This document shows positions 1-25,489 of a DNA stretch of 25,489 nucleotides, piece after piece. The notes under the pieces were generated by a model that saw nothing but the letters and a program-made list of their open reading frames with translations, searched no databases and was not told where the DNA came from. The DNA is taken from the IMG/VR virus record IMGVR_UViG_3300044974_000288, positions 1 to 25,489 of that record; one strand, given 5' to 3'. A program made the translations under genes and the position numbers. The stretch's first letter is position 1, and each line of letters opens with the position of its first letter. Source of the stretch: a virus.

Positions 1-12
1 TACGACACCCCA
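1..12 (+). tRNA. possible 3' end of tRNA-His (cut by window edge)
   Basis: The first 12 bases read as an acceptor strand followed by C and CCA (ACGACAC, C, CCA). C at the discriminator position is the hallmark of bacterial tRNA-His, and His is missing from the 20 tRNAs that follow. Only the last bases are present, so this is a guess from position and the C73 pattern. Confidence 0.3.
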
Positions 13-21
13 AAGATAATT

Positions 22-96
22 GCCTTGTTAACTCAGCGGTAGAGTGTCTCCCTTACAAGGAGAAGGTCGGCAGTTCGATCCTGTCACAAGGTACCA
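22..96 (+). tRNA. tRNA-Val (anticodon TAC)
   Basis: Acceptor GCCTTGT pairs with ACAAGGT (G·U closing pair), discriminator A, encoded CCA. The anticodon stem TCTCC/GGAGA encloses loop CTTACAA, anticodon TAC. The T-loop TTCGATC is canonical. First complete gene of the tRNA array. Confidence 0.95.
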
Positions 97-102
97 AGAT
101 AT

Positions 103-176
103 TCCCGGATAGTTAAATGGTATAACGTTCGCTTGATAAGCGATTATCGAAAGTTCAATTCTTTCTCTGGGAACCA
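103..176 (+). tRNA. tRNA-Ile (anticodon GAT)
   Basis: Acceptor TCCCGGA pairs with TCTGGGA; discriminator A and CCA are encoded. Loop TTGATAA gives anticodon GAT. The anticodon stem TTCGC/GCGAT has a T·T mismatch at its outer pair. D-loop GG and T-loop TTCAATT are present. Confidence 0.94.
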
Positions 177-179
177 AAT

Positions 180-256
180 GCCCTCTTACTCCAATTGGTA
201 GAGAGAGCGGTCTTAGAAGCCGTAAAGTCTCAGTTCGAATCTGAGAGAGGGCACCA
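180..256 (+). tRNA. tRNA-Leu-type (anticodon TAG), short variable loop
   Basis: Acceptor GCCCTCT/AGAGGGC, discriminator A, CCA. Anticodon stem GCGGT/GCCGT holds loop CTTAGAA, so anticodon TAG (reads CTA, Leu). The variable region is only about 5 nt (AAAGT), a class I body, whereas bacterial Leu tRNAs normally have a long class II arm, as the Leu(TAA) gene at 3740 does. Charging identity is therefore uncertain. Confidence 0.85.
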
Positions 257-266
257 AAGTTTTTAT

Positions 267-341
267 GCGCCTTTAGTAAAATGAATATTACACAACGCTA
301 CGAACGTTGAAGTGGGAGTTTGATTCTCTCAGGGCGCACCA
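267..341 (+). tRNA. tRNA-Arg (anticodon ACG), degenerate elbow
   Basis: Acceptor GCGCCTT/AGGGCGC, discriminator A, CCA; anticodon stem CAACG/CGTTG with loop CTACGAA, anticodon ACG. The D-loop (AATGAATA, between GTAA and TTAC) lacks the usual GG, and the T-loop is TTTGATT with T instead of C56, so both D-loop/T-loop tertiary contacts look lost. Stems are intact, so it may still fold. Confidence 0.85.
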
Positions 342-347
342 AGTTAT

Positions 348-437
348 GGAAGTGTGGTCGAGTCTGGTTTATGGCACTAGTCTTGAAAACTAGCGAACAG
401 AAATGTTCCGTGAGTTCGAATCTCACCGCTTCCGCCA
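348..437 (+). tRNA. tRNA-Ser (anticodon TGA)
   Basis: Acceptor GGAAGTG/CGCTTCC, discriminator G, CCA. Loop CTTGAAA gives anticodon TGA. A long class II variable arm (CGAACAGAAATGTTCCG) is present as expected for Ser. Confidence 0.95.
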
Positions 438-444
438 AAATTAT

Positions 445-532
445 AGAGAGTTGGGTGAGTGGTTAAACCAGCAGTTTGCTAAACTGTCATTGCGAAAGCG
501 GTGCATGAGTTCGAATCTCATACTCTCTGCCA
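445..532 (+). tRNA. tRNA-Ser (anticodon GCT)
   Basis: Acceptor AGAGAGT/ACTCTCT, discriminator G, CCA. Loop TTGCTAA gives anticodon GCT; a class II variable arm follows. It is the last tRNA before the internal promoter at 565–593. Confidence 0.94.
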
Positions 533-543
533 GTGATAAAAAA

Positions 544-593
544 CAACAACTACCGAAATAGTTGTTGACAAAAAATGTTTAGAGTGTTATACT
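544..593 (+). promoter_or_regulatory. sigma70-type promoter with CAACA…TAGTTG module (copy 1)
   Basis: TTGACA at 565–570, 17-nt spacer, TATACT at 588–593: a near-consensus sigma70 promoter. Upstream lies CAACA (544–548), GAAA and TAGTTG, the block shared with the promoters at 7987, 8336, 9692 and partly 12290. Here CAACAACTA (544–552) and TAGTTGTTG (559–567) form a perfect 9-bp hairpin overlapping the -35. It would drive the tRNA-Glu-to-Asn part of the array. Confidence 0.88.
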
Positions 594-615
594 CTATTCA
601 TAGATTAAAAAGTAT

Positions 616-690
616 GCACGATTCGTCTATCGGTTAGGACTCAGGGTTTTCATCCCTGCAAGAGGAGTTCGATTCTCCTATCGTGTACCA
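616..690 (+). tRNA. tRNA-Glu (anticodon TTC)
   Basis: Acceptor GCACGAT/ATCGTGT (first pair G·U), discriminator A, CCA. Anticodon stem CAGGG/CCCTG with loop TTTTCAT, anticodon TTC. First tRNA after the promoter at 565–593. Confidence 0.95.
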
Positions 691-691
691 T

Positions 692-776
692 GGAGATGCC
701 GCCGTAATGGTATGGCAGGAGACTGTAAATCTTCCGACTTATGTCACAACAGGTTCGATCCCTGTCATCTCCACCA
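692..776 (+). tRNA. tRNA-Tyr (anticodon GTA)
   Basis: Acceptor GGAGATG/CATCTCC, discriminator A, CCA. Loop CTGTAAA gives anticodon GTA. The long variable arm fits bacterial class II tRNA-Tyr. Confidence 0.95.
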
Positions 777-782
777 AATTTA

Positions 783-857
783 GGTGCGTTCGTATAGAGG
801 TTATTACTGCGGATTGTCTATCCGCTTACGGGAGTTCGATTCTCCCACGCATCGCCA
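783..857 (+). tRNA. tRNA-Asp (anticodon GTC)
   Basis: Acceptor GGTGCGT/ACGCATC, discriminator G (as in Asp), CCA. Anticodon stem GCGGA/TCCGC with loop TTGTCTA, anticodon GTC. Confidence 0.95.
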
Positions 858-882
858 AATTTTATTATACATAATAGTATGT

Positions 883-960
883 CGCACGGTGGCAGAGAGG
901 TCAAATGCAACGGTCTGCAAAACCGTAAAGTCGTGAGTTCAAATCTCACCCGTGCGTCCA
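883..960 (+). tRNA. tRNA-Cys (anticodon GCA)
   Basis: Acceptor CGCACGG/CCGTGCG, discriminator T (a Cys identity element), CCA. Anticodon stem ACGGT/ACCGT with loop CTGCAAA, anticodon GCA. Confidence 0.95.
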
Positions 961-970
961 GTTTTTCAAT

Positions 971-1046
971 AGCGGGTTACGTCAGTGGTCAGACTATTAG
1001 GCTCATAACCTAAAGGACGGAGGTTCGAATCCTTCACCCGCAACCA
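971..1046 (+). tRNA. initiator-type tRNA-fMet (anticodon CAT)
   Basis: Six pairs GCGGGT/ACCCGC are preceded by A1 opposite A72, an unpaired first position as in bacterial initiators (C1·A72). The 3' end CCGCAACCA and the loop context GGCTCATAACC match E. coli tRNA-fMet. The anticodon stem TTAGG/CCTAA keeps two of the three conserved G:C pairs (A:T at 29:41). An elongator Met is the alternative. Confidence 0.88.
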
Positions 1047-1052
1047 TTTTAT

Positions 1053-1128
1053 TCCTCAGTAGCACAGCGGTAGTTGCACTTGACTGTTAATCAAGGTGTC
1101 CGTGGTTCGATCCCACGCTGAGGAGCCA
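1053..1128 (+). tRNA. tRNA-Asn (anticodon GTT)
   Basis: Acceptor TCCTCAG/CTGAGGA, discriminator G, CCA. Anticodon stem CTTGA/TCAAG with loop CTGTTAA, anticodon GTT. Confidence 0.95.
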
Positions 1129-1144
1129 CTCTATAAAGAAGTAT

Positions 1145-1888
1145 ATGAAAAGCATAATTTTGTCTATATTAATGTTTACGTGTTTGAATGTTAGTGCCGT
1201 TACAGTCTACGCATACAATATCACCAAACAGCATCCGATTGTTGATTCTGAAATTGATACGATAAGACCTATAGCAAGTATTACAAAGTTAATGACTGCA
1301 CTAGTATTGGTTGAGAGTGGAGTTCCTTTAGATGAGAAAGTTCCATACAAAGGAATGTTCTATTCACACAAGAAATTCACTAGAGAAGAATTGTTGAATT
1401 TGATGTTAGTCAAAAGTGACAACAGAGCCGCAGAAGCGTTAGCAGAAAGCATGGGCGGTAAACTATGGACAGTTTATCAAATGAACAAACGTGCAATTGC
1501 GCTAGAGATGTACAATACAAAATTTGATGATACATCTGGTCTGAGTGCAAAGAACACCAGCACCGCAAGAGATTTAGTTATCATGTTGACAGATGCATAT
1601 AAGCATGATAAGATACGTGAGATATCAGCATTAAGTAGATATGATTTGAAAGTTGTTGATAAGAAGAATAAAGAGAAACAGATTCCAGTCAATAACACTA
1701 ACGTGAAGTTGATGAACAAATTTGATATCATTGAAGTATCTAAAACTGGCACAACGAATGCGGCTGGTAAGTGTCTTGTTATGTTAGTACATAAGAATGG
1801 TGACCAATACGCAATTGTTATTCTCGGAGGCACCACAAGAGCCGATGTTGATAACTTGGCGAAGAATATAATGGAAAGAATAATTTAA
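1145..1888 (+). CDS. D-alanyl-D-alanine carboxypeptidase/endopeptidase (PBP5/PBP7-like), exported
   Basis: A 247-residue serine peptidase of the DacA/PbpG (peptidase S11) class, which trims or cuts peptidoglycan stem peptides in the periplasm. All three active-site motifs are visible in order: SITK (residues 45–48, nucleophile S45), SDN (91–93) and KTGTT (200–204), with the family block DDTSGLSAKNTST around 128–140. Residues 1–22 look like a signal peptide. The length fits a bare catalytic domain, without the C-terminal anchor of PBP5. It sits between tRNA-Asn and tRNA-Thr, so it was probably inserted into the tRNA array and is cotranscribed with it. The phage may use it to remodel the host wall during infection or to help lysis together with the SleB hydrolase at 22061; that role is inference. 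Confidence 0.88.
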   Translation: MKSIILSILMFTCLNVSAVTVYAYNITKQHPIVDSEIDTIRPIASITKLMTALVLVESGVPLDEKVPYKGMFYSHKKFTREELLNLMLVKSDNRAAEALAESMGGKLWTVYQMNKRAIALEMYNTKFDDTSGLSAKNTSTARDLVIMLTDAYKHDKIREISALSRYDLKVVDKKNKEKQIPVNNTNVKLMNKFDIIEVSKTGTTNAAGKCLVMLVHKNGDQYAIVILGGTTRADVDNLAKNIMERII

Positions 1889-1893
1889 GTTTA

Positions 1894-1968
1894 GCCGGAT
1901 TAGCACAGCGGTAGTGCAATCGCCTTGTAAGCGATAGGTCGTCTGTTCGAACCAGACATCCGGCACCA
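1894..1968 (+). tRNA. tRNA-Thr (anticodon TGT)
   Basis: Acceptor GCCGGAT/ATCCGGC, discriminator A, CCA. Anticodon stem ATCGC/GCGAT with loop CTTGTAA, anticodon TGT. Its CCA end directly abuts the inverted-repeat element at 1969. Confidence 0.95.
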
Positions 1969-2130
1969 TATTTGTTAAGTGTGTGTGAGAAAGTGTTTAG
2001 CCGACAGCCTAACTATCAAGGTGAATAACCATCCTTCTATGCAATCCAATCCGATGGCTACGGGCATACTGCAATAGAATGTGAGAGCCATAACAGGCTC
2101 TTAAACATATGATAGTACACTTAACAAATA
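1969..2130 (+). ncRNA. candidate structured stable RNA closed by a 14-bp stem
   Basis: A 162-nt segment without a credible ORF lies exactly between the CCA of tRNA-Thr and tRNA-Pro. Its ends, TATTTGTTAAGTGT (1969–1982) and ACACTTAACAAATA (2117–2130), are perfect 14-bp complements, extendable by two G·U pairs. Inside are further stems: AGAGCC/GGCTCT (2084–2089/2096–2101, loop ATAACA), TTCTATGC/GCAATAGAA (2035–2042/2071–2079, one bulge) and TAGCC/GGCTA. It would be released by tRNA processing on both sides. Phage T4 has two stable RNAs of unknown function (C and D) in its tRNA cluster, a possible parallel. I do not recognise the family. Confidence 0.55.
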
Positions 2131-2139
2131 TATAAATAT

Positions 2140-2213
2140 CTCGGTATGGTGAAATGGTATCATTCGTGGTTTGGGACCATGAGGCGCAAGTTCGATTCTT
2201 GCTACCGAGACCA
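2140..2213 (+). tRNA. tRNA-Pro (anticodon TGG)
   Basis: Acceptor CTCGGTA/TACCGAG, discriminator A, CCA. Anticodon stem CGTGG/CCATG with loop TTTGGGA, anticodon TGG. Confidence 0.95.
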
Positions 2214-2219
2214 GTTTTT

Positions 2220-2294
2220 GGGGGATTAGTGATAATGGGAGCACATGTGCTTTGCAAGCATGAAGTAAGAGTTCGATTCTCTTATCCTCCACCA
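2220..2294 (+). tRNA. tRNA-Ala (anticodon TGC)
   Basis: Acceptor GGGGGAT/ATCCTCC contains the third-position G·U pair that marks Ala tRNAs; discriminator A, CCA. Loop TTTGCAA gives anticodon TGC. Confidence 0.95.
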
Positions 2295-2333
2295 TTAATG
2301 TAAAGAAGTAATAATAAAAAATGAAAGTATAGA

Positions 2334-2780
2334 ATGTTATATCTAATAAAATCGTTTACTGATAGTGTAATGGGAATGCTGAATGAAGATCCAGTGCGCC
2401 CTCATATTCCACATGTTGACAGAGTTGGTGACAACAAAGACATTTTTGTCTTGCGTGATCCAGATGAACAAGTGAAAGCAATCACATGCGTCAGTTATCA
2501 AACAGAAATTCCAACAAAAGAAACTGAATTGTTTCAAGTTTCAACTGAACCCGTTGTTGCAATCTTTTATACCATCTGGAGTTATGCTCCGGGTGCTGGT
2601 CGTACATTAATTTTTGATGCTGTTAGACACATCAAAGAAAACAAACCAGAAATTCAAAGATATGTTACACTAAGTCCAAGAACTGAAATGGCAAGACGTT
2701 TTCATTTGCGTAATGGTGCAGTTGTTTTTAGAGAGAATGAAGACACAGTTAACTACGAATACCATAGGGTGATTTTATGA
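2334..2780 (+). CDS. GNAT-fold-like protein (putative N-acetyltransferase)
   Basis: A 148-residue soluble protein. The second half has features of the GNAT acetyl-CoA-binding region: a strand, then PGAGRTLIFDAV (a Gly-rich turn followed by a helix), a long helix with KENKPEIQRYVTL, then SPRTEMARRFHLRNGA, which resembles the motif B pattern of a helix followed by F/H..NGA. No substrate can be read from the sequence. The start at 2334 follows GAAAG at a suitable distance. The stop overlaps the next gene by ATGA, so the two are translationally coupled. They sit as an island within the tRNA array. The acetyltransferase call is by pattern only; it could be a degenerate, inactive GNAT. Confidence 0.5.
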   Translation: MLYLIKSFTDSVMGMLNEDPVRPHIPHVDRVGDNKDIFVLRDPDEQVKAITCVSYQTEIPTKETELFQVSTEPVVAIFYTIWSYAPGAGRTLIFDAVRHIKENKPEIQRYVTLSPRTEMARRFHLRNGAVVFRENEDTVNYEYHRVIL

Positions 2781-2974
2781 GTGATGGTGGAAAAGGAAGC
2801 GCACCACGTCCATTTAGCGTGAGTCAGGAAGAATACGCAAATCGATTTGATGCTATCTTCAAAAAGAATATCAAAGCGGCTGAAGAAATTCATTCTGATA
2901 AGGGCTATGAATTAGGCACCAAAGAAGACTATGAAGCATTCAATAAGAAACGCCAAGATGCGTTAAACAAATAA
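2777..2974 (+). CDS. small conserved phage protein of unknown function
   Basis: A 65-residue charged protein beginning MSDGGKGSAPRPF, then FSVSQEEYANRFDAIFKK and a Lys/Glu-rich helical tail. I recall proteins with this MSDGGKGS…RPFSVS start from many unrelated tailed phages, where the function is unknown. The start codon overlaps the stop of the preceding gene (ATGA), and the stop lies two bases before tRNA-Trp, so the packing is extremely tight. No membrane segment or catalytic motif is visible. Confidence 0.75.
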   Translation: MSDGGKGSAPRPFSVSQEEYANRFDAIFKKNIKAAEEIHSDKGYELGTKEDYEAFNKKRQDALNK

Positions 2975-2975
2975 T

Positions 2976-3049
2976 TACTCACTGGTGTAATGGCAGCACC
3001 ACGGTCTCCAAAACCGTTAGTCAAGGTTCGAGTCCTTGGTGGGTAGCCA
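2976..3049 (+). tRNA. tRNA-Trp (anticodon CCA)
   Basis: Acceptor TACTCAC/GTGGGTA, discriminator G (a Trp determinant), CCA. Anticodon stem ACGGT/ACCGT with loop CTCCAAA, anticodon CCA. It begins immediately after the stop codon of the previous gene. Confidence 0.95.
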
Positions 3050-3056
3050 AAAAATT

Positions 3057-3130
3057 GCGGGGTTCGTATAGTGGTAATACCTTAGCCTTCCAAGCTAATG
3101 CTGACAGTTCGATTCTGTTACCCCGCTCCA
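3057..3130 (+). tRNA. tRNA-Gly (anticodon TCC)
   Basis: Acceptor GCGGGGT/ACCCCGC, discriminator T, CCA. Anticodon stem TTAGC/GCTAA with loop CTTCCAA, anticodon TCC. Confidence 0.95.
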
Positions 3131-3131
3131 C

Positions 3132-3160
3132 TTGACAAAAGGCACAATGTAGAATATACT
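3132..3160 (+). promoter_or_regulatory. sigma70-type promoter
   Basis: TTGACA at 3132–3137, a 17-nt spacer, and TATACT at 3155–3160. It lies between tRNA-Gly and tRNA-Arg(TCT) and would drive the last tRNAs and the DUF2452 gene. Unlike the other promoters here it lacks the CAACA…TAGTTG upstream block. Confidence 0.82.
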
Positions 3161-3179
3161 ACATGTATAGAAATTAATC

Positions 3180-3254
3180 CTGGCGTTAGTATAATGGATA
3201 ATACAGTAGCCTTCTAAGCTATCAATAGAGGTTCGATTCCTCTACGCCGGACCA
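3180..3254 (+). tRNA. tRNA-Arg (anticodon TCT)
   Basis: Acceptor CTGGCGT/ACGCCGG (one T·G pair), discriminator A, CCA. Anticodon stem GTAGC/GCTAT with loop CTTCTAA, anticodon TCT, which reads AGA, a common Arg codon in AT-rich phage genes. Confidence 0.94.
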
Positions 3255-3266
3255 TCTAATGTTAGC

Positions 3267-3737
3267 ATGACCAAAAAACCAAATTCTGCAAAAGGTGTAA
3301 ACAGTTACGATTCTACATCGACAGGAACATTGATTCCTTTCTTTAATAGAAATGTATCAGAGTATCCGACAGAAGCTGGTGGCATTAAGTTCGATTTAGT
3401 TCCTGTGACTAAACAAAAAGACTTGATGATAAATCATGCTAGAATGTATGCACAACAAGAGTATGATAGAATCATGCAACTTGTTGAAGTGCTAGATAAA
3501 CAAGCGCAAGAGATTAAACGTAGATTAGAAATAACAGATGCAGTTCATGCCGCAGAATATCAGTTTCAACTTGTCATGGGCAATTGCTACTGGTTAGTTT
3601 GGAATACACGTAAAGAAAAAACTTTGCTAGTGCTTACTAGTCCAACTGGGTGGTCAACGGGTAAACCTATTGACTATGAGTACATAGCGCAAGTGAAATA
3701 CATGGGCGACCATACGTGGATGGAAATTGTAGAATAA
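3267..3737 (+). CDS. DUF2452-like conserved phage protein
   Basis: A 156-residue soluble protein. The core runs from YPTEAGGIKFDLVPV through a long helix with KDLMINHARMYAQQEYDRI and QAQEIKRRLEITDAVHAAEY, to a beta-rich C-terminus with YWLVWN, GWSTG and GDHTWMEIVE. This layout matches the DUF2452 family found in T4-like phages and some bacteria; no molecular function is known. It stands between tRNA-Arg and tRNA-Leu with only a few bases on either side, and its promoter is probably 3132–3160. Confidence 0.72.
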   Translation: MTKKPNSAKGVNSYDSTSTGTLIPFFNRNVSEYPTEAGGIKFDLVPVTKQKDLMINHARMYAQQEYDRIMQLVEVLDKQAQEIKRRLEITDAVHAAEYQFQLVMGNCYWLVWNTRKEKTLLVLTSPTGWSTGKPIDYEYIAQVKYMGDHTWMEIVE

Positions 3738-3739
3738 AT

Positions 3740-3823
3740 GCGAGTATGGTGGAATAGGTAGACACAAGAGACTTAAAATCTCTCGCCTTGTGCGTCCCGG
3801 TTCAAGTCCGGGTACTCGTACCA
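3740..3823 (+). tRNA. tRNA-Leu (anticodon TAA)
   Basis: Acceptor GCGAGTA/TACTCGT, discriminator A, CCA. Anticodon stem AGAGA/TCTCT with loop CTTAAAA, anticodon TAA. It has the normal class II variable arm (CGCCTTGTGCG). Confidence 0.95.
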
Positions 3824-3830
3824 AGTTTTA

Positions 3831-3906
3831 GGGCTGATAGCTTAACGGTTAAAGCAGAGGACTCATAATCCTTTGAGTGTGGGTTCGATTCCCTCTCAGC
3901 CTACCA
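3831..3906 (+). tRNA. tRNA-Ile2 (anticodon CAT, lysidine type) or elongator tRNA-Met
   Basis: Acceptor GGGCTGA/TCAGCCT with a fully paired first position (G·U), discriminator A, CCA. Loop CTCATAA gives anticodon CAT. The context GACTCATAATC…TTG and the D-arm TAGCTTAACGGTTAAAGC resemble E. coli tRNA-Ile2, whose C34 is changed to lysidine. Elongator Met cannot be excluded. Confidence 0.9.
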
Positions 3907-3919
3907 TATACATAGTAAT

Positions 3920-4318
3920 ATGAGAATCATAGTAAACGGATCATTTGACATTATACATTTAGGACATATACGATTACTGCAACATGCAAAATCGTTTCCT
4001 AATGCATATGTCTACGTGCTTATCGATACCGATAGACGTATCAAAAAGTTGAAAGGTGAAGACAGACCAATCAATAATGAATACGAACGTACATCATTAT
4101 TAGCCGCACTTAAATCGGTAGACAGAGTGGATGTGTTTGATACCGATGAAGAATTGGTAAACTTGATTCGTGACTACAAGCCTGATATAATGATTAAAGG
4201 TAGTGATTACAAAGGCAAGCCAATCATTGGCGCTGAATTCTGCAAAGAAATTAAATTTTATGACAGACTTGAAAAATATTCAACAACAAACAAAATTCAA
4301 GATATTGCTAATCGGTGA
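3920..4318 (+). CDS. HldE-C-like nucleotidyltransferase (sugar-1-phosphate adenylyl/cytidylyltransferase)
   Basis: A 132-residue protein of the HIGH-type nucleotidyltransferase fold. It opens with IVNGSFDIIHLGH, where HLGH (13–16) is the nucleotide-binding motif, and has KGSDYKGK near the C-terminus in place of the IKG-D pattern of HldE/RfaE. In bacteria the domain joins heptose-1-phosphate to ATP to give ADP-heptose. Its length is that of the isolated C-terminal HldE domain. The kinase gene follows and overlaps it; in bacterial HldE the two domains are fused in the opposite order. The ADP-heptose role is likely from the kinase partner, but glycerol-3-phosphate cytidylyltransferases share this fold, so the substrate is not certain. 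Confidence 0.8.
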   Translation: MRIIVNGSFDIIHLGHIRLLQHAKSFPNAYVYVLIDTDRRIKKLKGEDRPINNEYERTSLLAALKSVDRVDVFDTDEELVNLIRDYKPDIMIKGSDYKGKPIIGAEFCKEIKFYDRLEKYSTTNKIQDIANR

Positions 4319-5051
4319 TTCTTGCATAGACGTTTATCAATATGGAACAATCGACAGATTGAGTCCAGAAGCCCCAATTCCCGTAATCAAATTAACTAGA
4401 AAAGAAACCAGACTTGGTATGGCACGAAATGTCCATAGCAATCTGTATAAACTCGGCTGTGACACAACGATAATTTCAAATCAAGCGGCAGGTATCAATG
4501 GTGAACCGAGAATCACAAAGACTAGAATCATAGACGAAAAATCTGGATATCAAATTGTTAGAATAGATGATGAGCCAAAGATAGATCCATGGGATGGAAT
4601 TGTAGATACGGAAGGTTATGATGCTGTTGTTGTATCCGATTATAACAAAGGCTTTCTAACTTACGAACATATTCAAAATCTGATTCACGATTTTAATGGA
4701 CCAGTTTTTATCGATACGAAGAAAAGAAACTTAGAAGCATTTAATGGTGCTTACGTTAAGATCAACGAAAAAGAATTTGAAGAAGCCGAGTCTCATGCAT
4801 GGGATATGATTGTGACACTAGGCGCAAAGGGCGCAATGTTAAAAGGCGAACACACAAATACTGTACATGCAACAAAAAAAGTTGATGTGGTTGATGTGTG
4901 TGGCGCAGGCGATACGTTCTTAGCCGCTTTGACTTATCAATATCTTGTGACAAATAGCATTGAAGAAGCAATTAAATTTGCAAATAAAGCATCTTCAATT
5001 ACAGTACAGCATGTGGGAAACTATGCACCAACATTAGAAGAAATTAAATGA
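4260..5051 (+). CDS. HldE-N-like sugar kinase (PfkB/ribokinase family)
   Basis: A 263-residue kinase. IGDSCIDVYQYG (18–29) followed by IDRLSPEAPIPVIK is the signature of the HldE/RfaE kinase domain, which phosphorylates heptose-7-phosphate at C1. GAGDTF (215–220) supplies the catalytic Asp (D218) of the PfkB family. The common GGAAN block reads LGMARN here. The protein is somewhat shorter than a bacterial HldE kinase domain, with compact central loops. I chose the ATG at 4260 because the fold starts right after it; an upstream ATG at 4203 would add 19 residues. Either way it overlaps the nucleotidyltransferase gene in another frame, and it ends in ATGA overlap with 5048. Together the two genes make an activated sugar, likely ADP-heptose. 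Confidence 0.85.
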   Translation: MTDLKNIQQQTKFKILLIGDSCIDVYQYGTIDRLSPEAPIPVIKLTRKETRLGMARNVHSNLYKLGCDTTIISNQAAGINGEPRITKTRIIDEKSGYQIVRIDDEPKIDPWDGIVDTEGYDAVVVSDYNKGFLTYEHIQNLIHDFNGPVFIDTKKRNLEAFNGAYVKINEKEFEEAESHAWDMIVTLGAKGAMLKGEHTNTVHATKKVDVVDVCGAGDTFLAALTYQYLVTNSIEEAIKFANKASSITVQHVGNYAPTLEEIK

Positions 5052-5518
5052 AACGTTTAGATTTGAAAGAGGTGAGACAATTTATAGAAGAACAAACACC
5101 AGAGACTAAAATCTATATTGGTTGTGATTCTGAAAGAATGAGAGTAAATGAATTGTGGTACGCAGATTATGTTCTCGCTATCGTAGTTCACATTAACGGA
5201 AATAATGGATGCAAATTGTTTGGTGAAGTACAACGTGAACGTGACTACGACCAAAAAGTGAATCGTCCAAGGTATCGTCTGATGAATGAAGTGTATAAAC
5301 TTTCTGAGTTGTATATTAAACTTGCAGATGTATTGGAGGGGCGAGATGTTGAAGTTCATTTGGATATTAATCCAAACGAAATGCATGGTAGTTCTTGTGT
5401 TATTAACGAAGCAATTGGATACATCAAGGGAACATGTAATGTTGTGCCTATGGTTAAACCAAATGCGTTTGCGGCATCATATGCGGCAGACAGACTGAAA
5501 GGATTGAAAGTTGCGTAA
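5048..5518 (+). CDS. YkuK/DUF458-like RNase H-fold protein
   Basis: A 156-residue protein with the DUF458 (YkuK) pattern: YIGCDSE near residue 23, AIVVHINGNNGCKLFGE, then VEVHLDINP (around 100) and HGSSCVINEAIGYIKG, and a C-terminal KPNAFAASYAADRL. The Asp/Glu residues at those positions are the expected metal ligands of an RNase H-like fold. The family is predicted to be nucleic-acid-processing, but no substrate is established. The ATGA overlap with the kinase gene suggests coupling. The next gene starts at a TTG within its last codons. Confidence 0.75.
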   Translation: MKRLDLKEVRQFIEEQTPETKIYIGCDSERMRVNELWYADYVLAIVVHINGNNGCKLFGEVQRERDYDQKVNRPRYRLMNEVYKLSELYIKLADVLEGRDVEVHLDINPNEMHGSSCVINEAIGYIKGTCNVVPMVKPNAFAASYAADRLKGLKVA

Positions 5519-6233
5519 ACTCTTTATTATGACTTTGCTTTGTGTGAGTAGTCTTGCACATGCTGAACGTGTATCAGGTACTGGTGAATATTCATTCGGT
5601 CCTGATACTGCTGAAAATGTTGCATGTAGACTTGCTGAAGAAAAAGCAAAACAAAATGCAATTGCAAATTTTGTTGGTGAATTGATTGAAGCCGCACAGA
5701 ATGAAAGTTGTAAAGATGAGAAGTGTACGACACTATCAACTTTATATACTGAAGTGAGTGGTGAGATTAAAACAATTATCAAGAAAGACAAACAAGTTTA
5801 TCCTGATAGAAATCGGCAAGTGTGTGAAGTTGACATTGTAGCTGACGTAGAGAAGATTACCAACACAATGAAGTTTCATGTTGAAGGTAAGAATCAATTT
5901 AAAGTTGGAGAACGATTTGTCTTTCAAGCTGTCTCTGGAATTACAGGTACCGTTGGTGTTTTTAATCTAGTTGACAAAGAGTATCAAATGGTCTATACTG
6001 ACAAAGTACTTGAGATTAATAAACAGGTTCAGATTCCATCCGCTAGATACAAAATGCAAGCTGAATTGCCACTTGGCAAAGGTCATTCTAATGAGTTGCT
6101 AGTGTTTTTGTTTACCGATAAGAATTTGACTTTTAAGAGTCGGTATAGTACAATGGAGTTTGATTCACTGGTAAAGAACATTCCGTTCTCTAGCAGAAAA
6201 ATTGTTAATCATCATGTGAGCATTGAAAGGTAA
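5511..6233 (+). CDS. exported LPP20/DUF4384-like protein
   Basis: A 240-residue protein. The TTG start at 5511 gives MRKLFIMTLLCVSSLAHA, a good signal peptide with a basic n-region and AHA cleavage site; an ATG at 5529 would lose the basic residues. The mature part begins with VSGTGEYSFGPDTAENVACRL and an AEEKAK…A helix, a pattern seen in LPP20/FlgP-like envelope proteins. The second half (KFHVEGKNQFKVGERFVFQ, then a beta-rich stretch) resembles DUF4384. It heads a run of three envelope proteins. A role in modifying or sensing the host envelope is plausible but unproven. Confidence 0.6.
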   Translation: MRKLFIMTLLCVSSLAHAERVSGTGEYSFGPDTAENVACRLAEEKAKQNAIANFVGELIEAAQNESCKDEKCTTLSTLYTEVSGEIKTIIKKDKQVYPDRNRQVCEVDIVADVEKITNTMKFHVEGKNQFKVGERFVFQAVSGITGTVGVFNLVDKEYQMVYTDKVLEINKQVQIPSARYKMQAELPLGKGHSNELLVFLFTDKNLTFKSRYSTMEFDSLVKNIPFSSRKIVNHHVSIER

Positions 6234-6238
6234 GTGAA

Positions 6239-6367
6239 ATGAAGTCTCTTTTTATTATGGGTGTACTGGTAGCCTTAACTGGCTGTGGTACTGTGGGTGG
6301 CGCAATGCAAGGCGCTGGACAAGACTTGCATCAAGCAGGTCAATACGTTAAGAATGTAGGAAAGTAA
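6239..6367 (+). CDS. entericidin-like small lipoprotein
   Basis: A 42-residue peptide. Residues 1–16 form a signal sequence ending in the lipobox LTGC (C16), so the mature product is a 27-residue lipopeptide: CGTVGGAMQGAGQDLHQAGQ…. This Gly/Ala-rich, GAGQDL…AGQ pattern is that of the entericidins EcnA/EcnB, which in enterobacteria form a toxin/antidote lipoprotein pair linked to lysis in stationary phase. It lies 5 bases after the DUF4384 gene and 2 bases before the LPP20-like lipoprotein gene, so it belongs to the same operon. Whether it is toxic here is not known. Confidence 0.72.
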   Translation: MKSLFIMGVLVALTGCGTVGGAMQGAGQDLHQAGQYVKNVGK

Positions 6368-6369
6368 TT

Positions 6370-6981
6370 ATGGATAAACTTATTTGTTATATTGTAGTTC
6401 CGATGATTCTGTCACTAAGTGCATGTAGTTCCATCAAAACTGGTCCGAGTGTTAGTGAAACAAAATACTTTAGCAATGAAGTAGACTACCCTAAGTGGTA
6501 TGCTGAAACACCAAAGAAAGATGATTCTGCTATCTATGGTGTTGGTACTGAATACTCAAACGATTTTCAGTTCTCTGTAGACAAAGCAATGTTGTCTGCT
6601 AAACGTGAACTTGCTTCTAACTATTCGTCATACACTAGTGCTATGATGAAAGACTTTGCAGTTGAATCTGGTGTGCTTGGTAGAGGTGTTGCTAATGCTG
6701 ACATTGAACGTACTACACGATTGATTGTTGCTAAAGTGAATCTAGTTGGTGTACAACGTGTTAACTTTATGACAGTAAAAGAAGGTTCTGGCTTTCGTAC
6801 ATTCGTTCGTTTGCGTTTCTCTGCTGACGAATCAAACAAGATTATGCTTGCTGAAGTACAACGTAATGCCGCACTCTATGCTCAGTTACGTGCATCTAAA
6901 TCTTTTCGTGAGTTAGATAAAGAAACTGGTAAGATTGAAACACAAAAAATCAATGAATTGAATGCGATGAAGGTGGACTAA
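6370..6981 (+). CDS. LPP20-like lipoprotein
   Basis: A 203-residue lipoprotein: hydrophobic signal ending in LSAC (C19), then SSIKTGPS. The mature region has PKWYAETPKKDDSAIYGVGTEYSNDFQFSVDKAMLSAKRELA, the characteristic LPP20-family block (W, then G.G.., then an Ala-rich helix with A..R..LA). The family is found in outer-membrane lipoproteins of Helicobacter and in flagellar P-ring-associated proteins. A polar helical tail (ALYAQLRASKSFRELDKETG) ends it. With the two preceding genes it forms an operon of exported proteins, unusual in phages outside lysis or superinfection exclusion cassettes. Confidence 0.72.
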   Translation: MDKLICYIVVPMILSLSACSSIKTGPSVSETKYFSNEVDYPKWYAETPKKDDSAIYGVGTEYSNDFQFSVDKAMLSAKRELASNYSSYTSAMMKDFAVESGVLGRGVANADIERTTRLIVAKVNLVGVQRVNFMTVKEGSGFRTFVRLRFSADESNKIMLAEVQRNAALYAQLRASKSFRELDKETGKIETQKINELNAMKVD

Positions 6982-6983
6982 AA

Positions 6984-7310
6984 GTGAACAAAGTTATTCG
7001 TGATGGAAAAGTTGCAGTAGTTGTGTCTCCTGGATTCGGTGCTGGTTGGTCAACATGGGCGTTTCGAGGTGAAGAAGACTATCGTGACTTTATGATGTTT
7101 GATCCAACACTAGTTGATATGGTTGAACATGGTGCATCGGCTGAAACAATTGAGACATACGTTACTTCTATGTATCCAGGCACATATTGTGGTGGTGCAG
7201 ATGATTTAACAATTCAATGGTTGCCTGTCGGTACTGCTTTTCGTATTCACGAATATGATGGTTCAGAATCTGTAGAAATTCGTGATGACATTCAATGGAC
7301 AATAGCATGA
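6984..7310 (+). CDS. conserved phage protein of unknown function
   Basis: A 108-residue acidic soluble protein starting at a GTG two bases after the previous stop. The opening VIRDGKVAVVVSPGFGAGWSTW, followed by EDYRDFMMFDPTLVDMVE and a C-terminal FRIHEYDGSESVEIRDD, recalls a small protein conserved in many tailed phages and prophages, but its function is unknown. No signal peptide, so it differs from the three exported proteins before it. Its stop overlaps the next start as ATGA. Confidence 0.75.
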   Translation: MNKVIRDGKVAVVVSPGFGAGWSTWAFRGEEDYRDFMMFDPTLVDMVEHGASAETIETYVTSMYPGTYCGGADDLTIQWLPVGTAFRIHEYDGSESVEIRDDIQWTIA

Positions 7311-7483
7311 TGAAATTTTTATGTGGATGTGCTGTCGGTATCTTTCTCGCAACGGCAGGTACTTCTGGAATTGCAATGCTTATAGATAGTAGTGTTAGTA
7401 AATTTCAAAACACTATCAAAGAATCTGTGCGTGAACAACCACCACGACATTACAATCAACAAATGAAAACGGAGTCAATATGA
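7307..7483 (+). CDS. small membrane protein, unknown
   Basis: From the ATG at 7307, which overlaps the previous stop, this is a 58-residue protein; an ATG at 7295 in frame would add four residues. Residues about 3–26 (FLCGCAVGIFLATAGTSGIAMLI) form one membrane span, followed by a polar tail with KFQNTIKESVREQPPRHY. The orientation is probably tail in the periplasm or cytoplasm; I cannot tell which. No family recognised. Its stop overlaps the next gene by four bases. Confidence 0.6.
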   Translation: MMKFLCGCAVGIFLATAGTSGIAMLIDSSVSKFQNTIKESVREQPPRHYNQQMKTESI

Positions 7484-7869
7484 AACATTGGAACGAATTA
7501 ACTGAACTAGAATCTGAAATCATTCGAGTTGGAGAGTTTAGAAATCTATATAAACTTCTTGTCGCTGGTGTAGAGAATGAGGTTGACATTAAAGTATTGC
7601 AATCTGCAATCTATACAATGGAAGGTATGATTGATGATATCGATTCTACATTGTATGAAAAATTTCAAACAGTATGGGATTGCGTTAAAGATGACTTGCC
7701 AGTAGAATTGGTTGACACCGAAAACAATTATCAATTCGAAAACGGGCAACCATTCTATGATAATATGAATTTTACACCTGAAAACAAAAGTACTACATCT
7801 GTGGAAGAAGATGAAGCATTCAAGGACTTAGAAAAAGCAATCAGAAATTGGAAGTCTACAGCACCGTAG
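7480..7869 (+). CDS. hypothetical acidic protein
   Basis: A 129-residue acidic, mostly helical protein with no recognised family. The first 80 residues are predicted helices (WNELTELESEIIRVGEFRNLYKLL, DIKVLQSAIYTMEGMIDDIDS); the C-terminal part is polar and probably disordered (TPENKSTTSVEEDE), ending in a short helix. The ATGA overlap and a GGAG ribosome-binding site inside the previous gene support the start. It is the last gene before the terminator at 7928–7951. Confidence 0.65.
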   Translation: MKHWNELTELESEIIRVGEFRNLYKLLVAGVENEVDIKVLQSAIYTMEGMIDDIDSTLYEKFQTVWDCVKDDLPVELVDTENNYQFENGQPFYDNMNFTPENKSTTSVEEDEAFKDLEKAIRNWKSTAP

Positions 7870-7927
7870 GCGGGGTTTTGGACTGCTTTTATTGATTGTG
7901 GGTACTCTTACCCCTCCCTAGACTAGA

Positions 7928-7951
7928 AACCCGCTCCAAAGCGGGTTTTTT
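7928..7951 (+). terminator. intrinsic terminator
   Basis: An 8-bp G/C-rich stem, AACCCGCT (7928–7935) and AGCGGGTT (7940–7947), with loop CCAA and a run of T residues. It ends the operon 3920–7869 and separates it from the promoter just downstream. A small GGGTA/TACCC hairpin lies upstream of it. Confidence 0.9.
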
Positions 7952-7965
7952 GTGTCGTTTTTTTG

Positions 7966-8014
7966 CAACATTTCTGAAAATAGTTGTTGACAAGTGTGCC
8001 CATTGTGGTATACT
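7966..8014 (+). promoter_or_regulatory. sigma70-type promoter with CAACA…TAGTTG module (copy 2)
   Basis: CAACA 7966–7970, GAAAATAGTTG to 7986, TTGACA 7987–7992, 16-nt spacer, TATACT 8009–8014 followed by AGAGTCT. It drives the 8044 gene. Confidence 0.9.
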
Positions 8015-8043
8015 AGAGTCTGATTAATCGAAAAGGAAACAAA

Positions 8044-8301
8044 ATGTCAGCATTAAAAACATATCTAGATCGCAAGAACGCATACGCTACAATCTTTGGT
8101 GCCAAAGCACTTACGTTAGATAGTGCTACTGACCGTCAAAAAATTGCCGATTCAATCGATTCAGATTTGAGTCCCGAGAATTTGACTTGTGATGGTGAAC
8201 TGCCCCGTAGTTTGGTCCAGAAACGCTACAAGGAATTGACAATGGCGGCTAAAGAACTGCAAAAACTTGACCCTTCCGTTAAATTTTACGAATTTGCATA
8301 G
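8044..8301 (+). CDS. hypothetical small protein
   Basis: An 85-residue soluble protein (MSALKTYLDRKNAYATIFG…), with helices around 1–35 and 58–75 and a short middle loop SDLSPENLTCDGELPRS. AAAGGAAAC before the ATG is a good ribosome-binding site. It is a single-gene unit with its own promoter (7966–8014), and another copy of the same promoter follows it, so it is probably strongly expressed early. No family recognised; the pattern GEL.RS..QKRYKEL is seen in small phage proteins, but I know no function. Confidence 0.72.
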   Translation: MSALKTYLDRKNAYATIFGAKALTLDSATDRQKIADSIDSDLSPENLTCDGELPRSLVQKRYKELTMAAKELQKLDPSVKFYEFA

Positions 8302-8314
8302 TGTTGCAAAAAGA

Positions 8315-8363
8315 CAACAGTATTGAAAATAGTTGTTGACATGTTTACCGATCCTGTTATACT
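8315..8363 (+). promoter_or_regulatory. sigma70-type promoter with CAACA…TAGTTG module (copy 3)
   Basis: CAACA 8315–8319, GAAAATAGTTG to 8335, TTGACA 8336–8341, 16-nt spacer, TATACT 8358–8363 followed by AGAGTCT, as in copy 2. It drives 8399–9682. Confidence 0.9.
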
Positions 8364-8398
8364 AGAGTCTAGAGATTGAGAAAAGAACTGGAAAATTT

Positions 8399-9148
8399 AT
8401 GAAATTACTGTCTACCGGAAACCCCAAAGTACTTAAAGGAATGTCACAAGGTTACAATACCTACATTCTGCACCTTGCTCCGGCAGATTTGAGTGGTTAT
8501 GAAACTTGCCCTAAGCGTACCGCTGGTTGCACTTCTGCATGTTTGAATACTGCTGGTCGTGGTGGTATGTTTAAGCGTGGCGAAACTACAAACGTTATTC
8601 AAAAGGCACGTATTCGCAAAACGAAAATGTTTTTCGAAGACCGTATTCAATTTATGAACCTGCTGGTTGCTGATATCGAATTAGCAATTAAGCAAAGCAA
8701 ACGGATGAACCTTGTTCCTGTGTTCCGTTTGAATGGCACTTCCGACCTTGCGTTTGAAAAGTATGAAGTTGTCCGTAACGGAAAATTGTTCCGTAACATG
8801 TTCACCGCTTTTCCTGAAGTCCAATTCTATGACTACACCAAGGTTCTTGGTCGTAAAGTTGTTGATATCGCTAACTACCATTTGACATTCTCTGCCGCAG
8901 ATGGCAATGATTCCGATGTTGCAAAAGCAATTCAACAAGGTTATAATGTTGCTACAGTATTCGGTATTAAGAAAACTTTGCCGATGCCTGAGACTTATCT
9001 CGGTATGCCAGTTTTCAATGGTGACGAATCCGATTTGCGTTTCCTTGATCCTAAAGGTGTTGTTGTTGGTTTGTATGCAAAAGGCAAAGCAAAAAAAGAC
9101 ACCACTGGTTTTGTGAAATATCCCACTCTTATATTAATGGCCGCTTAA
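8399..9148 (+). CDS. gp88/DUF7227-like conserved phage protein
   Basis: A 249-residue protein. It starts KLLSTGNPKVLKG and has a Cys cluster, CPKRTAGCTSACLNTAGRGG (about 37–56), then RLNGTSDLAFE, VQFYDYTKV, YHLTFSAADGND and a C-terminal RFLDPKGVVVGLYAKGKAKKDTTGFV. These blocks match a family widespread in tailed phages, named after mycobacteriophage gene product 88. Its function is unknown; the three spaced Cys residues and the following conserved barrel-like motifs suggest metal binding, which is inference. Strongly expressed to judge from promoter copy 3; an A-rich leader precedes the ATG. Confidence 0.8.
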   Translation: MKLLSTGNPKVLKGMSQGYNTYILHLAPADLSGYETCPKRTAGCTSACLNTAGRGGMFKRGETTNVIQKARIRKTKMFFEDRIQFMNLLVADIELAIKQSKRMNLVPVFRLNGTSDLAFEKYEVVRNGKLFRNMFTAFPEVQFYDYTKVLGRKVVDIANYHLTFSAADGNDSDVAKAIQQGYNVATVFGIKKTLPMPETYLGMPVFNGDESDLRFLDPKGVVVGLYAKGKAKKDTTGFVKYPTLILMAA

Positions 9149-9149
9149 A

Positions 9150-9392
9150 ATGAAATCTAAAATCTTTATCACTTATCCCGATAATTACAAATATTTTAAA
9201 AGCAAATTGCCTACGGGACAAAAAGGGTATTGTGAAATTATGCGGAACGTTACTGTAGAACCAGACCCGAATAATGTTTATGATAATTGGGGTACTATCG
9301 AAGCATACGGACAAAAACTTTTTGTCCACGCATACGATTATGAAGGTGAAGAGAAATTGTGGCAAATTTCTGGTGTTGCAAAGAAAAAATGA
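9150..9392 (+). CDS. hypothetical small protein
   Basis: An 80-residue soluble, aromatic-rich protein (ITYPDNYKYFKSKLP, then VYDNWGTIEAYGQKLFVHAYDYEGEEKLW), probably a small beta fold. It begins one base after the previous stop and shares its promoter. No family recognised and no membrane segment; the start is the only suitable ATG. Confidence 0.65.
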   Translation: MKSKIFITYPDNYKYFKSKLPTGQKGYCEIMRNVTVEPDPNNVYDNWGTIEAYGQKLFVHAYDYEGEEKLWQISGVAKKK

Positions 9393-9400
9393 GGAACAAT

Positions 9401-9682
9401 ATGGGTATTAAATATAAAAAAGAATTTCATAGTGCATATGATGAATTAGTTCTGATTATGGACGATATTGGAAATATGATAGAGAAACCTGAAAATGAAT
9501 ACGACAAAGGTTTCAATCGGGCATGTAAAGTTATTTTAGATATGCTTGGCGAATTTAATTATCGCATGGAAGTGCGACTGGAAAATGAGTATGAATGGTT
9601 AGACCCCGATTATAATGACAATTCGAAAGAAACAAAACCAAAAACAAAAAAACTTGCCGTTGTAAAGAAACAACAGGCCTGA
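9401..9682 (+). CDS. hypothetical acidic protein
   Basis: A 93-residue protein. I chose the ATG at 9401 because GAGGAA lies just before it; the open frame extends upstream to 9359 but overlaps the previous gene. The first 65 residues are acidic and helical (FHSAYDELVLIMDDIGNMIEKP, NRACKVILDMLGEF), the tail is Lys-rich (KETKPKTKKLAVVKKQQ). Last gene of the unit started at 8315. No family recognised. Confidence 0.68.
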   Translation: MGIKYKKEFHSAYDELVLIMDDIGNMIEKPENEYDKGFNRACKVILDMLGEFNYRMEVRLENEYEWLDPDYNDNSKETKPKTKKLAVVKKQQA

Positions 9683-9719
9683 AAATAGTTGTTGACTTAC
9701 CTGCCCATTGTGATATACT
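9671..9719 (+). promoter_or_regulatory. sigma70-type promoter with CAACA…TAGTTG module (copy 4)
   Basis: CAACA 9671–9675, GAAAATAGTTG to 9691, TTGACT 9692–9697, 16-nt spacer, TATACT 9714–9719. The module's left end lies inside the last codons of the 9401 gene. It drives the long run from 9751. Confidence 0.88.
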
Positions 9720-9750
9720 AGAATTTGTTCAGTTGAAAAGAGAGTAAAAA

Positions 9751-9915
9751 ATGCGTGGTTCTATTATAATGCTTGTTAGTTTTCTAATTATCTTTGGTGC
9801 CGTTGGTGGTATCGAAGTGAATCCCGATGCTGACTTGTTGACTTTAATAATGGTTGCGATTGGCGGTCTAATCGGCATGTTGATTGGTGTTAGTGTAATT
9901 CGTGAGGATGCATAA
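9751..9915 (+). CDS. small two-span membrane protein
   Basis: A 54-residue protein with two hydrophobic segments, about 4–20 (SIIMLVSFLIIFGAVGG) and 30–50 (LTLIMVAIGGLIGMLIGVSVI), joined by an acidic loop EVNPDADL. AAGAGAG precedes the ATG. First gene after promoter copy 4; its TAA shares its last base with the next ATG. The function is unknown; two-span proteins of this size in phage early regions often act on the host membrane, but nothing here shows it. Confidence 0.65.
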   Translation: MRGSIIMLVSFLIIFGAVGGIEVNPDADLLTLIMVAIGGLIGMLIGVSVIREDA

Positions 9916-10103
9916 TGAGCGAAATTGAAATTGAAATTAATGAACTGCTGGATACAACAGTTATGCTTTGTGAAGAAATTGCAGAGCAAGTTGGTTGCCC
10001 AGTTGAATTCGTTGAAGTTATAATGCAAAGACGTTGGGATAATTTACTTTTTTCTAACGATGATTTTATGAATGGTTACGATATGGCAAAGGAGAATGCA
10101 TAA
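9915..10103 (+). CDS. hypothetical small acidic protein
   Basis: A 62-residue, Glu-rich helical protein (MSEIEIEINELLDTTVML…) with a WDNLLFSNDDF segment near the C-terminus. Its start overlaps the previous stop by one base, and its stop overlaps the next start by one base. No family recognised. Confidence 0.62.
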   Translation: MSEIEIEINELLDTTVMLCEEIAEQVGCPVEFVEVIMQRRWDNLLFSNDDFMNGYDMAKENA

Positions 10104-10486
10104 TGGGTACTCGATCTTTAACTTTTGTGTACGATGGCGATGTGCCAGTAATTAATATTTATCGGCAATATGATGGTTATCCATCTTGCCATGGCCATGA
10201 ACTTGCTCAGTTTTTGGATTCTAAAACCCTTGTCAATGGCTTTGGTGAACAGAATTCTTTTGATGCCAATGGCATGGGATGTTTGGCTGCCCAATTGATT
10301 GTTCAATTGAAACATGGCGTTGGTGGAATTTATATTTATCCTGTTAGCAGTACGGATTGCTTTCAAGATTATGAGTACCATGTGTATGAAGACAAAGTGA
10401 TTGTGAAGAATCCAACTGCGGTGATTTTTGAAGGTACGTGGGAAGACTTTGCACAATTTTGTTTAGATCCAATTTCTGCGGAGTGA
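10103..10486 (+). CDS. conserved phage protein, MGTRSLT type
   Basis: A 127-residue soluble protein starting MGTRSLTFVYD, followed by INIYRQYDGYPSCHGHELAQFL, GMGCLAAQLIVQLK, GIYIYP and a C-terminal IFEGTWEDFAQFC. This MGTRSL…YRQ.DGYP pattern is conserved across many phages and some bacteria, and its function is unknown. The HGHEL element invites a metal-binding guess but that is not shown. Start and stop are packed tightly against the neighbours. Confidence 0.78.
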   Translation: MGTRSLTFVYDGDVPVINIYRQYDGYPSCHGHELAQFLDSKTLVNGFGEQNSFDANGMGCLAAQLIVQLKHGVGGIYIYPVSSTDCFQDYEYHVYEDKVIVKNPTAVIFEGTWEDFAQFCLDPISAE

Positions 10487-10488
10487 AC

Positions 10489-10710
10489 ATGACTGGCTTT
10501 CAAAGCAAACGAAAAATGGCAGAAGACAGATTCAAAGTTTATTGTGAGTGGTGCCACGATTGGCACTACACCGATGAAGTTGACATTTTAAATGTTGAAG
10601 AAGACATTGAAGGTCGAGATGTGGCGCATTTTGAGTGCGGACAACCTCCTTCATGGAACGAAGATATTTCACGATACGATGGTACCTCCTCACTTGTTTA
10701 TAAGGAATAA
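10489..10710 (+). CDS. small Cys/His-rich protein, possible zinc binder
   Basis: A 73-residue protein. The ATG at 10489 is preferred over an upstream ATG at 10438, since GGAG precedes it and the upstream choice overlaps the previous gene. It has YCEWCHDWHY (CxxC followed by H and H, about 18–27) and HFECG near residue 50, which could bind one zinc. The start MTGFQSKRKMAEDRF is typical of conserved small phage proteins I recall without function. Confidence 0.68.
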   Translation: MTGFQSKRKMAEDRFKVYCEWCHDWHYTDEVDILNVEEDIEGRDVAHFECGQPPSWNEDISRYDGTSSLVYKE

Positions 10711-10713
10711 ATT

Positions 10714-10947
10714 ATGTTACTCGCAAAACCAAAACTAACAAACACACTCGACTCTAAGCAATTCAAATCTTTTGCCGAATGCCAAGATTACCTTGAATTA
10801 TATACCGAGATTAAAATGCCTCTTGTTGAATGGATCGCACTAGGTAAGATTCTTGTTGCAGAAACAATGACAACACCAGAATTCTATCCAAAGAAAGTGA
10901 AGGATAAAATTGTTATGACTAAATTTGACATTGAGGAATTTGTATGA
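10714..10947 (+). CDS. hypothetical protein
   Basis: A 77-residue soluble protein (MLLAKPKLTNTLDSKQFKSF…) with helical segments FAECQDYLELYTEI and VEWIALGKILVAETM. It starts three bases after the previous stop and overlaps the next start in the ATGA manner. No recognised family. Confidence 0.62.
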   Translation: MLLAKPKLTNTLDSKQFKSFAECQDYLELYTEIKMPLVEWIALGKILVAETMTTPEFYPKKVKDKIVMTKFDIEEFV

Positions 10948-11105
10948 TGAACAAATGTAGTGTTTGTGATTGTGCATTTACAGATGACGAAGGCGGTATA
11001 CACGGCTACTTTGGTATGCTGAGTGTATCATTCTGCCCAACTTGTTTTAGTTGTATGTGTGATATGGTGAATCAGGTAACACAAGAGTTTGGAGAAGAAC
11101 AATGA
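10944..11105 (+). CDS. small four-Cys zinc-ribbon-like protein
   Basis: A 53-residue protein with paired Cys motifs, CSVCDC near the start (C5, C8, C10) and CPTCFSCMC (C31, C34, C37, C39), separated by an acidic stretch and GYFGML. This is the layout of a small treble-clef or ribbon. It overlaps both neighbours by four bases. The last 28 nt, including the next start codon, are nearly repeated at 11592–11619. Confidence 0.65.
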   Translation: MMNKCSVCDCAFTDDEGGIHGYFGMLSVSFCPTCFSCMCDMVNQVTQEFGEEQ

Positions 11106-11110
11106 CAAAC
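11083..11110 (+). repeat. 28-nt direct repeat, left copy
   Basis: AAGAGTTTGGAGAAGAA, one variable base, AATGAC, one variable base, AAC; 26 of 28 bases match the copy at 11592–11619. It covers the ribosome-binding site and start codon of the 11102 gene; the right copy does the same for the 11611 gene. Confidence 0.85.
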
Positions 11111-11611
11111 GATTTAAAATTTACCACCGCAGAAGACTATATGAATGAGACTATTATTATTGAAGATACTATCAGCAGAAATAAAAAATTTCAAGAAGAA
11201 AGAGAGTTGAGAGTAAATAATTTAAAAAAAGCAAAAGCGCCTGTTGAATTGATCGAATATGAAGAAATGATTTCAAAAATGACTTTAGCAGAATATAAAA
11301 ACTACTGTCATCAATATGAAGAAGAAGATAAAAAAAATAAATTAGAATATTCTAAAAATAATCCTATTCAAAAATCTATAGTTGATGAAATTTATGATAG
11401 GGAAAGTAAATTAAAATATGATTACTGGGCTTATTCATCTAATGCTCGTTGGCTAATGGCTATTGATCCTTTGGGTTTTATGAGCGGAGAAGATTTTGAA
11501 AATGATTTGTATATAACTTTTTTAGAACATGCTAAAGAAATTTACAAAGATAGATTTAAAGAAGAGTTTGAAAAAGAAGATAGATTTGAAGAAGAGTTTG
11601 GAGAAGAATAA
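11102..11611 (+). CDS. hypothetical Glu/Lys-rich protein
   Basis: A 169-residue protein, very charged: long helices (SRNKKFQEERELRVNNLKKAK, MTLAEYKNYCHQYEEEDKKNK) and an acidic C-terminal tail with repeated (D)RF(K/E)EEF units. A small aromatic segment, YDYWAYSSNARWLMAIDPLGFMSG, lies in the middle. Its codons are more AT-rich than those of its neighbours, and it is bracketed by a 28-nt direct repeat, so it may be a recent insertion. No family recognised. Start overlaps the previous stop (ATGA), stop overlaps the next start by one base. Confidence 0.65.
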   Translation: MTNDLKFTTAEDYMNETIIIEDTISRNKKFQEERELRVNNLKKAKAPVELIEYEEMISKMTLAEYKNYCHQYEEEDKKNKLEYSKNNPIQKSIVDEIYDRESKLKYDYWAYSSNARWLMAIDPLGFMSGEDFENDLYITFLEHAKEIYKDRFKEEFEKEDRFEEEFGEE

Positions 11612-11619
11612 TGACCAAC
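11592..11619 (+). repeat. 28-nt direct repeat, right copy
   Basis: Partner of 11083–11110 at a distance of 509 nt, with two mismatches. It includes the ribosome-binding site and ATG of the 11611 gene. Confidence 0.85.
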
Positions 11620-11835
11620 TCATCAACAGGAATAACTGGATTTATTGAAATCTTTGAAGGTCGGTTGAATAAGATGAAGTTGCACCTTAAAGAAGAATTA
11701 ACTAAAACCAAACACGATAGAGACCGTAAAGCAATACGCAGAATTATTTCCGATGCTAGAAAACTTAACAAGACATTGAAAGAAATGCGTAATTCCAATA
11801 CCAAACTGTGTCCACATTGCGGAGAGAAATTATGA
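11611..11835 (+). CDS. small basic protein with C-terminal CPHCG
   Basis: A 74-residue, Lys/Arg-rich protein. The body is a helical hairpin (FIEIFEGRLNKMKLHLKEEL, then KHDRDRKAIRRIISDARKLNKTLKEM), ending CPHCGEKL, half of a zinc site that might be completed by dimerisation. The architecture, a GF…FEGRL…K…EL…ARKLK helix pair with a short CPHCG end, is familiar from T4-like phages, function unknown. Its start lies in the right repeat. Confidence 0.65.
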   Translation: MTNSSTGITGFIEIFEGRLNKMKLHLKEELTKTKHDRDRKAIRRIISDARKLNKTLKEMRNSNTKLCPHCGEKL

Positions 11836-12032
11836 GTAGCGGACTTATGCTTGACTATGATATTGCAGATAAAATTACCTTGCTGACTTTGCAAGATCAA
11901 TTAAAATATTTGCGAAAAGAACTTGAAGATTATAAAGAAGGAAAATGGTTGCATCCAGAAGATGTTGTCAATAACGCTAAAATCATTGCGGCTTTAGAAT
12001 TGTTGATTCCATACTACGGAGGAACCGTGTGA
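11832..12032 (+). CDS. hypothetical small helical protein
   Basis: A 66-residue protein from the ATG at 11832 that overlaps the previous stop (GGAGAG is upstream); an in-frame ATG at 11808 lies well inside the previous gene. It is predicted helical (DIADKITLLTLQDQLKYLRKELED), possibly a coiled coil, with EDVVNNAKIIAALELLIPYYGG at the end. No family recognised. Confidence 0.62.
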   Translation: MSSGLMLDYDIADKITLLTLQDQLKYLRKELEDYKEGKWLHPEDVVNNAKIIAALELLIPYYGGTV

Positions 12033-12154
12033 GTCCAATATTGCGTAATCGATATGATGAATCCAAACGAAATGGTATAAACAAAAGATTCCGTTTCAAG
12101 GTTTGGTGTATTCGAACGTTTGGTTTTGTTGTAGGATTTATTACAGGAAAATAA
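12029..12154 (+). CDS. small basic protein (GTG start)
   Basis: A 41-residue, Arg/Lys-rich ORF starting at a GTG that overlaps the previous stop as GTGA; GGAGGA precedes it at a good distance. The C-terminus is hydrophobic (FGFVVGFITGK). Its size is near noise level; the strong ribosome-binding site and coupling favour it. Confidence 0.48.
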   Translation: MSPILRNRYDESKRNGINKRFRFKVWCIRTFGFVVGFITGK

Positions 12155-12185
12155 GATGGAGAAGACGCACCAGACCGCCGTTTGG

Positions 12186-12207
12186 ACGTCTCTGGAGGTC
12201 CAGACGT
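12186..12207 (+). other. hairpin in the gap before promoter copy 5
   Basis: ACGTC/GACGT arms with inner TGGA/TCCA form a near-palindrome within the only stretch (12155–12350) between two operons. The bases around it are more GC-rich than the neighbours. No T-run follows, so it is not a standard terminator. Confidence 0.45.
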
Positions 12208-12269
12208 ACTCTAGCATCAAATTGGGTGAAAAAACAGTCCAAAACCCCTCCAATCTTGTTGTTTTTGTG

Positions 12270-12318
12270 CAACATTACCGAAAAAAGACTTGACAAGTTG
12301 CCATTTTCGTGCGATACT
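12270..12318 (+). promoter_or_regulatory. sigma70-type promoter with partial CAACA module (copy 5)
   Basis: CAACA 12270–12274, CCGAAAA, TTGACA 12290–12295, 17-nt spacer, GATACT 12313–12318. It lacks the TAGTTG part but keeps CAACA at the same distance, less one base. It drives 12351–12940. Confidence 0.8.
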
Positions 12319-12350
12319 GGATGTGTTAAGTGTGAAATTAAGAACTAATT

Positions 12351-12524
12351 ATGAATATTGATTCGATAAACGCTGAATTACAGACTGTTGCTTTTATGCA
12401 ACAAGAAGAACAAATTGACTTGACATACCAGGAGTTTCTTGATACAATTAATGCTTACCACGATATGATGATGTATGAATCACAATCGTATGATCTTGAT
12501 GTTTTTTATTATGGAGAAAATTGA
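12351..12524 (+). CDS. hypothetical small acidic protein
   Basis: A 57-residue acidic protein (MNIDSINAELQTVAFMQQEE…), Met- and Tyr-rich at its C-terminus (YHDMMMYESQSYDLDVFYYGEN). It is the first gene after promoter copy 5. No family recognised, no membrane segment. Its stop lies two bases before the start of the next gene, and GGAG inside its last codons serves as that gene's ribosome-binding site. Confidence 0.62.
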   Translation: MNIDSINAELQTVAFMQQEEQIDLTYQEFLDTINAYHDMMMYESQSYDLDVFYYGEN

Positions 12525-12526
12525 AT

Positions 12527-12940
12527 ATGGCTTACATGAACCAAGAACGCAAAGCGAAAATCAAAGCAAGACTTGATGCCGCACTTAAAGGCACTGGTGT
12601 TAAGTATTCCTTGCGTTGCGATAGTCTCTCTATCACATGCACAATTAAGTCCGCACCTGTTGACTTTATTGCAAACGCAAATGAAACTTGCGGTCGTGAC
12701 TCTTATCAAGTTGCACGTGGTTTTCAACCCAATAAAACTGGTTACGATCAAGTGAACCATTACTATTATCAGGATCATTATTCTGGTAAAGCAAAAGAAC
12801 TGATGACCAAAATCGTTACTGCGATTTATTCTGGTGATTATTATGACCGTAGCGATGCGATGACGGATTATTTCGATACCGCTTACTATGCTCATATCAA
12901 TGTTGGTAAGTGGGACAAACCTTTTGTCGTTACCGCTTGA
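12527..12940 (+). CDS. conserved phage protein, MAYMNQERK type
   Basis: A 137-residue soluble protein. The ATG at 12527 with GGAG 11 bases upstream is preferred; an in-frame TTG at 12521 is the alternative. It begins MAYMNQERKAKIKARLDAAL, has a beta-rich centre (VKYSLRCDSLSITCTI, SAPVDFIAN) and ends with DYFDTAYYAHINVGKWDKPF. Proteins with the same MAYMNQE…K..YFD…NIGKW.KP blocks are frequent in phages; the function is unknown. The last codons contain the -35 of the next promoter. Confidence 0.76.
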   Translation: MAYMNQERKAKIKARLDAALKGTGVKYSLRCDSLSITCTIKSAPVDFIANANETCGRDSYQVARGFQPNKTGYDQVNHYYYQDHYSGKAKELMTKIVTAIYSGDYYDRSDAMTDYFDTAYYAHINVGKWDKPFVVTA

Positions 12941-12965
12941 CAAACACCCCATGGTGTGTTACCAT
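12937..12965 (+). promoter_or_regulatory. sigma70-like promoter with hairpin in spacer
   Basis: TTGACA at 12937–12942, inside the stop codon of the previous gene, then a 17-nt spacer and TACCAT at 12960–12965, a weak -10. The spacer contains ACACC-CCAT-GGTGT, a perfect 5-bp inverted repeat that could be an operator. It would drive the 13002 gene. Confidence 0.65.
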
Positions 12966-13001
12966 GTATATCTTGATTAACTCTTTTTAAGGAAATTTAT
13001 T

Positions 13002-13499
13002 ATGGCAAAATCAAATCGTTGGCAAAAAGCTATTGTCGTTCTTTCACAGGGCGGCGTTTTTAGTGCAGAAAAACTTTGCGAAGAAATGGAATACGATTGC
13101 GTATACCGTGTTTCGAATGTGTTACTCGACACGAAAATCTTTGCTGGTGCTATCATCAAAAGCGTCCGTGATGGTCGCAAGGTAGTTGGTTACGAACTCG
13201 TCAACATTGACGAAATGAAACAACTGATTGCTAGTGGTGCATTCTCTGCGACGGCAACCAAAGCTGTTGCAAAGCCTAAGACTGCTACAGTTAAAACGGC
13301 TGTTGTTAAAGCTACAAAGCCTGTGAAAGCTAAGAAAGTTACTCCTGCGCCCGTTCGTGCTGGTGATTCCCTTGATGGAATTATGTCTGCAATGGCAAAG
13401 TCTTCTGCAAAGAAGCCCGTCAACCTGTTAGATGAAATCGATACAGACGTTGAGGACTTTGAAGACCGCCAATTTGCTGAAGCATATATTCGAACATAA
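13002..13499 (+). CDS. winged-helix protein with histone H1-like tail
   Basis: A 165-residue protein. Residues 1–70 look like a winged-helix DNA-binding domain (RWQKAIVVLSQGGVFSAEKLCEEM, then YRVSNVLLDTKIFAGAIIKSVRDGRKVVGYEL, a recognition helix and beta hairpin). Residues 84–120 are a Lys/Ala/Pro/Val-rich linker with repeated KA/TVK and KPVKAKK units, resembling H1-like tails. The acidic C-terminus (LLDEIDTDVEDFED) resembles a protein-interaction tail. It has a promoter of its own with AAGGAA before the ATG. It may coat or regulate DNA; the tail composition is visible, the role is inferred. Confidence 0.65.
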   Translation: MAKSNRWQKAIVVLSQGGVFSAEKLCEEMEYDCVYRVSNVLLDTKIFAGAIIKSVRDGRKVVGYELVNIDEMKQLIASGAFSATATKAVAKPKTATVKTAVVKATKPVKAKKVTPAPVRAGDSLDGIMSAMAKSSAKKPVNLLDEIDTDVEDFEDRQFAEAYIRT

Positions 13500-13512
13500 T
13501 TATTGGAGTGAT

Positions 13513-13671
13513 ATGGATGACCGTGTAGTAATAGAACGATACATCCTTGAAGCGTGGGATAAAGGCTTGACAGGTGCTGACGTTGTAAGATACGTCCAGT
13601 ATATGTCAAGCATTCCTTCTTTTGAGATTGAACCTGTTTTACAAAATTTAATTGCGAGAATGTCAGAATGA
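13513..13671 (+). CDS. hypothetical small protein
   Basis: A 52-residue acidic helical protein. The ATG at 13513 follows GGAG; a longer frame from 13432 overlaps the previous gene. Segments VIERYILEAWDKGLTGADVVRYVQYM and EIEPVLQNLIARM look amphipathic. ATGA overlap with the next gene. Confidence 0.6.
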   Translation: MDDRVVIERYILEAWDKGLTGADVVRYVQYMSSIPSFEIEPVLQNLIARMSE

Positions 13672-13790
13672 AATTTAGCATATATGAGAGATTGTTACAC
13701 TATGATTGGTTTTATAAACTAATCCAGCATTTCACTCTTATGGAATATTTTGTGTTTATCGTAGTGATTGGATTGTTTGTATGGTTGTAA
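13668..13790 (+). CDS. small single-span membrane protein
   Basis: A 40-residue peptide (MKFSIYERLLHYDWFYKLI…) with a C-terminal hydrophobic span EYFVFIVVIGLFVWL. The start overlaps the previous stop, the end overlaps the next gene by 10 bases. The tight fit supports it despite the size. Confidence 0.55.
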   Translation: MKFSIYERLLHYDWFYKLIQHFTLMEYFVFIVVIGLFVWL

Positions 13791-14296
13791 ATAAAATTTA
13801 TCTAGACATGGATGGTGTGCTTTGTTCGTTCAATAGACGATACGAAGAACTATTCGGTGAAAGCCCTGGTAAATCTAGAGACAGAAAAAACTTCTCATCT
13901 AACTGGAAAAAATTCATTGAAGGTGAAAACTTTGCGACACTAGATTGGAATCCCGGTGGGCAAGAGTTGCTTGCTTACGTGCGAACTATTCCAAACATTG
14001 AAATTGAAATGTTAACTTCAAGTGGTGGGCAAGAACATCATACCGAAGTAGCAATTCAAAAAACACAATGGCTTTGCGAACATGGCATTTTATATAAACC
14101 AAATATTTGTCCTGGTAGTAGATTGAAAGCACAATATGCTCATCCGACAATTATACTTGTTGATGACACCGATTATGTAATTGATGGCTTCGTCAAAGCT
14201 GGTGGAATTGGTATTCTACATAGTGATGTAAATGAAACAATATCTAAACTTAAATTTTATTGTGAAGAATATGTTCTCCCACCTCACTCAGACTGA
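13781..14296 (+). CDS. HAD-fold 5'(3')-deoxyribonucleotidase-like phosphatase
   Basis: A 171-residue HAD-superfamily protein. YLDMDGVLCSF supplies the catalytic DxD (D9, D11); LTSSG (78–82) is motif II with the phosphate-binding Thr/Ser; VDDTDYV (127–133) gives the motif IV acids. The compact layout and the LDWNPGGQELL cap segment resemble the NT5C-type nucleotidases seen in phages. It would remove phosphate from (deoxy)nucleoside monophosphates and adjust nucleotide pools. It overlaps the previous gene and is followed after eight bases by a metallophosphoesterase. Substrate not certain. Confidence 0.75.
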   Translation: MVVNKIYLDMDGVLCSFNRRYEELFGESPGKSRDRKNFSSNWKKFIEGENFATLDWNPGGQELLAYVRTIPNIEIEMLTSSGGQEHHTEVAIQKTQWLCEHGILYKPNICPGSRLKAQYAHPTIILVDDTDYVIDGFVKAGGIGILHSDVNETISKLKFYCEEYVLPPHSD

Positions 14297-14304
14297 GAGT
14301 AAAA

Positions 14305-15174
14305 ATGAAGATTGCAATTGCATCCGATGTTCACCTTGAATTTGGTGACTTGATTTTAAAGAACGAAGAAAACGCTGACGTACTAATACTGTCTGGCGAT
14401 ATCTGCGTTGCGGCTGATTTTCGTGATCCCGATATTTACAGTATGGTGCAAGGCGGTAAGACTCAACGTTATATTGAGTTTTTTACTCGCTGTGCGAATG
14501 AATTTTCCAAAGTGATTTATGTTGTTGGAAATCACGAACATTATCATGGAGACTATGCTGAAACGTTTACGATTCTACGAAAGTACTTGGGACATATTGA
14601 GAACTTGCACATTCTTGATAAAGAGCATGTGACAATTGATGACGTAACATTTATTGGTGGTACATTGTGGACCGACATGAATGCACAAGACCCGGTTACT
14701 CTTGCACACATCCGTGTTAAGATGAATGATTTTCGTCTTATTGAAAATAGCAATGAAATGGTTTCATACCGAACATTCGATGTGAATGAAGAAGGTACAG
14801 AGATTCCTACGTTTCGTAAACGTCCCGCTAGGTTCACACCAGAAGATACTGTACAGGATCATAAAAAGATGTTAGAATACATTAATGTAACAAGTGAGCC
14901 TTTCGGTAAATATGTTGTTGTTGGTCACCATGCACCTAGCAAGGCATCTACACATCCACGATATCAGACTGAAGTGATTGTGAATGGCGCATACAGTAGT
15001 CGTTTAGATCAATTCATTCTTGACAATCCACAAATCAAATTGTGGACTCACGGACATACGCACGAAGAATTTGATTATATGATTGGCACTACTAGGGTTG
15101 TTTGCAATCCACGTGGATACATAAATTATGAAGACCGTGCTGAAGACTTTAAACTAAAATACGTGGAGATTTAA
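14305..15174 (+). CDS. calcineurin-like metallophosphoesterase
   Basis: A 289-residue enzyme with all metal-binding motifs: SDVH (D8, H10), SGDI (D32), GNHEH (75–79), GHH (207–209) and HGHTH (249–253). These bind a two-metal centre that cuts phosphomonoesters, diesters or cyclic nucleotides. It follows the nucleotidase gene and overlaps the next start by one base. A bacterial cyclic-nucleotide or nucleotide signal, or RNA 2',3'-ends, are possible targets; the sequence does not say which. Confidence 0.85.
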   Translation: MKIAIASDVHLEFGDLILKNEENADVLILSGDICVAADFRDPDIYSMVQGGKTQRYIEFFTRCANEFSKVIYVVGNHEHYHGDYAETFTILRKYLGHIENLHILDKEHVTIDDVTFIGGTLWTDMNAQDPVTLAHIRVKMNDFRLIENSNEMVSYRTFDVNEEGTEIPTFRKRPARFTPEDTVQDHKKMLEYINVTSEPFGKYVVVGHHAPSKASTHPRYQTEVIVNGAYSSRLDQFILDNPQIKLWTHGHTHEEFDYMIGTTRVVCNPRGYINYEDRAEDFKLKYVEI

Positions 15175-15599
15175 TGGAAGACGATCCTATTGACTTTGAA
15201 AATTCACACCCAGATATGGAAAAGATTATTGAATCCGATAAACTTTTGCCAGTAACAAAATCGGTAGCAAAAATGCTGATGCGTAATCCGTACACATCAT
15301 TGGGTAGATTCTTTAAAAAACTTTCTAATGAAAATTTAGAAATACTAATGGAAATAATTGACGAAGGTGATAGTGAATTCAATGAACGCATGGAAGACAT
15401 TGTGTTAATGACAGAAATGTTATCCCGTGCTGAAGGTGTGCCAAGCCAATCTGTTGAAGAGATTACCGAAAATGTAAATTACTTTGGTGCATGTATTACC
15501 TGTGTTTCACTTGCACGAAAGGGTCTTGTTCGTGTATACTATGATAACATGTCGTTTGGTACTGACAATGGCGATAAAATAATTGTGGAGAAAATATGA
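15174..15599 (+). CDS. hypothetical acidic protein
   Basis: A 141-residue, Asp/Glu-rich protein, mostly helical (KKLSNENLEILMEIIDEG, NERMEDIVLMTEMLSRAEG), with NYFGACITCVSLARKGLV near the C-terminus. No family recognised. Start overlaps the previous stop by one base, stop overlaps the next start by four. Confidence 0.65.
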   Translation: MEDDPIDFENSHPDMEKIIESDKLLPVTKSVAKMLMRNPYTSLGRFFKKLSNENLEILMEIIDEGDSEFNERMEDIVLMTEMLSRAEGVPSQSVEEITENVNYFGACITCVSLARKGLVRVYYDNMSFGTDNGDKIIVEKI

Positions 15600-15817
15600 A
15601 AACTTATGATACTTTTGAAAACGTTGATAGCATGGCACCATGCATGAAACGTCCTATTGTTATCAATGCTAAACGTATTGACGAAGATTTTCGTGTGAAT
15701 ACTTTAGAAGGTAATTACAAGCAAGGCAAAGCTGGTGATTATCTTATGAAAGGTATTGACGGAGAACTTTATATTTGTGATGGCCCTATTTTTGAAAAGA
15801 CTTACGATTTCGTATGA
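15596..15817 (+). CDS. PGDYG-like small protein
   Basis: A 73-residue protein ending in VNTLEGNYKQGKAGDYLMKGIDGELYICDG, which follows the PGDYG domain pattern (strand, then GDYL..G.DGE.Y), here with AGDYL. The domain occurs in phages and bacteria and has no assigned function. Coupled by ATGA overlaps on both sides. Confidence 0.68.
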   Translation: MKTYDTFENVDSMAPCMKRPIVINAKRIDEDFRVNTLEGNYKQGKAGDYLMKGIDGELYICDGPIFEKTYDFV

Positions 15818-16386
15818 ACATCTTCTATCTTAATCACGAACCAAAAGTCTGTGCTGAAATGCACTTAGACAAACATGTTGTTAAAATGATTATTGAGTAT
15901 GCACAACTCATGTCTACCGCACACCGTGTTCTTGATGGTGAAAAGTATATTGATAAGACTGCGAACAATCGTAACATTCAACGTTGGCGCATGAAAAACG
16001 AAATCATTGAATACGGCTTGATGAAAGCATCACACGTTAATCATCCGTCAAATATATGGGTTCGTGCAAGCAAACAAAACTATGTGTGGCTGTATCAAAT
16101 GTGGACTCACTTATTGGCTGAGTATACACATCGATATGGCAAACATCATGCATGTGAAAAATATGCAAAATACCTTCGTATGCCTCCAGAGAACATTGCT
16201 GACATTCCATTTACAGAGCCTACACCTGCGATGCCTGATATCTACAAAGTGACGAATGATTCTATTCGTTCGTATCAAAATTACTATATACATGATAAGA
16301 GTAGATTTGCAAAATGGAAAAACAGAGAAACCCCAAAATGGTTCTCATACGGAGTAAACAATGCCGACATACAACTTCATCAATAA
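15814..16386 (+). CDS. conserved T4-like phage protein of unknown function
   Basis: A 190-residue protein with strongly patterned blocks: MNIFYLNHEPKVCAEMH, LDKHVVKMIIEYAQLMSTAHRVLDG, SHVNHPSNIWVRASKQNYVWLYQ, TPAMPDIYK and SIRSYQNYYIHDK. I recall this protein, with the same D.DKH..KM..E.AQ.LS.AH start, from many T4-like cyanophages and related phages, but no function is established. The conserved His, Asp and Arg residues in the first third hint at an enzyme. Overlaps the next gene by 26 bases. Confidence 0.7.
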   Translation: MNIFYLNHEPKVCAEMHLDKHVVKMIIEYAQLMSTAHRVLDGEKYIDKTANNRNIQRWRMKNEIIEYGLMKASHVNHPSNIWVRASKQNYVWLYQMWTHLLAEYTHRYGKHHACEKYAKYLRMPPENIADIPFTEPTPAMPDIYKVTNDSIRSYQNYYIHDKSRFAKWKNRETPKWFSYGVNNADIQLHQ

Positions 16387-16597
16387 AGATACAGGTGAAA
16401 TAACAGAAAAATTCTTTAGTATTAGTGTTAGAGAAGAATACTTAAAAGACAATCCACAACTCGAATCTATTTTATTAGGGGCGCCATCAATTGGCGACCC
16501 TATTCGTTTAGGCATTCGAAAGCCAGATAATGGATTTAGAGAAGTCCTTTCAAAAGCAAAAGAAGCGCATCCTTTAGGAAATGTTAACACATTCTAA
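16361..16597 (+). CDS. small conserved phage protein, MPTYNF type
   Basis: A 78-residue protein starting MPTYNFINKDTGEITEK, with REEYLKDNPQLESI and ending KPDNGFREVLSKAKEAH…NVNTF. This N- and C-terminal pattern is that of small FmdB-like proteins in T4-like phages that have lost the zinc-binding Cys; no Cys is present here. Its start lies inside the previous gene with GGAG ahead of it, and phoH begins two bases after its stop. Confidence 0.68.
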   Translation: MPTYNFINKDTGEITEKFFSISVREEYLKDNPQLESILLGAPSIGDPIRLGIRKPDNGFREVLSKAKEAHPLGNVNTF

Positions 16598-16599
16598 TA

Positions 16600-17418
16600 A
16601 TGGCGACACATAAAAATACTACAACATCAAGAAGGGCACCCATGGCAAGAAAACCCGCTGTATCTAAGTCGGCAAATACCGAACCAGAATTTCAAACCCC
16701 TCCTAAATTAAAATCAGTCAATAACACACTTAGACTTAGACTAGATGATTTAAAAACTTTTGATCCGTTAACAGACAATCAAAAACTTTTTTTCGATGCA
16801 TATAAACGTGGAGACTATTTCGTAGCACTTCATGGTGTAGCGGGTACAGGTAAAACATTTTGTGCGCTATACAAAGCAATTGAAGAAGTAATGGACAAAT
16901 CAAATCCATTTGATAAAATTATTGTGGTGCGATCCGCAGTACAGAGCCGAGAAATAGGACATTTACCTGGTGATGTAAATGAGAAGATGGAAATTTATCA
17001 ACAACCATATCGTCAAATCTGCGACACCCTTTTTGGTCGCAAAGATGCATGGGATAGATTAGAAGAACAAGGACACATTGAGTTTATCTCCACATCATTC
17101 ATTCGTGGTATGTCATTTGATGATGCTATCATTATCGTTGATGAAATGCAAAATATGACATTTGAAGAGATCGATACTGTTATGACAAGGGTTGGCTATC
17201 GTTCTAAAATTATTTGGTGTGGTGACTATAGACAAACCGACTTGAATAAAAAGAAGAATGATGTATCAGGTATTCTTAAATTCTTTGACATTGCATATCA
17301 CATGAATGCATTTACAAAGATTGAATTTACTGTAGATGATATCGTTCGTTCTTCATTGGTAAAAGATTATATTTTGGCGAAGTTGCAACATGAAGACGGA
17401 GTAGATACTGCTAAATAA
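16600..17418 (+). CDS. phoH: PhoH-like ATPase
   Basis: A 272-residue P-loop ATPase of the PhoH family, common in marine and T4-like phages. After a 50-residue basic, disordered N-terminus come LTDNQKLFFDAY (Q-motif-like), Walker A GVAGTGKT (79–86), VVRSAVQSREIGHLPGD (107–124), Walker B IIIVDEMQN (177–185) and WCGDYRQTD, a sensor motif. In bacteria PhoH proteins are linked to phosphate stress and RNA metabolism; its role in phages is unsettled. A CTAAATA site spans its stop codon. Confidence 0.9.
   Translation: MATHKNTTTSRRAPMARKPAVSKSANTEPEFQTPPKLKSVNNTLRLRLDDLKTFDPLTDNQKLFFDAYKRGDYFVALHGVAGTGKTFCALYKAIEEVMDKSNPFDKIIVVRSAVQSREIGHLPGDVNEKMEIYQQPYRQICDTLFGRKDAWDRLEEQGHIEFISTSFIRGMSFDDAIIIVDEMQNMTFEEIDTVMTRVGYRSKIIWCGDYRQTDLNKKKNDVSGILKFFDIAYHMNAFTKIEFTVDDIVRSSLVKDYILAKLQHEDGVDTAK
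17411..17417 (+). promoter_or_regulatory. candidate late promoter, CTAAATA
   Basis: CTAAATA spans the phoH stop and lies 31 bases before the GTG of the exonuclease gene. It resembles the T4 late -10 TATAAATA. Two more copies lie at 18134 and 22012. Confidence 0.45.
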
Positions 17419-17447
17419 AATATCATTATAACAACAGGATTACTAAA

Positions 17448-18137
17448 GTGAAATTTAAACACATTGGATGCGACATTGACTATGATTTGGAAACCGAAAC
17501 AATAAACGGCAAACGATTCTACAAGACACCAGAGGGATTACTATATCCTTCTGTGACTACTATTACATCCCAACATGGCAAAGATAAAATCCTTGAATGG
17601 AGAAAACGTGTGGGTGAAGAAGAAGCGAATCGTATTTCAACTAAAGCATCCAATCGTGGGACTAAAGTACACAAGATTTGTGAAAACTATTTGAACAATG
17701 AAGAAGATTATGCTCGTACAAATCCAGCGCATATCCACAAGACAATGCCAGATACTATTGCTATGTTCAAATCGTTACAACCTCTATTGGATGAACACGT
17801 AAACAACATTCACGCATTAGAAATTCCTTTGTATTCTCATCATCTAAAAGTTGCTGGTAGAGTTGACTGTATTGCAGAGTATGATGGTAAACTGTCTATC
17901 ATCGATTTTAAAACTTCAGGCAAGTTAAAAGAAGAGAGTTGGATTAAAGGATACTTTATGCAATGTTCTGCTTATGCAGTCATGTATGAAGAACGAACTG
18001 GAATACCAGTATCACAAATTGTAATTATGATTGCCGTTGACTCTGAATACCCACAAGTGTTCATCAAAAAACGCAATGATTACATCAAAGATTTTATATC
18101 TTACCGTGAAGCATATGATGCTGTATTGATTGACTAA
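17448..18137 (+). CDS. PD-(D/E)XK exonuclease
   Basis: A 229-residue nuclease of the RecB/Cas4-like class found in T4-like phages. Motifs in order: YPSVTTITSQHG (33–44), GTKVHKICE (71–79, H75), GRVD (137–140, D140), IIDFKTS (151–157, D153 and K155) and QCSAYA (172–177). These form the PD-(D/E)XK metal site. The GTG start at 17448 follows AGGA. It may take part in recombination or host DNA breakdown. It follows phoH by 30 bases; the tmRNA begins about 12 bases after its stop. Confidence 0.82.
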   Translation: MKFKHIGCDIDYDLETETINGKRFYKTPEGLLYPSVTTITSQHGKDKILEWRKRVGEEEANRISTKASNRGTKVHKICENYLNNEEDYARTNPAHIHKTMPDTIAMFKSLQPLLDEHVNNIHALEIPLYSHHLKVAGRVDCIAEYDGKLSIIDFKTSGKLKEESWIKGYFMQCSAYAVMYEERTGIPVSQIVIMIAVDSEYPQVFIKKRNDYIKDFISYREAYDAVLID

Positions 18138-18140
18138 ATA
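18134..18140 (+). promoter_or_regulatory. candidate late promoter, CTAAATA
   Basis: CTAAATA spans the exonuclease stop just upstream of the tmRNA acceptor piece, and it runs into a 12-nt palindrome AATAATATTATT (18137–18148). Confidence 0.42.
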
Positions 18141-18148
18141 ATATTATT

Positions 18149-18209
18149 GCTGTATGAAGCAAAGAGAAACAGGTTTTGGACGGGGGTGCGAATCCCCCCA
18201 CCTCCACCA
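18149..18209 (+). ncRNA. ssrA: permuted tmRNA, acceptor piece (ssrA 3' half)
   Basis: The 3' half of a two-piece tmRNA lies upstream of the 5' half. T-arm GGGGG/CCCCC (18182–18186/18194–18198) with loop TGCGAAT, then acceptor strand CACCTCC (18199–18205), discriminator A and encoded CCA (207–209). The strand pairs fully with GGGGGTG at 18385–18391. The third pair is G·U, the alanine identity element of tmRNA. The left end is approximate. T-loop position 55 is G rather than T, an oddity. Permuted tmRNAs are known in alphaproteobacteria, some cyanobacteria and some betaproteobacteria. Confidence 0.92.
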
Positions 18210-18219
18210 AAAGTAAATT

Positions 18220-18372
18220 ATGAAATATAAAATTGTAGTAAAAACTGGCGACAAAACTTTCGTAAAAGATGTAAGTAAGAGTAAAGAACATTTGCTTGTT
18301 AAAGCAGAAAGTCTTTCTAAAAAACATCCGAAATGGAAAGTATATGTTGTTGCAGAAAATACAATTATATAA
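18220..18372 (+). CDS. 50-codon ORF inside the tmRNA intervening segment
   Basis: MKYKIVVKTGDKTFVKDVSK… ends …KWKVYVVAENTII: a basic, beta-alpha-beta-like 50-residue protein. It lies wholly between the CCA of the acceptor piece (18209) and the first base of the coding piece (18385). Charged/hydrophobic alternation (KYKIVVKTG, KVYVVAE) and lack of rare residues make it look like a real small protein. No strong ribosome-binding site precedes the ATG (only AAAGTAA). No family recognised. It would be translated, if at all, from the precursor before processing removes the segment. Confidence 0.55.
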   Translation: MKYKIVVKTGDKTFVKDVSKSKEHLLVKAESLSKKHPKWKVYVVAENTII

Positions 18373-18384
18373 TTTATTTTTGAT

Positions 18385-18550
18385 GGGGGTGCATAGTTTC
18401 GACAGGGCAAAGAGTAACAGAGTGGACAGCACATCAGCAACGATGTAAAAAGAAGAAAACAAAGTAAACGCAAACGACTCACGTTTCGCATTGGCAGCCT
18501 AAACGCTGACTAGGGTTTCGACAGGTTTCCTCGTAACAGAATAACCTGTC
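18385..18550 (+). ncRNA. ssrA: permuted tmRNA, coding piece (ssrA 5' half)
   Basis: GGGGGTG (18385–18391) starts the tRNA-like domain, followed by the conserved AGTTTCGACAGGG. A pseudoknot-like element ACATC/GATGT (18431–18435/18442–18446) and an A-rich run precede the resume codon at 18470. The tag is GCA AAC GAC TCA CGT TTC GCA TTG GCA GCC TAA, that is ANDSRFALAA. A CAGC/GCTG hairpin brackets the stop codon as in E. coli. A terminal 8-bp hairpin GACAGGTT/AACCTGTC (18520–18527/18543–18550) follows. The product frees stalled ribosomes with host SmpB and tags proteins for ClpXP. The 3' end is approximate. Confidence 0.93.
18470..18502 (+). other. tmRNA proteolysis-tag reading frame, ANDSRFALAA
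   Basis: Ten sense codons from the resume GCA to TAA. The AND start and ALAA end match the E. coli tag ANDENYALAA; the inner RFALAA matches betaproteobacterial tags (ANDERFALAA type), which supports a host of that class. The LAA end is the ClpX recognition signal. Confidence 0.93.
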
Positions 18551-18569
18551 ACTTACTTATGGAGAAATA

Positions 18570-19124
18570 ATGAAAATAACTGATTCGAAAATAATCCCTG
18601 ATGTTAAAATCATCAACCTTCCTGTCTATAGAGACAATCGTGGTTTCTTTACTGAAACATTTAGACCCGAAGTTGAAGAAGCCCTTGGCGTAAAATTTCT
18701 TCAAGACAATCAATCTGTATCACTCAGGTATGTTCTAAGAGGCATCCATTTTCAATGGGATCAACCAATGGGTAAATTGGTTCGTGTTACTCATGGATAT
18801 GGAATTGATGTTGCTGTTGATTTGCGAAAAGACTCTTCAACATATGGGCAGTATCATGCTGAGTTGTTAGGACCAGAATCAAACAATCAGTTATGGGTGC
18901 CAGCAGGCTTTGGTCATGCGTTTCTTTCATTAGGAGAATATACGCATCTAATGTACAAATGCACCGCAGTACACAACCCTAAAGCAGAAGCCGCAATTAA
19001 TCCATTTGATAAAGATTTGAATATCGATTGGCAAACAATTGATGAAATCAAAGACTTTATTCTATCAGACAAAGACAGAGCCGCAGGTTCTTTCGCAGAT
19101 TATAAACTAAATCCAAAATTCTAA
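18570..19124 (+). CDS. RmlC-like dTDP-sugar 3,5-epimerase
   Basis: A 184-residue cupin of the RmlC family. YRDNRGFFTETFRPEV, LRGIHFQWDQPMGKLVRVTHG, VDLRKDSSTYGQY, NQLWVPAGFGHAFLSLG and YKCTAVHNPKAE follow the family order, with the catalytic His of RGIH and the Asp of VDLRKDS in place. The usual target is dTDP-4-keto-6-deoxyglucose, but RmlC-like enzymes also act on GDP-heptoses. GGAG precedes the ATG. First gene of a four-gene sugar/glycosyl cluster; the HldE-like genes at 3920–5051 could supply its substrate. Confidence 0.85.
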   Translation: MKITDSKIIPDVKIINLPVYRDNRGFFTETFRPEVEEALGVKFLQDNQSVSLRYVLRGIHFQWDQPMGKLVRVTHGYGIDVAVDLRKDSSTYGQYHAELLGPESNNQLWVPAGFGHAFLSLGEYTHLMYKCTAVHNPKAEAAINPFDKDLNIDWQTIDEIKDFILSDKDRAAGSFADYKLNPKF

Positions 19125-19126
19125 TT

Positions 19127-20089
19127 ATGAAAAATATTCTAATCGTTGGTGGCGCAGGCTATATTGGCACAAGACTCTCTAATCACCTGTTTGATTTGGG
19201 ATATAAGATACACGTTATCGACAACTTCTGGTTTGGTGATAAACTGAACCCAAGCATTTCAAAAGAAAAGAAAAGTCTTTGGGATATCAAACCCGCAGAG
19301 TTAACTTCATATGATGCAGTTATGTTTCTTGCTGGATTGTCTAATGATCCAATGGCGATGTTCAGACCAGACTTAAACTTTATTGAGAATTCTTCTGCAC
19401 CAATGTATCTTGCATTCATTGCTAAAGAAGCAGGAGTAAAACGTTTTGTGTGTGCAAGTTCATGTAGCGTATATGGGTTCACAAAGAACAAGACATTGAA
19501 CGAAGGCAGTTTAGTTAAGCCAGCATATGCATATGGTATTTCTAAACTGCAATGTGAACGTGGCTTAGAGACATTAGAAGATGATAACTTTAAACCAATT
19601 GTATTCCGTAAAGGTACAGTTGGTGGATGGTCACCAAAGATGCGCTATGATTTAGTTGTGAACACTATGTTGAAGAGTGCATTCACTACACAGAAGATTG
19701 TAGTTAACAATCCAAAGATTTGGCGCCCATTAATAGATATTCGTGATGTGATTCAAGGATATCAAAAAGCATTAGAAGCAGACTTGAATGTGTCTGGTGT
19801 TTATAATCTGTCTGGTGGCAATCTTACTATCGGACAATTGGGTGAAGCAATTCATGGAGAGTTGAGAAAAAGAGGATATGTTGTTGACTTAGTTATCAAT
19901 GAAAACAATGATGTTCGTAATTATAAAGTTACCACAGAGAAGATTGAAGATGAGTTGGGATTCAAGTCACAGTTTACTCCATTAGATTCACTTGCTGAGA
20001 TACTTGACAATATCGATCCATTGAGTTATAATTTCAATGATGATGAGTATTCTAATATAACAACTTTTCAGAAAGTTTTGGGCAAATGA
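19127..20089 (+). CDS. NAD-dependent nucleotide-sugar epimerase/dehydratase
   Basis: A 320-residue extended SDR. N-terminal GGAGYIGTRL is the NAD-binding GxxGxxG; ASSCSVYG supplies the catalytic Ser region, and YGISKLQCE (Y-x3-K) the catalytic pair. RPLIDIRDVIQGYQKALEA and GVYNLSGGNLTIGQLG belong to the C-terminal sugar-binding part. Substrate not readable. It sits between RmlC-like and RmlD-like genes, with a four-base overlap onto the latter. Confidence 0.85.
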   Translation: MKNILIVGGAGYIGTRLSNHLFDLGYKIHVIDNFWFGDKLNPSISKEKKSLWDIKPAELTSYDAVMFLAGLSNDPMAMFRPDLNFIENSSAPMYLAFIAKEAGVKRFVCASSCSVYGFTKNKTLNEGSLVKPAYAYGISKLQCERGLETLEDDNFKPIVFRKGTVGGWSPKMRYDLVVNTMLKSAFTTQKIVVNNPKIWRPLIDIRDVIQGYQKALEADLNVSGVYNLSGGNLTIGQLGEAIHGELRKRGYVVDLVINENNDVRNYKVTTEKIEDELGFKSQFTPLDSLAEILDNIDPLSYNFNDDEYSNITTFQKVLGK

Positions 20090-20769
20090 AAATACTATTG
20101 ACTGGTGGGTCAGGACTTCTTGGTAGAAATTTAATTTCGCATTTAGATGGACATGAAGTCATTGCACCGAGTAGTAGTGAGTTAGACATTACCGATCCGT
20201 TGTCTTTCATACAATTTAAATGTGATTTGATTATTCATTGTGCGGCTATTGCTAAGTTTGCTGATGCAGAAAAAGATCCGATTGGAACCATAGATACAAA
20301 CATTCAAGGCACATGTAACGCATTGAAACATGCAATGAATCAGAATGCTAGATTTGTTTTCATATCGTCATCACACGTATTTGATGGACAAAAAGGAAAC
20401 TACAGCCATGAAGATTTACCTAATCCACTCACACGATATGCAAAATCTAAAGTAGCCGCTGAAATGGCAACTCAAATTTATGAAAAATCATTAGTCATAC
20501 GAACAGAATTTTGCGATGTTGATTTTCCATTTGATACTGCATTCACAGATAAGTATTCATCTAAAGAATACATAGATGTTATTGCACCCAAGATTGCAGA
20601 GAAATGCTTAAGTGAACAAACAGGCATTTGTCACGTTGGTGGACCCAGACGATCATTCTATGAGTTTGGACAATTGAGAAATCCAAACGTGAAACCTGGA
20701 TCAGTTGAAAATTTATTAAAGACAAGCACAGTACCTATATTGATAGATACGAGTTTAATTGAGAATTGA
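20086..20769 (+). CDS. RmlD-like nucleotide-sugar reductase
   Basis: A 227-residue SDR, shorter than typical RmlD (about 290). GGSGLLGRNL binds the cofactor; LDITDPLSF, DLIIHCAAIAKFADAEKDP, NIQGTCNAL, VFISSSHVFDG, and YAKSKVAAE (Y-x3-K) follow the RmlD order. It would reduce a 4-keto-sugar made by the two preceding enzymes. ATGA overlap with the epimerase gene. The short C-terminal domain may mean an altered substrate range. Confidence 0.8.
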   Translation: MKILLTGGSGLLGRNLISHLDGHEVIAPSSSELDITDPLSFIQFKCDLIIHCAAIAKFADAEKDPIGTIDTNIQGTCNALKHAMNQNARFVFISSSHVFDGQKGNYSHEDLPNPLTRYAKSKVAAEMATQIYEKSLVIRTEFCDVDFPFDTAFTDKYSSKEYIDVIAPKIAEKCLSEQTGICHVGGPRRSFYEFGQLRNPNVKPGSVENLLKTSTVPILIDTSLIEN

Positions 20770-20776
20770 GGACATA

Positions 20777-22015
20777 ATGACAGCAACAGTAATTTCACAC
20801 ATCTATAATGAAGAATACATTCTCCCTTGGTGGTTAGAACATCACAAGAAAATTTTCGATCATGGTATCATTATCGATTATGCATCTACTGATAGGTCTC
20901 TTGAAATCATTAAAGAGATTTGTCCTACATGGGAAGTTGTACAATCTAAAAATGCAGAATTCAATGCTATGGCAGTTGACGCTGAAGTTTTAGAATACGA
21001 ACGTAAGATTGAAGGCTGGCGCATTTGTTTGAACGTCACAGAATTCTTAGTTGGTGACTACAGCAAGTTTTTAGTTGACACGATTAGGTCTACGCAACAT
21101 TTGATTCCCACAATTACATTTTGGGATTGGAATCCTAATGACGAATTAGATAAGACTAAACCATTATGGGAACAAAAGAAACAAGGTATTCACTATAAGA
21201 CAGACTTCATGGCTCGCCGTGCTAGAAGTTTGCACAATGTGAAGACTATGCAATATGATGTTGGTCGTCATTTTGCTTCATTAAACAATGAAGAGATGAT
21301 GATTTTTCATTATGCAAATTGTATTGCAAGTAAAGGTATGCTTGACAGAAGATTGCAGATTCAGACTAAAGTACCAGAACACGATAGAGTTCGAGGATGG
21401 GGAAGCCATCACTATCATGGACCAAATGGTGTAATGACTACTGAAACTCTAAAAGAATTGTGGAGTAAAGATTTATCTAAAGTGACAGATTGTAGTGAAG
21501 ACATTATTCGATACACTAAAGAGCCTGATGAAACATACGCATTAGACTTGGGATGCGGTGAGTATCCTAAGAATCCATTCAAAGCAAAGCATTTGTATGG
21601 TATCGATGTGAGAGATGACACTAAGAATAAAATCACAAAAGCAGATTTGGTTATTGAACCAATTCCCTTTATTGATAATTTCTTTGACTATGTGACTGCA
21701 CATGATTTCATCGAACACATTCCTAGATTGATGTACAGCCCAAATCGTAGATATCCGTTCGTAGAATTGATGAGTGAGATTTGGCGAGTATTAAAAGTTG
21801 GAGGAAAATTCTATTCTAAGACTCCTGCATTCCCTCATGCGGCAGCTTTTTGGGATCCAACGCACGTAAATATAATCACAGAACAAACATTTCCATTTTA
21901 TTTCGACAATGAAAAGATGTGGGCTAAAGAAGTTTATGGCTTCAAAGGTCAATTCAAAATCGAAAGTCAGACATGGGATGGACCACATTTATTAAGCACA
22001 TTAGTTAAGTGCTAA
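20777..22015 (+). CDS. glycosyltransferase–methyltransferase fusion
   Basis: A 412-residue protein. I chose the ATG at 20777, preceded by TTGAGGAC; an in-frame TTG at 20759 would overlap the previous gene. Residues 1–235 form a GT2/GT92-like domain: ISHIYNEEYILPWWLEHH, IIIDYASTDRSLEII, HDRVRGWGSHHYHG. Residues 250–412 form a class I SAM methyltransferase: YALDLGCGEYP (254–264), YGIDVRD (274–280), NFFDYVTAHDFIEHI and a FYSKTPAFPH loop. It likely transfers and then methylates the sugar made upstream. The stop codon lies in a CTAAATA motif. Confidence 0.78.
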   Translation: MTATVISHIYNEEYILPWWLEHHKKIFDHGIIIDYASTDRSLEIIKEICPTWEVVQSKNAEFNAMAVDAEVLEYERKIEGWRICLNVTEFLVGDYSKFLVDTIRSTQHLIPTITFWDWNPNDELDKTKPLWEQKKQGIHYKTDFMARRARSLHNVKTMQYDVGRHFASLNNEEMMIFHYANCIASKGMLDRRLQIQTKVPEHDRVRGWGSHHYHGPNGVMTTETLKELWSKDLSKVTDCSEDIIRYTKEPDETYALDLGCGEYPKNPFKAKHLYGIDVRDDTKNKITKADLVIEPIPFIDNFFDYVTAHDFIEHIPRLMYSPNRRYPFVELMSEIWRVLKVGGKFYSKTPAFPHAAAFWDPTHVNIITEQTFPFYFDNEKMWAKEVYGFKGQFKIESQTWDGPHLLSTLVKC

Positions 22016-22018
22016 ATA
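22012..22018 (+). promoter_or_regulatory. candidate late promoter, CTAAATA
   Basis: CTAAATA spans the stop of the fusion gene, 43 bases before the hydrolase ATG; third of three such sites in the longer gaps. Confidence 0.45.
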
Positions 22019-22022
22019 GATA

Positions 22023-22041
22023 ACCCACTCAAAAAGTGGGT
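22023..22041 (+). other. mRNA hairpin between fusion gene and hydrolase
   Basis: ACCCACT (22023–22029) and AGTGGGT (22035–22041) form a perfect 7-bp stem with loop CAAAA. It is followed by CAAAAACG, not T-rich, so it does not look like a + strand terminator. It may protect the hydrolase transcript's 5' end or control its translation. Confidence 0.55.
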
Positions 22042-22060
22042 CAAAAACGAAAGGAAAAAT

Positions 22061-22570
22061 ATGAAAGCACTATTAGCGGCTGTAGTATTTCTGTCGGCAT
22101 TATTCTTTACACACAATGCCATTGCGACAGAGTTGCCAACATTTAAAGAGATTTCGGATGCGGCAACAGCACCGAAAAATTCTAGCAAATCAGACCTGTA
22201 TTGGATGGCAATGAACATCTATTATGAAGCAGGCGGAGAACCTCTAATCGGTAAAATTGCAGTTGGCGCAGTTACCCTTAACAGATTAAGAGACAGTAGA
22301 TTCCCTAAAAACATTCGTGATGTTGTGACAGAACCACAACAGTTTTCATGGTACAATAGTAAAATTGCAAACACGCCACCAGCAGACAACAAAAAATGGA
22401 AAGAGTGTTATGAGGTTGCGAAGATGCTGTTGACAAAGACAGTAGGTAGTGATATAATTAAACTCTTAGAGGGCGCAACGCACTTTCATGCCACTAATAT
22501 TAAACCAGATTGGGCGGCAAGAAAAACAAAAGTTGCGACTATTGAAGGGCATGTTTTTTATAGAATGTAA
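22061..22570 (+). CDS. SleB-like cell-wall hydrolase with signal peptide
   Basis: A 169-residue exported hydrolase (Hydrolase_2/SleB family, a lytic transglycosylase-type fold). A signal sequence MKALLAAVVFLSALFFTHNAIA ends in AIA, and DLYWMAMNIYYEAGGEPLIGKIAVGAVTLNRL, RFPKNIRDVV, QFSWYN and HFHATNIKPDWA follow the family pattern, with E56 the likely catalytic acid. It acts on the glycan strand after export by Sec, so it could be a signal-arrest or secreted endolysin. AAAGGAA precedes the ATG. Confidence 0.85.
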   Translation: MKALLAAVVFLSALFFTHNAIATELPTFKEISDAATAPKNSSKSDLYWMAMNIYYEAGGEPLIGKIAVGAVTLNRLRDSRFPKNIRDVVTEPQQFSWYNSKIANTPPADNKKWKECYEVAKMLLTKTVGSDIIKLLEGATHFHATNIKPDWAARKTKVATIEGHVFYRM

Positions 22571-22582
22571 GGGCGATTTAAA

Positions 22583-22774
22583 ATGAGTATTATGAAAACT
22601 GAGATTAAGATGAGATCGTATCAGCGTAAGAATGGTTATCCAGCTTACTACTATGCATCAGAAAGCGAAATAAATAATTCGAATTTTCGTACAGCAAAAC
22701 CAGCAAAGGTGCAAACACAATTTGGCTACTACAAAAACGGTAGAATTACATCAGTACGATTCTATGAATCTTAA
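22583..22774 (+). CDS. hypothetical small basic protein
   Basis: A 63-residue basic, Tyr-rich protein (YQRKNGYPAYYYASESEI, then FGYYKNGRITSVRFYES), probably a small beta fold. Alternative ATG at 22592. No family recognised. It overlaps the gp33 gene by 11 bases. Confidence 0.6.
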   Translation: MSIMKTEIKMRSYQRKNGYPAYYYASESEINNSNFRTAKPAKVQTQFGYYKNGRITSVRFYES

Positions 22775-23003
22775 GATTTTAACTCAGAAAGAATTTGAAT
22801 CTGAAATCAAAAAGATTCAATTCGATAGGCACCCAATCACAATGATTGATGCTATTATTGAATACTGCACTATCAAAAACATTGAAGTCGAAACTGCGGC
22901 TTCTTTAATTACACCTCGCATGAAATCTTCAATTGAAGGCGAAGCAATGAAGTTGAAGATGATTACGCCCAAAGCTAGATTACCTATTGAGGTCGAAGAC
23001 TGA
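22764..23003 (+). CDS. 33: gp33-like late transcription coactivator
   Basis: A 79-residue protein. I chose the ATG at 22764, since the upstream extension to 22722 lies in the previous gene. The core PITMIDAIIEYCTIKNIEVETAASLI, then MKSSIEGEAMKLKMI and ARLPIE, follows the T4 gp33 pattern of helix–IP–helix with I…EA. Gp33 tethers the sliding clamp to RNA polymerase to activate late promoters. It lacks the N-terminal part of T4 gp33, as in cyanophage versions. Next genes are gp59 and gp32, the T4 order. Confidence 0.72.
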   Translation: MNLKILTQKEFESEIKKIQFDRHPITMIDAIIEYCTIKNIEVETAASLITPRMKSSIEGEAMKLKMITPKARLPIEVED

Positions 23004-23599
23004 TGAAGATGGATGCTATAGACGCATACAAGGTTTACTTAGGGATTAAAAATCACTTCACACAAGATAGCTACGATTGGTTCAAGTATAACAAGAAAGT
23101 CAATGTCACATACGATTCTTTTTTGAAACGTAAAGACAAAATCTTTTTTGCTAAACTTGGCAATCGTAAAGATGCTTACTTAGAAGAATTTTTAGTTTCT
23201 AATTTTCTACACGACACAAAAATGTGGGTCGGTGAACTTCTGTCTGAAGAGTGTGAAGAACGCTATAAAGAATGGAAACGCAAACAAGAATCGTTGACGT
23301 ATGTATTTAAAAATGAGATGGATTTTATCTCTGGTTGGAAGCCAGATGAACTAAATGAATTTTTTAATCTTAAAGGTGGAGATCATCCACCAATTATCAA
23401 GAAATATTTAAGAGGAGAAATCAGTCTGGAGACTCTAGCAATATTGAATTCACTATTGCATTTTGTCAAAAGATATGATACAATGATACATGATCCAATC
23501 TACAAAGAGGTAAGCAAGTTATGCAAAAAGTACCAGCCCTTTTTAAATTACGATACGGCACGGATGAAAAAGTCACTCAGAGAGTTAGTAGTGGCGTAG
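23003..23599 (+). CDS. 59: gp59-like helicase loader
   Basis: A 198-residue protein (T4 gp59 has 217). The features DAYKVYLGIKNHFTQDSYDWFKYNKKV, FLKRKDKIFFAKLG, LVSNFLHDTKMWVGEL, LKGGDHPPIIKKYLRGEISLETLAILN and FVKRYD match the T4 gp59 order. Gp59 binds fork DNA and gp32 and loads the gp41 helicase during replication and recombination. It starts one base into the gp33 stop. It lies directly upstream of gp32, as in T4. Confidence 0.82.
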   Translation: MKMDAIDAYKVYLGIKNHFTQDSYDWFKYNKKVNVTYDSFLKRKDKIFFAKLGNRKDAYLEEFLVSNFLHDTKMWVGELLSEECEERYKEWKRKQESLTYVFKNEMDFISGWKPDELNEFFNLKGGDHPPIIKKYLRGEISLETLAILNSLLHFVKRYDTMIHDPIYKEVSKLCKKYQPFLNYDTARMKKSLRELVVA

Positions 23600-23607
23600 T
23601 GGCAGTA

Positions 23608-23724
23608 ATGAGTAAACCCAAGAAGGTTTGCCGTCTATTGTCACAAAAAGAGAATTGTGATAGACTATATACTATAGTAGATTATGATAAAAGTGGACAA
23701 GCAAAACATACATTCAATACTTAA
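23608..23724 (+). CDS. small ORF between gp59 and gp32
   Basis: A 38-residue ORF, MSKPKKVCRLLSQKENCDRLYTIVDYDK…, after the gp59 stop. An in-frame start at 23521 would overlap gp59 by 79 bases. No strong ribosome-binding site. It contains a TCACAA/TTGTGA hairpin (23641–23646/23655–23660), so the region may act instead as a gp32 leader. Confidence 0.4.
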   Translation: MSKPKKVCRLLSQKENCDRLYTIVDYDKSGQAKHTFNT

Positions 23725-23744
23725 CATACAAGGAATATACTAAT

Positions 23745-24659
23745 ATGGCATCAACATCATTTGCAGATTTGAAAAAGTCACGCACCAAAGATTTGGAAAA
23801 ACTCACAGACGCAGTTTCCAAACTCACAAACAAAGAAGAAGGTAAGAAGTCTTATGAAGACACCCGATTCTGGAAACCCACAGTAGACAAAGCAGGCAAC
23901 GGATTCGCAACGATTCGTTTTCTTCCCGCACCCGCAGGTGAAGACGTGCCTTGGGTTCAAGTATTTCAGCACTCGTTTCAAGGTCCTGGTGGATGGTACA
24001 TTGAAAACTCGTTGACTACACTCAACAAGAAAGACCCTGTGTCTGAACACAATAGCATTCTATGGAACTCTGGTTCTGATGCTAACAAAGATATTGCACG
24101 TAAGCAAAAGCGTAAGTTGCAGTATATCGCAAACGTTTATATTGTCAAAGACCCTGCAAACTCTGACAATGACGGAACAGTTAAGTTGTTTAAATTTGGC
24201 AAGAAGATTTTTGACAAGTTAAATGAAAAGATGAATCCCGAGTTTGAAGATGAGACTGCTGTCAATCCATTTGATCTCTGGGAAGGTGCGAACTTCAAGT
24301 TGAAGATTCGTAAAGTTGAAGGCTATCAGAATTATGATAAGTCTGAGTTTGACACTCCAGGACCATTGTCTGGTGATGAAGATGATTTAGAGCGTATTTG
24401 GAAACAAGAGTACAACTTGTCTGAATTCTTAGATGAAAAGAACTTTAAGTCTTATGATGAGTTGAAAGCACGTTTGAACAAAGTGCTTGGGCTTGAAGAT
24501 GGTTCTTCTGGTGATAACTATCAGTCTATTAAACCTAACGTACCAGTTACTGCTTCAGCTAAACCAGCGCCAGCACCTGCTAAGAAAACTACAGTTGCAG
24601 ACTCAGTTGTTGATGACGATGAAGACTTAAGTTATTTTGAGAAGTTGGCTGAAGATTAA
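23745..24659 (+). CDS. 32: gp32-like single-stranded DNA-binding protein
   Basis: A 304-residue protein. The N-terminal part MASTSFADLKKSRTKDLEKLTDAV is the cooperativity region; RFWKPTVDKAGNGFATIRFLPA, WVQVFQHSF, RKQKRKLQYIANVYIVKDP, KFGKKIFDKLNEKMNPEFEDETAVNPFDLWEGANFKLKIRKV form the core; a Pro/Ala linker precedes the acidic tail VDDDEDLSYFEKLAED, which binds partner proteins. The T4 zinc site (His and three Cys) is replaced: the T4 CPVC block reads DPVSE, and the protein contains no Cys. It coats DNA in replication. AAGGAA precedes the ATG, and a terminator follows. Confidence 0.92.
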   Translation: MASTSFADLKKSRTKDLEKLTDAVSKLTNKEEGKKSYEDTRFWKPTVDKAGNGFATIRFLPAPAGEDVPWVQVFQHSFQGPGGWYIENSLTTLNKKDPVSEHNSILWNSGSDANKDIARKQKRKLQYIANVYIVKDPANSDNDGTVKLFKFGKKIFDKLNEKMNPEFEDETAVNPFDLWEGANFKLKIRKVEGYQNYDKSEFDTPGPLSGDEDDLERIWKQEYNLSEFLDEKNFKSYDELKARLNKVLGLEDGSSGDNYQSIKPNVPVTASAKPAPAPAKKTTVADSVVDDDEDLSYFEKLAED

Positions 24660-24687
24660 TATTTCGTAATCTCCTTTGTGACTTGAC

Positions 24688-24717
24688 GGGGAAGCAGTAA
24701 AATGCTTCCCCTTTTTT
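24688..24717 (+). terminator. intrinsic terminator after gp32
   Basis: GGGGAAGCA (24688–24696) and TGCTTCCCC (24703–24711) form a perfect 9-bp stem with loop GTAAAA followed by six T. It lies between the convergent gp32 gene and the minus-strand gene that ends at 24720. Confidence 0.94.
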
Positions 24718-24719
24718 CA

Positions 24720-25489
24720 TTAAGCTATAGCTATTTCAGCATTCACACTTGAGTCAGTAATAGCATTTCTAGATGAAGACAACATACTTGTATAAGTTAT
24801 ATTTTGAGATTGATCTGTAGTTGTTGAACTATTGTCTGATACAGTATTAACAGTCACACCTTTGCTTGCTGAAGCACCTGCGACTTCAGCAGAACTAGCA
24901 ATAACAGTTGCAGATACTGTTGATTTTGCGGGTGTCACAAAGTCTGCCATAGTAAGCCCACCACTCTTGTCTACGTCATATATTGGATTACCATTTTTAT
25001 CTAACATCAATACGTCAGTATCGTATTTTTTTACTTTGTAAGTGTTAACATTTCCAAATCCATCATCACCTAGCTGATCTACCATAGTAAATGGTGCTTC
25101 AACATATTTACCTTCTTTTTGACTATACACTTGAGGGGCGATGTAGTCCGATGAACTTTCACCTTGAATGTACTGTTCGGCCATCTTTGTATTAAATTTA
25201 TAATCAGCCAACATCTTGTCTTGTTCTACAGTACCAAATACACCAGAAGAAACCGAAGTGTCAATTTTAGATTTTAATGATGACGTTAACTCATTGCCAA
25301 CTTGTGCATATGTGAGTTTGTGTAAATCAGTTACGGCTTTATCAACTTGTGCTGATTTGTTTACATAGTCACGTTTAAATATATCTGCAACAAACTTTAT
25401 AATAGATGTTGCGGCTGTAGAACTATTAAATGTGTTATCCAGTTTACCCAACCCAATAAAACTTTGTGAGTTTTTCGGATCACCAGAGT
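24720..25489 (-). CDS. unidentified protein, partial (N-terminus beyond the window)
   Basis: The only minus-strand gene. The frame is open through the right edge: upstream of a TTG at 25451 it reads GDPKNSQSFIG with no stop, so the true start lies outside. At least 256 residues are present. A helical N-terminal part (SIIKFVADIFKRDYVNKSAQVDKAVTDLH, LTSSLKSKIDTS) is followed by a DKNGNPIYDVDKSGG segment and a long Ser/Thr/Ala/Val-rich tail (ATVIASSAEVAGASAS, TDQSQNITYTS). The composition suggests a virion structural or fibre-associated protein, but I do not recognise a family. Confidence 0.6.
   Translation of the reverse strand, partial: SGDPKNSQSFIGLGKLDNTFNSSTAATSIIKFVADIFKRDYVNKSAQVDKAVTDLHKLTYAQVGNELTSSLKSKIDTSVSSGVFGTVEQDKMLADYKFNTKMAEQYIQGESSSDYIAPQVYSQKEGKYVEAPFTMVDQLGDDGFGNVNTYKVKKYDTDVLMLDKNGNPIYDVDKSGGLTMADFVTPAKSTVSATVIASSAEVAGASASKGVTVNTVSDNSSTTTDQSQNITYTSMLSSSRNAITDSSVNAEIAIA

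Follow-up and report, generated by a model that had tools for sequence, protein, structure and literature searches.

Initiator tRNAs encoded by phages are already known. That of T5 is on record through the title of a 1975 paper (in the reference list of PMC4810235), and cyanophages have been described whose tRNAs serve all 20 amino acids and include an initiator (PMC4810235). Two-piece tmRNA, too, has already been reported in marine phages (PMC9004378), and peptide deformylase is described as core in pelagimyophages (PMC9004378, PMC7029224).

The structural basis of initiator function has been described for bacteria. Formylation is linked to a mismatch at 1·72 together with G2:C71 and C3:G70, access to the P site to the pairs G29-31:C39-41; A1339 and G1338 of the 16S rRNA dock on pairs 30:40 and 29:41 (PMC7949028, PMC11497404). 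A survey of 9,917 bacterial CAU tRNAs (4,438 initiators, 2,762 elongator Met and 2,717 kIle) gives frequencies for the pertinent positions (PMC5143459). There, A·A at 1:72 is counted in 39 of the initiators, in none of the elongators and in two of the kIle species; U:A is the sole Watson-Crick pair shown at this position in initiators. At 11:24, as many as 4,430 initiators have A:U and three have G:C, a pair counted in 0/2,762 Met and 0/2,717 kIle. The combination AGG,CCU at 29-31,39-41 is the second commonest form among cellular initiators (522/4,438); Met and kIle contribute one case each (PMC5143459).

We here describe a CAU tRNA gene in a virus record of IMG/VR (25,489 bases), the whole of which is called the window. 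It is very probably a phage-borne initiator tRNA (tRNA-fMet) that adds to the host initiator, or takes its place, in the infected cell.

The tRNA and its surroundings

Table 1. Features of the window and their positions
Feature	Position	Strand	Remarks
Initiator-type tRNA(CAU)	971..1046	+	A1·A72, G2:C71, C3:G70, G11:C24, A29:U41/G30:C40/G31:C39, encoded CCA
Cluster of 20 tRNA genes	22..3906	+	ARAGORN, confirmed by Rfam; cut by left contig end
Second CAU tRNA, elongator type	3831..3906	+	G1:U72, C11:G24, GGA/UCC stem
Predicted sigma70-like promoter	565..593	+	TTGACA-17-TATACT, TG before -10; consensus match only
Circularly permuted (two-piece type) tmRNA gene	18148..18502	+	Rfam 102.6 bits, cut-off 47

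ARAGORN predicts a tRNA-Met(cat) with exactly the borders and strand given in Table 1; against Rfam RF00005 this tRNA(CAU) is intact and scores 59.9 bits (E 7.4e-11). In its acceptor stem (AGCGGGU/ACCCGCA) every pair from 2:71 to 7:66 forms, and the 3' end reads CCCGCAACCA, with A73 preceding the CCA. The D-stem starts with a C10·U25 mismatch, which is followed by G11:C24, U12:A23 and C13:G22. The anticodon arm is UUAGG-CUCAUAA-CCUAA and thus has two of the three G:C pairs. A sequence-only reading of the window had noted the unpaired A1 opposite A72, which can be read directly from the sequence, the two remaining G:C pairs, and the likeness of the loop context (CUCAUAA) and the 3' end to tRNA-fMet; all of this is correct. 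It had overlooked a further initiator trait, the purine11:pyrimidine24 orientation, and also the mismatch at 10:25. When folded as a lone strand, the tRNA keeps its acceptor, anticodon and T arms in the minimum-free-energy structure and loses the D-arm; the z of -1.6 is weak evidence either way.

The carrier is a T4-like virus of bacteria. Ten proteins of the window were tested against Pfam, which revealed T4-type gp32 and gp59 genes and a PhoH gene, and in a virus record these justify the words "in a phage" of the sequence-only reading. The gp32 is closest, at about 56%, to those of cyanomyoviruses among the matches listed.

The tRNA gene has tRNA-Cys and tRNA-Asn as neighbours, one on each side. 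The promoter match of Table 1 lies ahead of a Glu-Tyr-Asp-Cys-fMet-Asn run of tRNAs, and a second TTGACA-17-TATACT is found at 3132-3160. Both matches in the cluster have 11 of 12 consensus bases; promoter-like sites number 22 against 13.4 expected. A perfect hairpin, CAACAACTA...TAGTTGTTG, occupies positions 544-567 inside the tRNA cluster, directly before the first promoter match. Between tRNA-Asn and tRNA-Thr (1145-1888) there is a gene for a Peptidase S11 (D-Ala-D-Ala carboxypeptidase), by eye with a possible signal peptide; it adjoins tRNA genes also in the relatives found through it.

Thirteen relative loci were collected, eleven via this neighbouring carboxypeptidase gene and two via a tRNA pattern. 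In intact clusters Gln, elongator Met, Lys and His follow further to the left, and one locus (L010) has 25 tRNAs that cover all 20 amino acids. Six of the 13 (L010, L011, L014, L015, L020, L021) contain three CAU tRNAs, an elongator with G1:C72, the initiator type and an Ile2-like one. The window is devoid of an elongator Met because the contig starts inside the cluster. Its second CAU tRNA could, by sequence, be a tRNA-Ile2 (lysidine type) or an elongator Met; it is probably Ile2, since the relatives have a separate elongator Met. L016 and L017 carry a C1·A72 version of the initiator-type tRNA, with U31·G39. In L012 and L013, which are identical loci, the slot (4827-4900 in each) is taken by an odd CAU tRNA that has A1:U72 and U73, its D-arm being shortened; it is not initiator-like and, according to ARAGORN, has neither tRNA-Cys nor tRNA-Asn beside it. 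This tRNA in the same slot speaks against the initiator reading, in that it argues against a fixed role of the slot in every relative. Truncation precedes the slot in L009 and L019 and follows it in L018.

Features that separate the classes

An initiator should lack a Watson-Crick pair at 1·72, and the window tRNA has A·A there; G2:C71 and C3:G70 are both present. Instead of A11:U24 we find G11:C24, which keeps the purine-pyrimidine orientation but not the exact pair, and instead of three G:C pairs at 29-31:39-41 there are two, in the AGG/CCU form. An elongator tRNA-Met should have G:C or G·U at 1:72 and C11:G24, where the window tRNA has A·A and G:C. Nor does the latter show the combination typical of tRNA-Ile2, i.e., a paired 1:72, C11:G24 and a CGG/CCG, CGA/UCG or GGA/UCC stem. 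Judged by the published frequencies, all three class-defining features (1:72, 11:24 and 29-31:39-41) are of a form found almost only in initiators, and each points to an initiator. What counts against this reading is that G11:C24 is rare also in cellular initiators, at 3/4,438 in the survey (PMC5143459), and that 10:25 is a C·U mismatch.

The sequence-only reading had proposed an alignment with fMet, and the outcome agrees with its view: the global alignment scores are 35 and 31 with alphaproteobacterial initiators and 27 with E. coli metY, as against 18 with ileX and 12 with metT/metU.

A viral lineage that keeps the mismatch

The strongest evidence for the presumed initiator identity comes from a lineage comparison. 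IMG/VR was searched with a pattern made of the D-arm and the variable region, position 1 and the 3' acceptor strand being left free. The search yielded 58 viral stretches with the same D-arm. Together with the window they represent 32 unique sequences, 29 of them with a well-formed acceptor stem; three loci (L478, L506, L509) were left out of the 29, their 3' acceptor strands being shifted or degenerate.

Of these 29 sequences, 28 have a mismatch at 1·72, which is C·A (19), A·A (7), C·U (1) or U·U (1), and the remaining one has U:A. Every one of the 29 forms the pairs 2:71 to 6:67. G2:C71 and C3:G70 are seen in 29/32, the exceptions being the three with shifted or degenerate 3' ends. Compensatory two-sided changes are found at 7:66, 28:42, 29:41 and 31:39, with a single unpaired 7:66 among the 32; 29:41 is A:U in 26/32 and G:C in 6/32. 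A sibling sequence, present in five loci, equals the window tRNA except for C1 in place of A1. The search pattern fixed positions 8-15, 18-19, 22-25, 30, 32-38, 40 and 46-48, so the constancy of 11:24 and 30:40 in the lineage is not evidence.

Base 1 varies, yet its pairing is avoided, which fits initiator function and not the decay of an elongator. This phage lineage thus appears to keep its initiator identity under selection: the base in the mismatch changes, the mismatch stays. A chance origin of the window tRNA is excluded, since it belongs to a family conserved in other contigs. Recent capture from a host is not supported: a pattern search of the phylum Pseudomonadota gave 0 matches to the D-arm lineage in 398 genomes. 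The lineage also supplies natural variants (A·A, C·U and U·U at 1·72; A:U versus G:C at 29:41) that are useful for dissecting initiator features.

The third G:C pair and the host

The missing third G:C pair could easily be misread as a phage innovation. It is not. One locus (L082) lies in the genome of Euryhalocaulis (G014), an alphaproteobacterium, and 58 genomes were drawn evenly from its class. The general initiator pattern is matched in 28 of them, and A29:U41 is seen in 40 of the 41 listed rows; the 30 genomes without a match are to be read with the fact that this pattern misses other acceptors or a non-encoded CCA. Among the initiators from the fetched loci of the phylum at large, 11 of 18 unique sequences have A29:U41. 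A29:U41 is the usual alphaproteobacterial form and not a phage change. A phage-specific loss of the pair is rejected also by the phage lineage itself, in which both A:U and G:C occur.

The permuted tmRNA and A29:U41 together hint at an alphaproteobacterial host. They do not fix it, because the lineage has G29:C41 members and both traits occur in other groups: permuted tmRNA is reported in most Alphaproteobacteria, in Cyanobacteria and in some Gammaproteobacteria (PMC9004378), and A29:U41 is found elsewhere, e.g., in Omnitrophota and Clostridia contigs.

Initiator-like acceptors across viruses

A general pattern for the acceptor (GCGGG/CCCGCAACCA) matches at least 120 viral stretches, and 80 listed loci gave 72 unique CAU tRNAs. 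Among these listed matches, 1·72 is C·A in 43, U:A in 14, A·A in 11 and G·A in 4, and 11:24 is R11:Y24 in 40, Y11:R24 in 29 and otherwise in 3. Sixteen of the 72 combine an initiator-like acceptor (mostly C1·A72) with Y11:R24 and a GGA/UCC stem; judging by their sequences, they are possible hybrid initiators. Loci with such combinations are L260, L261, L270, L274, L276, L287 and others.

An initiator-like acceptor end alone, therefore, does not identify an initiator in viral contigs. The sequence-only reading had relied on the 1·72 mismatch and the CCGCAACCA end; both are present in the window tRNA but are insufficient alone, as most of the 16 elongator-bodied viral tRNAs would pass. The window tRNA passes as an initiator because the 11:24 and 29-31:39-41 pairs also fit. 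Still, initiator-like acceptors on elongator-like bodies imply that sequence features in phages may not map to function as they do in cells, which weighs against the initiator reading.

G31:C39 is kept in 29/72 unique viral tRNAs and in 52/52 unique cellular ones (Fisher p 3e-14), and within the R11:Y24 viral subset in 24/40 (p 2e-7), again among the matches listed. The cellular 52 are the unique sequences from the fetched loci, which were collected with the general initiator pattern and hence encode CCA and have the acceptor that it asks for; outside these, one cellular genome (G224, two rows) has G31·U39. The A1·A72 mismatch cannot be called unique: an A1 pattern occurs in at least 118 cellular and at least 120 viral stretches, and the survey counts A·A in 39/4,438 cellular initiators (PMC5143459).

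Alternative explanations

An elongator tRNA-Met that has lost its first acceptor pair through decay to A·A, and which reads AUG inside phage genes, would agree with the ARAGORN label, which is just tRNA-Met, and with the 16/72 unique viral CAU tRNAs (among the matches listed) in which an initiator-like acceptor sits on a body of the elongator kind. It is very unlikely nevertheless. The survey has G:C at 11:24 in 0/2,762 and AGG/CCU in 1/2,762 elongator Met tRNAs (PMC5143459); 28 of the 29 siblings are mismatched at 1·72, in four types of mismatch, with the rest of the acceptor stem paired; and six relatives have a separate tRNA-Met of the elongator type.

The tRNA might also be a decoy, an initiator look-alike that absorbs host nucleases of the VapC type without starting translation. 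Host anticodon nucleases are reported to cut tRNA-fMet, and evasion of such enzymes has been proposed as a role of phage tRNAs, although the same source states that phages as a rule avoid carrying a gene for the tRNA-fMet that is cleaved (PMC10264068). The anticodon loop of the window tRNA is identical to that of cellular initiators. The D-arm lineage has retained G2:C71, C3:G70 and the mismatch, as is expected of a working and not merely binding tRNA. We regard a decoy as extremely improbable.

That the tRNA is a tRNA-Ile2, its CAU turned into k2C-AU by lysidine synthetase for the reading of AUA, has a negligible probability: the loop CUCAUAA is common to ileX and Ile2-like CAU tRNAs do occur in phages, but the second CAU tRNA of the window (GGA/UCC, C11:G24) is the better fit, and the survey has G:C at 11:24 in 0/2,717 and AGG,CCU in 1/2,717 kIle (PMC5143459).

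The proposed work of a probable phage initiator tRNA

The call of the sequence-only reading, an initiator tRNA, thus stands on the testable sequence features and on the comparison with relatives. The basis of our interpretation is sequence features, comparative constraint and genomic company, from which we infer expression, charging, formylation, use in the P site and a benefit to the phage. The initiator tRNA would be transcribed together with the neighbouring phage tRNAs and charged by the host methionyl-tRNA synthetase. Formylation by the host formyltransferase would be enabled by the unpaired 1·72 and the presence of G2:C71 and C3:G70, and the same mismatch would exclude the tRNA from elongation. 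Its placement in the ribosomal P site may be mediated by G30:C40, the docking pair that is kept in the window tRNA, and by neighbouring pairs. Its job would be to keep initiation supplied when host tRNAs run short or are attacked.

It had also been suggested that such a tRNA might favour the GTG and TTG starts of the phage. This idea finds no support and was rejected. The anticodon is the usual CAU and the pair G30:C40 remains; among the 29 plus-strand ORFs of 100 aa or more, the outermost start is already ATG in 22 (starts being picked mechanically). An altered choice of start codons has no supporting feature.

The initiator tRNA may be part of a near-complete phage set, with relatives that have tRNAs for 20 amino acids, tmRNA and, in one case, peptide deformylase. 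ARAGORN places the tmRNA of the window at 18117-18593 and reads its tag as ANDSRFALAA. A permuted tmRNA above the Rfam cut-off is found in 7 of 14 related records, window included. Peptide deformylase is present in one of the 14, a 150-kb relative (G007, with locus L015; C1:104520-104957, E 4e-38). It was not found in the window or the 12 other records, all short contigs, a point against the initiator reading. Related records with tmRNA and deformylase support the idea of a translation kit. One may go further and imagine a long-lived, phage-only initiator lineage, marked by G11:C24 and C10·U25, which drifted from the cellular ones, retained the mismatch along with the core pairs for the P site, and constitutes with tmRNA and peptide deformylase a host-independent kit for initiation and rescue; nucleases directed at the host initiator may have shaped it. 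We consider this a speculation and rather unlikely.

Comparison with known systems

With bacterial tRNA-fMet (metY and the alphaproteobacterial form) the window tRNA shares the 1·72 mismatch, G2:C71, C3:G70, purine11:pyrimidine24, G30:C40, G31:C39, the CUCAUAA loop, A73 and the encoded CCA. With the initiators of the alphaproteobacterial sample it has A29:U41 in common. It differs in having A1 for C1, G11:C24 for A11:U24 and the C10·U25 mismatch. Its D-arm is unlike those of the cellular initiators seen, and 59 of 79 aligned columns are identical to the best initiator compared.

In the collection of named phages, 133 records matched, and identity to the window tRNA is 73-75% in the best full-length matches. 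In seven named phage tRNAs examined out of these 133 records, A·A at 1·72 was not seen; they have other combinations at 1·72 and 11:24 than the window, and one of the seven, L511, which is without the CUCAUAA loop, was unparsed. The tRNA-Met of a T5-like Salmonella phage (UTK0009), for instance, has U1, A11:U24 and AGU/GCU, unlike the window.

The OM43 phage Melnitz and the pelagimyophages are described as T4-like with a permuted tmRNA, like the window phage (PMC9004378, PMC7029224). Melnitz is reported to have four tRNAs (PMC9004378, PMC7029224), whereas the window has 20, and in its relatives sets of up to 25 serve 20 amino acids and include the initiator. In T5 and the cyanophages, likened here by their description, the initiator lies within a large phage tRNA set, as it does in the window (PMC4810235). 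A phage-borne initiator tRNA is thus of a kind already known, and the conclusion that the window provides an ordinary further example is well supported.
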